A DNA stretch of 37,878 bases from Syntrophorhabdales bacterium (lineage in GTDB: Bacteria > Desulfobacterota > Syntrophorhabdia > Syntrophorhabdales > WCHB1-27): contig DATKNH010000024.1 in assembly GCA_035541455.1 (NCBI GenBank), positions 1 to 37,878 on the forward strand. The letters are read 5' to 3'. The first letter of the stretch is position 1, and every line of letters begins with the position of its first letter. Positions 1 to 37,878 of the stretch are shown here, piece after piece. A program made the translations under genes and the position numbers. Below the pieces are notes generated by a model that saw nothing but the letters and a program-made list of their open reading frames with translations, had not been told where the DNA came from and did not search any database.

Positions 1-79
1 ACTAGTCATGATGCATATTCGTCAAGAAGAATCATCTCCATGGTCGCGCGGTCCAGGCACTATGCGATTCTATTTTTAC

Positions 80-107
80 TTGACTTTCCTGCCACGATTA
101 GTACACT
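80..107 (+). promoter_or_regulatory. Candidate sigma-70 promoter of lexA
   Basis: TTGACT at 80-85, a 16-base spacer and TACACT at 102-107 give a good -35/-10 pair. The expected transcript start is about 113-116, at or just before the lexA ATG at 117, so the mRNA may be leaderless. The pentamer TAGTA occurs twice at 14-base spacing (99-103 and 113-117) around the -10 and start codon. It could be part of a LexA operator, but this matches no operator consensus I can name with confidence. Confidence 0.5.
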
Positions 108-116
108 TATTCTAGT

Positions 117-746
117 ATGGGGTCACAGACGCGGGCAAGGGTTCTTCAGTTCATCCGCAGATTCCGGGAGAAAAAGGGCTACGCACCAACGGTGAGGGAG
201 ATTGCCGAAGGGTGCAAGATCAGCAGCCCTTCAGTGGTGCAGTATCACCTCGATTCGCTTGAGCAGGAAGGATTAATCAGCCGTGCCCGGGAAAAATTCC
301 GGAGCATCAATCTCGCCAAGGAAAAGAACGCAGAGGAGGGGCAGACGGAGATTCCCCTTCTCGGGGTGATCGCCGCAGGGCACCCCGTATGGGTCCCCCC
401 GGCTGATACATGGGATACAGCCGGGGAGCACATTGCAGTCTCAGCCCAGATGGTGCAAGGGAAGAAAAACATTTATGCCTTGCGCGTGCGGGGCAACTCC
501 ATGGTCGATGCAATGATTGCAGATGGCGACATCGTAATCATGGAACCGGCAAAGAGGGTCAGCAACGGAGACGTTGTTGCGGCCTGGCTCAAAAATGAGC
601 AGGAGATCACCCTCAAGAAGATCCATTTCGAAGGCGGGCAGGTTCGCCTGCAGCCGTGCAATCCTTACATGATGCCCATCTATCATAAAGCCGACAACGT
701 TGAGATCCAGGGAAAAGTCATCGCAGTAATCCGGGTACACGCATAG
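117..746 (+). CDS. lexA: LexA SOS repressor/autoprotease
   Basis: This is a transcriptional repressor of the DNA-damage (SOS) regulon that cleaves itself when RecA is activated. Residues 1-65 form the winged helix-turn-helix (REIAEGCKISSPSVVQYHL region). Residues 80-209 are the S24 peptidase domain, with the scissile Ala87-Gly88 bond, catalytic Ser128 in GNSMVD and catalytic Lys167 in ITLKK. At 209 residues it is normal length for the family. The ATG at 117 is effectively forced because an in-frame TAG lies at 99-101. No Shine-Dalgarno sequence precedes it, and the predicted transcript start is almost at the ATG, consistent with a leaderless message. It is a single gene, convergent with the ligase gene downstream. 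Confidence 0.95.
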   Translation: MGSQTRARVLQFIRRFREKKGYAPTVREIAEGCKISSPSVVQYHLDSLEQEGLISRAREKFRSINLAKEKNAEEGQTEIPLLGVIAAGHPVWVPPADTWDTAGEHIAVSAQMVQGKKNIYALRVRGNSMVDAMIADGDIVIMEPAKRVSNGDVVAAWLKNEQEITLKKIHFEGGQVRLQPCNPYMMPIYHKADNVEIQGKVIAVIRVHA

Positions 747-832
747 GAAATCTTGCTGTGATCAGCGCTCGCTTTGCCCGTCTGCGTGCACCTGCGATGG
801 ATACATCCCTATCCTCTATCATTCCTCGAGCC

Positions 833-853
833 GTGAGCCATTAGTCGTGAGCC
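833..853. repeat. Degenerate GTGAGCC-unit repeat, single arm
   Basis: GTGAGCC occurs at 833-839 and 847-853, separated by ATTAGTC, which gives a 7-base period. The word is the same family as the inverted-arm elements at 2467, 5766 and 23563, but no inverted partner arm is visible here. It lies in the gap between the convergent lexA and ligase genes and is probably a decayed copy. Confidence 0.4.
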
Positions 854-860
854 AGTTCTC

Positions 861-2438
861 TTAGCGCAGCTTGAATCGCTGTATCTTGCCGGTCGCGCTC
901 TTCGGCAGCTCGGGGATGAACTCTATCCACCTCGGGTATTTGAATTTGGCCAACCGGTCGAGCGCCCACTTCTTTAACTCTTCAGCCAGTTCTTCGGAAG
1001 CCGAAAAACCTTCGCGAAGCACCACGTAGGCCACGGGCTTCACCAGGTCCTGCTCGTCCCTGCGCCCCACGACCGCGACCTCAAGCACGGCGGGATGACC
1101 GCTCAGGCAGTTCTCCACTTCCAGCGGTGAAACCCATATGCCGCCCACTTTCAGCATGTCGTCCGCACGGCCCGCAGCATAATAGAAACCGTCCTTGTCT
1201 GCAAAATACTTGTCGCCGGTGTTTATCCACTCGCCCTGCATGGTCTGACGCGTCTTCTCACGCTTCCTCCAGTAGGCCTGGGCTGCACTGTCGCCTTTGA
1301 CGAGCAATGTTCCTATCTCGCCCTGCGGCACCTCTGCGCCCTCTTCATCGACGATCTTGAGCTCGTAACCCGGAACGGCCTTGCCGGTGGAGCCGGGCCG
1401 CAGATCGTCGAGGCGGTTCGACAGGAATATATGGAGCATTTCCGTGGAGCCGATGCCATCGAGTATGCTCACACCAAAGCGCTCCTTCCATCGTGTAAAA
1501 ATATCTACGGGCAGCGCTTCGCCTGCGGACACGCACACACGAACGGATGAGAGCTCGTGGGTCGAGTTGGGATCGGGCTTGGTTCCCCGCTCCTTATCCT
1601 GTTTTTCTTTGTAAGCGAGCATCTGACCATAGAGCGTGGGCACACCAAAAAAGACTGTTGGCCTGAACTTTTCCAGATATCTGAACATGGTCTCGGGGGT
1701 AGGCCTGCCCGGGTTGAGCACGCTTGCGGCCCCTGCGGACATCGGCAGGTACATGCCATTGCCCAGTCCGTACGCGAAGAAAAGCCGCGCCCCGGAAAAA
1801 CAGATATCATCTTCGGTAAGCTGGAGCACGTTCTGCCCGTAGCTCTGGGAAGCAACCACCATATCGTACTGGGAGTGTACCGCACCCTTGGGAGAACCGG
1901 TGGAACCAGAACTGTAGAGCCAGAAGCCCACGTCGTCCTTTGTGGTAAATTCGGTCTTGAGGGTCGCCGGAGCCCGCCAGTACATCTGTTTAAAGGGCGG
2001 GTACGCCCCTTGTGTTTCCGAGATAACGATGAGGTCCCGCAAATAATGGAGCTCACCGCTGATCTGTTTGATAATCGGTATGAATTCGTCTGAAATGACA
2101 AGCACTCGTGCACGGCTGTCGTTCAGGTAATATTCATAGTCCTCCGGCGTGAGCATTGTGTTCACCGGTATCGGTACTGCGCCTATCCTGATGGCTCCCC
2201 AGAAAATAGCGTAGAACTGAGGGACGTCGAGCATGAGGATCAGGATTCGATCGTCGAACCGGACGCCGAGGTCACGCAGCGCGTTGGCCGTTTTGTTTGT
2301 TACCTTCTGGATATCATTGTACGTGTAATTGCGGTGCTCAGTATAAATAGCCACCTTATGCCCGCGCCCCTGCCTGATGTTGCGGTCAACAAAGTAGTCA
2401 GCCGCGTTGAAAAACTCCTGAGTCTGTCCGTGAATCAT
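861..2438 (-). CDS. Aryl-CoA ligase, benzoate-CoA ligase family (AMP-forming)
   Basis: An ANL-superfamily acyl-adenylating enzyme that would activate an aromatic (or related) carboxylic acid to its CoA thioester with ATP, the entry step of anaerobic aromatic degradation. The phosphate-binding motif YSSGSTGSPKG spans about residues 175-185. The acyl-adenylate region GIGSTEMLH lies near residue 340. The hinge and C-terminal domain end in PKSATGKIQRFKLR, where Lys518 is the usual adenylation lysine. The HSQYD segment after the P-loop and the length of 525 residues fit the benzoate/4-hydroxybenzoate-CoA ligase branch rather than long-chain fatty acyl-CoA synthetases. The ATG at 2438 is preceded by AGGAGG about 8 bases upstream. 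The exact substrate cannot be read from the sequence. An inverted-repeat element separates it from the gene downstream. Confidence 0.85.
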   Translation of the reverse strand: MIHGQTQEFFNAADYFVDRNIRQGRGHKVAIYTEHRNYTYNDIQKVTNKTANALRDLGVRFDDRILILMLDVPQFYAIFWGAIRIGAVPIPVNTMLTPEDYEYYLNDSRARVLVISDEFIPIIKQISGELHYLRDLIVISETQGAYPPFKQMYWRAPATLKTEFTTKDDVGFWLYSSGSTGSPKGAVHSQYDMVVASQSYGQNVLQLTEDDICFSGARLFFAYGLGNGMYLPMSAGAASVLNPGRPTPETMFRYLEKFRPTVFFGVPTLYGQMLAYKEKQDKERGTKPDPNSTHELSSVRVCVSAGEALPVDIFTRWKERFGVSILDGIGSTEMLHIFLSNRLDDLRPGSTGKAVPGYELKIVDEEGAEVPQGEIGTLLVKGDSAAQAYWRKREKTRQTMQGEWINTGDKYFADKDGFYYAAGRADDMLKVGGIWVSPLEVENCLSGHPAVLEVAVVGRRDEQDLVKPVAYVVLREGFSASEELAEELKKWALDRLAKFKYPRWIEFIPELPKSATGKIQRFKLR

Positions 2439-2466
2439 GTGTTGCCTCCTTCGGTGAAAGTTAAAA

Positions 2467-2610
2467 GTTAGCAGTCAGCAGTGAGCAGTGTTGATAAAGA
2501 TCGGAATCAAACGTGAGCAGTCCGAGTTGACGATGTAACTACGCGGTCACACTGCATTTCGCTTTTCGCAGCTTACGATGCCTTTAAACTGCTTACTGCT
2601 CGCTGCTTAC
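2467..2610. repeat. Inverted tandem-unit element, GTGAGCA family (copy 1)
   Basis: The left arm at 2467-2489 reads GTTAGCA, GTCAGCA, GTGAGCA, GT. The right arm at 2588-2610 is the inverse: AC, TGCTTAC, TGCTCGC, TGCTTAC. The arms match at about 19 of 23 positions across a 98-base spacer. The element fills most of the gap between the ligase and the MBL nuclease, both on the minus strand, and would form a long hairpin in the transcript. It is the same family as the elements at 5766-5940 and 23563-23646. Confidence 0.75.
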
Positions 2611-2623
2611 GGCTTGCTAAAAT

Positions 2624-4009
2624 CTATATCTCAAACTGCTCTCCTTTGCTTGGTACGTGAGTCACCAATCCCAGCCTCTCCTTGACTATGCTCTCAAACT
2701 CCAGGGCTGTCTTTTCTTCGCCGTGCACTATGAACACTTCGGGCTTGCTCGTAAAGGAGCCCAGCCACTCCAGCAGTTCCTTCTGGTCTGCATGAGCAGA
2801 AAAGCCGCCGATAGTGTAGATCGCAGCCTTGACAGCTATTCCTTCGCCGAGGACACGCACGCGCTTTGCTCCGTCGACGATCCTGCGTCCGAGGGTGCCC
2901 CGGGCCTGAAAGCCCGTGAAGATGACGCTGCACTCAGGCCTCCACAGGTTATGCTTGAGATGGTGAGCGATCCTGCCGCCCTCGCACATGCCGCTGCCTG
3001 CCATGATGATAACACCCGACTTTATACGGTTGATCTCCTGCGAATCAGCCACCGTTTTCGTGAAATGGATCCGGACTGCCCTTCCCTTGTATTGGATCTG
3101 GAAAAGCTTTTTCGCTTCTTCGCCGAAGTATTCTCTGTGAGAAAGATAGACGTTGGTGGCCTCTTCGGCAAGGGGGCTGTCCACGTAAAGGTCCATGGGC
3201 TCCAGCTTCCCTTCTCTCACCAGATCGTTTAGTATATACATTACGTCCTGCGTCCGGCCCACCGCGAATGTCGGCATCAGAACATTCCCGCCCTTCTGGA
3301 ACGTCAGTTTAATGGCGGCGGCAAGCTCGTCGATGCTCTGTTCCAGGCCCTTGTGAAACCGGTTCCCATAGGTGGACTCCATGACCACGTAATCGGCGGT
3401 CAGCGTGTATTCCGGGTCCTCGATGATCAGGTTCCCCTTCTTGCCGATATCCCCGGAAAAAACGATTTTCTTCTGGCCGCGGTCCGACGGATACCAAAGT
3501 TCAAACGAACCGGACCCGAGAATATGACCCGCGTCCACGAAGAGATATTTCATCCCGTTTCCCAGATCATTCGTTTCATCGTACATAACAGGCCTTAGAT
3601 ACCTCATAGAGGTTTTGACGTCATTCTCCGTGTAAAGGGGCTCAAAAACCTGTTCCTTTCCTGTGCGAAACGATTTCTTTGTCATCCACTCCGCGTCCTT
3701 TTCCTGGATGTGAGCGGAATCGAGGAGCATAATCCTGATCAGATCCGCGGTAGCCGTGGTGGTTATAATCTTTCCCTTGAACCCGTCATTCACAAGTTTT
3801 GGTATCAATCCGGAATGGTCCAGGTGGGCATGCGTCAGAAAGAGGCATTCAATGTCGGCAGGATTGAAAGAGAAAGGGGCCCGGTTTGCGTCATCCGCCG
3901 CCTCTCCCTGCTGCATGCCGCAATCCACAAGAAACTGCCTCTCGCCCACGGTCAAATGAAAGCAGGAACCGGTAACCTGCCGGGCAGCGCCGACAAATGC
4001 AATCTTCAT
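2624..4009 (-). CDS. MBL-fold beta-CASP RNA-processing exonuclease
   Basis: A metallo-beta-lactamase/beta-CASP protein of the CPSF/YSH1-like group, predicted to be a zinc-dependent RNA nuclease. The first metal motif HAHLDH is at residues 60-65, a later ligand His is in DAGHILGSG and the ligand Asp is in FSGDIGKKG. The beta-CASP domain occupies roughly residues 200-380, with GSGMCEGGRI and the RMMBL-type C-terminus FSAHADQKELLEW and VHGEE. At 461 residues it is full length. The ATG at 4009 follows AAGGGGG. It has its own likely promoter at 4155-4183. The RNA target is unknown. The family is widespread in anaerobes, and nothing links it to the neighbouring ligase beyond strand. Confidence 0.9.
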   Translation of the reverse strand: MKIAFVGAARQVTGSCFHLTVGERQFLVDCGMQQGEAADDANRAPFSFNPADIECLFLTHAHLDHSGLIPKLVNDGFKGKIITTTATADLIRIMLLDSAHIQEKDAEWMTKKSFRTGKEQVFEPLYTENDVKTSMRYLRPVMYDETNDLGNGMKYLFVDAGHILGSGSFELWYPSDRGQKKIVFSGDIGKKGNLIIEDPEYTLTADYVVMESTYGNRFHKGLEQSIDELAAAIKLTFQKGGNVLMPTFAVGRTQDVMYILNDLVREGKLEPMDLYVDSPLAEEATNVYLSHREYFGEEAKKLFQIQYKGRAVRIHFTKTVADSQEINRIKSGVIIMAGSGMCEGGRIAHHLKHNLWRPECSVIFTGFQARGTLGRRIVDGAKRVRVLGEGIAVKAAIYTIGGFSAHADQKELLEWLGSFTSKPEVFIVHGEEKTALEFESIVKERLGLVTHVPSKGEQFEI

Positions 4010-4154
4010 GCGAACCCCCTTGAAATGCAGCCCTCGATTATATCCTCAATCAGAAAGCAGACGCAACCTGCGGTAGACTCACGACGCCGGAAGATATGGC
4101 TCACTATTTAAAGGTATACGGAGCCTCCGGATCGATTTCTATTTTCCTCAGCGG

Positions 4155-4183
4155 ATTATATATTGCTGTATGCGTCTTCCCAA
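4155..4183 (-). promoter_or_regulatory. Candidate sigma-70 promoter for the MBL nuclease
   Basis: On the minus strand TTGGGA (4178-4183), 17 bases and a perfect TATAAT (4155-4160). It lies about 145 bases upstream of the nuclease start, leaving a long leader in which no clear structure was seen. Confidence 0.4.
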
Positions 4184-4184
4184 C

Positions 4185-4202
4185 GGACCAGGCTCATGGT
4201 CC
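4185..4202 (-). terminator. Short hairpin after rubrerythrin
   Basis: GGACCA, a 6-base loop and TGGTCC form a perfect 6-bp stem just past the rubrerythrin stop codon. There is no T-run on the minus strand, so this is at best a weak or factor-dependent terminator. Confidence 0.25.
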
Positions 4203-4216
4203 CCGGTTGACGCGTA

Positions 4217-4792
4217 TCAATAGCCCTCTTCACTCACCTCGAAGTAGGCCTTTGGATGGGCACAGGCCGGGCACGATTCCGGTGCGGTGAGGCCCTCGTG
4301 CAGGTACCCGCAGTTCCTGCACCGCCAGGTCACCTTCGTATCTCTCCTGAAGGCCGTACCCGCTGCGATAGTGTCGAGCAGGGCGAGATATCTTTTTTCG
4401 TGTCCTGTTTCAGCAACCGATATCATCCTGAAGACTCGTGCTATATCAGGGAAACCTTCCTTCTCCGCTACTTCAGCGAAATCGGGGTAAAGAGTCCCCC
4501 ATTCCATACGTTCACCGGCTGCAGCCGCTTTCAGGTTCTCTTCTGTCGTTCCTACCGGGCCGGCAGGATACGAGGCGTTTATTTCAACGTCGCCCCCCTG
4601 GAGGAAGCTGAAAAATCTCTTCGCGTGTTCCTTCTCATTGTCGGCTGTATCTGCGAAAACCCATGCGACCCGTTCGTACCCCTCTTTCTTTGCTTGAGAG
4701 GAAAAAAAGGTGTACCGGTTCCTCGCCTGCGACTCGCCTGCAAATGCCTTCAACAAATTCTTTTCCGTCTGCGATCCTTTTAACGTCGCCAT
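4217..4792 (-). CDS. rbr: Rubrerythrin
   Basis: A non-haem di-iron peroxidase of the anaerobic oxidative-stress response that reduces hydrogen peroxide with electrons from rubredoxin or NADH systems; cytoplasmic. Residues 1-145 are the ferritin-like four-helix domain. Its iron ligands are Glu20, Glu53 and His56 (DNEKEH), Glu94 and Glu97 (GERMEW), and Glu128 and His131 (AETGHEKRY). Residues 155-185 are the C-terminal rubredoxin-like domain, with Cys158-x2-Cys161 and Cys174-x2-Cys177. At 191 residues it is the classical two-domain length. It is transcribed from the promoter at 4832-4860, divergent from the SDR gene. Its presence supports a strict anaerobe. Confidence 0.95.
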   Translation of the reverse strand: MATLKGSQTEKNLLKAFAGESQARNRYTFFSSQAKKEGYERVAWVFADTADNEKEHAKRFFSFLQGGDVEINASYPAGPVGTTEENLKAAAAGERMEWGTLYPDFAEVAEKEGFPDIARVFRMISVAETGHEKRYLALLDTIAAGTAFRRDTKVTWRCRNCGYLHEGLTAPESCPACAHPKAYFEVSEEGY

Positions 4793-4831
4793 AGTTTGCC
4801 CCCGCTCTTTTGTCTCGATTTTGTCAATAGT

Positions 4832-4860
4832 AGTATATGGCCGAATCAGTTACCTGTAAA
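4832..4860 (-). promoter_or_regulatory. Strong sigma-70 promoter of rubrerythrin
   Basis: On the minus strand TTTACA (4855-4860), exactly 17 bases and TATACT (4832-4837), with the start of transcription expected about 4825, roughly 30 bases before the ATG. No operator was recognised. Confidence 0.7.
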
Positions 4861-4890
4861 GAGTGTGGCGGTCTGTACTTCTACAGTTTC

Positions 4891-4919
4891 TTGAAAGCTG
4901 GCAGCACGGGCTTTATAAT
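4891..4919 (+). promoter_or_regulatory. Strong sigma-70 promoter of the SDR gene
   Basis: TTGAAA (4891-4896), exactly 17 bases and a perfect TATAAT (4914-4919). Transcription would start about 4926, about 75 bases before the ATG at 5001. It is arranged back to back with the rubrerythrin promoter. Confidence 0.65.
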
Positions 4920-5000
4920 GTGCTCTGCGCTCGGGAGGCTTATAGCACTTCAATCACGGGCAGGAAGTAGAACGGGTACAAGGAAGGAAGGTATTCTCCT

Positions 5001-5753
5001 ATGAAACTCAATAACAAAGTTGCATTCGTGACCGGCGCAGCAGGCGCCGGCATAGGCAAGGCATGCGCGCGGCTCCTTGCAAGAGAAGGAGCAAGGGTGG
5101 TCGTAGCAGACGCTCATGAGGAGCGTTCCCGCTCTGTGGCCCAGGAGATTGCGAATGAAATAGGTGTTGAAGCGCTGGGTGTCGCATGCGACGTTACACA
5201 AAAAGGTGCCGTTGATTCGGCAGTGAAGGCAGCATTAGATGCATTCGGTTCGATCGACATCCTCGTCAACAACGCGGGCACCAACCGGCCCACGCAGGTT
5301 ATCGATATGACCGATGAGCAGTGGGATCTGGTGCTTAACACGACGCTCAGAGGAACGTTCTATTGCTGCCGTGCAGTATTGCCTTCGATGATCAGGCAGG
5401 GCTCGGGCCGGATAGTGAACATAGGCTCCACAGCAGCCTTCATGGGTCTCGCTGCAGGTCACGCTCACTATGCCGCAGCAAAAGCAGGACTGACGGCGTT
5501 CACCAGATGTCTCGCCATGGAGGCTGCCGCCCATTACATCACGGTTAACACCGTAGCTCCGAGCTTTATATACAACGAGTTTATTCCGCACATCTACCCG
5601 CAAGAGGAAATAACGAGAATGGAGGACATGATCCCCTACCCCAGAAAGGGAACACCCGAGGACGTGGCACAAACTGTTCTCTTTCTAGCGACAGAAGGCG
5701 AGTATATCACCGGGCAGACCATCTGCGTGACCGGAGGAAGCTGGATGCGTTGA
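5001..5753 (+). CDS. SDR-family oxidoreductase (FabG-like)
   Basis: A short-chain dehydrogenase/reductase, NAD(P)(H)-dependent, cytoplasmic. The cofactor motif TGAAGAGIG spans residues 11-19, NNAG residues 90-93, and the catalytic triad is Ser143, Tyr157 and Lys161 (YAAAK). The closing segment TGQTICVTGGSWM is typical of FabG/3-hydroxyacyl dehydrogenase-like enzymes. At 250 residues it is standard length. An acidic residue after the second beta strand (VVVADAHE) suggests NAD(H) preference. The ATG at 5001 has AAGGAAGG upstream and a strong promoter at 4891-4919. The substrate is unknown; it is followed by an inverted-repeat element, so it probably forms a single-gene transcript. Confidence 0.9.
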   Translation: MKLNNKVAFVTGAAGAGIGKACARLLAREGARVVVADAHEERSRSVAQEIANEIGVEALGVACDVTQKGAVDSAVKAALDAFGSIDILVNNAGTNRPTQVIDMTDEQWDLVLNTTLRGTFYCCRAVLPSMIRQGSGRIVNIGSTAAFMGLAAGHAHYAAAKAGLTAFTRCLAMEAAAHYITVNTVAPSFIYNEFIPHIYPQEEITRMEDMIPYPRKGTPEDVAQTVLFLATEGEYITGQTICVTGGSWMR

Positions 5754-5765
5754 AAACGGTTAATG

Positions 5766-5940
5766 GTGAGCCGTGAGCAGTAAGCAGTTGATTAATATCC
5801 TGATAGCTATAAATGGCATCCGACCACTTTTGTCGTCCGGTAACCGGACTGTAGCCGCTGGTTATCGAACGTCGCTCAATTCTTACCGTCTCCTGTTCAT
5901 GGATTGCTTTCCGCGGTACACTGCTCACTGCTCACCGCTC
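5766..5940. repeat. Inverted tandem-unit element, GTGAGCA family (copy 2)
   Basis: The left arm at 5766-5788 is GTGAGCC, GTGAGCA, GTAAGCA, GT. The right arm at 5920-5940 is AC, TGCTCAC, TGCTCAC, CGCTC, inverted relative to the left. The spacer is about 131 bases with no ORF of note. The element starts 12 bases after the SDR stop codon. No gene lies in 5754-6145 apart from this element and the possible gene fragment at 5961-6089. Confidence 0.75.
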
Positions 5941-5960
5941 GATGCCCCAACACTTCCTAG

Positions 5961-6089
5961 CAGTACGAGCTGCTGCAGCGATCTGCGGGGCACATGTCGA
6001 GGGCGCGCTTCATCGGCATCTCCTACACTATCGAAGGCGCTCCGGACAGACCCGGGAAGATCGTGATACGCGGCGTCGGCACAAAATAA
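5961..6089 (+). pseudogene. Possible 3' fragment of a lost gene
   Basis: An open frame from just after a TAG (5958-5960) to a TAA at 6087-6089 ends with a protein-like stretch, FIGISYTIEGAPDRPGKIVI. The codons there look coding, but there is no convincing start or Shine-Dalgarno sequence, although an ATG exists at 5994. The product is only 32-42 residues and I cannot assign a family. It may be the end of a gene truncated when the adjacent repeat element or a deletion arose, or it may be chance. Confidence 0.25.
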
Positions 6090-6145
6090 TCGGTTACTGT
6101 TTTAAGCTCTGTGCTGGAGGGCGAATTGGTATAACAGCATAAATC

Positions 6146-6961
6146 GTGTATCATAACCTTGTGGATGCGAGCACGATACCTTTTGAGCGCTGGCACCAAG
6201 CCATAGGACGCAGAAGGTCGCGCCGCCGCTTCGATGGACAGCCCCTACCTGCCGAAGCGGAAGCGCGGATCGCGGGCCTGTGTGCGGAATTCAGGCCCTT
6301 CCCCGACGCGCGCGCGGAATTCGTTGGAAGGTCGGCCGACCTGGTTCTCAAGGGAGCTGTAGGGAACTACGGCAAGATCAGAGGAGCTCGCGCCTTTATA
6401 GCTGTCGTGGGCAATACGGAGAGCGTCCATTCAGAGGAGCGGGCAGGCTATACCGGAGAGGCCATTGTTCTGGAAGCTGTTGCCATGGGGCTGCACACAT
6501 GTTGGGTCGGCGGTCTCTTTCGTCCGGACGTTGCTGCAAGACTGGCGGACGTCCATGAGCGGGAGAAGGTTCTTTCTGTGATCCCAATCGGCCACGCGCC
6601 ACGCGATTGGTCTTTCGAAGAAAGGCTCATGACAGGCTTCGGCCGCACGCACAAGCGTAAACCGCTCTCTAAACTCCTGAAAGAGGGTGAGGATGAGCGT
6701 CTCTCTTCGTGGGCGCGAGAAGCAATCGAGGCCGCACGTCTCGCGCCATCTGCTGTCAATCGCCAGCCCTGGCGATTCAGGATAGCCGAAGACACGCTAA
6801 CCATTTCAGTTGATGATACCAAGCTTCTCCACACCATATCGAAACGGTTGGATTGCGGTATCGCAATGCTTCATATCGAGCTGGCCGCGCTCCACGCGGG
6901 CGTCCGGGGGGAATGGGAGTTCCTCGATAACCCGGGCGTCGCTGTGTTCAAGAAGACATAA
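6146..6961 (+). CDS. Nitroreductase-family protein (TM1586-like)
   Basis: Predicted FMN-binding nitroreductase-fold oxidoreductase of the compact putative-nitroreductase type with two half-domains. The Arg-rich FMN phosphate-binding segment is near residues 23-30 (RRRSRRRF). GEAIVLEAVAMGLHTCWVGG occupies about residues 108-127. A second characteristic block, AREAIEAARLAPSAVNRQPW, covers about residues 190-210. The natural electron acceptor is not known for this group. The start is GTG at 6146, the first possible start after an in-frame TAA at 6140-6142. Another GTG at 6161 is possible, and neither has a good Shine-Dalgarno sequence. It is convergent, only 13 bases apart, with the radical SAM gene. 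Confidence 0.8.
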   Translation: MYHNLVDASTIPFERWHQAIGRRRSRRRFDGQPLPAEAEARIAGLCAEFRPFPDARAEFVGRSADLVLKGAVGNYGKIRGARAFIAVVGNTESVHSEERAGYTGEAIVLEAVAMGLHTCWVGGLFRPDVAARLADVHEREKVLSVIPIGHAPRDWSFEERLMTGFGRTHKRKPLSKLLKEGEDERLSSWAREAIEAARLAPSAVNRQPWRFRIAEDTLTISVDDTKLLHTISKRLDCGIAMLHIELAALHAGVRGEWEFLDNPGVAVFKKT

Positions 6962-6974
6962 TTCGCCCTCTTAC

Positions 6975-8648
6975 TCACACGTCCACGTTCGCGCTGCCAT
7001 CCGTTTTGAAACCTTTAATCGTCAAGCCTCTCGCTTTCTCAAAGAAGAACTTGACAAGCGCACTGTCGTGAGGTTCATCCACGAAACGCTCTTCTCTAAC
7101 GTCGTAGCAGGTGAATCGCTTTTCGACGAGCAGTCGCCGAACTATCTCCCGGTCGTGGGCCTTGGTCTCCGGGGGCGCCTTCAGTATGTCTGACAGCGCC
7201 CCTACATCACCCGATCTGCCGATCTCTGAGACACCCGCACGCGGGTACCCGGCCTCCCCTTCCCGATCACTGTGCTCGCTGGATAAATCTATCGCCTGCT
7301 TCATATAATTGATGAAGCGCACGAGCTTCATCAATGTATACGTGATCTCCCTTGTGAAGAGATTGTTGGCCGGGAAGAGTGCACTCGACCTCATGAGTTT
7401 TATATACGGCTCCCATTCATCGCCGACAATATCCCGGAAAGCGTCGCTCCCCGGGGCAAGATAGAAAACACTCGGCCCCAGAAGGAGCCTTTTGCCCATG
7501 AGAAAGAGGAGGGTCTCGATTACATCCTCGGGCTCCTGGCCGGGTAGCCCGATAATGAAATGCGTCTCCACGAGAAAGGGAGATGATTCGAGCCACGGAA
7601 GCATCTCCAGGAAAGCCTTCGGAAGAGTTCTCGCCTGGCTTTTCAGGATGGATTCCCGCACATCCACCAAAGAAAAATTGAGCCTGCGAAAGCCTGCCGC
7701 GTGCATCGATTCGAGCAAAGGGATATCGACGGTTTCAGGATAAATCCCGTTCATCGCCGACAAAGTGAGCCGCTTCCCGCGAAGAAGGTTCAGCACCTCT
7801 GTGAAGAAATATCTGTCCAGGTTGAGCATGTCATCCTCAAAGTCGATGGCCTCGATGCCCAGATCAATGCATTCGGTAAGTTCCTTTTCTATGCCGGCAA
7901 GCTTCCTTTTTCTGTAGGGGACAGGAGGTTTGCCACAGAAACTGCAGTTGAAGGGACACCCCCTGGACGTGAGGAAGAACGTGTATCTTCTCTTGTTGAT
8001 TCTGTACTTCTGCGCAGGAATCCTCGATCTGTCGGGCAACAGGTCGATCTCTTCTTCTATGTTGATACCGGATATGCGAAAGTGGCCGTTCCTCCGAAAG
8101 CTCACGCCACTGATCGGATCGGATCGCAGATGATCCCCGTTGTGCAGTCTTTCCATGAGGCGTGCAAGCGGAGTCTCGCCCTCTCCCCGGATAACGTAAT
8201 CGACGAATGAATGTGCCAGGAGGTGCGCCGGGAAAAGCGTGGCATGCGTCCCGCCCAGTATGGTGATGATGTTCCTGTCAACCTCTTTCGCAATCTTCGC
8301 CACCTCGAGCGCCTCCAGCGAGTAGGTGGTGTAGGAGGCCGAAATCCCGACAACCGACGGCGCCCCATCCTCGATGATCTTTCTGATCTCATCCTTCGTG
8401 GCGCCGAAGCGGTGGTATCTGCGAAAGAGTGAAAAGGGAGTCTCTGCTTCGACACGATAGAACGGGGCAAGATCCTCATACTCGCCCGGGAAGGCAAGCA
8501 TGCGTCTTTTGCCCGTTCTCAAATCCGCGACCGACACATCGCAGCGGTCTCGTATCTTCGCTGCGAGGTAGAGCAGATTGAGGGGATAGGTCCTGATGGA
8601 CGTATCGTAGAAATCTTCTACCGGAGGCTGGACAAGAAGTACTTTCAC
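6975..8648 (-). CDS. B12-binding-domain radical SAM protein
   Basis: A radical S-adenosylmethionine enzyme with an N-terminal cobalamin-binding-type Rossmann domain (about residues 1-170, starting MKVLLVQPPVEDF). The radical SAM core carries the 4Fe-4S cluster motif Cys231-x3-Cys235-x2-Cys238. After the core (to about residue 400) is a C-terminal region of about 150 residues that I cannot assign. Relatives include BchE-like cyclases, methyltransferases and many of unknown role, so substrate and reaction are open. The start is GTG at 8648, 16 bases after the stop of the upstream amidohydrolase gene, so the two are probably co-transcribed. The Shine-Dalgarno sequence is weak (GAGG within the upstream stop region). 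Confidence 0.85.
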   Translation of the reverse strand: MKVLLVQPPVEDFYDTSIRTYPLNLLYLAAKIRDRCDVSVADLRTGKRRMLAFPGEYEDLAPFYRVEAETPFSLFRRYHRFGATKDEIRKIIEDGAPSVVGISASYTTYSLEALEVAKIAKEVDRNIITILGGTHATLFPAHLLAHSFVDYVIRGEGETPLARLMERLHNGDHLRSDPISGVSFRRNGHFRISGINIEEEIDLLPDRSRIPAQKYRINKRRYTFFLTSRGCPFNCSFCGKPPVPYRKRKLAGIEKELTECIDLGIEAIDFEDDMLNLDRYFFTEVLNLLRGKRLTLSAMNGIYPETVDIPLLESMHAAGFRRLNFSLVDVRESILKSQARTLPKAFLEMLPWLESSPFLVETHFIIGLPGQEPEDVIETLLFLMGKRLLLGPSVFYLAPGSDAFRDIVGDEWEPYIKLMRSSALFPANNLFTREITYTLMKLVRFINYMKQAIDLSSEHSDREGEAGYPRAGVSEIGRSGDVGALSDILKAPPETKAHDREIVRRLLVEKRFTCYDVREERFVDEPHDSALVKFFFEKARGLTIKGFKTDGSANVDV

Positions 8649-8664
8649 ACGTGCACTGCACGCC

Positions 8665-9780
8665 TCAGGTCATCTTCAAAAGCCGCTTTGCATTTTTTGA
8701 GAAAATTTTGGCTTTGTCTTCCTCAGGCACGCTCATCTGCTCCACCGACTTGATAACGTCGTCGATTGCAACGTCAGGTTTGGCTCCGGGATACGGGTAG
8801 TCGGTGGCGAAGGTTATCTTCTCCGTACCGAAGAAAGCGTGCCCGCACATCAGCGCTGGCGTGTTTCCCGCAAGCACCGTATCCGTGTAGAAACGCTTGA
8901 AGTACTCAACCGAAGGTTTCATCAGCTTCGCCCCAGGAGGAGCCGGCTGCGGAATACGTCTGTAGAAGAAGGGAATCATCGCACCGCAGTGGTGGGCGAT
9001 GAATGTTATATTCGGATACTTGTCCATGACACCGCTGAAGACAAGACGGGACATGGCAAGCGTCGTCTCGAAAGGCCACCCGAAGGTAGTCGAGAGGGCA
9101 TACTTCGAGGTGTTCTCATCCACGTAGTCAGGAACAACCACATCCCTTGCCGGGTGGAGCCAGATCGGCAGATCATATTGAGCCATCTTTTCATACAAGG
9201 GCATGAACTCCGGCCGGTCGATCGGCTTGCCGTTGACAGAGCTGAATATCTGGATCCCCTTGCACTTCAGTTCCTTCATCGCCCTGTCTGTTTCACGGAG
9301 AGAGGCGTCAACGTTGTTCAACGGCAGGCTGGCCACAGCCGCGACAAAACGATCCGGATACTTTTCCACCAGCTCAGCCATGCCATCATTTGCCATACGG
9401 GCCAGTTCCACAGCGTCCGTGGGCGAGAGCGCATATTCCAGAGGCGGCGCACCTAACGTCAATACCTGCCGCATCCCGGGAAATTTGTCCATATCTTTAA
9501 ACCTCATATCAAGGTCGAACAAGGCCGGCTTGTTCCTGTCCGCCTCAAGATAGTAACAGGGCTTCGATTTCTTAAAGAGCTCCTCCTTATACTTCTTGGG
9601 CAGTACATGGCAGAACATATCGATCTTCTCCTCGGAGCCCTCCTGAACCGGCCTCGTCCCTGATTGCGCGGATGCCGTGGCAGGAAGAACGAGGGCTGCC
9701 CCTGCACCCAGTGCCATACCTTTCAGAAAACTTCTCCGATCCATCCCTTCGGGTTTCTTGTTCTTATTCTCCTTCTTCAT
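8665..9780 (-). CDS. Tat-exported amidohydrolase (ACMSD-like, Amidohydro_2)
   Basis: A TIM-barrel amidohydrolase of the ACMSD/decarboxylase group with a twin-arginine signal peptide (Arg15-Arg16 in DRRSFLKG, hydrophobic segment to about residue 38, cleavage near ATASA-Q), so a periplasmic enzyme. The start is the ATG at 9780, with AAGGAGG at 9787-9793. The longer reading frame to a TTG at 9798 would place the Shine-Dalgarno inside the gene. Conserved active-site segments are IWLHPARD, FIAHHCG and FATDYPYPG (metal Asp). The first metal motif, normally D-x-H-x-H, reads DMFCHVLP: the first His is Phe56 and only His58 remains. Activity may therefore differ from standard members. It is cotranscribed with the radical SAM gene from the promoter at 9851-9879. 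Confidence 0.85.
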   Translation of the reverse strand: MKKENKNKKPEGMDRRSFLKGMALGAGAALVLPATASAQSGTRPVQEGSEEKIDMFCHVLPKKYKEELFKKSKPCYYLEADRNKPALFDLDMRFKDMDKFPGMRQVLTLGAPPLEYALSPTDAVELARMANDGMAELVEKYPDRFVAAVASLPLNNVDASLRETDRAMKELKCKGIQIFSSVNGKPIDRPEFMPLYEKMAQYDLPIWLHPARDVVVPDYVDENTSKYALSTTFGWPFETTLAMSRLVFSGVMDKYPNITFIAHHCGAMIPFFYRRIPQPAPPGAKLMKPSVEYFKRFYTDTVLAGNTPALMCGHAFFGTEKITFATDYPYPGAKPDVAIDDVIKSVEQMSVPEEDKAKIFSKNAKRLLKMT

Positions 9781-9850
9781 GCCCTGCCTCCTTATCAAGA
9801 AGATGAGGTTCTGCTACAGCGCGCGAACAAGCGCAATCAGACTCATCGTT

Positions 9851-9879
9851 GTAATACTCGATCCCTCCATATAAGTCAA
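9851..9879 (-). promoter_or_regulatory. Sigma-70 promoter of the Tat amidohydrolase operon
   Basis: On the minus strand TTGACT (9874-9879), exactly 17 bases and TATTAC (9851-9856), about 70 bases upstream of the ATG at 9780. Nothing else was recognised in the 9781-10054 gap apart from the hairpin at 9993-10030. Confidence 0.6.
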
Positions 9880-9992
9880 TCGGATTTAGGAGCGCAAGGC
9901 GGGCGGTCACTTCCCTCAAAGCAAGGAGAGAGATGGCCGAATATCATACAGAGACGGCTATTTTTGTGGAATAACCGCAAGGCTGACAGTTG

Positions 9993-10030
9993 AGGCAGGA
10001 AAACATCCTGTGCAGGAGATTTTCCTGCCT
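9993..10030 (-). terminator. Long hairpin after the His-rich repeat gene
   Basis: AGGCAGGAAAA (9993-10003) pairs perfectly with TTTTCCTGCCT (10020-10030), with an inner CCTG/CAGG stem in the loop. It lies 25 bases past the stop codon at 10055 on the minus strand. The outer stem is 11 bp, but there is no distinct T-run after it. It could act as a transcription end or as mRNA 3' protection. Confidence 0.5.
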
Positions 10031-10054
10031 TGTTGCACGGCTCTAGAACGGCTC

Positions 10055-10639
10055 TCAGGCCGAGACGTTTACATTGGTGCCAACGGTTTGACCTGAGGCG
10101 CTATTACCTAAGGTCTCGAGTGAATTCCGCAGATCCTGCATAAGAGTGGCAAACGCGCTCTGCGCTCCCGCGAGATCGTTTGCCTGCAAGGCGCTGCTAA
10201 GGGTGGCAAGGTCAGTGCCGGAAGTCCCGTTCGTAATGCCAGAGTCAGCGGACGCGTTCTGCGAACCCGCATTGCCCAGGTCCTGCTGGAGAGTCGCAAA
10301 GGCCTTCTGGGCCCCTTGGAGATCATTAGACTGCAGGGCGCTGCCGATTGCCGCCAAATCAGACAAGGGGTTTGACGTGGCATCTTGCGTACCCTGCGCG
10401 CCGCCACCATGATGGTGGTGGTGACGATGATGAGATCTCTGCGTCTGTTGACCGCCCTGTGTTTGCCGCACCTGCTGCATATCTTGCTGGAGAATCGCAA
10501 AGGCCTTCTGGGCCCCTTGGAGATCATTAGAATTGAGGCTCTTTTTCAGAGCCGCAAAATCCTTCCTGACCTGTTGGAATGGGTTTGAGACATAGTTCTG
10601 AAAAGCGGTTGGGTCTGATGTGATACTCGAAATAGACAT
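10055..10639 (-). CDS. His-rich three-module repeat protein, unknown function (paralog 1)
   Basis: I do not recognise a characterised family. The 194-residue product has three copies of a helical module whose core is DLxxAQxAFATLxQDL, at about residues 24-55, 92-122 and 143-171. Between modules 1 and 2 is a Gln/His-rich linker with HHRHHHHHGGG (residues 70-80) that could bind metal. There is no signal peptide or membrane segment, and the composition is Ser/Gln/Ala-rich. The start MSISSIT matches that of the paralog at 10984-11679. The ATG at 10639 sits 5 bases after AGGAGG, and an adjacent ATG at 10642 is too close to it; a longer upstream frame lacks support. The gene is preceded by a small upstream ORF whose stop overlaps this Shine-Dalgarno. 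Confidence 0.75.
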   Translation of the reverse strand: MSISSITSDPTAFQNYVSNPFQQVRKDFAALKKSLNSNDLQGAQKAFAILQQDMQQVRQTQGGQQTQRSHHRHHHHHGGGAQGTQDATSNPLSDLAAIGSALQSNDLQGAQKAFATLQQDLGNAGSQNASADSGITNGTSGTDLATLSSALQANDLAGAQSAFATLMQDLRNSLETLGNSASGQTVGTNVNVSA

Positions 10640-10650
10640 CATCTTCCTCC

Positions 10651-10746
10651 TTACGTGAAATGTGGTGCCCGGTGCATTTTTGCCGGGTTCACCGCGTCCG
10701 GGATTCCGAGGTAGCCCCGCCCCCAACCACACCGGGACCGATACAT
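10651..10746 (-). CDS. Possible 31-residue upstream ORF (leader peptide)
   Basis: An ATG at 10746 (with a GTG immediately before it) lies 7 bases after a perfect AAGGAGG (10754-10760). The frame runs 31 codons, starting MYRSRCGWGRG, to a TAA at 10651-10653. That TAA merges with the AAGGAGG of the downstream repeat-protein gene, so terminating ribosomes would sit on its Shine-Dalgarno, suggesting coupled translation. The DNA also has inverted segments (10655-10664 against 10740-10750). No homolog is recognised. The rest of the gap up to 10983 shows no gene or clear promoter. Confidence 0.4.
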   Translation of the reverse strand: MYRSRCGWGRGYLGIPDAVNPAKMHRAPHFT

Positions 10747-10983
10747 CACGGAACCTCCTTACGTTATCGGCATCGCTACCTTTCTCTCTAGCTCCTTTTC
10801 GCCCTCCTCTCAATTAAATGACACAAAAGGAAATTTACGACCAACACACTGCCGAAGAAGACAAGTGATTCCCACAAAGGCACCGAACCAAACCACGAGA
10901 GATCCATGCAACAGCCTCTATCCGGTCTTGCAATGGATTCGGGAGGCATCCCTCCCTTCGGCCGAACGCAGCCTTCTCACGGG

Positions 10984-11679
10984 TTATCCTGTCGCCGAAA
11001 ACAACGCTGCGGTTGGTGAACTCAATCCAAACTGGCCCAGTTGCGCGTACAGGTTCAGCGCCTGCAACAGCGTGGCAGCGTACGAGGCAGATCCGCTCTG
11101 CGAGGTGCTGCTCGCTGCCTGAAACGTACCAAGCATTGACGCTGTGGTGCTTCCCTGATTCTCCGTGGCAGTACTGGTACTGCCCGCAGCAGTTGCGTTT
11201 TGCGTGCCGTTATTCCCCAGATCCTGCATGAGCGTTGCAAAGGCTTTCTGTGCTGCAGTAAGGTCCCCTGACTGAAGAGCAGTGCCCAGCGTTGTAAGGT
11301 CTGTCTTGAGGGCATCTGTATTGTTCTGCGTGTTTCCCTTGTGATGATGGCGATGACCATGGTGCAGACGGCCGGCTTTCAGGTCCTGAACGAGTGTCGC
11401 AAAGGCTTTCTGTGCTGCAGTAGGGTCCTTTGAATTGAGCGCATCGCCGAGGGCTGTAAGATCAGTGCTGATCTGGCTACTAACCCCGGTCTGCTGACTG
11501 GTGGTTGCGCTCGTGCTTCCCAGATCCTGCATGAGCGTCGCAAAAGCGCTCTGAGCTGTGGTGAGGTCCCCCGAAGCAAGGCTCGATGAAAGGCTTGTGA
11601 AATCCTGCCTCACCGATTGGAGCTGGCTCAAACGATCCTGATAGGTGCTCGTGCTATCCGAAATAGTGGAAATCGACAT
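10984..11679 (-). CDS. His-rich three-module repeat protein, unknown function (paralog 2)
   Basis: A 231-residue paralog of the neighbouring 10055-10639 product. Modules with the core DLTxAQxAFATLMQDL lie at about residues 22-54, 72-101 and 126-154. Here the His-rich linker HHGHRHHHKG (about residues 106-115) is between modules 2 and 3, whereas in the paralog it is between 1 and 2, so the linker has moved or modules were reshuffled. The tail from residue 160 is Ser/Thr/Ala-rich and ends in a hydrophobic, possibly amphipathic segment. There is no signal peptide. The ATG at 11679 follows AAAGGAGG at good spacing. A sigma-54 type promoter lies at 11754-11771. Function unknown; metal binding or a surface/filament role is speculation. 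Confidence 0.75.
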   Translation of the reverse strand: MSISTISDSTSTYQDRLSQLQSVRQDFTSLSSSLASGDLTTAQSAFATLMQDLGSTSATTSQQTGVSSQISTDLTALGDALNSKDPTAAQKAFATLVQDLKAGRLHHGHRHHHKGNTQNNTDALKTDLTTLGTALQSGDLTAAQKAFATLMQDLGNNGTQNATAAGSTSTATENQGSTTASMLGTFQAASSTSQSGSASYAATLLQALNLYAQLGQFGLSSPTAALFSATG

Positions 11680-11753
11680 CCTATGCCTCCTTTCCTGTAA
11701 TCACCGTAATTCGGTTCCGCCGGATCCCGGACCCGACAGGAACCCTCCATTAT

Positions 11754-11771
11754 GTGCAACCTGTGTACCAG
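11754..11771 (-). promoter_or_regulatory. Sigma-54 (-24/-12) promoter of repeat-protein paralog 2
   Basis: On the minus strand CTGGTAC (11765-11771), ACAGG and TTGCA (11755-11759). This keeps the GG-N10-GC core and differs from the TGGCAC-N5-TTGCA consensus at one base. It lies about 75 bases upstream of the ATG. Between it and the gene, TTCCTGT and ACAGGAA form an enclosing stem just before the Shine-Dalgarno. No enhancer-binding site was recognised. Confidence 0.6.
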
Positions 11772-12032
11772 TTCATGAAAGCCGGACTATTCAATGGGCT
11801 GAGCTTCGCCACACCACGTAACAGTCGCGAGGCTTTTCCCATAGTTTACGCAATTTCAGTATCTTATCTGGAGCTTCCTGCTTCGCTGCTCGGATGACAT
11901 TCCGGGCAACACTGATCCGCATGATAGGAAAAAATTTCCTGGCAGGAAGGGAAATTATACACACGTCTCCGCGGCAGGGGGTTAAGTTCCTTCCGGATGA
12001 GTCGATAAAAGATCAAGGCAGGAAGGATAGGC
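11772..12032. other. Divergent intergenic region without a gene
   Basis: With the promoter at 11754 and the leader of the 11679 gene, the whole gap 11680-12032 is about 350 bases. Apart from the sigma-54 promoter I see only a stem near the plus-strand gene, GGAAGG (11945-11950) with CCTTCC (11991-11996). No convincing promoter for the gene at 12033 and no ORF was found. Confidence 0.3.
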
Positions 12033-12539
12033 ATGTCAGATATCAGCGGCATCAGCAGTTCGCTTTTGAGCAATCTCCTGAACAGCCGGCAGGCGAATCT
12101 GATTCAGAGCGCCGGTAGTCAAGCTCAAAGCCCAAGCTCTGAAAACATCAACGACATCGTCAGTCTGCTAGGCGCGTCCGGCTCATCGGGCGATCCCCTT
12201 TACGGACTCCTGAGCGACACTCAAGGATCTGATGCGACCGCCTCCACATACAACCTCCTGCTCGGTGCTGTGAATGCGCAACTCATGAAGGACAATCCCA
12301 CGCTGGTTGAGGCGTTTCTAAAGGCAGAACAGGCGCAGAGCCAGCCAAGCGATACCGGCACATCATCCGGTTCGACTCAATCTCAGCAAACAAGTAGCCA
12401 GGCCGTGCAGAACCTCGAGAATGTCGACCTGCTCTCGATAAGCCCCCAGAACCTCACAGCGGTTCTGGAAAAATACCTCCAGTCAAAGAAGGCGACAGGA
12501 GAACCGGCGTCCGGTTCCCAGATGAACCAGAGCGTCTAG
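12033..12539 (+). CDS. Ser/Gln-rich protein of unknown function
   Basis: A 168-residue protein rich in Ser, Gln, Asn and Thr that I cannot assign. The N-terminus MSDISGISSSLLSNLLNSR resembles the MSIS-x-I starts of the two repeat proteins across the divergent gap. A central Leu-rich segment (about residues 68-95, YNLLLGAVNAQLMKDNPTLV) and a C-terminal one (LLSISPQNLTAVLEKYL) look helical, separated by a low-complexity Ser/Gln/Thr linker. There is no signal peptide or transmembrane helix. The ATG is preceded by AGGAAGG at good spacing. The context suggests one functional group with the repeat proteins and the exported proteins downstream. Confidence 0.65.
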   Translation: MSDISGISSSLLSNLLNSRQANLIQSAGSQAQSPSSENINDIVSLLGASGSSGDPLYGLLSDTQGSDATASTYNLLLGAVNAQLMKDNPTLVEAFLKAEQAQSQPSDTGTSSGSTQSQQTSSQAVQNLENVDLLSISPQNLTAVLEKYLQSKKATGEPASGSQMNQSV

Positions 12540-12599
12540 CGTAGTGCGCTCCCCCTCCATCTCCCGAGAGAAGATTTTCTTCCTGCAAAGGTCCATAGT

Positions 12600-13496
12600 A
12601 TGTCATCAGGCATGTCGAAGAAGGGGGCTCATTCTATGCAGCAATCCAGGAGAGCATTAGGGCTGTTGCTTGCCCCTCTGTTAGGTTTCTGGCTGATTCA
12701 GGGCGTCCTCCACGCAGCGAGTCCTGCACATGCCGACCACTCCACCGCCTTGCTTCAGCCGCAGCAGGGGAAATACTTCAAGTGGGCTGCTCCTGCAGGT
12801 TGGCGGGTCAGCGAAACAAACGCCGGCGTCACGTTAACTTCGCCCGATGGAGTCTACAGCGCGTCTCTGGCCATGCTCCTGCGCTCAAGGGGCACAAAGA
12901 CTCCCGAGGTTTTTCTGCAGTGGGTATTCACTCATGTACCCGGTTACAGGGATGCAAAAATTGTCTCAACAAAAAAGCTTCCGAACGAACATATGTCGTA
13001 TCAGGTGTGGCAGTTTATCGAGAGCACCGTCTCCTTCAACGACAACGGCTTACCAGTAACCGGTCTGTACAAGGTCGGCGTGGCCAACTACGCAGGGCTC
13101 AATGACGCCATGATCGTCGGTTTTCGCTCTGCTAACAAGAATTTCCAGGAAGCCCGGTCCTTCATGCCGCAAATCGCCAGGAGCATCGTCCTTACAAACG
13201 CTGCAGAGGCAAGCGGGAATAACACGCTCATCCGACCCAAGAATAATCCACTGGATAACTCGGCGGTAATCCAGGCAGGACAGAACAGGCAGAAAGCCGT
13301 TGACGAAGCCATGCGCAAAGACGCAAATACGCGACGCGGCACCGTAGATCTCTATGACCCCTCCACAGGCGAGAAGTTAAACGCCTACACACAGAGCAAA
13401 GAGTACTATTGGCGGAAACCCGGTTCCAACGAGGTGGTCGGCACCGATACCTACAATTCGCCGGGTGTTGGCTACGTCCCGCTCAAGAAGTATTAG
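12600..13496 (+). CDS. Exported protein of unknown function
   Basis: A protein of 298 residues with a signal peptide (basic SRRALGLLLAPLLGFWLIQG region, cleavage near PAHA-D at about residue 46). A folded domain of about residues 55-200 begins YFKWAAPAGWRVSE and is followed by a Gln/Lys-rich linker. The C-terminal motif reads TGEKLNAYTQSKEYYWRKPG, then NSPGVGYVPLKKY. No characterised family is recognised. Three in-frame ATGs are possible. The one at 12600 has AAAGG 8 bases upstream. The one at 12636 has AAGGGGG upstream and gives a more compact signal peptide, so the true start may be 12636. It is co-directional with the Ser/Gln-rich gene. Confidence 0.7.
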   Translation: MSSGMSKKGAHSMQQSRRALGLLLAPLLGFWLIQGVLHAASPAHADHSTALLQPQQGKYFKWAAPAGWRVSETNAGVTLTSPDGVYSASLAMLLRSRGTKTPEVFLQWVFTHVPGYRDAKIVSTKKLPNEHMSYQVWQFIESTVSFNDNGLPVTGLYKVGVANYAGLNDAMIVGFRSANKNFQEARSFMPQIARSIVLTNAAEASGNNTLIRPKNNPLDNSAVIQAGQNRQKAVDEAMRKDANTRRGTVDLYDPSTGEKLNAYTQSKEYYWRKPGSNEVVGTDTYNSPGVGYVPLKKY

Positions 13497-13516
13497 CGGG
13501 TAACGAACCGGTTATC

Positions 13517-14089
13517 TTATTGCCCTATCTTCCCGCTCCAGCTTGAGCACTCTCCGATCGAGTCGTACGAACATTGGGTGATTCCATCCAGCCAGGTCGC
13601 CCCTGACAAGTAAGCGCCGGAGAGGTCCGACCCGGAGAGGTCGGAGTTTGCGAGATTTGCATTGGAAAGGTTCACGCCCGACAGGTTGGTATCAGAGAGA
13701 TTAGCACTGGTGAGATTGACTCCTGAAAGATTGGCTCCGGAGAGATTGGCCCTGGAAACGGTCGCACCGGAAACATCCGCATGGGACAGGTTAGCACCCG
13801 ATAGGTTGGCATTGTACAGGATGGCGCCGGAGAGATACGAGCCGTACAGATTGGCACCGGAGAGGTCTGACCCGGCGAGGTTGGCAGCCGACAAATTGGC
13901 ATACGAGAGGTTGGCGCCGGAGAGGCTGGAGTTGGGCAGAGGGGCATAGCTCAGGTCACAGCGAGGACACTGCCTCTCTCCCAGGAGCATCTCCAGTGCT
14001 GTTCGATTGTAGGCAGATGACACAGCAGGCGCTAAGGAAAAAGCTGCAAAAAGAAAACAGAAAACAAACGCGCTCTTTGAAACCCTCAT
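13517..14089 (-). CDS. Exported pentapeptide-repeat protein
   Basis: A signal peptide (residues 1-26, cleavage after SSA) is followed by a Cys-x2-Cys segment (LLGERQCPRCDLSYAPL). About 22 tandem A(N/D)LSG pentapeptides then span residues 50 to 162 and form a right-handed quadrilateral beta-helix. A short Cys-containing tail closes the protein. The DNA of the repeat is a 15-base tandem. With 190 residues it is a small single-domain member, predicted periplasmic or secreted. Pentapeptide proteins act as binding scaffolds with no common function, so none is assigned. Its stop is 20 bases from the convergent exported-protein gene. Confidence 0.9.
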   Translation of the reverse strand: MRVSKSAFVFCFLFAAFSLAPAVSSAYNRTALEMLLGERQCPRCDLSYAPLPNSSLSGANLSYANLSAANLAGSDLSGANLYGSYLSGAILYNANLSGANLSHADVSGATVSRANLSGANLSGVNLTSANLSDTNLSGVNLSNANLANSDLSGSDLSGAYLSGATWLDGITQCSYDSIGECSSWSGKIGQ

Positions 14090-14213
14090 GACTCTCTCTG
14101 CGGAATTACAGCTCAGTCGATCTTCAAGCTCTTCTCGGATTTAGCTTAATGCAGGAAAAGGAGCGTTTCAACGCTGTGGCCGGAAAGAATCACGGAGAGA
14201 ACTGGCCACCTTA

Positions 14214-15056
14214 TCAACGCTTAGAGGCTTTGAAAAAATCGTCGACCTGGGCGAGCAAATCACTTATTTCTGAGAACAGGTCTTTCATCTGGGCTTCATT
14301 GAGATTGAAGAGCTCCCATGCGGTTGCATGAACAGCCGGAACAAAGGGATCGCCCGAATAACCTACATTGTAAGCCTTCACCAACACGTCGGCCATGTGT
14401 ACTGTCGCCGCATGAACCGGAAACGATTTTGTGAGAGGCGGCAGGTGGTGAGAGCGGATCGATTCAACCAGGAATTTCGGCAGACGCCAGGTATTGGCAA
14501 AATACGCGCCGGCCGTCGCATGACTCATGCCGAATATTTCCGCCTCCGTCTCGGTTAGAAAGACGCTTTTCTCCTGGGCTGCAGCAACTGCCGCCTGGTA
14601 CTCTTTCGGATACTGGACGCTGAGCACAACCTTGCCGATGTCGTGCAGGAGTCCGGCAACAGAGGCTTCCTCCGGATCAAACATGCCTTTCTTTTGAGCA
14701 AGCATTTTCGCTATTATGGCGCAGCCGAGGGAATGCTTCCACAAACCCATCGCAGCCTGTTCCATCATCTCAAACATGGAGATGCCTAGGAGCAATGCCC
14801 GCACAAGGTTCATGCCGAGGAGCACGACAGCCTGGTTCACCGAAGAAATACGCGCGACGAACCCGTACATCGCTGCGTTGATAACCTTCAGGACCCTGGC
14901 CGTGAGTGCGGGATCGCTCGACACCAGCTTGCTCACGGCTGCGGGCGAGGTAGAAGGATTTTCGACAGCCATCAGAATCTTCTTGATGACGAGGGGGATC
15001 GTGGGAATAGCGTTCGTTCTTTCTACTTTGGCCCGTACCGCTTCCACATCAAGCAT
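14214..15056 (-). CDS. HDOD-domain signalling protein
   Basis: A 280-residue single-domain HDOD protein (HD-related output domain). It keeps the His138-Asp139 pair in LLHDIGK, and the hallmark segments (IPTIPLVIKKIL, SDPALTARVLKVIN, AVVLLGMNLVRALLLG) are present. Family members act in regulation of motility, competence and stress responses, usually without proven hydrolase activity. Its ATG overlaps the stop of the small gene upstream (TAATG), so the two are translationally coupled and probably act together. Confidence 0.9.
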   Translation of the reverse strand: MLDVEAVRAKVERTNAIPTIPLVIKKILMAVENPSTSPAAVSKLVSSDPALTARVLKVINAAMYGFVARISSVNQAVVLLGMNLVRALLLGISMFEMMEQAAMGLWKHSLGCAIIAKMLAQKKGMFDPEEASVAGLLHDIGKVVLSVQYPKEYQAAVAAAQEKSVFLTETEAEIFGMSHATAGAYFANTWRLPKFLVESIRSHHLPPLTKSFPVHAATVHMADVLVKAYNVGYSGDPFVPAVHATAWELFNLNEAQMKDLFSEISDLLAQVDDFFKASKR

Positions 15057-15349
15057 TAATAGAGTTCCTCGATATGGGCGAGTAAGGCCCTCTTCATTTC
15101 CACCATGCGGGGATCCTCCTCGGTCTTTGAGAACGATGCGTTAATCTTCGCCACGAATTCGTCCTTCGGTATTTCCGGAATGCGCTTACCAACAATGAAG
15201 ACCTCGGTGATACCCATGCCGGTGAGTTTTCGTTTGAGAGATTCAGAAACCTCAACGCCCGAGGCGATCAGGATAATGCCTGTTTCATTTGTTATCGGCT
15301 TGGCAAGTACCGCCCCAGGCCCCACGGACTCAACCGATACTTTCAGCAT
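15056..15349 (-). CDS. Small HD-associated regulatory protein
   Basis: A 97-residue soluble protein whose sequence (VGPGAVLAKPITNETGIILI, then GVEVSESLKRKLTGMGITEV) resembles the short beta-rich domain found in front of HD-GYP or HDOD domains. Here it is a separate polypeptide. Its stop overlaps the start of the HDOD gene by one base (TAATG). A partner or regulatory role for the HDOD protein is inferred from this coupling. The ATG at 15349 has GGGAG a few bases upstream. The gap 15350-15505 upstream shows no convincing promoter or structure. Confidence 0.75.
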   Translation of the reverse strand: MLKVSVESVGPGAVLAKPITNETGIILIASGVEVSESLKRKLTGMGITEVFIVGKRIPEIPKDEFVAKINASFSKTEEDPRMVEMKRALLAHIEELY

Positions 15350-15505
15350 ACTTCACTCCCATTGTTCCCACTGACGATTAGTTAGTTTATCGGCAGGATT
15401 CAAAAAAGATATAGCGTAAAGTTGGCCGCGCATTGGCACCGACCCTGATCGCACGTCCATGACTCTACTGACGGGGAGACTCCAGTTTCCATGAGAATTG
15501 CTTGA

Positions 15506-15534
15506 TTTACGAGGTGCAAAAAACATTGTATATT
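15506..15534 (+). promoter_or_regulatory. Candidate sigma-70 promoter for the DUF2848 gene
   Basis: TTTACG (15506-15511), exactly 17 bases and TATATT (15529-15534). Transcription would start near 15541, about 260 bases before the DUF2848 start codon, giving an unusually long leader that holds a possible small ORF at 15632-15736 and no riboswitch I can identify. Confidence 0.5.
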
Positions 15535-15631
15535 GAAAAACCGGTATGATCTTCAGGCTGATGAGAGAGGAGAGTGCCGTAAGCTATGCCTGTCTCGCCG
15601 ATCGAGCCTTAACCCGAGGGGAGTGCTGGCT

Positions 15632-15736
15632 GTGGGTACAGAGGAAGAATGCATCAGCTCCATGGAAGTGGACATGGGACTGGTACAATCGATACAAAAA
15701 GAGTTCAGTCTTCTAAATGACCGCGTTCTGAAGTGA
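15632..15736 (+). CDS. Possible small ORF in the DUF2848 leader
   Basis: A GTG at 15632, 8 bases after AGGGGAG, opens 34 codons ending at a TGA at 15734-15736, 64 bases before the DUF2848 start. The predicted peptide ends with an amphipathic-looking stretch, MGLVQSIQKEFSLLNDRVLK. No family is recognised. It could equally be untranslated leader RNA, so the call is weak. Confidence 0.25.
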   Translation: MGTEEECISSMEVDMGLVQSIQKEFSLLNDRVLK

Positions 15737-15800
15737 ACGGGCCTAAACTTCGAGCAATGACTGCAACTGGGGCTTTGCGTCGCAAGAGAGGGGTGTGATT

Positions 15801-16508
15801 ATGAAAGGTTTGGAACTGAGTGTTGTGACCGGCGCTTCAAGTATTCCCCTGCAGTTCAGGGTTAAACGCATGGTCAACGGAGGGTACGTGGGCAGAGACG
15901 TTGAGGCGGTCAAGGCTCACCTCGCAGAACTGAGTCGTGAAGGCGTACCTGCTCCTCCATCAGTTCCCATGATCTTCCCCGTGTTGAGTGACAATATCAC
16001 CGCGGATGACCGGATAGAAGTAATAGGTAATAAGACCTCAGGTGAAGCAGAGTTCGTGCTACTGTTCGACGCAGAAAATATTTTCGTTGGCGTGGGAAGC
16101 GATCACACGGACAGAGAACTCGAGCGGGAAAGCATCGTGATGTCAAAACAGGTCTGTCCAAACGTGCTCTCCCCACAGGTCTGGAAATACGATGATGTTG
16201 AAGAGGGATGGGATGATCTGACCATTCAGGGCTGGGTTAAACCTCGGGATGCTGAGGAGTGGCTGCTCTATCAGAAAGCGCCTCTGGGCACCATCATATC
16301 CGCTCGCGATCTTATCGGTCTCGTGAAACCAGCGATAAAAGACGGCGGGGTGGAGGGGCTTGTCATCTTCTCCGGAACAGTCCCTATCCTGACGCGAGAG
16401 ATGGTATTCGGCTCCGCGTTTCGAGCCGAATTGATTGACGCACGAAGGGACAGAAAACTACGCTGCGAGTACCGGGTGGTCGTGCTCGACTATCTGAAAG
16501 GGTACTGA
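15801..16508 (+). CDS. DUF2848 family protein (FAH-like fold)
   Basis: A 235-residue protein matching the DUF2848 pattern: GRDVEAVKAHLAEL near the start, then the hallmark VGSDHTDRELERESIVMSKQ, then VWKYDDVEEGWDDL and a C-terminal GTVPI block. The family is thought to be related to fumarylacetoacetate hydrolase and is often found in catabolic gene neighbourhoods, but no reaction is established. The ATG at 15801 is favoured over the GTG at 15795 because AGAGGGG ends 7 bases before it. Transcription probably starts about 260 bases upstream (15506-15534). Confidence 0.85.
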   Translation: MKGLELSVVTGASSIPLQFRVKRMVNGGYVGRDVEAVKAHLAELSREGVPAPPSVPMIFPVLSDNITADDRIEVIGNKTSGEAEFVLLFDAENIFVGVGSDHTDRELERESIVMSKQVCPNVLSPQVWKYDDVEEGWDDLTIQGWVKPRDAEEWLLYQKAPLGTIISARDLIGLVKPAIKDGGVEGLVIFSGTVPILTREMVFGSAFRAELIDARRDRKLRCEYRVVVLDYLKGY

Positions 16509-16564
16509 GCATGGTATGTCAGTTGCCGTCTGAACAGCGTCACCGAACCTCTTACCATGGTACA

Positions 16565-16583
16565 TCTCAGTATCGGACTGAGA
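16565..16583. terminator. Hairpin between convergent genes
   Basis: TCTCAGT, ATCGG and ACTGAGA form a perfect 7-bp stem in the 100-base gap between the convergent DUF2848 and Rrf2 genes. There is no T-run on either side, so terminator function is uncertain. Confidence 0.3.
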
Positions 16584-16609
16584 GCGAGAATACATTTGAG
16601 GCAGCGGCG

Positions 16610-17080
16610 TCAGATAACATAGAGCAATGCCCGGTCTATAGCCCTCTCTATCCCGAACGCCCTTGCGCGTTCGCACAGATCGGCCAGTGTCACGGAATCG
16701 AAAACTTCCATGAGAATATTTGATGCGGCCTGCCAGACGCCTCGAGTGACGCAGGAATCGATCCTTTCGCAACGCTTTCCTGGTTTACAATCGTCTCGCA
16801 GGCACACCACAAGCCGAACCGGTCCATCAACTGCCCTGACAACATCGCCTATGGTTATTTCGACATCGGCCCTCGCAAGGTGATATCCACCCGCAGGCCC
16901 CCTCAAGCTCCTCACCAGGCGTGCCCGCTTCAACCTCTGGAACACCTGTTCGATGTGCCCTTCCGACAGCCCCTGCCGTGCTGCGATCTCTTTCGTCTGT
17001 GTAAGAGATCCGCCGGAATGGTAGGCAATGTCAAAAAGTGCCATGACGCCACAGTCAGTGTCAGCGGTTATTTTGAGCAT
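16610..17080 (-). CDS. Rrf2-family regulator with four-Cys cluster motif (copy 1)
   Basis: A 156-residue winged-helix regulator. The DNA-binding region is residues 1-65 (recognition helix GHIEQVFQRLKRARLV), and the wing is SLRGPAGGYHLAR. The effector segment has Cys93, Cys98, Cys104 and Cys110, compatible with an iron-sulfur cluster as in IscR or NsrR. It diverges from cysK across a 164-base region with clear promoters for both genes. By position it is a good candidate to regulate cysK (compare CymR, the Rrf2 regulator of cysteine metabolism in Gram-positives) and itself. The ATG at 17080 has GAGGA upstream. Confidence 0.9.
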   Translation of the reverse strand: MLKITADTDCGVMALFDIAYHSGGSLTQTKEIAARQGLSEGHIEQVFQRLKRARLVRSLRGPAGGYHLARADVEITIGDVVRAVDGPVRLVVCLRDDCKPGKRCERIDSCVTRGVWQAASNILMEVFDSVTLADLCERARAFGIERAIDRALLYVI

Positions 17081-17101
17081 ACATTCCTCAAGCTTTCTGT
17101 A

Positions 17102-17131
17102 ACTTTACCCATACTGTAATGTGCCTGTCAA
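17102..17131 (-). promoter_or_regulatory. Candidate promoter of Rrf2 copy 1
   Basis: On the minus strand a perfect TTGACA (17126-17131), an 18-base spacer and TAAAGT (17102-17107), immediately upstream of the Rrf2 start. Confidence 0.5.
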
Positions 17132-17179
17132 GCTGATACCGCCTATTTAATCAATTATCTAAATTAATCAGCTGCGAAC

Positions 17180-17208
17180 TTGACAAAAGACTTCTTAAAT
17201 ACTATAGT
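17180..17208 (+). promoter_or_regulatory. cysK: Strong sigma-70 promoter of cysK with overlapping palindrome
   Basis: A perfect TTGACA (17180-17185), 17 bases and TATAGT (17203-17208). The -10 lies inside a perfect 10-base palindrome, TACTATAGTA (17200-17209). ATTAATC (17163-17169) and its inverse GATTAAT (17219-17225) flank the promoter. Either could be the operator of one of the two neighbouring Rrf2 regulators. Confidence 0.7.
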
Positions 17209-17244
17209 AGTCAGATAGGATTAATAGGGACAAAGGAGAAGGCT

Positions 17245-18240
17245 ATGGGTATACTTTACGAGGATAACAGCTTTTCGATCGGCAGAACACCCCTTGTGCG
17301 GCTCAACCGTGTCACAGGCAGCACCAAGGCAAAGATCTTCGGGAAGATTGAGGGTAGGAACCCGGCCTATTCAGTTAAGTGCCGTATCGGCGCAGCCATG
17401 ATCTGGGACGCTGAGAAGTCAGGAAGGCTGAAGCCCGGGATGGAGATCATAGAGCCTACATCGGGCAACACAGGCATTGCGCTGGCGTATGTTGGTGCGG
17501 CACGAGGTTACAAGGTGATCATCACCATGCCGGAGAGTATGAGCATTGAAAGGCGGAAAGTGCTCAAAGCGCTGGGTGCGAACATCGTGCTCACCGAAAA
17601 AGAAAAAGGTATGAAAGGCGCTATTGCTAAAGCTACGGAGATAGCAGAAAGCAATCCGAATCGCTATTTCATGCCTCAACAATTCGAAAACCCGGCGAAC
17701 CCGGCAATTCACGAGGCTACCACCGCTGTGGAGATATGGAACGATACCGACGGCAACATGGACATAGTGGTGGCAGGCGTCGGTACAGGAGGCACTATCA
17801 CCGGCGTGAGCAGGTATTTCAAGATCACGAGGCACAGACCGATCATCTCGGTTGCAGTCGAACCCAGCGCGTCACCGGTACTCTCCCAGACACGCAAGGG
17901 AGAAACTCTCAGCCCTAATCCTCACAAGATCCAGGGTATCGGCGCGGGCTTCGTACCGAAGGTTCTCGATCTGGGCTTGGTGGATCGCATAGAGACAGTA
18001 TCAGACGATGAGGCCATAGAGATGGCTCGAAGGCTCGGAAAAGAGGAAGGTATCCTTTCAGGTATCTCGTGCGGCGCAGCCGTTGCTGTAGCCGCGCGGA
18101 TAGCCGCGGAGCCCACAAGCGCCGGGAAGACCATCGTGGCGATTCTTCCCGATTCCGGCGAGCGCTACCTCTCCTCGCCCCTGTTTGAGGGCTACTTCAA
18201 GGAAGTGGAACGAGCCACAGCGTCGGACACGATTCTTTAG
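17245..18240 (+). CDS. cysK: Cysteine synthase (O-acetylserine sulfhydrylase)
   Basis: A PLP-dependent beta-replacement enzyme making cysteine from O-acetylserine and sulfide or a sulfur-carrier thiocarboxylate. The PLP lysine is Lys45 in [10 protein letters not shown], the substrate loop PTSGNTG is residues 71-77, and the phosphate-binding loop is [10 protein letters not shown]. At 331 residues it is slightly longer than typical CysK. The ATG at 17245 follows AAAGGAGAAGG. It heads an apparent operon with an Rrf2 regulator (16-base gap), a MoaD/ThiS-type carrier and a rhodanese-E1 protein. Thiocarboxylated carrier protein rather than free sulfide may therefore be its sulfur donor, as in the mycobacterial CysM-CysO pair. 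Confidence 0.93.
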
Positions 18241-18256
18241 AAGGTCTTTGTTCGTT

Positions 18257-18703
18257 ATGAAAGTATCGACGAAAGGAAGATACGGTCTCAGAGCCATGGT
18301 GGACATTGCCATGCATGCGCAAAATGGCAATCCTGTCTTTCTCTCCGAGGTTGCAAAGAGACAGGATATATCAGGCAAATACCTGGAGCAGATCTTTTCG
18401 ATACTCCACAGTGCAGGCCTTGTCAGCGCGCTGCGCGGAAGAAAGGGAGGCTATCTTCTCACAAGATCACCCGATAAAATCAGGATCAAAGAAATCGTCA
18501 CAGCCCTGGAAGGTCCCTGCGCCTTCGTCGATTGTGTCGCGGACGAGACTATCTGCCCGAGGAGTGAGAAATGCGCAACGCGCGACGTCTGGAGCCTGCT
18601 GAGCAGCAAGGTGGAAGAATTGCTTTCCGGTCTTACTCTCGCAGACCTCACCAGGATGCAGAAGGAGAAAGGCGAGCATTCAGCGGGTATGTACCATATC
18701 TGA
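18257..18703 (+). CDS. Rrf2-family regulator with four-Cys cluster motif (copy 2)
   Basis: A 148-residue Rrf2/IscR-type regulator starting MKVSTKGRYGLRAMVDIA, with a winged helix (residues 1-70) and Cys88, Cys93, Cys100 and Cys106 as possible iron-sulfur ligands. The start is the ATG at 18257, the usual family N-terminus, with AAGG upstream. A longer frame reaching back into cysK is not supported. It lies 16 bases after cysK and 16 before the sulfur-carrier gene, so it is an operon member. It and copy 1 bracket cysK. It probably senses Fe-S or cysteine status and controls the operon, but its operator is not identified. Confidence 0.9.
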   Translation: MKVSTKGRYGLRAMVDIAMHAQNGNPVFLSEVAKRQDISGKYLEQIFSILHSAGLVSALRGRKGGYLLTRSPDKIRIKEIVTALEGPCAFVDCVADETICPRSEKCATRDVWSLLSSKVEELLSGLTLADLTRMQKEKGEHSAGMYHI

Positions 18704-18719
18704 GATTGGAGATGAAGAA

Positions 18720-19007
18720 ATGAAAGTTACTGTGGAGTTCCTTAGCTTACCCCTCATCACTCAGCCCCTGGGAAAGAAGAAGATCGCTGTCGAGTTCCGT
18801 GGGTCGACGCTCGCCGACCTTACCCGCGAGCTCGGTTCCACGATCAAACGCGCGAAGGACGTGCTTCTCCGCACCGACGGCGTGATCGATGATGATATTC
18901 AGATCTATATCAACGGCACCGACACTGTGGACAGAGACCGGAGTGACAGCATAACATTGAGTGAGGGGGACACGGTTACCTTCATGATGCTGGTTGCAGG
19001 AGGCTGA
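18720..19007 (+). CDS. MoaD/ThiS-family sulfur-carrier protein
   Basis: A beta-grasp ubiquitin-like sulfur carrier of 95 residues ending in the required C-terminal Gly-Gly (MLVAGG). The C-terminus would be adenylated by the E1-like protein encoded next and converted to a thiocarboxylate for sulfur transfer. The neighbourhood (cysK and a rhodanese-E1) favours a CysO-like role in cysteine synthesis, though molybdopterin or thiamine synthesis is possible. The ATG at 18720 is preceded by GGAGATGAAGAA. Confidence 0.88.
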   Translation: MKVTVEFLSLPLITQPLGKKKIAVEFRGSTLADLTRELGSTIKRAKDVLLRTDGVIDDDIQIYINGTDTVDRDRSDSITLSEGDTVTFMMLVAGG

Positions 19008-19028
19008 TGTTTTTGTCATCATACAGAA

Positions 19029-20186
19029 ATGTGCGTTATGGAAGATAAGTCGCCAGAACAATTGCTTGAGGAAGCCAGGGCCGAAATCGAAGAGGTTTCT
19101 GTTGATGAGGCACATCGCCTTCTGATCGACAACGAGCCTATGGTGTTTCTTGATATACGGGAACCGGAGCAGGTCGCGGCCGGCTATATCAAAGGCTCTG
19201 TTTTCATAAGGGGCGATGAAGTAGAAATGCATGCGCGCCACCTCCTGCCGGACAGAGAGAAGCCTGTGCTGCTCTATTGCGGCGAGGGCGTCCGCTCTCT
19301 TTTCACGGCGCTGACATTGAAAGAAATGGGATACGAGGATGTCAGGGCTTTGGCCGGCGGTTTCAAGGCCTGGGTGGAAGCAGGCTACGATACAGAGAGC
19401 GATAGCCTCTTGAGCCGGGAGCAGCTCAACCATTACAGCCGACAGATTATTCTCAAAGAAGTTGGCGTCGAGGGACAGAAGAAGCTCTTGAACGCACGCG
19501 TGTTGATCGTTGGCGCGGGCGGGCTGGGTAGTCCTTCCGGACTGTATCTCGCTGCCGCGGGCGTAGGTACGCTGGGCATTGCAGATTACGATAAGGTGGC
19601 AATGTCGAATCTGAATCGCCAGGTGCTTCATGCGCATGGCAGTGTCGGAAAGTCAAAGGTGGAATCGGCTCTGGACGCGCTCACGCGGGCCAATCCTGAC
19701 GTCAGCCTTATCGGCATCAACCAGCGAATCACTCCTGGTAACGTTCTCGGAATACTGGAGGATTTCGATATCGTCCTTGATGGGTCAGACAATTTCGCCA
19801 CCAAGTATCTGATGAACGATGCCTGTTACTTCGCGGGAAAGCCGTATGTATTTGGAGGAGCGACGCGCTTTGAGGGCCAGGCCGGCGTCTTTCATTCCGC
19901 TGCCGGCGGCCCATGCCTGCGCTGTATCTGGCCGCACCCGCCGAGGGACGGCCTCGTCCCCACCTGAAGCGAGGTCGGGGTCCTGGGCACAGTGCCCGGG
20001 CAGATTGGCCTGGTCCAGGCCACAGAGGTGATGAAGCTTCTACTCGGCGTGGGCACCTCACTGAGAGGCCGCCTTCTTCTGTACGATGCTCTCGATCTGG
20101 ATTACAGAATTCTGGGACTCCAGAAGAATCCCTCCTGCCCGCTTTGCGGCGACAAGCCGACCATCACTGGTTTAAGAGCCCCGTAG
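19029..20186 (+). CDS. Rhodanese-E1 (MoeB/ThiF-like) sulfurtransferase, probable selenoprotein
   Basis: The 385-codon frame is read through one in-frame TGA at 19965-19967. Residues 22-125 are a rhodanese domain with active Cys84 in YCGEGVRS. Residues 135-385 are an E1-like adenylyltransferase: ATP loop GAGGLGS (162-168), NLNRQ, DGSDNF, and zinc cysteines CLRC (296-299) and CPLC (370-373). The TGA is codon 313, in VPT-TGA-SEVGVLG, the position of the conserved cysteine in MoeB-type proteins (LTCVEAGV in E. coli MoeB). After the TGA the same frame continues with GQIGLVQATEVMKLLLG, the second zinc pair and a TAG at 20184-20186. Selenocysteine insertion is the simplest reading. A plain stop would leave a protein lacking half its zinc site. 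A mutation or sequencing error (TGC to TGA) is the alternative. Confidence 0.75.
19968..20011 (+). promoter_or_regulatory. Candidate bacterial SECIS hairpin after the TGA
   Basis: Directly 3' of the TGA, CCTGGGCA (19982-19989), loop CAG and TGCCCGGG (19993-20000) form an 8-bp stem with one G-T pair. A lower stem pairs AGGTC (19972-19976) with GGCCT (20007-20011). The apical loop begins 22 bases after the TGA, within the range usual for bacterial SECIS elements. A weakness is that the G is third in the three-base loop rather than first or second. Confidence 0.5.
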
Positions 20187-20288
20187 CGATAGGAATCTGA
20201 GCAATCAAATATTGTTGGCAAGCGAGGGAAATGGTGCGAGCGGCCAATCCTATTATTTGAGTTTCATTGCTCTAAGGCGAATCGACCC

Positions 20289-20993
20289 CTACATGCCTAG
20301 ATATGCTTCGCGAACCTTATCATCATTGAGCAGGTCGGAACTTTTCCCTTCCAATGTGATCTGCCCGTTCTCAAGCACATACGTCCTGTTGCTCAGCGCA
20401 AGAGAAAGCTCCACTTCCTGTGAAACAATGAGAATCGTGAGTCCCTGATCACCGAGGATCTTCAGCGTGTCAAAAACATTTGCCGTAAAGAGCGGTGACA
20501 GGCCTTCGGAAGGTTCGTCCAGCATCAGGAGCTTCGGTACTGACATCAGGGCCCTGCCGATGGCAAGCATCTGTTGCTCACCACCGCTGAGCAGTCCTGC
20601 TTTCTGCTGTTTGCGCTGCTGAAAAAGCGGGAAGAGTTTGTAAACCCTTTCCAGCGACTCGGCTGTGCGCCTCCGCGCCTCACCCAGATACGCGCCCATC
20701 TCGAGATTGTTGATAACTTTCATCTTCGGAAAGAGCTGTCTCCCCTCAGGCACCTGGATGAGGCCTTGCCTGCAAATCGCATGGGGTGGAAGCCTGTCTA
20801 TCCTCTGTCCGAGGAAATCAATCCGTCCGGATGACGGCTGCATCAGTCCTGAAATCGTCTTGAGGAGCGTTGTCTTACCGCCGCCGTTCGCGCCGACGAC
20901 AGATACAATCTCTCCCTCGTTCACCGTGAGGGAAACATTTCTCAATACATCGACGCCTGCGTAGCCCGCACTCACATTATCAACACTCAGCAT
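20289..20993 (-). CDS. livF: Branched-chain-type ABC transporter ATPase LivF (operon 1)
   Basis: ATP-binding subunit of a HAAT (branched-chain amino acid/organic acid) importer. Walker A is GANGGGKTT, the signature is LSGGEQQMLAIGRALM, Walker B is LLMLDEPSEGLSP, and it ends LEGKSSDLLNDDKVREAYLGM. At 234 residues it is typical of LivF. Its start overlaps the end of livG by 7 bases. It is the last gene of the minus-strand operon and convergent with the rhodanese-E1 gene. The 100-base gap beyond its stop contains only a weak GAGCAAT/ATTGCTC inverted pair. Confidence 0.92.
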   Translation of the reverse strand: MLSVDNVSAGYAGVDVLRNVSLTVNEGEIVSVVGANGGGKTTLLKTISGLMQPSSGRIDFLGQRIDRLPPHAICRQGLIQVPEGRQLFPKMKVINNLEMGAYLGEARRRTAESLERVYKLFPLFQQRKQQKAGLLSGGEQQMLAIGRALMSVPKLLMLDEPSEGLSPLFTANVFDTLKILGDQGLTILIVSQEVELSLALSNRTYVLENGQITLEGKSSDLLNDDKVREAYLGM

Positions 20994-21715
20994 GCTCTTT
21001 TCTTCCCCAGGTAAGCCTCTATGACCGCTGGATCCCTCGATACTTCCTCGGGCTTCCCCTCAGCCAGTTTTACGCCGTACTGAATCACAAAGATCTTCTC
21101 GCACGTGCCCATAACAGCTTTCATCACGTGTTCGATCAGAAATATAGTGACGCCAAGCTCATCCCTGATCCGGAAGATCAGTTTTATTGCATCCTGTATC
21201 TCTGTGTCATTAAGTCCCGAGAAGACTTCATCGAGGAGAAGGAACTCCGGTTTCAGTGCAAGCGCCCGTGCGAGTTCGAGACGTTTCTTCTCTGCCGCAA
21301 CAAGGCGCTGGGCGGGAACATCTTTCTTGTCATCAAGCCTGACAAACTTCAAAAGCTCCAATGCCCTTCCCCTTCCTTTACCCATGCTGCCTATAGCTTC
21401 ACGGCCGTAAAGAACTGCGGTAGTCACGTTGTCGAGTACGCTCAACCCGAGAAGAGGGCGCACGATCTGGAAGGTACGGGCAATGCCGAGACGCGCTATC
21501 TCGTAAGGTCTGCAGCGGGTGATCTCCTTACCTTTGTAGATAATCCTACCGGAATCGGCAGGATAGAACCCGGTTATCGCATTGAAGAGCGTGGTCTTGC
21601 CTGAACCGTTGGGGCCGATCAGTCCTACAATCTGCCCCTGCCCCACCACGAAATCGAGGTTGGTCAGCGCTCTCAAGCCTCCGAATCTCCTGCAGACCTG
21701 AACACCTTCAAGCAT
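20987..21715 (-). CDS. livG: Branched-chain-type ABC transporter ATPase LivG (operon 1)
   Basis: The second ATPase of the importer, 242 residues. Walker A is GPNGSGKTT and Walker B is FLLLDEVFSGL. The characteristic LivG segment GIARTFQIVRPLLGLSVLDNV is present. The ABC signature is atypical, reading VAAEKKRLELARAL in place of the usual LSxGQ-type motif, a deviation also seen in the second LivG of this window. The ATG follows GGAGTTAG. It is 12 bases downstream of livM. Confidence 0.92.
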   Translation of the reverse strand: MLEGVQVCRRFGGLRALTNLDFVVGQGQIVGLIGPNGSGKTTLFNAITGFYPADSGRIIYKGKEITRCRPYEIARLGIARTFQIVRPLLGLSVLDNVTTAVLYGREAIGSMGKGRGRALELLKFVRLDDKKDVPAQRLVAAEKKRLELARALALKPEFLLLDEVFSGLNDTEIQDAIKLIFRIRDELGVTIFLIEHVMKAVMGTCEKIFVIQYGVKLAEGKPEEVSRDPAVIEAYLGKKRAC

Positions 21716-21727
21716 CGCTAACTCCCT

Positions 21728-22663
21728 CTATCCCTTCTCACGCGCAAACGCTTCCCGCGCATACTGTATAACACCGTCGGGCATGAACATGATTACGATC
21801 ACAAGAAGCAACCCGTAGAGGATGCGCGAAATCTCAGCACCTATAAAGGTGACGATGAGTTGATTCGCAAGGCTCAACACAACAGCACCGATGAGAGGTC
21901 CGCTCCACGTGCGGCAGCCGCCGAAAAAAGACATCAGCAAAATGAGAAGACTCGTGTTCATGCTGAAGGTCACTTCAGGATGCACGTAGGACATGTAGTA
22001 TCCATAGATGCCTCCCACGGTGCCGGCCAGAAAAGCTCCGAGGATGAATGCTTTCATTTTCAGCCACGGTGTATTGATGCCCATGGTCTTGGCCACATCT
22101 TCATCTTCGCGGATTGCAACAAGACCCGCACCGAATTTGGAGCGCTCCACGTAGCGGACCACGAGAGTGGTGATGGTAGCGAGGATCAGCATCGCCTCAT
22201 AGAAGAGGAGCCTGTTCATCTCGATGCTGACCGGCAGGAGTTTGTACCAGAGCCCAGTACTCGACCCTACGAAATCCCAGTTCATGAAGATGAGCTGCAT
22301 GACCACCGCGAGCAGCAGTGATGAGATCGTAAAATAGGCCCCTTTCAGCCTGAGCACAGGGTAGCCCACCAGAGCCGCAAGAATGGCGGAGAAAATGCCG
22401 CCCAGCGGAGCAGTGACGAAGGGTGACAGGCCGAGGCGGTTCATGCAGACTGCTGTCGTGTAGGCTCCCGTACTGAAGAAAGCGATATGGCCGAGGCTCA
22501 CATACCCTGTGTAGCCTCCGAGAAGGTTCCAGCTCTCGGTCAATCCCACAAACATAAACACAGAGAAGCAGAGCGTGAGAAAGAAAAGAGGGGGTTTGAC
22601 AATCGGAAAGGCGAAAAGAACGAACATGGCAAGGAGAACGAGTATGTACTTGCGTGTCTTCAT
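21728..22663 (-). CDS. livM: Branched-chain-type ABC permease LivM (operon 1)
   Basis: Inner-membrane permease of 311 residues with about nine hydrophobic segments and the LivM hallmark NLLGGYTGYVSLGHIAFFST. The cytoplasmic coupling-helix region is VGLVAIREDEDVAKTMGINT-like. The start is the ATG at 22663 (MKTRKYILVLLAMFV), 5 bases after the livH stop, with GGAGCG upstream. The longer open frame extending to 23014 merely overlaps livH and gives non-permease sequence, so it is rejected. Confidence 0.9.
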   Translation of the reverse strand: MKTRKYILVLLAMFVLFAFPIVKPPLFFLTLCFSVFMFVGLTESWNLLGGYTGYVSLGHIAFFSTGAYTTAVCMNRLGLSPFVTAPLGGIFSAILAALVGYPVLRLKGAYFTISSLLLAVVMQLIFMNWDFVGSSTGLWYKLLPVSIEMNRLLFYEAMLILATITTLVVRYVERSKFGAGLVAIREDEDVAKTMGINTPWLKMKAFILGAFLAGTVGGIYGYYMSYVHPEVTFSMNTSLLILLMSFFGGCRTWSGPLIGAVVLSLANQLIVTFIGAEISRILYGLLLVIVIMFMPDGVIQYAREAFAREKG

Positions 22664-22668
22664 CAACG

Positions 22669-23538
22669 TTACGCTCCGAAGAGCCCCTCCGGTTTGAAGA
22701 GGAGTATCGCCAGCAACAATGCGAAGAGCAGTACGTTTACCCAGACAAAAGGCAGAAAGGCCGCGCAGAGACCTATGATGAAACCTATGAGCAGGCCTGC
22801 CAGGCCTGTGCCGATCACACTCCCTACCCCTCCGACAATAGTGACCAGGAAAACAAACATCGTCCACACAGACTGCACAGAAGGATAGAACGCATAGATC
22901 ATCGCCATGGCAACACCGGCAAGGCCGGCCGAGGCGATAGACAACGCGAAGGTGATCAGGGAAACGCGTCCCGGGTTTATCCCCACCAGTGCTGCGCCCA
23001 TGGGGTTCTGCCATGTGGCCTGCACACCCTTGCCAATGTAGGTGTGATGGAGAAAAAGGTAGAGCAGCGTGATGGCGGAGACAGCCATGATGAAGCCGAT
23101 CAGCGGGCCTTGCGAGATGGCCATATCACCGATAAAAATTGAGGAACCCGCATAAGGAGGCTTGAGTATCCGCGGGTCGGGCCGCCAGAAAAAGGACATG
23201 GCGTTCTCCACCACGATCGCGACACCAAAGGTCGCCACCATCGAAGCCATGATCACGTCTTTCGCCTTCTGAACAGGCCGGATGACCAGCCTGTAGACCA
23301 CAGCGCCCACGAGGAAGAGGAGCGTGGCCAGCAAGGGCAACGATATCAGCGGGTCGATTCCCGCCTTGACAAACATCCAGTAGGCGACAAAGGCCCCTAA
23401 TACGGCAAAGACCGCATGGGAGATATTGAGCACCTTCATCGTACCCCAAGTGAGGCCGAACCCAACGCTCAGCAAAGCGTAGATCCCCCCCAGCAGCAAA
23501 CCGCTGATGATCGATTCGATGATGTACGATAGGGACAT
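22669..23538 (-). CDS. livH: Branched-chain-type ABC permease LivH (operon 1)
   Basis: Inner-membrane permease of 289 residues with eight or so hydrophobic segments and the LivH N-terminus IISGLLLGGIYALLSVGFGL. The ISHAVFAVLGAFVAYW segment and the C-terminal GLLIGFIIG and LLFKPEGLFG motifs also fit. It pairs with LivM. It is separated from livK by a 113-base gap that is largely an inverted-repeat element, unusual for a liv operon. Confidence 0.92.
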   Translation of the reverse strand: MSLSYIIESIISGLLLGGIYALLSVGFGLTWGTMKVLNISHAVFAVLGAFVAYWMFVKAGIDPLISLPLLATLLFLVGAVVYRLVIRPVQKAKDVIMASMVATFGVAIVVENAMSFFWRPDPRILKPPYAGSSIFIGDMAISQGPLIGFIMAVSAITLLYLFLHHTYIGKGVQATWQNPMGAALVGINPGRVSLITFALSIASAGLAGVAMAMIYAFYPSVQSVWTMFVFLVTIVGGVGSVIGTGLAGLLIGFIIGLCAAFLPFVWVNVLLFALLLAILLFKPEGLFGA

Positions 23539-23562
23539 GTTCCTAACCCTAAAAAGTTTAAA

Positions 23563-23646
23563 GTGAGCAGTAAGCAGCGAGCAGTTAAAAACATTCTCTT
23601 TCTACTATTCGCGTGCTATTCCAACCGCTTACTGCTCACTGCTCAC
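23563..23646. repeat. Inverted tandem-unit element, GTGAGCA family (copy 3)
   Basis: The left arm at 23563-23585 is GTGAGCA, GTAAGCA, GCGAGCA, GT. The right arm at 23626-23646 is CGCTTAC, TGCTCAC, TGCTCAC, inverted. The spacer is 40 bases. It lies inside an operon, between livK and livH, and would form a strong hairpin of about 21 bp in the mRNA, which may lower distal expression or protect the livK message. Confidence 0.8.
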
Positions 23647-23651
23647 TGTAT

Positions 23652-24863
23652 TTACTTAGCCCATCCGGGTCTGGGATACATTAGCTTGGCCGTGCCCACA
23701 TCTTTCGGCCAGATCAGCTCATTCTTTCCGTTGGCAGCCTGCACCGTGAAACAAAAAGGAGCGGGCAGACCTTTCGCATCAAATCTGATGCCTTTGCCAT
23801 ACGGCAGGTCAAAGGCACGGGAGCGAAGATAGTCTCTGATTTTCTTGTTGTCCAGGGTCGCAGCGCCCTGCACCCCTACCTCCAGCGAATACATCCAGAT
23901 GTAGCCGAGGCCGAAGAAATCAGGCGCTTGCGGCAATCCCAGCCTCTTGGCGGCGTCCTTGATCCTGTCGTTACCGGGATACGGAAGGTCAGGCGTCCAC
24001 CAGGTGTTTGCAAGCACGTAATTGCCGTCGGCGCCCAGCTCCTTAAACCATGCCGGTATCCTCGATGCCAGGATGTTCCAAATGATCGTTGGATTGTAAC
24101 GCTGCGCCTTGGCTGCCCGCATGATCATGACCGTATCGTCAAAGAGGCTGGGAAGGATAAGGACTTCGGCGTTTCTACCCTTGGCTTTGCTCACCAGAGG
24201 ACTCGCATCGCTCAATGGCAGATTGTATGTTTCGTTGACAACCACCTTGACGCCGTTTTTCTCGAAGACCTTCAGTATATTCGGCACGTGAGAAAGCCCG
24301 ATCACGTTATTCATGGTCAGGATCGCCGCTGTTTTAGGCCACTGCGCTTTCGGGATCAGGTCATCGAAAAGACCGGCGACAGAGATGTCGGCCCATTCGC
24401 CCATCAACGGCGGGCTGCCGAAGCTATACGTAAATCCCTGTTCAAACGATTTCATGTGGCCGCCCTGCCCTACAAAGACCTTGCCATATTTTTCTGCAAG
24501 AGGCATCAGCGCCACATTCGAGGTGCCCGGATAGCCGCCGTAGACGAGATCAACCTTGTCGACCGTGATCGCTCTCTCGTAATAGGTGACGGCCTTATCG
24601 GGCGAGCTTTCGTCGTCGTAGATGATCAGCTTTACAGGGCGGCCGAGGAGTCCGCCTTTCTTATTGACGTCATCCGCCCACGCTTCGTAACCGGCCTTGA
24701 CCCATTTCGCCTGCTCCGATGCCAGGCCCGTCAACGGCAGAGAACCTCCGATCTTGATCGGTTCACCTGCCGGAGCAGGTTTTGCCGGTTGACTAAAAAC
24801 CGGGGATGTCATGATGATCAACACGAGAGCAATCGGAAAAATAGCAAGCTTCATTATTTTCAT
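23652..24863 (-). CDS. livK: Periplasmic substrate-binding protein, HAAT importer (operon 1)
   Basis: A 403-residue type I periplasmic binding protein with a Sec signal peptide (MKIMKLAIFPIALVLIIMTSPVFSQ split near residue 25). The first lobe starts IKIGGSLPLTGLASEQ and the KLIIYDDESSPDKAV motif is typical of branched-chain/aromatic-acid binders. It delivers ligand to LivHM. The ATG at 24863 is preceded by GGGGGAGGG. The ligand cannot be read from the sequence; the enzymatic neighbours point to an organic acid rather than an amino acid. Confidence 0.9.
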   Translation of the reverse strand: MKIMKLAIFPIALVLIIMTSPVFSQPAKPAPAGEPIKIGGSLPLTGLASEQAKWVKAGYEAWADDVNKKGGLLGRPVKLIIYDDESSPDKAVTYYERAITVDKVDLVYGGYPGTSNVALMPLAEKYGKVFVGQGGHMKSFEQGFTYSFGSPPLMGEWADISVAGLFDDLIPKAQWPKTAAILTMNNVIGLSHVPNILKVFEKNGVKVVVNETYNLPLSDASPLVSKAKGRNAEVLILPSLFDDTVMIMRAAKAQRYNPTIIWNILASRIPAWFKELGADGNYVLANTWWTPDLPYPGNDRIKDAAKRLGLPQAPDFFGLGYIWMYSLEVGVQGAATLDNKKIRDYLRSRAFDLPYGKGIRFDAKGLPAPFCFTVQAANGKNELIWPKDVGTAKLMYPRPGWAK

Positions 24864-24925
24864 ATTACCCTCCCCCTCATTGATTTATGGAACTCGCTTG
24901 CCGACCTCCACCCTCCACGATGGCT

Positions 24926-25732
24926 CTATTTGAACGAGATGTGCTGTCCGCAATGAGCCACAATGGTCTGCCCGGTAATGGCACTCGCTTCATCTGAAGC
25001 CAAGAATACACACGTGTTCGCCAGTTCGGCTTCTTCCGCCGGCCTCTTCAAAGAGTAATTTGCCATTTCCCTGGTAATGGTGTCCTCTACGCTCGTTCCC
25101 GCTGTCTTGGCCCTCGTGGTCATGACCCACATGAAACGCTCACCCCTCACGGCTGCTGCGCTCAGGCAGTTTACACGGATGCCATATTCCCCCACTTCCT
25201 GCGCAAGCGTTTCGGTGAGGCCAATGACACCCATCTTTGCACAGCAGTACGCAGCCCTCGTCGGGTAACCAGACCTTCCGTCACCCGTCCTTCCTCCTTC
25301 TGCACCCAGGTTGATAATATTGCCGCTTTTGCGCGGAATCATATGTTTCAAGACTTCACGTGCACAGAGCATTGATCCTGTCAGGTCCACGGCGAAACTG
25401 TAATTCCACTCGTCCAGCTTCATGTCGACGACGTTGCACACAGGACCTCCGATGCCGCTGTTGTTCACCAGGATATCTATTTTGCCGAAAGCGGCTACAA
25501 CCTTGGGAACCATGTCGATGACCTGCTGCTCCACGGTGATGTCTGTTGGAATCGCTATCACATCGCCGCCCAGGGCCTTCAGCTCTCCCATTGTCTTCTC
25601 AATGTTTGCAACGGTCCGCGCGGCGAGCGCCACTTTTGCGCCTTCACTCACAAAAGCCTTTGCGATTGCTTTTCCTATGCCCTGTCCTCCGCCGGTAATG
25701 ATCGCCACCCTGTCTTTCAGCCTCGCACCCAT
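24926..25732 (-). CDS. SDR-family oxidoreductase with altered catalytic Ser
   Basis: A 268-residue short-chain dehydrogenase with cofactor motif TGGGQGIG (residues 13-20), NNSG (90-93) and the Tyr162-x3-Lys166 pair (YCCAK). The catalytic Ser expected after the fifth strand is replaced in IINLGAEGG (Gly143/Ala144), unlike the SDR at 5001-5753, which keeps Ser143. It is probably an NAD(P)-dependent hydroxyacyl or alcohol dehydrogenase of the pathway served by the importer. The ATG follows GAGGAGG. It sits between the M24 gene and livK, with short gaps, in one operon. Confidence 0.85.
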   Translation of the reverse strand: MGARLKDRVAIITGGGQGIGKAIAKAFVSEGAKVALAARTVANIEKTMGELKALGGDVIAIPTDITVEQQVIDMVPKVVAAFGKIDILVNNSGIGGPVCNVVDMKLDEWNYSFAVDLTGSMLCAREVLKHMIPRKSGNIINLGAEGGRTGDGRSGYPTRAAYCCAKMGVIGLTETLAQEVGEYGIRVNCLSAAAVRGERFMWVMTTRAKTAGTSVEDTITREMANYSLKRPAEEAELANTCVFLASDEASAITGQTIVAHCGQHISFK

Positions 25733-25775
25733 TTGTCGTCCTCCTCAAATTGATATTTGCCGGTTCTATTTCTAC

Positions 25776-26966
25776 TCAGACTACCGTTATTCCCCTGGGG
25801 AACTTATGCAGCAACTCGCCCCCGTTCTCGCGAACGATGTAATTATCGCAGGCGATAGTCCAGACATCCTTCTTGACCGCCGAAGGATGAATGGTGATAT
25901 TCATCCCTGCTTTCAGTTTCCACGGCTCATCAGGACGTATGCTCGGTCGCTCAACGAGAGATGACCCCTGGCCATGGGCAAAGAGCCGGGAGGGAGGAAA
26001 ATAGCCTTTCTTTACCAGAAACTCTTTATTCATATCCCATAATTCTTTCGGATCGGCACCGGGCTTCATTCTTTTTGCAGCCATTTCCTGCGCCTCCAGC
26101 GCCACTGCGTACGCATCCTTCAGTTCCTGCGTGGGCTCCTTGCCCACAGTGAATATCCTCATGATCTCGCAATAGTAACCGCCGGGGCCGTTCACTTCGA
26201 CAAGAACCGAGACCTGGTCGCCTTCTTTGATCACACGATTCTGAAAATGATAGACATCAAAGGGGACCATTGTCCCGAGTGGGCCCGAATTCACCTGGAC
26301 CAGTCCGCGTTCACTCCCGTTCTTCGAACAGAAGCAATGAGCCTCTGCGTACACATCGAGATCTCTAACGCCGGGTTTAATCGTCTTCTTCACATGCTCC
26401 ATCGCCGCGTCCTGCAGGGCAGCAGTGGCTTTGAGCATTTCAATCTCTTCCGGGCTTTTGATTGCCCTGATCTGATCCACCCATTCGGTGGCATCGACAA
26501 ACGTGGCATCCGGCAGCTGTTTTACCAGATGCTCATAGAAGGTTATGGGAATGAACGCGCGCTCCACGAGGCCAATCACGGGTTTCTTCTTCTCCTTGAG
26601 CACACCTGCTGCCAGCTCAGCGTCATACGTGGTGGTGAAATGGTAGGTCGGGAAATAGACAGCGCCAAGCCTTTTCTTAATTCCCCGTGCAGCCCAGGGG
26701 GGCGGGAACTGCTCGGCAGGAGGGTCCCCGCCACAGACGATTGTCGTCATCTCATCGTCGACCGGGAAAATCGCCGTCATCGGAAACTGGTGACGCGCGG
26801 CAAAATCAGTGAACCACCGCAGCGCTCCTCCCAGGAATTCCTCCGAATTCTGTATCACGAGGTAATCGATCTTCTTCTCCTGCATCATCTCCCGTGTTGC
26901 TTTCCACCTGCGTTCCAGCTCTGGAGTGGAAGCACATTTTGTCAATCTTTGTTTTGGATCCTCCAT
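25776..26966 (-). CDS. M24 (pita-bread) family protein with altered metal site
   Basis: A 396-residue protein with a creatinase-type N-terminal domain (residues 15-160) and a pita-bread C-terminal domain of the Xaa-Pro aminopeptidase/creatinase superfamily. The five canonical metal ligands Asp, Asp, His, Glu, Glu appear as Glu257 (VLVEVNG), Glu267 (CEIMR), His331 (HGQGSSLVERP), His360 (ITIHPS) and Asp374 (ACDNYIV). Only His331 is conserved. It is therefore unlikely to be a standard di-metal aminopeptidase. A metal-free hydrolase like creatinase, or another chemistry, is more plausible. The ATG at 26966 follows AAAGGAG. It is an operon member between the aldehyde dehydrogenase and SDR genes. 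Confidence 0.85.
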   Translation of the reverse strand: MEDPKQRLTKCASTPELERRWKATREMMQEKKIDYLVIQNSEEFLGGALRWFTDFAARHQFPMTAIFPVDDEMTTIVCGGDPPAEQFPPPWAARGIKKRLGAVYFPTYHFTTTYDAELAAGVLKEKKKPVIGLVERAFIPITFYEHLVKQLPDATFVDATEWVDQIRAIKSPEEIEMLKATAALQDAAMEHVKKTIKPGVRDLDVYAEAHCFCSKNGSERGLVQVNSGPLGTMVPFDVYHFQNRVIKEGDQVSVLVEVNGPGGYYCEIMRIFTVGKEPTQELKDAYAVALEAQEMAAKRMKPGADPKELWDMNKEFLVKKGYFPPSRLFAHGQGSSLVERPSIRPDEPWKLKAGMNITIHPSAVKKDVWTIACDNYIVRENGGELLHKFPRGITVV

Positions 26967-27039
26967 AGCATGTAACTCCTTTCGTAAAGTTCGGTAGGTC
27001 AGATTTGTCCGTCATTTATGTCCTCCGGGAATCCCTGTA

Positions 27040-28668
27040 TCAGCAGCACTCCTTGATGACTATCGATTCCTCTTTTTCCTCTTTCTTCGGCATGGACGTC
27101 ATTGTCCCGTCCCAGGTATCCACTTTTCCGTGATCCTCCACACCTTCGGTGAACCAGGTACTCGTAACATTCTTGCTTTCCGTATAGAATATGAAACCGT
27201 CGCGTCCCATGACATGGAGATCGCCGAAGAAGGAAAGCTTGTGCCCGGTAAAACCGAAAATCCCCACCGGTACCGGAATGCCCACATTTATGCCCACCAT
27301 GCCTCCGTGCGTCTCTTTTGCGAAGGTGCGGGCGTAGTAGCCGTTCTGCGTATAGATGACCGATCCGTTAGCGAACCGGCTGGAATTCATGATCTTGAGA
27401 CCTTCCTCAAAATTATTCACCCTCTTGATGCAGAGCACTGGTCCAAAAACCTCTTCCCGGCCCACCGACATATCTTCGGTCACATGATCTAAAATGGTAG
27501 GTCCTATAAAAAAGCCTTTTTCACAGCCCGGCGGCACGACTGGTTTTCGTCCGTCAACAATGAGTTCGGCGCCTTCCCTGATGCCTGTCTCGATCCAGCC
27601 AAGCACGAATTCCTGATGACCCTTGTTGACTACCGGTCCCATGTCAGTGGACTTCTCGTACGCGGGCCCGAGTTTCATCTGCGATATGTGCTTCTTGAGA
27701 GCAGCCACGAGTTCATCGGCAATTGCATTCTCAACCACTATGACGGGAAGGGCCATGCAGCGTTCTCCTGCGCATCCGCAGAACGCGTTGATGATGCCCT
27801 GAGCTGTCCTGTCGAGTTTGCAGTCACGAAGCACGAGGGCATGGTTCTTAGCTTCGCAGAGAGCCTGCACCCGCTTGCCGTTCGCTGCCGCGGTAGAGTA
27901 GATATGGAGGCCCACACTGGTCGATCCAACAAAGGAGACGCCTTTTATGGCAGGGTGATGCAAGAATATCTCTGCCTCATTCCGACCCGCGGTGATCACG
28001 TTGAGGACCCCGGCCGGCAGGCCCGCTTCCTGCCAGAGTTCCATCATGCGCATCGATGACTGCGGCACAAAGCTCGCCGCCTTCAGCACCATGCAGTTAC
28101 CGGTAGCGATACATATGGGGGCCATCCACCCGTGAGGGATCATGGCAGGAAAATTCCAGGGGACAATGCCCGCGAAAACGCCGATGGGATGGTTGTATCG
28201 TGTGGTGTCGTAGCCCGTGGACACGTTCATCAAGGCCTCGCCCTTCATGATGTGCGGCGCGCCACAGGCAAATTCGACGACTTCATTTACCTTGAGAACG
28301 TCTCCCATCGCCTCTTCCCATTTCTTTCCTTCTTCTTTGGCGCACAAATAGGTCAGTTCTTCGACATGCTCGTCAACAAGAGCCTTGAGCCGGAAAAGCA
28401 CCTGGGCTCTCTTACCCGGCGGCATGTCGGACCACTTGGGGAAAGCCTCCACGGCCGCCTGGATTGTGCGCTCCACTTCATCCTTCGTGCACTGGGGGGT
28501 ATATGCGATGACCGCCCCTGTTGATGGATTGTAGCAGGGCATGTACTTCCCGCTTGCCGATTCGATCCACTTCCCTCCGGCATGATACTTCAACTTAATT
28601 GGCTTCTCGCCGCTGATCGGGTCAGCAGGCAGTTGATCGTCGTGGAAAAAATATCGTTCGGTCGCCAT
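27040..28668 (-). CDS. CoA-acylating (methylmalonate-semialdehyde type) aldehyde dehydrogenase
   Basis: A 542-residue ALDH-superfamily enzyme of the MmsA type, which oxidises a semialdehyde to an acyl-CoA using NAD+ and CoA. The catalytic Cys304 is in CGCAGERCMAL. The general-base Glu of ordinary ALDHs is replaced by Asn in CEAKNHALVL, a hallmark of MMSDH. PWNFPAMIPHGW and FVGSTSVG are also present. It is slightly longer than standard MmsA, with a C-terminal tail ending IVIKECC. The ATG follows GAGGAGG. It is the first gene of the minus-strand operon, about 485 bases from the divergent BKACE gene. The true aldehyde substrate is unknown. Confidence 0.9.
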   Translation of the reverse strand: MATERYFFHDDQLPADPISGEKPIKLKYHAGGKWIESASGKYMPCYNPSTGAVIAYTPQCTKDEVERTIQAAVEAFPKWSDMPPGKRAQVLFRLKALVDEHVEELTYLCAKEEGKKWEEAMGDVLKVNEVVEFACGAPHIMKGEALMNVSTGYDTTRYNHPIGVFAGIVPWNFPAMIPHGWMAPICIATGNCMVLKAASFVPQSSMRMMELWQEAGLPAGVLNVITAGRNEAEIFLHHPAIKGVSFVGSTSVGLHIYSTAAANGKRVQALCEAKNHALVLRDCKLDRTAQGIINAFCGCAGERCMALPVIVVENAIADELVAALKKHISQMKLGPAYEKSTDMGPVVNKGHQEFVLGWIETGIREGAELIVDGRKPVVPPGCEKGFFIGPTILDHVTEDMSVGREEVFGPVLCIKRVNNFEEGLKIMNSSRFANGSVIYTQNGYYARTFAKETHGGMVGINVGIPVPVGIFGFTGHKLSFFGDLHVMGRDGFIFYTESKNVTSTWFTEGVEDHGKVDTWDGTMTSMPKKEEKEESIVIKECC

Positions 28669-28929
28669 CTGTTCAAGCCTCCTCTTTTTTTATCTCGTCC
28701 AGTCAGATGGTGAAGCGCCCCGCATGAAGAAAGCCGACCTCGGCTTTCGAGGGTGTCTCAGCGTATCGAAGAACAAACCACCGACCTTATTTCGATTCCG
28801 GGAATAAAATAGCATATCTGCGTCTCCGCTTCACCTTGGTAGTAGGGGCTCTACGGACTTACGTAATCCGGCCCTTGCTTCAGGTCCGTTCGCGTTTCAC
28901 GGTCAATGGGATTTAGGGGATTCCATGTA
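28669..28929. other. Divergent regulatory region between the two catabolic operons
   Basis: The full gap is 28669-29153 (485 bases) and contains no gene. Within it GAAAGCCGA (28729-28737) pairs perfectly with TCGGCTTTC (28740-28748), a stable hairpin in the leader of the minus-strand operon. I found no convincing -35/-10 for that operon. The plus-strand promoters at 28930 and 28996 follow. No regulator gene lies nearby, so control of both operons must come from elsewhere. Confidence 0.4.
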
Positions 28930-28957
28930 TTAACGGTCGTTTTTAGCATGTTATAAT
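28930..28957 (+). promoter_or_regulatory. Candidate promoter 1 of the plus-strand operon
   Basis: TTAACG (28930-28935), 16 bases and a perfect TATAAT (28952-28957). It would give a leader of about 190 bases before the BKACE gene. Confidence 0.45.
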
Positions 28958-28995
28958 CATGGCGGTCAAGCAGAAACTGTAACCCCTTGTTTGTC

Positions 28996-29024
28996 TTGAC
29001 AATAGTGGAGGGTTCAGGTAGAAG
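28996..29024 (+). promoter_or_regulatory. Candidate promoter 2 of the plus-strand operon
   Basis: A perfect TTGACA (28996-29001), 17 bases and TAGAAG (29019-29024), a weak -10. It would give a leader of about 120 bases before the BKACE gene. Confidence 0.35.
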
Positions 29025-29153
29025 TTACGTCAATAACAGCCTCAATACGACCGCGCGTACTTGCGGTCGCAACGGCTGATGATCTACGGAAACGCGCTTG
29101 TGGAATCCTTGCGTTCTTTTGCGCTGAGTTAGAATTTGAGGAGGTAAGTGAAA

Positions 29154-30089
29154 ATGGAGAAACTTATTGTCACTGCGGCCCTGACGGGCAACATTACCCT
29201 GCCGGTGCAGACACCTTATCTGCCGCTTACCCCGCAGCAGATCATCGACGACGCCGTCAGGGCTGCAAACGCAGGCGCAACATCGGTTCACATTCACGCC
29301 CGCGACCCGCAAACTGCAAAGCCGACGACAGACCCTCAAGTTTACAGGGAAATTGCCGCGGGCATAAAGGCGCGCAGCAATGTGATCGTGTGTGTGACCA
29401 CCGGCGGCGTGACCGGCATGACCGCGGCTCAGAGAGTCCAGGTAGTGCCAAATCTCAAGCCGGAGCTTGCCACGTTCAACACGGGTTCAATGAACTTCTC
29501 GATTCACCCCATCGTCGAGCGGTATAAGGATGAGGATTACAAGTTCCCCTGGGAAAAGGAATTCGCTTCCGGTTTAAAGCAGTACATCTTCAGCAACAAC
29601 TTTGCCGACATGGAATATTTCTGCAATGCCATGCGCGACAATGGCACCAAACCCGAGCTTGAGGCCTACGATGTAGGCCACATCTACAACATCAGATACC
29701 TGGTCAGGCAGAAGCTGTTGGAACCGCCCGTCTGGATGCAGTTCGTCACGGGCGTGCTCGGCGGCATCGGCTCTGCCCTCGAAGACGTTATCTATATGAA
29801 GCAGACAGCAGACAGACTCATCGGGGCTGAAAACTATAAATGGTCGGTGATTGGCGCCGGCTACCCCGCGGAATTCAATCTGGCAGCGCTCGCGATCATG
29901 ATGGGTGGACACGCCAGGGTAGGAATGGAGGATAATATCTTTATTGAGAAGGGTGTCCTCACCAAGAGCAACGGGGAGCTTGTTGAAAAGGTAGTCAGGA
30001 TTGCGAAAGAACTGGGCAGGGAGATCGCAACGCCGGATGAAGGTAGAGCAATACTCGGACTGAAAGGAAGAGACAAGGTCAACTATTAA
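29154..30089 (+). CDS. Beta-keto acid cleavage enzyme (BKACE, DUF849)
   Basis: A 311-residue zinc-dependent TIM-barrel enzyme of the BKACE family (Kce is the founding member). It condenses a beta-keto acid with acetyl-CoA and releases acetoacetate plus a new CoA thioester. The N-terminal VTAALTGN and the zinc ligands His46 and His48 in VHIHARDP are in the expected places, and the GHARVGMEDN block near residue 250 carries the conserved Glu. The ATG at 29154 has AGGAGGT at proper spacing; the GTG at 29148 is too close to it. It heads the plus-strand operon. Many beta-keto acids are possible substrates, and the family is often linked to carnitine, amino acid or aromatic-derived intermediates. 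Confidence 0.92.
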   Translation: MEKLIVTAALTGNITLPVQTPYLPLTPQQIIDDAVRAANAGATSVHIHARDPQTAKPTTDPQVYREIAAGIKARSNVIVCVTTGGVTGMTAAQRVQVVPNLKPELATFNTGSMNFSIHPIVERYKDEDYKFPWEKEFASGLKQYIFSNNFADMEYFCNAMRDNGTKPELEAYDVGHIYNIRYLVRQKLLEPPVWMQFVTGVLGGIGSALEDVIYMKQTADRLIGAENYKWSVIGAGYPAEFNLAALAIMMGGHARVGMEDNIFIEKGVLTKSNGELVEKVVRIAKELGREIATPDEGRAILGLKGRDKVNY

Positions 30090-30165
30090 TGGAGCTCGCG
30101 TCACCCCCTCCATCGGCAAAGCCGTCGGAGCCTCCCCCCCACTCTTCAGCCCAGCGCGGTGGGTT

Positions 30166-30262
30166 GTGGGTACCCGGGCGCCGTGCGCGCTAGAGCCGCT
30201 TCGCGGCTGTGGCTATCCGGGTCGCGTGCGTGGTGGATATCACTCGAGCAATGGTGCTCGGG
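30166..30262. repeat. GC-rich structured spacer with direct repeat and hairpins
   Basis: In the 200-base gap between BKACE and livK, a 22-base direct repeat (30166-30187 and 30209-30230, 17 matches, period 43) flanks a perfect hairpin, AGCCGC-TTC-GCGGCT (30194-30208). A second hairpin, CGAGCA-ATGG-TGCTCG (30245-30260), lies just before the livK Shine-Dalgarno. It may attenuate or process the message; no known RNA family was recognised. Confidence 0.45.
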
Positions 30263-30290
30263 TAATTACTAAGGGAAAGGATGGTGGGCA

Positions 30291-31610
30291 ATGAAAAAGC
30301 TATGTCTGATCTCGGTGGTCCTATTGGTGTTCGGCGCCTTGATGATGAGCTGCGGTACTAAGGAGCAGGCGCCCGCTGAAATAAAGGTGGGCGTCATTCA
30401 GGCACAGACGGGCATGTTCGGAGGTTTTGGCCAGGGCGGCGTCTTCGGCATAAAAGCCGCTGTGGAAGATATCAACAAACAGGGCGGGGTAAGTGTCGGC
30501 GGAAAGAAGATGCCTATCAAATTGACTATCGTCGACAGCGAGAGCGATCCGAACAAAGCAGGCTCACTTGCCGAGAGCCTGATTACTCAGGAGAAGGTGC
30601 AATTCATCGTGGGCGGAGACGAGCCTCCTCCGATGCATGCGGGTGTATCGACAGCCGCAGACAAGTACAAAGTACCGTACGTCACGTCGGTCGGTCCTTA
30701 TGAGCCGTGGATGGGCATGAGGCAGGAAACTCCCACAAAGTGGCCGTACACATGGGCAACAGGTTTGTTCGCCATCGAGATGCCTGCACCGCAGGGCGAT
30801 TTCCGCGCTAAACCCGGTTATACAGTCATGGATACGTGGACAGCAATGCTCGATCTCTTCGGAGGAAAAACGAACAAGAAGGTCGGCCTTATCTGCTCGG
30901 ACGAGCCTGACGGAAGAGGCTGGTATACCTTGTTCGGGCCGGCGGTCAAGAAGCTGGGATACGATGTGATAGGGCTCGACAAGAACATGGGTCTTCTGCC
31001 CCTGGAGACAACCGACTTTTCCTCACTGATAAAACAGTACAAGGACGCGAAAGTGGAAATCCTGTGGGGTAACGCTCCCGGTCCTTTCTTCGGCGCATTC
31101 TGGAAGCAGGCCGCGACCCTCGGGTTCGAGCCGAAGATGGTCTGCATCGGGCGCGCTGCGCTCTTTTACACTGACGTCGCAGCCTGGGGCGGTGATCTGC
31201 CGTGGGGCATAGGCACGGAGGTCTGGTGGGATCCGTCGATGAAAGACTCTCCCGGCATCGGTGGCACAACGCCCGCCTCTCTTGCGGAGAGATGGATTAA
31301 GGAGACCAAGCAGCCTCTGAATCCAGCCATTGGCCCGGGCTACACCACGGTGCAGGTCCTCTCCGATGCTATCCAACGGGCGGGTACGGTCGATCCTGAA
31401 AAAGTGAACGCTGCTCTCGCGCAGACCGATCTCTTGACGGTCCGCAACCGCGTCAAATTTGATGAGAACCATTTCAGCCGCGGTCCTCTCATGTTCGGCC
31501 AGTGGTTCAAAACAGACAAACCGGAAAAATGGGAACTGAAGGTGGTCTTCTCGAAGCATGACTTTGTGCCTGCCACGGGTCAGCCCATATTCCCGAAGCC
31601 GTACAAGTGA
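30291..31610 (+). CDS. livK: Substrate-binding lipoprotein of HAAT importer (operon 2)
   Basis: A 439-residue type I periplasmic binding protein. The signal peptide ends in a lipobox (LMMSC, acyl-Cys21), so it is anchored to the membrane as a lipoprotein, unlike the operon 1 protein. The mature part begins IKVGVIQAQTGMFGGFGQGG and contains KLTIVDSESDPNKAGSLAE. It is longer than usual for LivK. The ATG is preceded by AAGGGAAAGGATGGTGGG. It is encoded in the order livK, livG, livF, livH, livM. The ligand is unknown but is presumably related to the amidohydrolase and BKACE substrates. Confidence 0.9.
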   Translation: MKKLCLISVVLLVFGALMMSCGTKEQAPAEIKVGVIQAQTGMFGGFGQGGVFGIKAAVEDINKQGGVSVGGKKMPIKLTIVDSESDPNKAGSLAESLITQEKVQFIVGGDEPPPMHAGVSTAADKYKVPYVTSVGPYEPWMGMRQETPTKWPYTWATGLFAIEMPAPQGDFRAKPGYTVMDTWTAMLDLFGGKTNKKVGLICSDEPDGRGWYTLFGPAVKKLGYDVIGLDKNMGLLPLETTDFSSLIKQYKDAKVEILWGNAPGPFFGAFWKQAATLGFEPKMVCIGRAALFYTDVAAWGGDLPWGIGTEVWWDPSMKDSPGIGGTTPASLAERWIKETKQPLNPAIGPGYTTVQVLSDAIQRAGTVDPEKVNAALAQTDLLTVRNRVKFDENHFSRGPLMFGQWFKTDKPEKWELKVVFSKHDFVPATGQPIFPKPYK

Positions 31611-31613
31611 GGG

Positions 31614-31640
31614 AATGGCAGCCAGTGCCTGGCTGCCATT
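31614..31640 (+). terminator. Perfect 12-bp hairpin after livK (operon 2)
   Basis: AATGGCAGCCAG, TGC and CTGGCTGCCATT form a perfect 12-bp stem starting 4 bases after the livK stop. There is no T-run, so it is more likely an mRNA 3'-end stabiliser or partial attenuator, of the kind common after binding-protein genes, than a full terminator. Confidence 0.55.
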
Positions 31641-31642
31641 CA

Positions 31643-31766
31643 ATGAAGCGAGGAAGCGATGAAGCGATAATGCGTGAATACCGAACAATGAGGACGTGAA
31701 AATGAAGAAACTGCCGCACGTGATTTTGATTGGCACTTCCGCTTCATCGCTTCATCGCTTCCTCAT
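31643..31766. repeat. Inverted tandem-unit element, ATGAAGCG family
   Basis: The left arm at 31643-31674 is four 8-base units: ATGAAGCG, AGGAAGCG, ATGAAGCG, ATAATGCG. The right arm at 31740-31766 is CGCTTCAT, CGCTTCAT, CGCTTCCT, CAT, inverted. The spacer is 65 bases. The right arm ends 8 bases before the livG ATG, leaving no room for a normal Shine-Dalgarno. It lies between livK and livG of operon 2. Confidence 0.8.
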
Positions 31767-31774
31767 GTTCAGCC

Positions 31775-32494
31775 ATGACTGACATAATCCTTTCCGTAAA
31801 AGGAGTGACGAAGCGGTTCGGCGGGCTGACTGCGCTCAGCAATGTGAGTTTCGATGTGCAGAAAGGGGAAGTCGTTGGGCTGATGGGGCCCAACGGGGCA
31901 GGCAAGACCACGCTCCTGAACGTAATAGCTGGTGAGTACGCCCCTGACAGCGGTACAATCAGGTTCAAAGACTGCGACATTACCGGCTGTCCGCCTCATA
32001 GAGCCTGTCACCTCGGCATTGCCAGAACATACCAGATTCCCCAGCCTTTCGTGACACTCACCGCGCTCCAGAATGTGAAAGTTGCCGCGGTATTCGGCAG
32101 AAAAGCCAAAGAGACAACCACCGAGTTTGATTATGACCGTCTATTCCGACTCGTAAATCTTCTGGAGCAAAAGGAGACCGTCGCAGGGAACCTGCCGATC
32201 CTGTCCCTCAAGAAACTGGAAATGGCGAGGGCGTTGGCGCGCGAGCCTGAACTGATCCTGCTGGATGAAGTAGCAGCAGGCATCACCGAGGTAGAGATTC
32301 CGCGCGTGCTGGAGACGATTCGTGAAATACGCAGGATGGGGATAACGATTGTTATCATCGAACATGTCATCAAGGTACTGGTGAATGTGGTCGACAGGAT
32401 AGTTGTGATCGACAAGGGAATGAAGATCGCCGAGGGGTCGCCGGCGATGGTCATGAATGACAGCAAGGTTGTGGAGGCTTATTTCGGAGCATAA
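31775..32494 (+). CDS. livG: Branched-chain-type ABC transporter ATPase LivG (operon 2)
   Basis: An ATPase subunit of 239 residues. Walker A is GPNGAGKTT, GIARTYQIPQPFVTLTALQN is the LivG signature, and Walker B is LILLDEVAAGI. The ABC signature is degenerate, LSLKKLEMARAL, lacking the Gly-Gln. The start is the ATG at 31775 (MTDIILSVKG); a longer frame would be translated out of the repeat arm. There is no Shine-Dalgarno because the repeat arm ends 8 bases upstream, so initiation may depend on the upstream hairpin or coupling. Confidence 0.9.
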   Translation: MTDIILSVKGVTKRFGGLTALSNVSFDVQKGEVVGLMGPNGAGKTTLLNVIAGEYAPDSGTIRFKDCDITGCPPHRACHLGIARTYQIPQPFVTLTALQNVKVAAVFGRKAKETTTEFDYDRLFRLVNLLEQKETVAGNLPILSLKKLEMARALAREPELILLDEVAAGITEVEIPRVLETIREIRRMGITIVIIEHVIKVLVNVVDRIVVIDKGMKIAEGSPAMVMNDSKVVEAYFGA

Positions 32495-32502
32495 TGAAGA
32501 AC

Positions 32503-32630
32503 AAATTCCAATGTCTAAATTCCAATCCCCAAACAATCAACGATTCTCAACAGCCCACACCGCGCGGCCGCATTTTGATAGTGAATAGGGAAAATTTGTT
32601 TGGGATTTGGATATTGGAATTTGGAATTTT
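32503..32630. repeat. Inverted tandem-unit element, AAATTCCAA family (copy 1)
   Basis: The left arm at 32503-32536 begins AAATTCCAATGTCTAAATTCC. The right arm at 32596-32630 is its inverse, built from TTTGGGATTTGG and ATTGGAATTTGGAATTT. The arms share degenerate 9-10-base AAATYCCAA words, with a 59-base spacer that includes GCGCGGCCGC. It fills the livG-livF gap of operon 2, starting 8 bases after the livG stop. Confidence 0.8.
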
Positions 32631-32658
32631 CTTAACGTCACGGAGTCGTTAACGCAAG

Positions 32659-33393
32659 ATGCCCACTCCACCACTTCTGCGGATCAGCAATATAGATGTT
32701 TTTCACGGTACGTTTCAGGCACTGTGGAACATATCCCTGGACATCGGGCAGGGTGAAATGCTGGCACTCATCGGTGCAAACACGTCGGGCAAGACCACAC
32801 TGCTGGACACAATCTCGGGACTGCTTCATCCGGCCGCCGGCACCATCGAATTCGGAGGCGTGAATATCACGCAGTTGGATCCCTACCGGATAGTGGAACA
32901 GGGCATTACACAGGTTCCCGAAGGGAGACGCATCTTTCCCGATATGTCGGTGCTCGATAACCTGCTCATCGGCTCATACTGCGGCACGGCGCGGCAGAAA
33001 AGAACGCAGAGTCTCGACTCCGTCTACCAGCACTTCCCCCGACTGAAGGAGAGAAGGAAACAGGTTGCAAAAACCTTAAGTGGCGGCGAACAGCAGATGC
33101 TGGCCATAGGAAGAGGTTTAATGGCTGATCCGAAGCTGATGCTGATAGATGAAATGTCACTCGGACTGGCCCCCATAGTGATCGATGAACTTTTCAGGGC
33201 CTTGCGACAGATCAAGGAGCGTGGCATCACCATTCTTTTCGTGGAGCAGAACGTGAGGAGAACCCTCAAGGAGGCAGACAGGGCCTATATCCTGGAAACC
33301 GGTCGCGTCGCTTTGAGCGGGACAGCATCAGAGCTCTGCGAGGAAGAGCGTGTTAAACAGGCTTATTTCGGAGTGGACGTATGCGGCGTGTAG
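32659..33393 (+). CDS. livF: Branched-chain-type ABC transporter ATPase LivF (operon 2)
   Basis: A 244-residue LivF. Walker A GANTSGKTT is an unusual but legal variant of GANGAGKTT. The signature is LSGGEQQMLAIGRGLM and Walker B is LMLIDEMSLGLAP. It ends SELCEEERVKQAYFGV. The ATG at 32659 has only GGAG 13 bases upstream, so translation initiation looks weak. It is followed after 8 bases by livH. Confidence 0.92.
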   Translation: MPTPPLLRISNIDVFHGTFQALWNISLDIGQGEMLALIGANTSGKTTLLDTISGLLHPAAGTIEFGGVNITQLDPYRIVEQGITQVPEGRRIFPDMSVLDNLLIGSYCGTARQKRTQSLDSVYQHFPRLKERRKQVAKTLSGGEQQMLAIGRGLMADPKLMLIDEMSLGLAPIVIDELFRALRQIKERGITILFVEQNVRRTLKEADRAYILETGRVALSGTASELCEEERVKQAYFGVDVCGV

Positions 33394-33401
33394 AACGTTA
33401 A

Positions 33402-34265
33402 ATGTTTTCTGGCGACCTTCTCACACCCGTGATAATGGGTATTCTGCTCGGAGGATTATACGCCCTTATTGCGCTGGGGCTGTCGATGGTTTTCGGCGTG
33501 ATGCGGCTGATCAATCTCGCTCATGGCGACCTCGTTGTGCTCGGAAGTTACGGCGGCTACGCGCTGATGACCCTTTTGGGCATCGACCCTGTCGTGGGCC
33601 TCATCATATCCATACCCCTCATGTTTCTCCTCGGTTTCGCCATTCAGAAATATCTCATGGGACGGGCTTTCGACATATCGTCTGAAGCGCCCCTCATTAT
33701 CGCTTTTGGCATATCGCTGGTCATTCAAAATGCGAACCAGATCCTCTGGACGCCGTTGTCGCGGGCGTTGAACACGCCCTATTCCAGTCTCAGCTTCGCC
33801 ATCGGCGAGCGCCGATTCCCGCTGATCTACCTTCTCGATTTTTGCGCAGGCATCGTCGTCATGCTCGCGCTGCGCCACTTCCTGACGCACACGTACCTGG
33901 GGAGGGCTATTACTGCCGCTTCCCAGGACAAAAAAGCAGCCCAGCTTATGGGGATAAACACAAAACGGGTCTACGGTTACGCGTTCGCGATTGCCATGGT
34001 GTCTGCGGTCATAGCCGGAGTTTTTCTAGGAATGACGTTTCCCTTCACTCCCACTTCCGGCGTCTCGTTTCTGACCATTGCATTCGGTACGGTAATTATC
34101 GGGGGTCTCGGAAGCATGCTGGGAACATTCCTGGGGGGCATGATTCTCGGGCTGGTTCAAACATTGGGTGGTTACTTTTTCGGACCGGCCAGCCAGATGT
34201 TGATCGTCTACGTGATCGTGTTGGTTATACTGGCCATACGGCCTCAAGGTCTTTTCGGGCGCTAG
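33402..34265 (+). CDS. livH: Branched-chain-type ABC permease LivH (operon 2)
   Basis: Inner-membrane permease of 287 residues with the LivH start TPVIMGILLGGLYALIALGL. The LAHGDLVVLGSYGGYALM segment, AAQLMGINTKRVYGYAFAIA and the C-terminal LAIRPQGLFGR are also present. There is no good Shine-Dalgarno; it may be coupled to livF, whose stop is 8 bases upstream. Confidence 0.92.
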   Translation: MFSGDLLTPVIMGILLGGLYALIALGLSMVFGVMRLINLAHGDLVVLGSYGGYALMTLLGIDPVVGLIISIPLMFLLGFAIQKYLMGRAFDISSEAPLIIAFGISLVIQNANQILWTPLSRALNTPYSSLSFAIGERRFPLIYLLDFCAGIVVMLALRHFLTHTYLGRAITAASQDKKAAQLMGINTKRVYGYAFAIAMVSAVIAGVFLGMTFPFTPTSGVSFLTIAFGTVIIGGLGSMLGTFLGGMILGLVQTLGGYFFGPASQMLIVYVIVLVILAIRPQGLFGR

Positions 34266-34333
34266 AAATGAAACCTCTTGGGAATGTACATTTGACGCAC
34301 ACGGTCTGGAAACGAACAAGCGCCGCAATGTTT

Positions 34334-34493
34334 CAAATTCTAAATCCTAATTTCGAAATCCTAAACAATCTCGAATCTCTAAATACCAAATGTTCCAAAC
34401 ATACCATGCTTGATACGCTGTCAATCGTTTTCAGTTTGGCAATTTTGAAAATTGGGATTTGTCTAGAATTTAGATATTGGAATTTAGGATTTG
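34334..34493. repeat. Inverted tandem-unit element, AAATTCCAA family (copy 2)
   Basis: The left arm at 34334-34368 is made of CAAATTCTAAATCCTAA and GAAATCCTAAACAA. The right arm at 34452-34493 is made of TTGGGATTTGTC, ATTTAGATATTGG and AATTTAGGATTTG. They are inverted and imperfect across an 83-base spacer. The right arm shares GATATTGGAATTT with the copy at 32503-32630. It fills the livH-livM gap of operon 2 and ends 15 bases before the livM ATG. Confidence 0.8.
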
Positions 34494-34508
34494 TAAAGCG
34501 GGGATAAG

Positions 34509-35483
34509 ATGGCCCTCAAAATGCCTCGGCTGAGCATAAGACTGGCGGCTGCAACATTGCCCATTGCGCTTCTGGCATTGCTGCCACTTATAGGAGCGCC
34601 TCAAAGTTGGCTGCTCTATGCCTTTCTCTTCTTCATCTACCTGGCCATGGCGAACATGTGGAACCTTCTTGCCGGCTATTCCGGTCTGATTTCTTTGTGT
34701 CAACCAGCCTTCCTGGGGCTCGCGGGCTATATGCTGGCGATCGGCACCTGGGTGGGCATCCCGTGGTGGGCGGGCTTGATCGGGGGGGCCGTGGTCGCCG
34801 CCCTGTTTGCCCTCCTCATATCCATACCTGTGTTCCGGTTGAGCGGCATCTACTTCGCCATCGGCACGCTTGTCGTGCCTGAAGCACTACGGATGGTCTT
34901 CTATCTGTGGAGGCCGGTAGGGGGCCAGATGCACGGCGCCGGCGCGGGATACATGGTCAAAGGAATCGGTGGCCTCCCGCCGCATTTGACGTACTGGCTC
35001 GCCCTTGTTGTCGGGATAGGCTCAATCTTCTTGATGAGGCGAGTCTTACATTCCAGGTTGGGGTTGGGTCTTGCGGCGATCCGCGACAATGAAAGGACGG
35101 CAGCAAGTTGCGGGGTGAGCGTCTTCACCTGTAAGCTCTATACCTTCATCATCGCTGCGGTCGTCACAGGACTTGCCGGCGCAGTCTACTACCTCAACCA
35201 AGGCTACATAGAACCCTCTGCCACATTCAATGTCAAATGGACAATGACGCTCCTTCTCGCCACGGTCATCGGCGGCATCAGGACAGAAGAGGGCCCTGTC
35301 CTCGGCACCATCGTGGTCGTATTCCTCTATTTTATGCTGGCAAGGTATGCAGGCTACAGCCTTTTGATACAGGGGATGATACTGATAGGGCTCATGCTCC
35401 TCTCGCCGCAGGGCATAGCCGGCTTGTTACGACGCACTCGCTATTATCGCTACCTGACCCAAGTGGCTCGGCCAACCGCATGA
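34509..35483 (+). CDS. livM: Branched-chain-type ABC permease LivM (operon 2)
   Basis: A 324-residue permease with the LivM hallmarks MWNLLAGYSGLISLCQPAFL and GLGLAAIRDNERTAASCGVS. It has about nine hydrophobic segments and a C-terminal LMLLSPQGIAGLL. The ATG at 34509 follows GCGGGGATAAG. A 22-codon frame overlapping its stop (35480-35548) looks non-coding. Confidence 0.92.
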   Translation: MALKMPRLSIRLAAATLPIALLALLPLIGAPQSWLLYAFLFFIYLAMANMWNLLAGYSGLISLCQPAFLGLAGYMLAIGTWVGIPWWAGLIGGAVVAALFALLISIPVFRLSGIYFAIGTLVVPEALRMVFYLWRPVGGQMHGAGAGYMVKGIGGLPPHLTYWLALVVGIGSIFLMRRVLHSRLGLGLAAIRDNERTAASCGVSVFTCKLYTFIIAAVVTGLAGAVYYLNQGYIEPSATFNVKWTMTLLLATVIGGIRTEEGPVLGTIVVVFLYFMLARYAGYSLLIQGMILIGLMLLSPQGIAGLLRRTRYYRYLTQVARPTA

Positions 35484-35605
35484 AAGAAATGGCTGAAGGG
35501 CAACGAAGAAAGGCGCAAACCCTACTGCTGGGACGGCCGGCGGACTGAGAAAAACGAAATGAGGACACTTGACAGTACCTGATACGATTATAGGAGGTGA
35601 ACAGA

Positions 35606-36580
35606 ATGACAAAAATATGTGTTGAAGAACACTGGGGCAGCCCCGACATGGAGGCAATCAGAACAGAATGGAGGGCCAGAACCGGGTTCCCGGTCTCGAT
35701 GGATCCAGAGGCCTTGCCACTGATTCCACCTCGGTTGAAGGATTTCGAAGAAACCCGTCTGCCCCTCATGGATGAGTCAGGCATTACCATGCAGGTGCTT
35801 TCAACGAGTTCACCGGGCGTTCAAGGACTTGCAGATGCAGCCAGCGCCATTCCTACGGCGAAGAAAATCAATGACGCACAGGCTGAAATCATCCGCAAAT
35901 ACCCGGGGCGCTTTGCCGGCTTCGCCGCACTGCCGACGCAGGACCCTAAGGCGGCTTGCGACGAACTGGAACGCACAGTGACGCAGCTGGGATTCAAGGG
36001 AGCCATGATTCTCGGTCACACCAATGGCGAGTACCTGGACTTGCAGAAGTTCTGGGTTCTCTGGGAACGGGCCGAAGCACTGGATGTACCCGTCTATCTT
36101 CATCCTGCTGAACCGCTGGTGGACCAGATAAAGATTTATGACGGCCGGCCAGAGTTTATGGGCCCCGCGTGGAGTTGGGGGGTGGAAACCGGAACACACG
36201 CGCTGCGCATTATAGGCGCAGGCGTATTCGATGCTTTTCCCGGAGTCACGCTCATTCTCGGCCATGTGGGCGAGATGCTCCCCTACATGACCGTCCGCAT
36301 CGACGAAGGTTATGAAATGACCTTCCACAAGACAAAGCTCAAGAAATTGCCTTCGGCCTACATCAGGGAAAACATCATGATCACGACGAGCGGCAAGTAT
36401 TCTGCGAGCGCTCTGATGTGCGCATTACACGAACTAGGCGCTGACCGCATTCTCTTCGCAGGCGATTACCCGTGGGTCACTCCGAAGGAAGCAGTCGAGC
36501 TGATCGAGCGGGTGCCGATGAGCGATGAAGATAGAGAGAAGATTTATCACCTTAATGCCAAGCGGCTGTTGAAATTGTAG
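35606..36580 (+). CDS. Amidohydrolase, gamma-resorcylate/dihydroxybenzoate decarboxylase type
   Basis: A 324-residue TIM-barrel metal enzyme of the Amidohydro_2 family, closest in motif to gamma-resorcylate (2,6-dihydroxybenzoate) and 2,3-dihydroxybenzoate decarboxylases. The metal and active-site residues are Glu7 and His9 (VEEHW), His166 (VYLHPAEP), His220 and Glu223 (LGHVGE) and Asp287 (FAGDYPW). Cytoplasmic, with no signal. It could decarboxylate (or carboxylate) a hydroxylated aromatic acid imported by the adjacent transporter. The ATG at 35606 has AGGAGGT 7 bases upstream; the GTG at 35597 overlaps that Shine-Dalgarno. Confidence 0.88.
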   Translation: MTKICVEEHWGSPDMEAIRTEWRARTGFPVSMDPEALPLIPPRLKDFEETRLPLMDESGITMQVLSTSSPGVQGLADAASAIPTAKKINDAQAEIIRKYPGRFAGFAALPTQDPKAACDELERTVTQLGFKGAMILGHTNGEYLDLQKFWVLWERAEALDVPVYLHPAEPLVDQIKIYDGRPEFMGPAWSWGVETGTHALRIIGAGVFDAFPGVTLILGHVGEMLPYMTVRIDEGYEMTFHKTKLKKLPSAYIRENIMITTSGKYSASALMCALHELGADRILFAGDYPWVTPKEAVELIERVPMSDEDREKIYHLNAKRLLKL

Positions 36581-36631
36581 TAGATGAAGTAGCTCGCGAA
36601 TCTGGCGAGCACTGCGAGCCCCATTATATTG

Positions 36632-36691
36632 AGCGATGACGATAAGGAGAAGATTTATCATTTGAATGCAGAACGTTTATTAAAACTGTGA
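36632..36691 (+). pseudogene. Remnant of a third amidohydrolase C-terminus
   Basis: The frame to a TGA at 36689-36691 reads SDDDKEKIYHLNAERLLKL. This matches the last residues of the preceding enzyme (SDEDREKIYHLNAKRLLKL) at 16 of 19 positions while the DNA has diverged at many third positions. Similarity fades upstream of 36632. It is the tail of a deleted or recombined paralog, not a recent slip duplication. Confidence 0.8.
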
Positions 36692-36714
36692 CGATAACGA
36701 ACAAAAGAATTTTT

Positions 36715-36809
36715 ATCGCAGATGAACGCAGATACGGGCAAAGAGAGATGTTCGCAGATCAAAAAAACTATCCGTCTTATCTCACTTTTTATCCGCTCTT
36801 ATCTGTGAT
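36715..36809. repeat. Inverted tandem-unit element, CGCAGAT family
   Basis: The left arm holds ATCGCAGATGAACGCAGATA (36715-36734) and a further TTCGCAGATC unit near 36750. The right arm at 36790-36809 is TATCCGCTCTTATCTGTGAT, inverted with 15 of 20 matches, with another unit TATCCGTCTTATCTCAC before it. It lies between the amidohydrolase remnant and the next gene. The architecture is the same as the other elements, but the word is different. Confidence 0.7.
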
Positions 36810-36863
36810 GAAAGTCTTTTGTCGAGTACCATAATAAGTTCATCAAAAATAAAGGGGGACGAC

Positions 36864-37878
36864 GTGAAGAAAGAGGATGAAATGGACAGGAGAGAGTTTC
36901 TTGGGAAGGCGACACTCGCTGCTCTGACCGTGCCAGCTCTTCTGCAGGCGGGTTCTGCGACCGGGAAGGCGCAGGACACATCTTCATCGGTAACTCCAAG
37001 CACAGGCACAAAGAAAATGAAAAGAATCTCTGTTGAGGAGCACTGGGGCAACAAAGAACTGGTCGATATACGCAATCAGTGGTACGCCAGAACCGGCACC
37101 CCTGCGTACAATGATCCTAAAGTAAACCCCGAAGTGTTCCCAAGGGTAATGGATATTGAAAAATGGCGCATTCCCCTCATGGACGAGTCAGGTATCACCA
37201 TACAGGTACTCTCGACCAGTTCGCCTGCCATCCAGGGCATCCCGGATACAGCCACTGCCATCGCCACCGCTAAGAGGACGAATGATGAAATGGCGGAAAA
37301 GATACGGAAATATCCGGGTCGATTTGCCGGTCTTGCGTGTGTGCCCACACAGGACCCCAAAGCAGCTGCGGATGAGCTTGAACGAGCCGTCAAACAACTC
37401 GCGTTCAGGGGTGCCATGATACAGGGGCACACAGGCGGAGAGTACCTGGATGACAAGAAGTTCTGGGTACTCTGGGAGCGCTCCGAGGCACTGGGAGTGC
37501 CGATCTTCCTGCATGTGACCGAGCCAATGCGAGAGATGAGAAAGATTTATGAAGGCCATCCTGAACTATTGGGGCCCATGTGGTGCTGGGTGGTGGAAGC
37601 TGCGACACATTCGCTGCGCATTGTTGGCGCCGGTGTATTCGATGACTTCCCGAAAGCCACGCTGATTCTCGGACATCTGGGCGAGACCCTGCCCTACATG
37701 CTTGGCCGTTTGGACGAGGGCTATGCAATGACCTTCCACCCGGTGAAACTGAAGAAACCGTTTTCAGAATACATCAGAAGCAATATCATGGTGGCTACGA
37801 GCGGCAAGTACAAACCTGAAGCCCTTATCTGCGCCATCAATGCTATGGGGGCTGATCGAATTCTCTTCGCAGCAGACT
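36864..37878 (+). CDS. Tat-exported amidohydrolase, decarboxylase type (3' end beyond window)
   Basis: The open frame runs off the window end; 338 codons are visible. Translation starts at the GTG at 36864, with AAAGGGGG upstream. A twin-arginine signal (DRREFLGK at residues 8-15, hydrophobic stretch to about residue 30) predicts a periplasmic enzyme. The mature part from about residue 52 is a close paralog of the product at 35606: VEEHWG with Glu58 and His60, FLHVTEP, LGHLGE, and the final visible FAAD aligned to the metal Asp of FAGD. Only a short C-terminal tail should be missing. With the cytoplasmic paralog it gives the same enzyme type on both sides of the membrane. Confidence 0.88.
   Translation, partial: MKKEDEMDRREFLGKATLAALTVPALLQAGSATGKAQDTSSSVTPSTGTKKMKRISVEEHWGNKELVDIRNQWYARTGTPAYNDPKVNPEVFPRVMDIEKWRIPLMDESGITIQVLSTSSPAIQGIPDTATAIATAKRTNDEMAEKIRKYPGRFAGLACVPTQDPKAAADELERAVKQLAFRGAMIQGHTGGEYLDDKKFWVLWERSEALGVPIFLHVTEPMREMRKIYEGHPELLGPMWCWVVEAATHSLRIVGAGVFDDFPKATLILGHLGETLPYMLGRLDEGYAMTFHPVKLKKPFSEYIRSNIMVATSGKYKPEALICAINAMGADRILFAAD

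Follow-up and report, generated by a model that had tools for sequence, protein, structure and literature searches.

Paired His-rich repeat proteins of a Syntrophorhabdales bacterium may be undescribed flagellum-linked metal-binding proteins

Calsymin of Rhizobium is a possible example of the bacterial EF-hand proteins that lack a signal peptide, and four-helix bundles of the MPH2 and PsbQ-like type belong to a photosynthetic, thylakoid setting. The small protein YjfB is reported to be co-conserved with flagellar genes (PMC11607428), and an EF-hand protein is reported among the genes lowered on RpoN loss in a Bradyrhizobium (PMC13207237). We analysed a 37,878-nucleotide stretch of a Syntrophorhabdales contig (the window), in which two genes encode the His-rich repeat proteins (HRPs) HRPa and HRPb (Table 1). 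Like the bacterial EF-hand proteins without a signal peptide, they combine an IS-rich N-terminus, few Cys, an acidic composition and a C-terminal tail, and fusions of EF-hands with their repeat module exist; unlike these proteins, HRPa and HRPb contain no EF-hand as judged by Pfam. A YjfB_motility (PF14070) member in the genome G040 ends in VGSNIDIYV, which resembles VGTNVNVSA of HRPb and the tail VGTNIDVAT of the genome G001, but it is about 60 aa long and has neither modules nor His. PF14070 gave no match in the HRPs (hits up to E 1) or in the window's own genome, G000. In the literature searches made here, neither the module nor flagellar export of EF-hand proteins was found described.

Each of the two neighbouring genes encodes three modules and one His cluster, and the cluster follows module 2 in HRPa and module 1 in HRPb, as the initial annotation had described. 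Pairwise identity among all six modules of about 30 residues was 50-77%, whereas shuffled modules matched on average at 3.5 and at most at 11 of 30 positions. The motif DLxxAQxAFATLxQDL proposed for the module does recur but is imperfect, since module 1 of HRPb ends in AFAILQQDM and module 2 of HRPa starts with DPTAAQ. Inspection by eye agreed with the annotation that no signal peptide is apparent in either protein. The start codon of HRPb is better placed at the ATG at 10639, which has AAGGAGG just upstream, than at the TTG at 10813 given by the ORF finder. In the region ahead of HRPb (10640-10760, minus strand), the ribosome-site string CGTAAGGAGG is present twice; the first copy before HRPb is followed by a possible leader frame of about 31 codons that ends at the second copy.

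Table 1. Coordinates of the HRP gene pair, its upstream sites and associated genes (window positions unless a locus is named)
Feature	Position	Strand	Description
HRPa	10984-11679	-	231 aa, with three helical-hairpin modules and the His linker following module 2
HRPa module 1	11521-11610	-	residues 24-53
HRPa module 2	11380-11469	-	residues 71-100
HRPa His cluster	11341-11364	-	HHGHRHHH, residues 106-113
HRPa module 3	11218-11307	-	residues 125-154
HRPb	10055-10639	-	194 aa, three modules, His linker after module 1
HRPb module 1	10478-10567	-	residues 25-54
HRPb His cluster	10409-10432	-	HHRHHHHH, residues 70-77
HRPb module 2	10277-10366	-	residues 92-121
HRPb module 3	10130-10219	-	residues 141-170
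HRPb C-terminal tail	10058-10084	-	VGTNVNVSA, matching the class tail G[ST]x[LIV]x[VIL]x[AVT]
Sigma54 -24/-12 site	11755-11770	-	TGGTACACAGGTTGCA (also given as TGGTACACAGGTTGC), 91 nt upstream of HRPa
Palindrome	11927-11939		GGAAAAAATTTCC (also given as GGAAATTTTTTCC), about 250 nt ahead of HRPa and 106 nt ahead of the 12033 gene
Weak partner palindrome	11905-11917		one good half-site, GGCAA; too degenerate for scoring in doublet scans
12033 gene	12033-12539	+	divergent protein, 168 aa, MSxISGISS start, no Cys, pI 4.1
SIAQG gene, L076	8802-9416	-
SIAQG gene, L081	10516	+
SIAQG gene, L125	1887	+
SIAQG gene, L128	1354	-

AlphaFold2 predicted every module as a helical hairpin, with low-confidence linkers between the hairpins. 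The predicted helices span residues 10-36/39-56, 64-82/86-106 and 118-137/140-160 in HRPa and residues 20-36/40-64, 91-103/107-127 and 140-152/156-182 in HRPb, in which the linker is disordered. The pLDDT of the modules was mostly 70-82, and overall confidence was low (mean pLDDT 54 for HRPa and 64 for HRPb, pTM 0.41). Foldseek returned nothing significant for either model, the best match being CyanoQ (E 0.56) for HRPa and FliS (5maw; probability 0.96, E 0.2) for HRPb; PsbQ and CyanoQ were among the best of these non-significant fold matches. Since none was significant, the Foldseek matches were dropped as identities. A search of the PDB by sequence found no relative (nothing below E 0.04), and no NCBIfam model scored above its cut-off. 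Pfam MPH2 (PF20675) gave 32.5 and 31.1 bits for the two proteins, compared with a gathering cut-off of 29. This match falls on Ala-rich helical repeats and is judged likely to be compositional. By judgement, the HRPs were not filed under MPH2 because other helical families score weakly over the same residues, the PsbQ model (TIGR03042) stayed far below its cut-off, and the setting is non-photosynthetic, no photosynthesis gene being recognised by eye in the window and the same-genus contig belonging to a Syntrophobacterales MAG. The earlier description of the pair as undescribed is thus largely upheld by the lack of an NCBIfam, PDB or fold match, with the exception that MPH2 passes its gathering score for both proteins.

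The difference in linker position had been taken as a sign of a mobile His linker. A Syntrophobacterales MAG of the same genus (L005/L026) encodes an HRPa with a plan identical to that of the window and an HRPb with four modules and the His cluster after the second. When the two HRPb proteins were aligned, the gap of the window's HRPb fell on module 2. Given this four-module plan in the same-genus protein, it is probable that the window's HRPb has lost its second module and that the linker itself is unmoved, and mobility was not borne out. In other relatives the cluster lies after module 2 (L006, L011) or module 3 (L012). Recombination moving the linker was dropped as an explanation, since module loss or gain accounts for the pattern.

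As judged from the sequences, the recurring unit is a protein class composed of module proteins, EF-hand proteins and fusions of both, rather than the HRP pair. Its hallmarks are an IS-rich start, a C-terminal tail of roughly G[ST]x[LIV]x[VIL]x[AVT] and almost no Cys. The MSIS-like N-terminal pattern was found in 24 of 28 class proteins and in 2 of 336 other genes, a count somewhat inflated by start codons set by eye at the MSIS-like start in some class genes. The class proteins contain 0.62 Cys per 1000 aa compared with 10.7 in the background of 336 genes, and their last residue is A, V, T or G in 28/28 cases compared with 124/476, although the class genes are not independent and several are orthologues. 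These counts cover 28-29 class genes; outside them stand L027, whose HRP starts in an N run, three module proteins (from G138, G292 and G314) and the G002 genome's second EF-hand protein (L078). The HRP of G081, truncated by the contig end, enters the sigma54 count and is absent from the terminal-tail and Cys counts. In three genomes of one genus (L016, L019, L020), an MVSSISS start, EF-hands, modules and a His/Gly linker occur in a single chain. A profile of the EF-hand and fusion C-termini matched the module-only HRP of G188 at 1.2e-11 and HRPa weakly (domain E 0.003). Most HRPs have a His cluster; the HRPs of G032 and G039 and the 12033 family lack one. The start that the initial annotation saw in common between the HRPs and the 12033 product is real and extends to the wider class, of which that product is a probable member.

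A further family, SIAQG, with an MIxSIAQGY start and about 204 nearly Cys-free residues, adjoins EF-hand genes, and Pfam assigned its proteins to no confident family.

With HRPa as the query, relatives turned up in 5 of the 41 own and related genomes and in 9 of 297 genomes of the phylum. A profile search matched 12 of 395 genomes, including two doubtful cases (G269 and G378) with E of about 6e-4 within long, unrelated-looking frames. The named matches outside the genus are one Limisphaerales MAG and one Acidobacteriaceae MAG, and tblastn found no HRP relatives in plasmids and phages. Used as a genome-wide DNA pattern, the MSIS N-terminus matched 20 places in the own genome, of which only HRPa and HRPb were convincing. 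A conserved group of five genes (10055-14089) had been proposed, but the flanks differ within the genus: the same-genus pair lies between MotA/OmpA-like and flavin-reductase-like genes (judged by eye), and the homologue of the 12033 gene is on a different contig. The five-gene operon was dropped since the neighbourhood is not kept in relatives. G032, by contrast, groups an HRP with a divergently oriented EF-hand protein, which has an MISGISG start and a His linker, and with a 12033 homologue that carries in-frame stops.

Among other neighbouring genes, window positions 13517-14089 encode a pentapeptide-repeat protein (Pfam PF00805) with an apparent signal peptide. Two lipoprotein-like proteins, similar to each other by eye, lie near an HRP in G028 (L082:921-2273) and near an EF-hand gene in G001 (L074:1381-2562); one of them has an FlgT_C match below threshold, and phmmer did not link the two to each other.

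The sigma54 site of HRPa has no mismatch to TGGYAYN5TTGC and one to TGGCAC-N5-TTGCW. Across the window there were 22 sigma54-like sites compared with 19.4 expected, a count not unusual in itself. When the 150 nt upstream of class genes were searched for TGGYAYN5TTGC with at most one mismatch, 15 of 29 had a site, compared with 10 of 386 non-class genes at these loci, a control that includes true sigma54 genes such as the own flgF (p 1.6e-13); 14 of 28 remained after exclusion of the window's HRPa. Exact sites precede HRPa of G000 and G001, the HRPs of G032 and G039 and the EF-hand genes of G005 and G038. No site was found in the same interval before the EF-hand and module fusions or the HRPs of G188, G268 and G308, and none was found upstream of HRPb, where the best candidate has three mismatches. 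HRPb lies on the same strand 344 nt downstream of HRPa, and the two genes probably share one transcript. All four SIAQG genes are preceded by a sigma54-like site, which is located at -52 to -56.

Upstream regions of many class genes also contain two 13-bp palindromes, GGMAANNNTTKCC, spaced 18-23 nt apart. Such doublets occurred 18 times (17 after merging) in 32 sources of 506,750 bases, compared with 0.25 expected from a first-order Markov model, for a consensus derived in part from class promoters. Permuted consensi (29) gave 0.62 on average, the highest count (7) coming from a near-identical pattern. Of the merged doublets, eleven are situated between class genes or ahead of them, five follow an EF-hand gene, and one (L116) is chance-like. 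At least one palindrome lies at about -160 to -180 of three of the four SIAQG genes, and therefore most of the doublets downstream of EF-hand genes are explained. Searching the 41 genomes for doublets at spacing 19 with at most two mismatches gave 39 places in 23 genomes, compared with 7 places for the reversed control. Ten of these precede fliK-type genes, 7 precede flgF and 10 adjoin class or SIAQG genes; another 3 (G011:C4:75629 and two in G026) are probable or unexamined, and 9 are other or unexamined. The fliK-type loci have the gene order fliI-fliJ-fliK-flgD-flgE, and Pfam supported FliK weakly, below cut-off, in one of three such genes. Pfam confirmed flgF at both loci tested (L144, L151). 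Five flgF loci have a sigma54 site between the doublet and the start; no sigma54 site was found at the fliK-type loci.

In the window, the palindrome GGAAAAAATTTCC is perfect and resembles an activator site. The own flgF (Pfam-confirmed) resembles HRPa in having one palindrome, with GGAAAATTTTTCC about 215 nt upstream and TGGCACGCCCTTTGC closer. Since the own genome has no full doublet anywhere at the search thresholds, support for a shared activator site comes from relatives. Doublets of the GGCAA type occur once per genome, away from flagellar genes, in G268, G308 and the Acidobacteriaceae genome (three genomes, two phyla), and perfect GGCAA...TTGCC doublets are seen upstream of an HRP gene at L028:9749-9784, L117:9433-9464 and L119:721-754. 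No known RNA family accounts for the palindrome pair, because Rfam at its gathering threshold reported only two tRNAs, both in L083, from eight sources. An appendage-related role, as raised in the initial annotation, gains real support from the sigma54 promoter of HRPa and from a palindrome of the type seen before flgF and fliK in relatives, and it is likely that HRPa belongs to a sigma54 flagellar regulon.

FlhA is present in 30 of the 41 genomes. It was found in all 11 EF-hand-positive relatives (p 0.017), a co-occurrence that may reflect genome size, in 4 of 5 module-positive relatives, in the Acidobacteriaceae genome and in all nine of the other genomes of the phylum that have modules. For EF-hand and module genes taken together, the association had p 0.06. 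FlhA is missing from G039, whose HRP has an exact sigma54 site, and from the verrucomicrobial Limisphaerales genome of L027, which encodes a module protein, indicating that module proteins are not restricted to FlhA carriers; this counts against export by the flagellar route. That the HRPs are exported at all seems fairly probable, and export through the flagellar apparatus is possible but rather less so. The conserved His linkers and the existence of EF-hand relatives would agree with metal binding, and the chances that the linker binds metal in life appear evenly balanced.

Some members have other regulatory neighbours. An OmpR-type regulator, with or without a histidine kinase, is divergent from the EF-hand gene at 5 of 11 EF-hand loci (L074, L076, L077, L079, L081), all of one subtype, and lies beside two of the three fusions (G116 and G081). 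LTXXQ (Spy/CpxP-type) proteins neighbour three loci; a histidine kinase and response regulator with LTXXQ adjoin the module protein of G138, the two-component genes occur at G292, and LTXXQ occurs at G188. The box GTAAAGAATTGTAAA, which we take to be CpxR-like, precedes the EF-hand genes of G000 and G001; in the own genome such boxes lie between an EF-hand class member and the divergent OmpR-type regulator (L077:2021-2719 and 2926-3411). Because these regulators and LTXXQ proteins neighbour members, the class as a whole is not purely flagellar. The HRPs could accordingly be envelope-stress or calcium/metal-response proteins that leave by another route, for example type I secretion via the C-terminal tail, with the flagellar link a lineage-specific promoter acquisition. 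The kept last residue and the class carriers without FlhA also point this way. We consider this unlikely, since no two-component gene lies beside HRPa and HRPb or most plain HRPs, no type I secretion genes were seen by eye near the loci, and the sites at flgF and fliK-type genes would be left unexplained.

A cytoplasmic role would agree with the absence of an evident signal peptide. If the proteins stored or chelated metal there, the His clusters of most HRPs would be accounted for, but the cluster is missing from the G032 and G039 HRPs and the 12033 family, no metal transporter or metal regulator was recognised by eye beside the pair, and the scarcity of Cys, the EF-hand cores and the flagellar-type promoters suit export better. 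The storage function suggested earlier found no support, and such a role is improbable. Flagellar-type regulation, together with the FliS match of the HRPb model, would also suit cytoplasmic helical-bundle chaperones of flagellar export resembling FliS or FlgN; yet that match was not significant, EF-hands, His linkers and low-complexity tails are not chaperone-like, and EF-hand-only members have no modules, which makes a chaperone very improbable.

The reading we prefer, to which we give about the same weight for as against, is that HRPa and HRPb are accessory proteins of a sigma54-dependent flagellar regulon, exported without a signal peptide and carrying metal-binding His linkers. Their regulation is well supported by sequence, and what lies past promoter anatomy and protein features we infer. 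An enhancer-binding activator of flagellar genes would bind the palindromes and turn on HRPa-HRPb while hook and rod are built. Passage over the inner membrane would then involve no cleaved signal peptide; the flagellar type III apparatus is the most likely route, and the IS-rich N-terminus would serve as the guide. Outside the cell or in the axial channel, the modules would form helical hairpins on flexible strings, and transition metals would be bound by the His linkers, in parallel with calcium binding by the EF-hand members.

The broader proposal, an unrecognised class with two tails (an IS-rich start and a GSxLxVxA end), nearly free of Cys, whose cores for binding calcium or metal are exchangeable and whose members are produced along with the flagellum and exported by its gate, is more doubtful. 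If it is true, the flagellum would be a supplier of extracellular metal- or calcium-binding protein. "Hypothetical" low-complexity proteins would gain a regulatory address in the sigma54 flagellar regulon and a likely exit route, the two terminal tails would let further class members be recognised, and the paired-palindrome site would offer an immediate means of predicting flagellar-regulon genes in an order that has been little studied.
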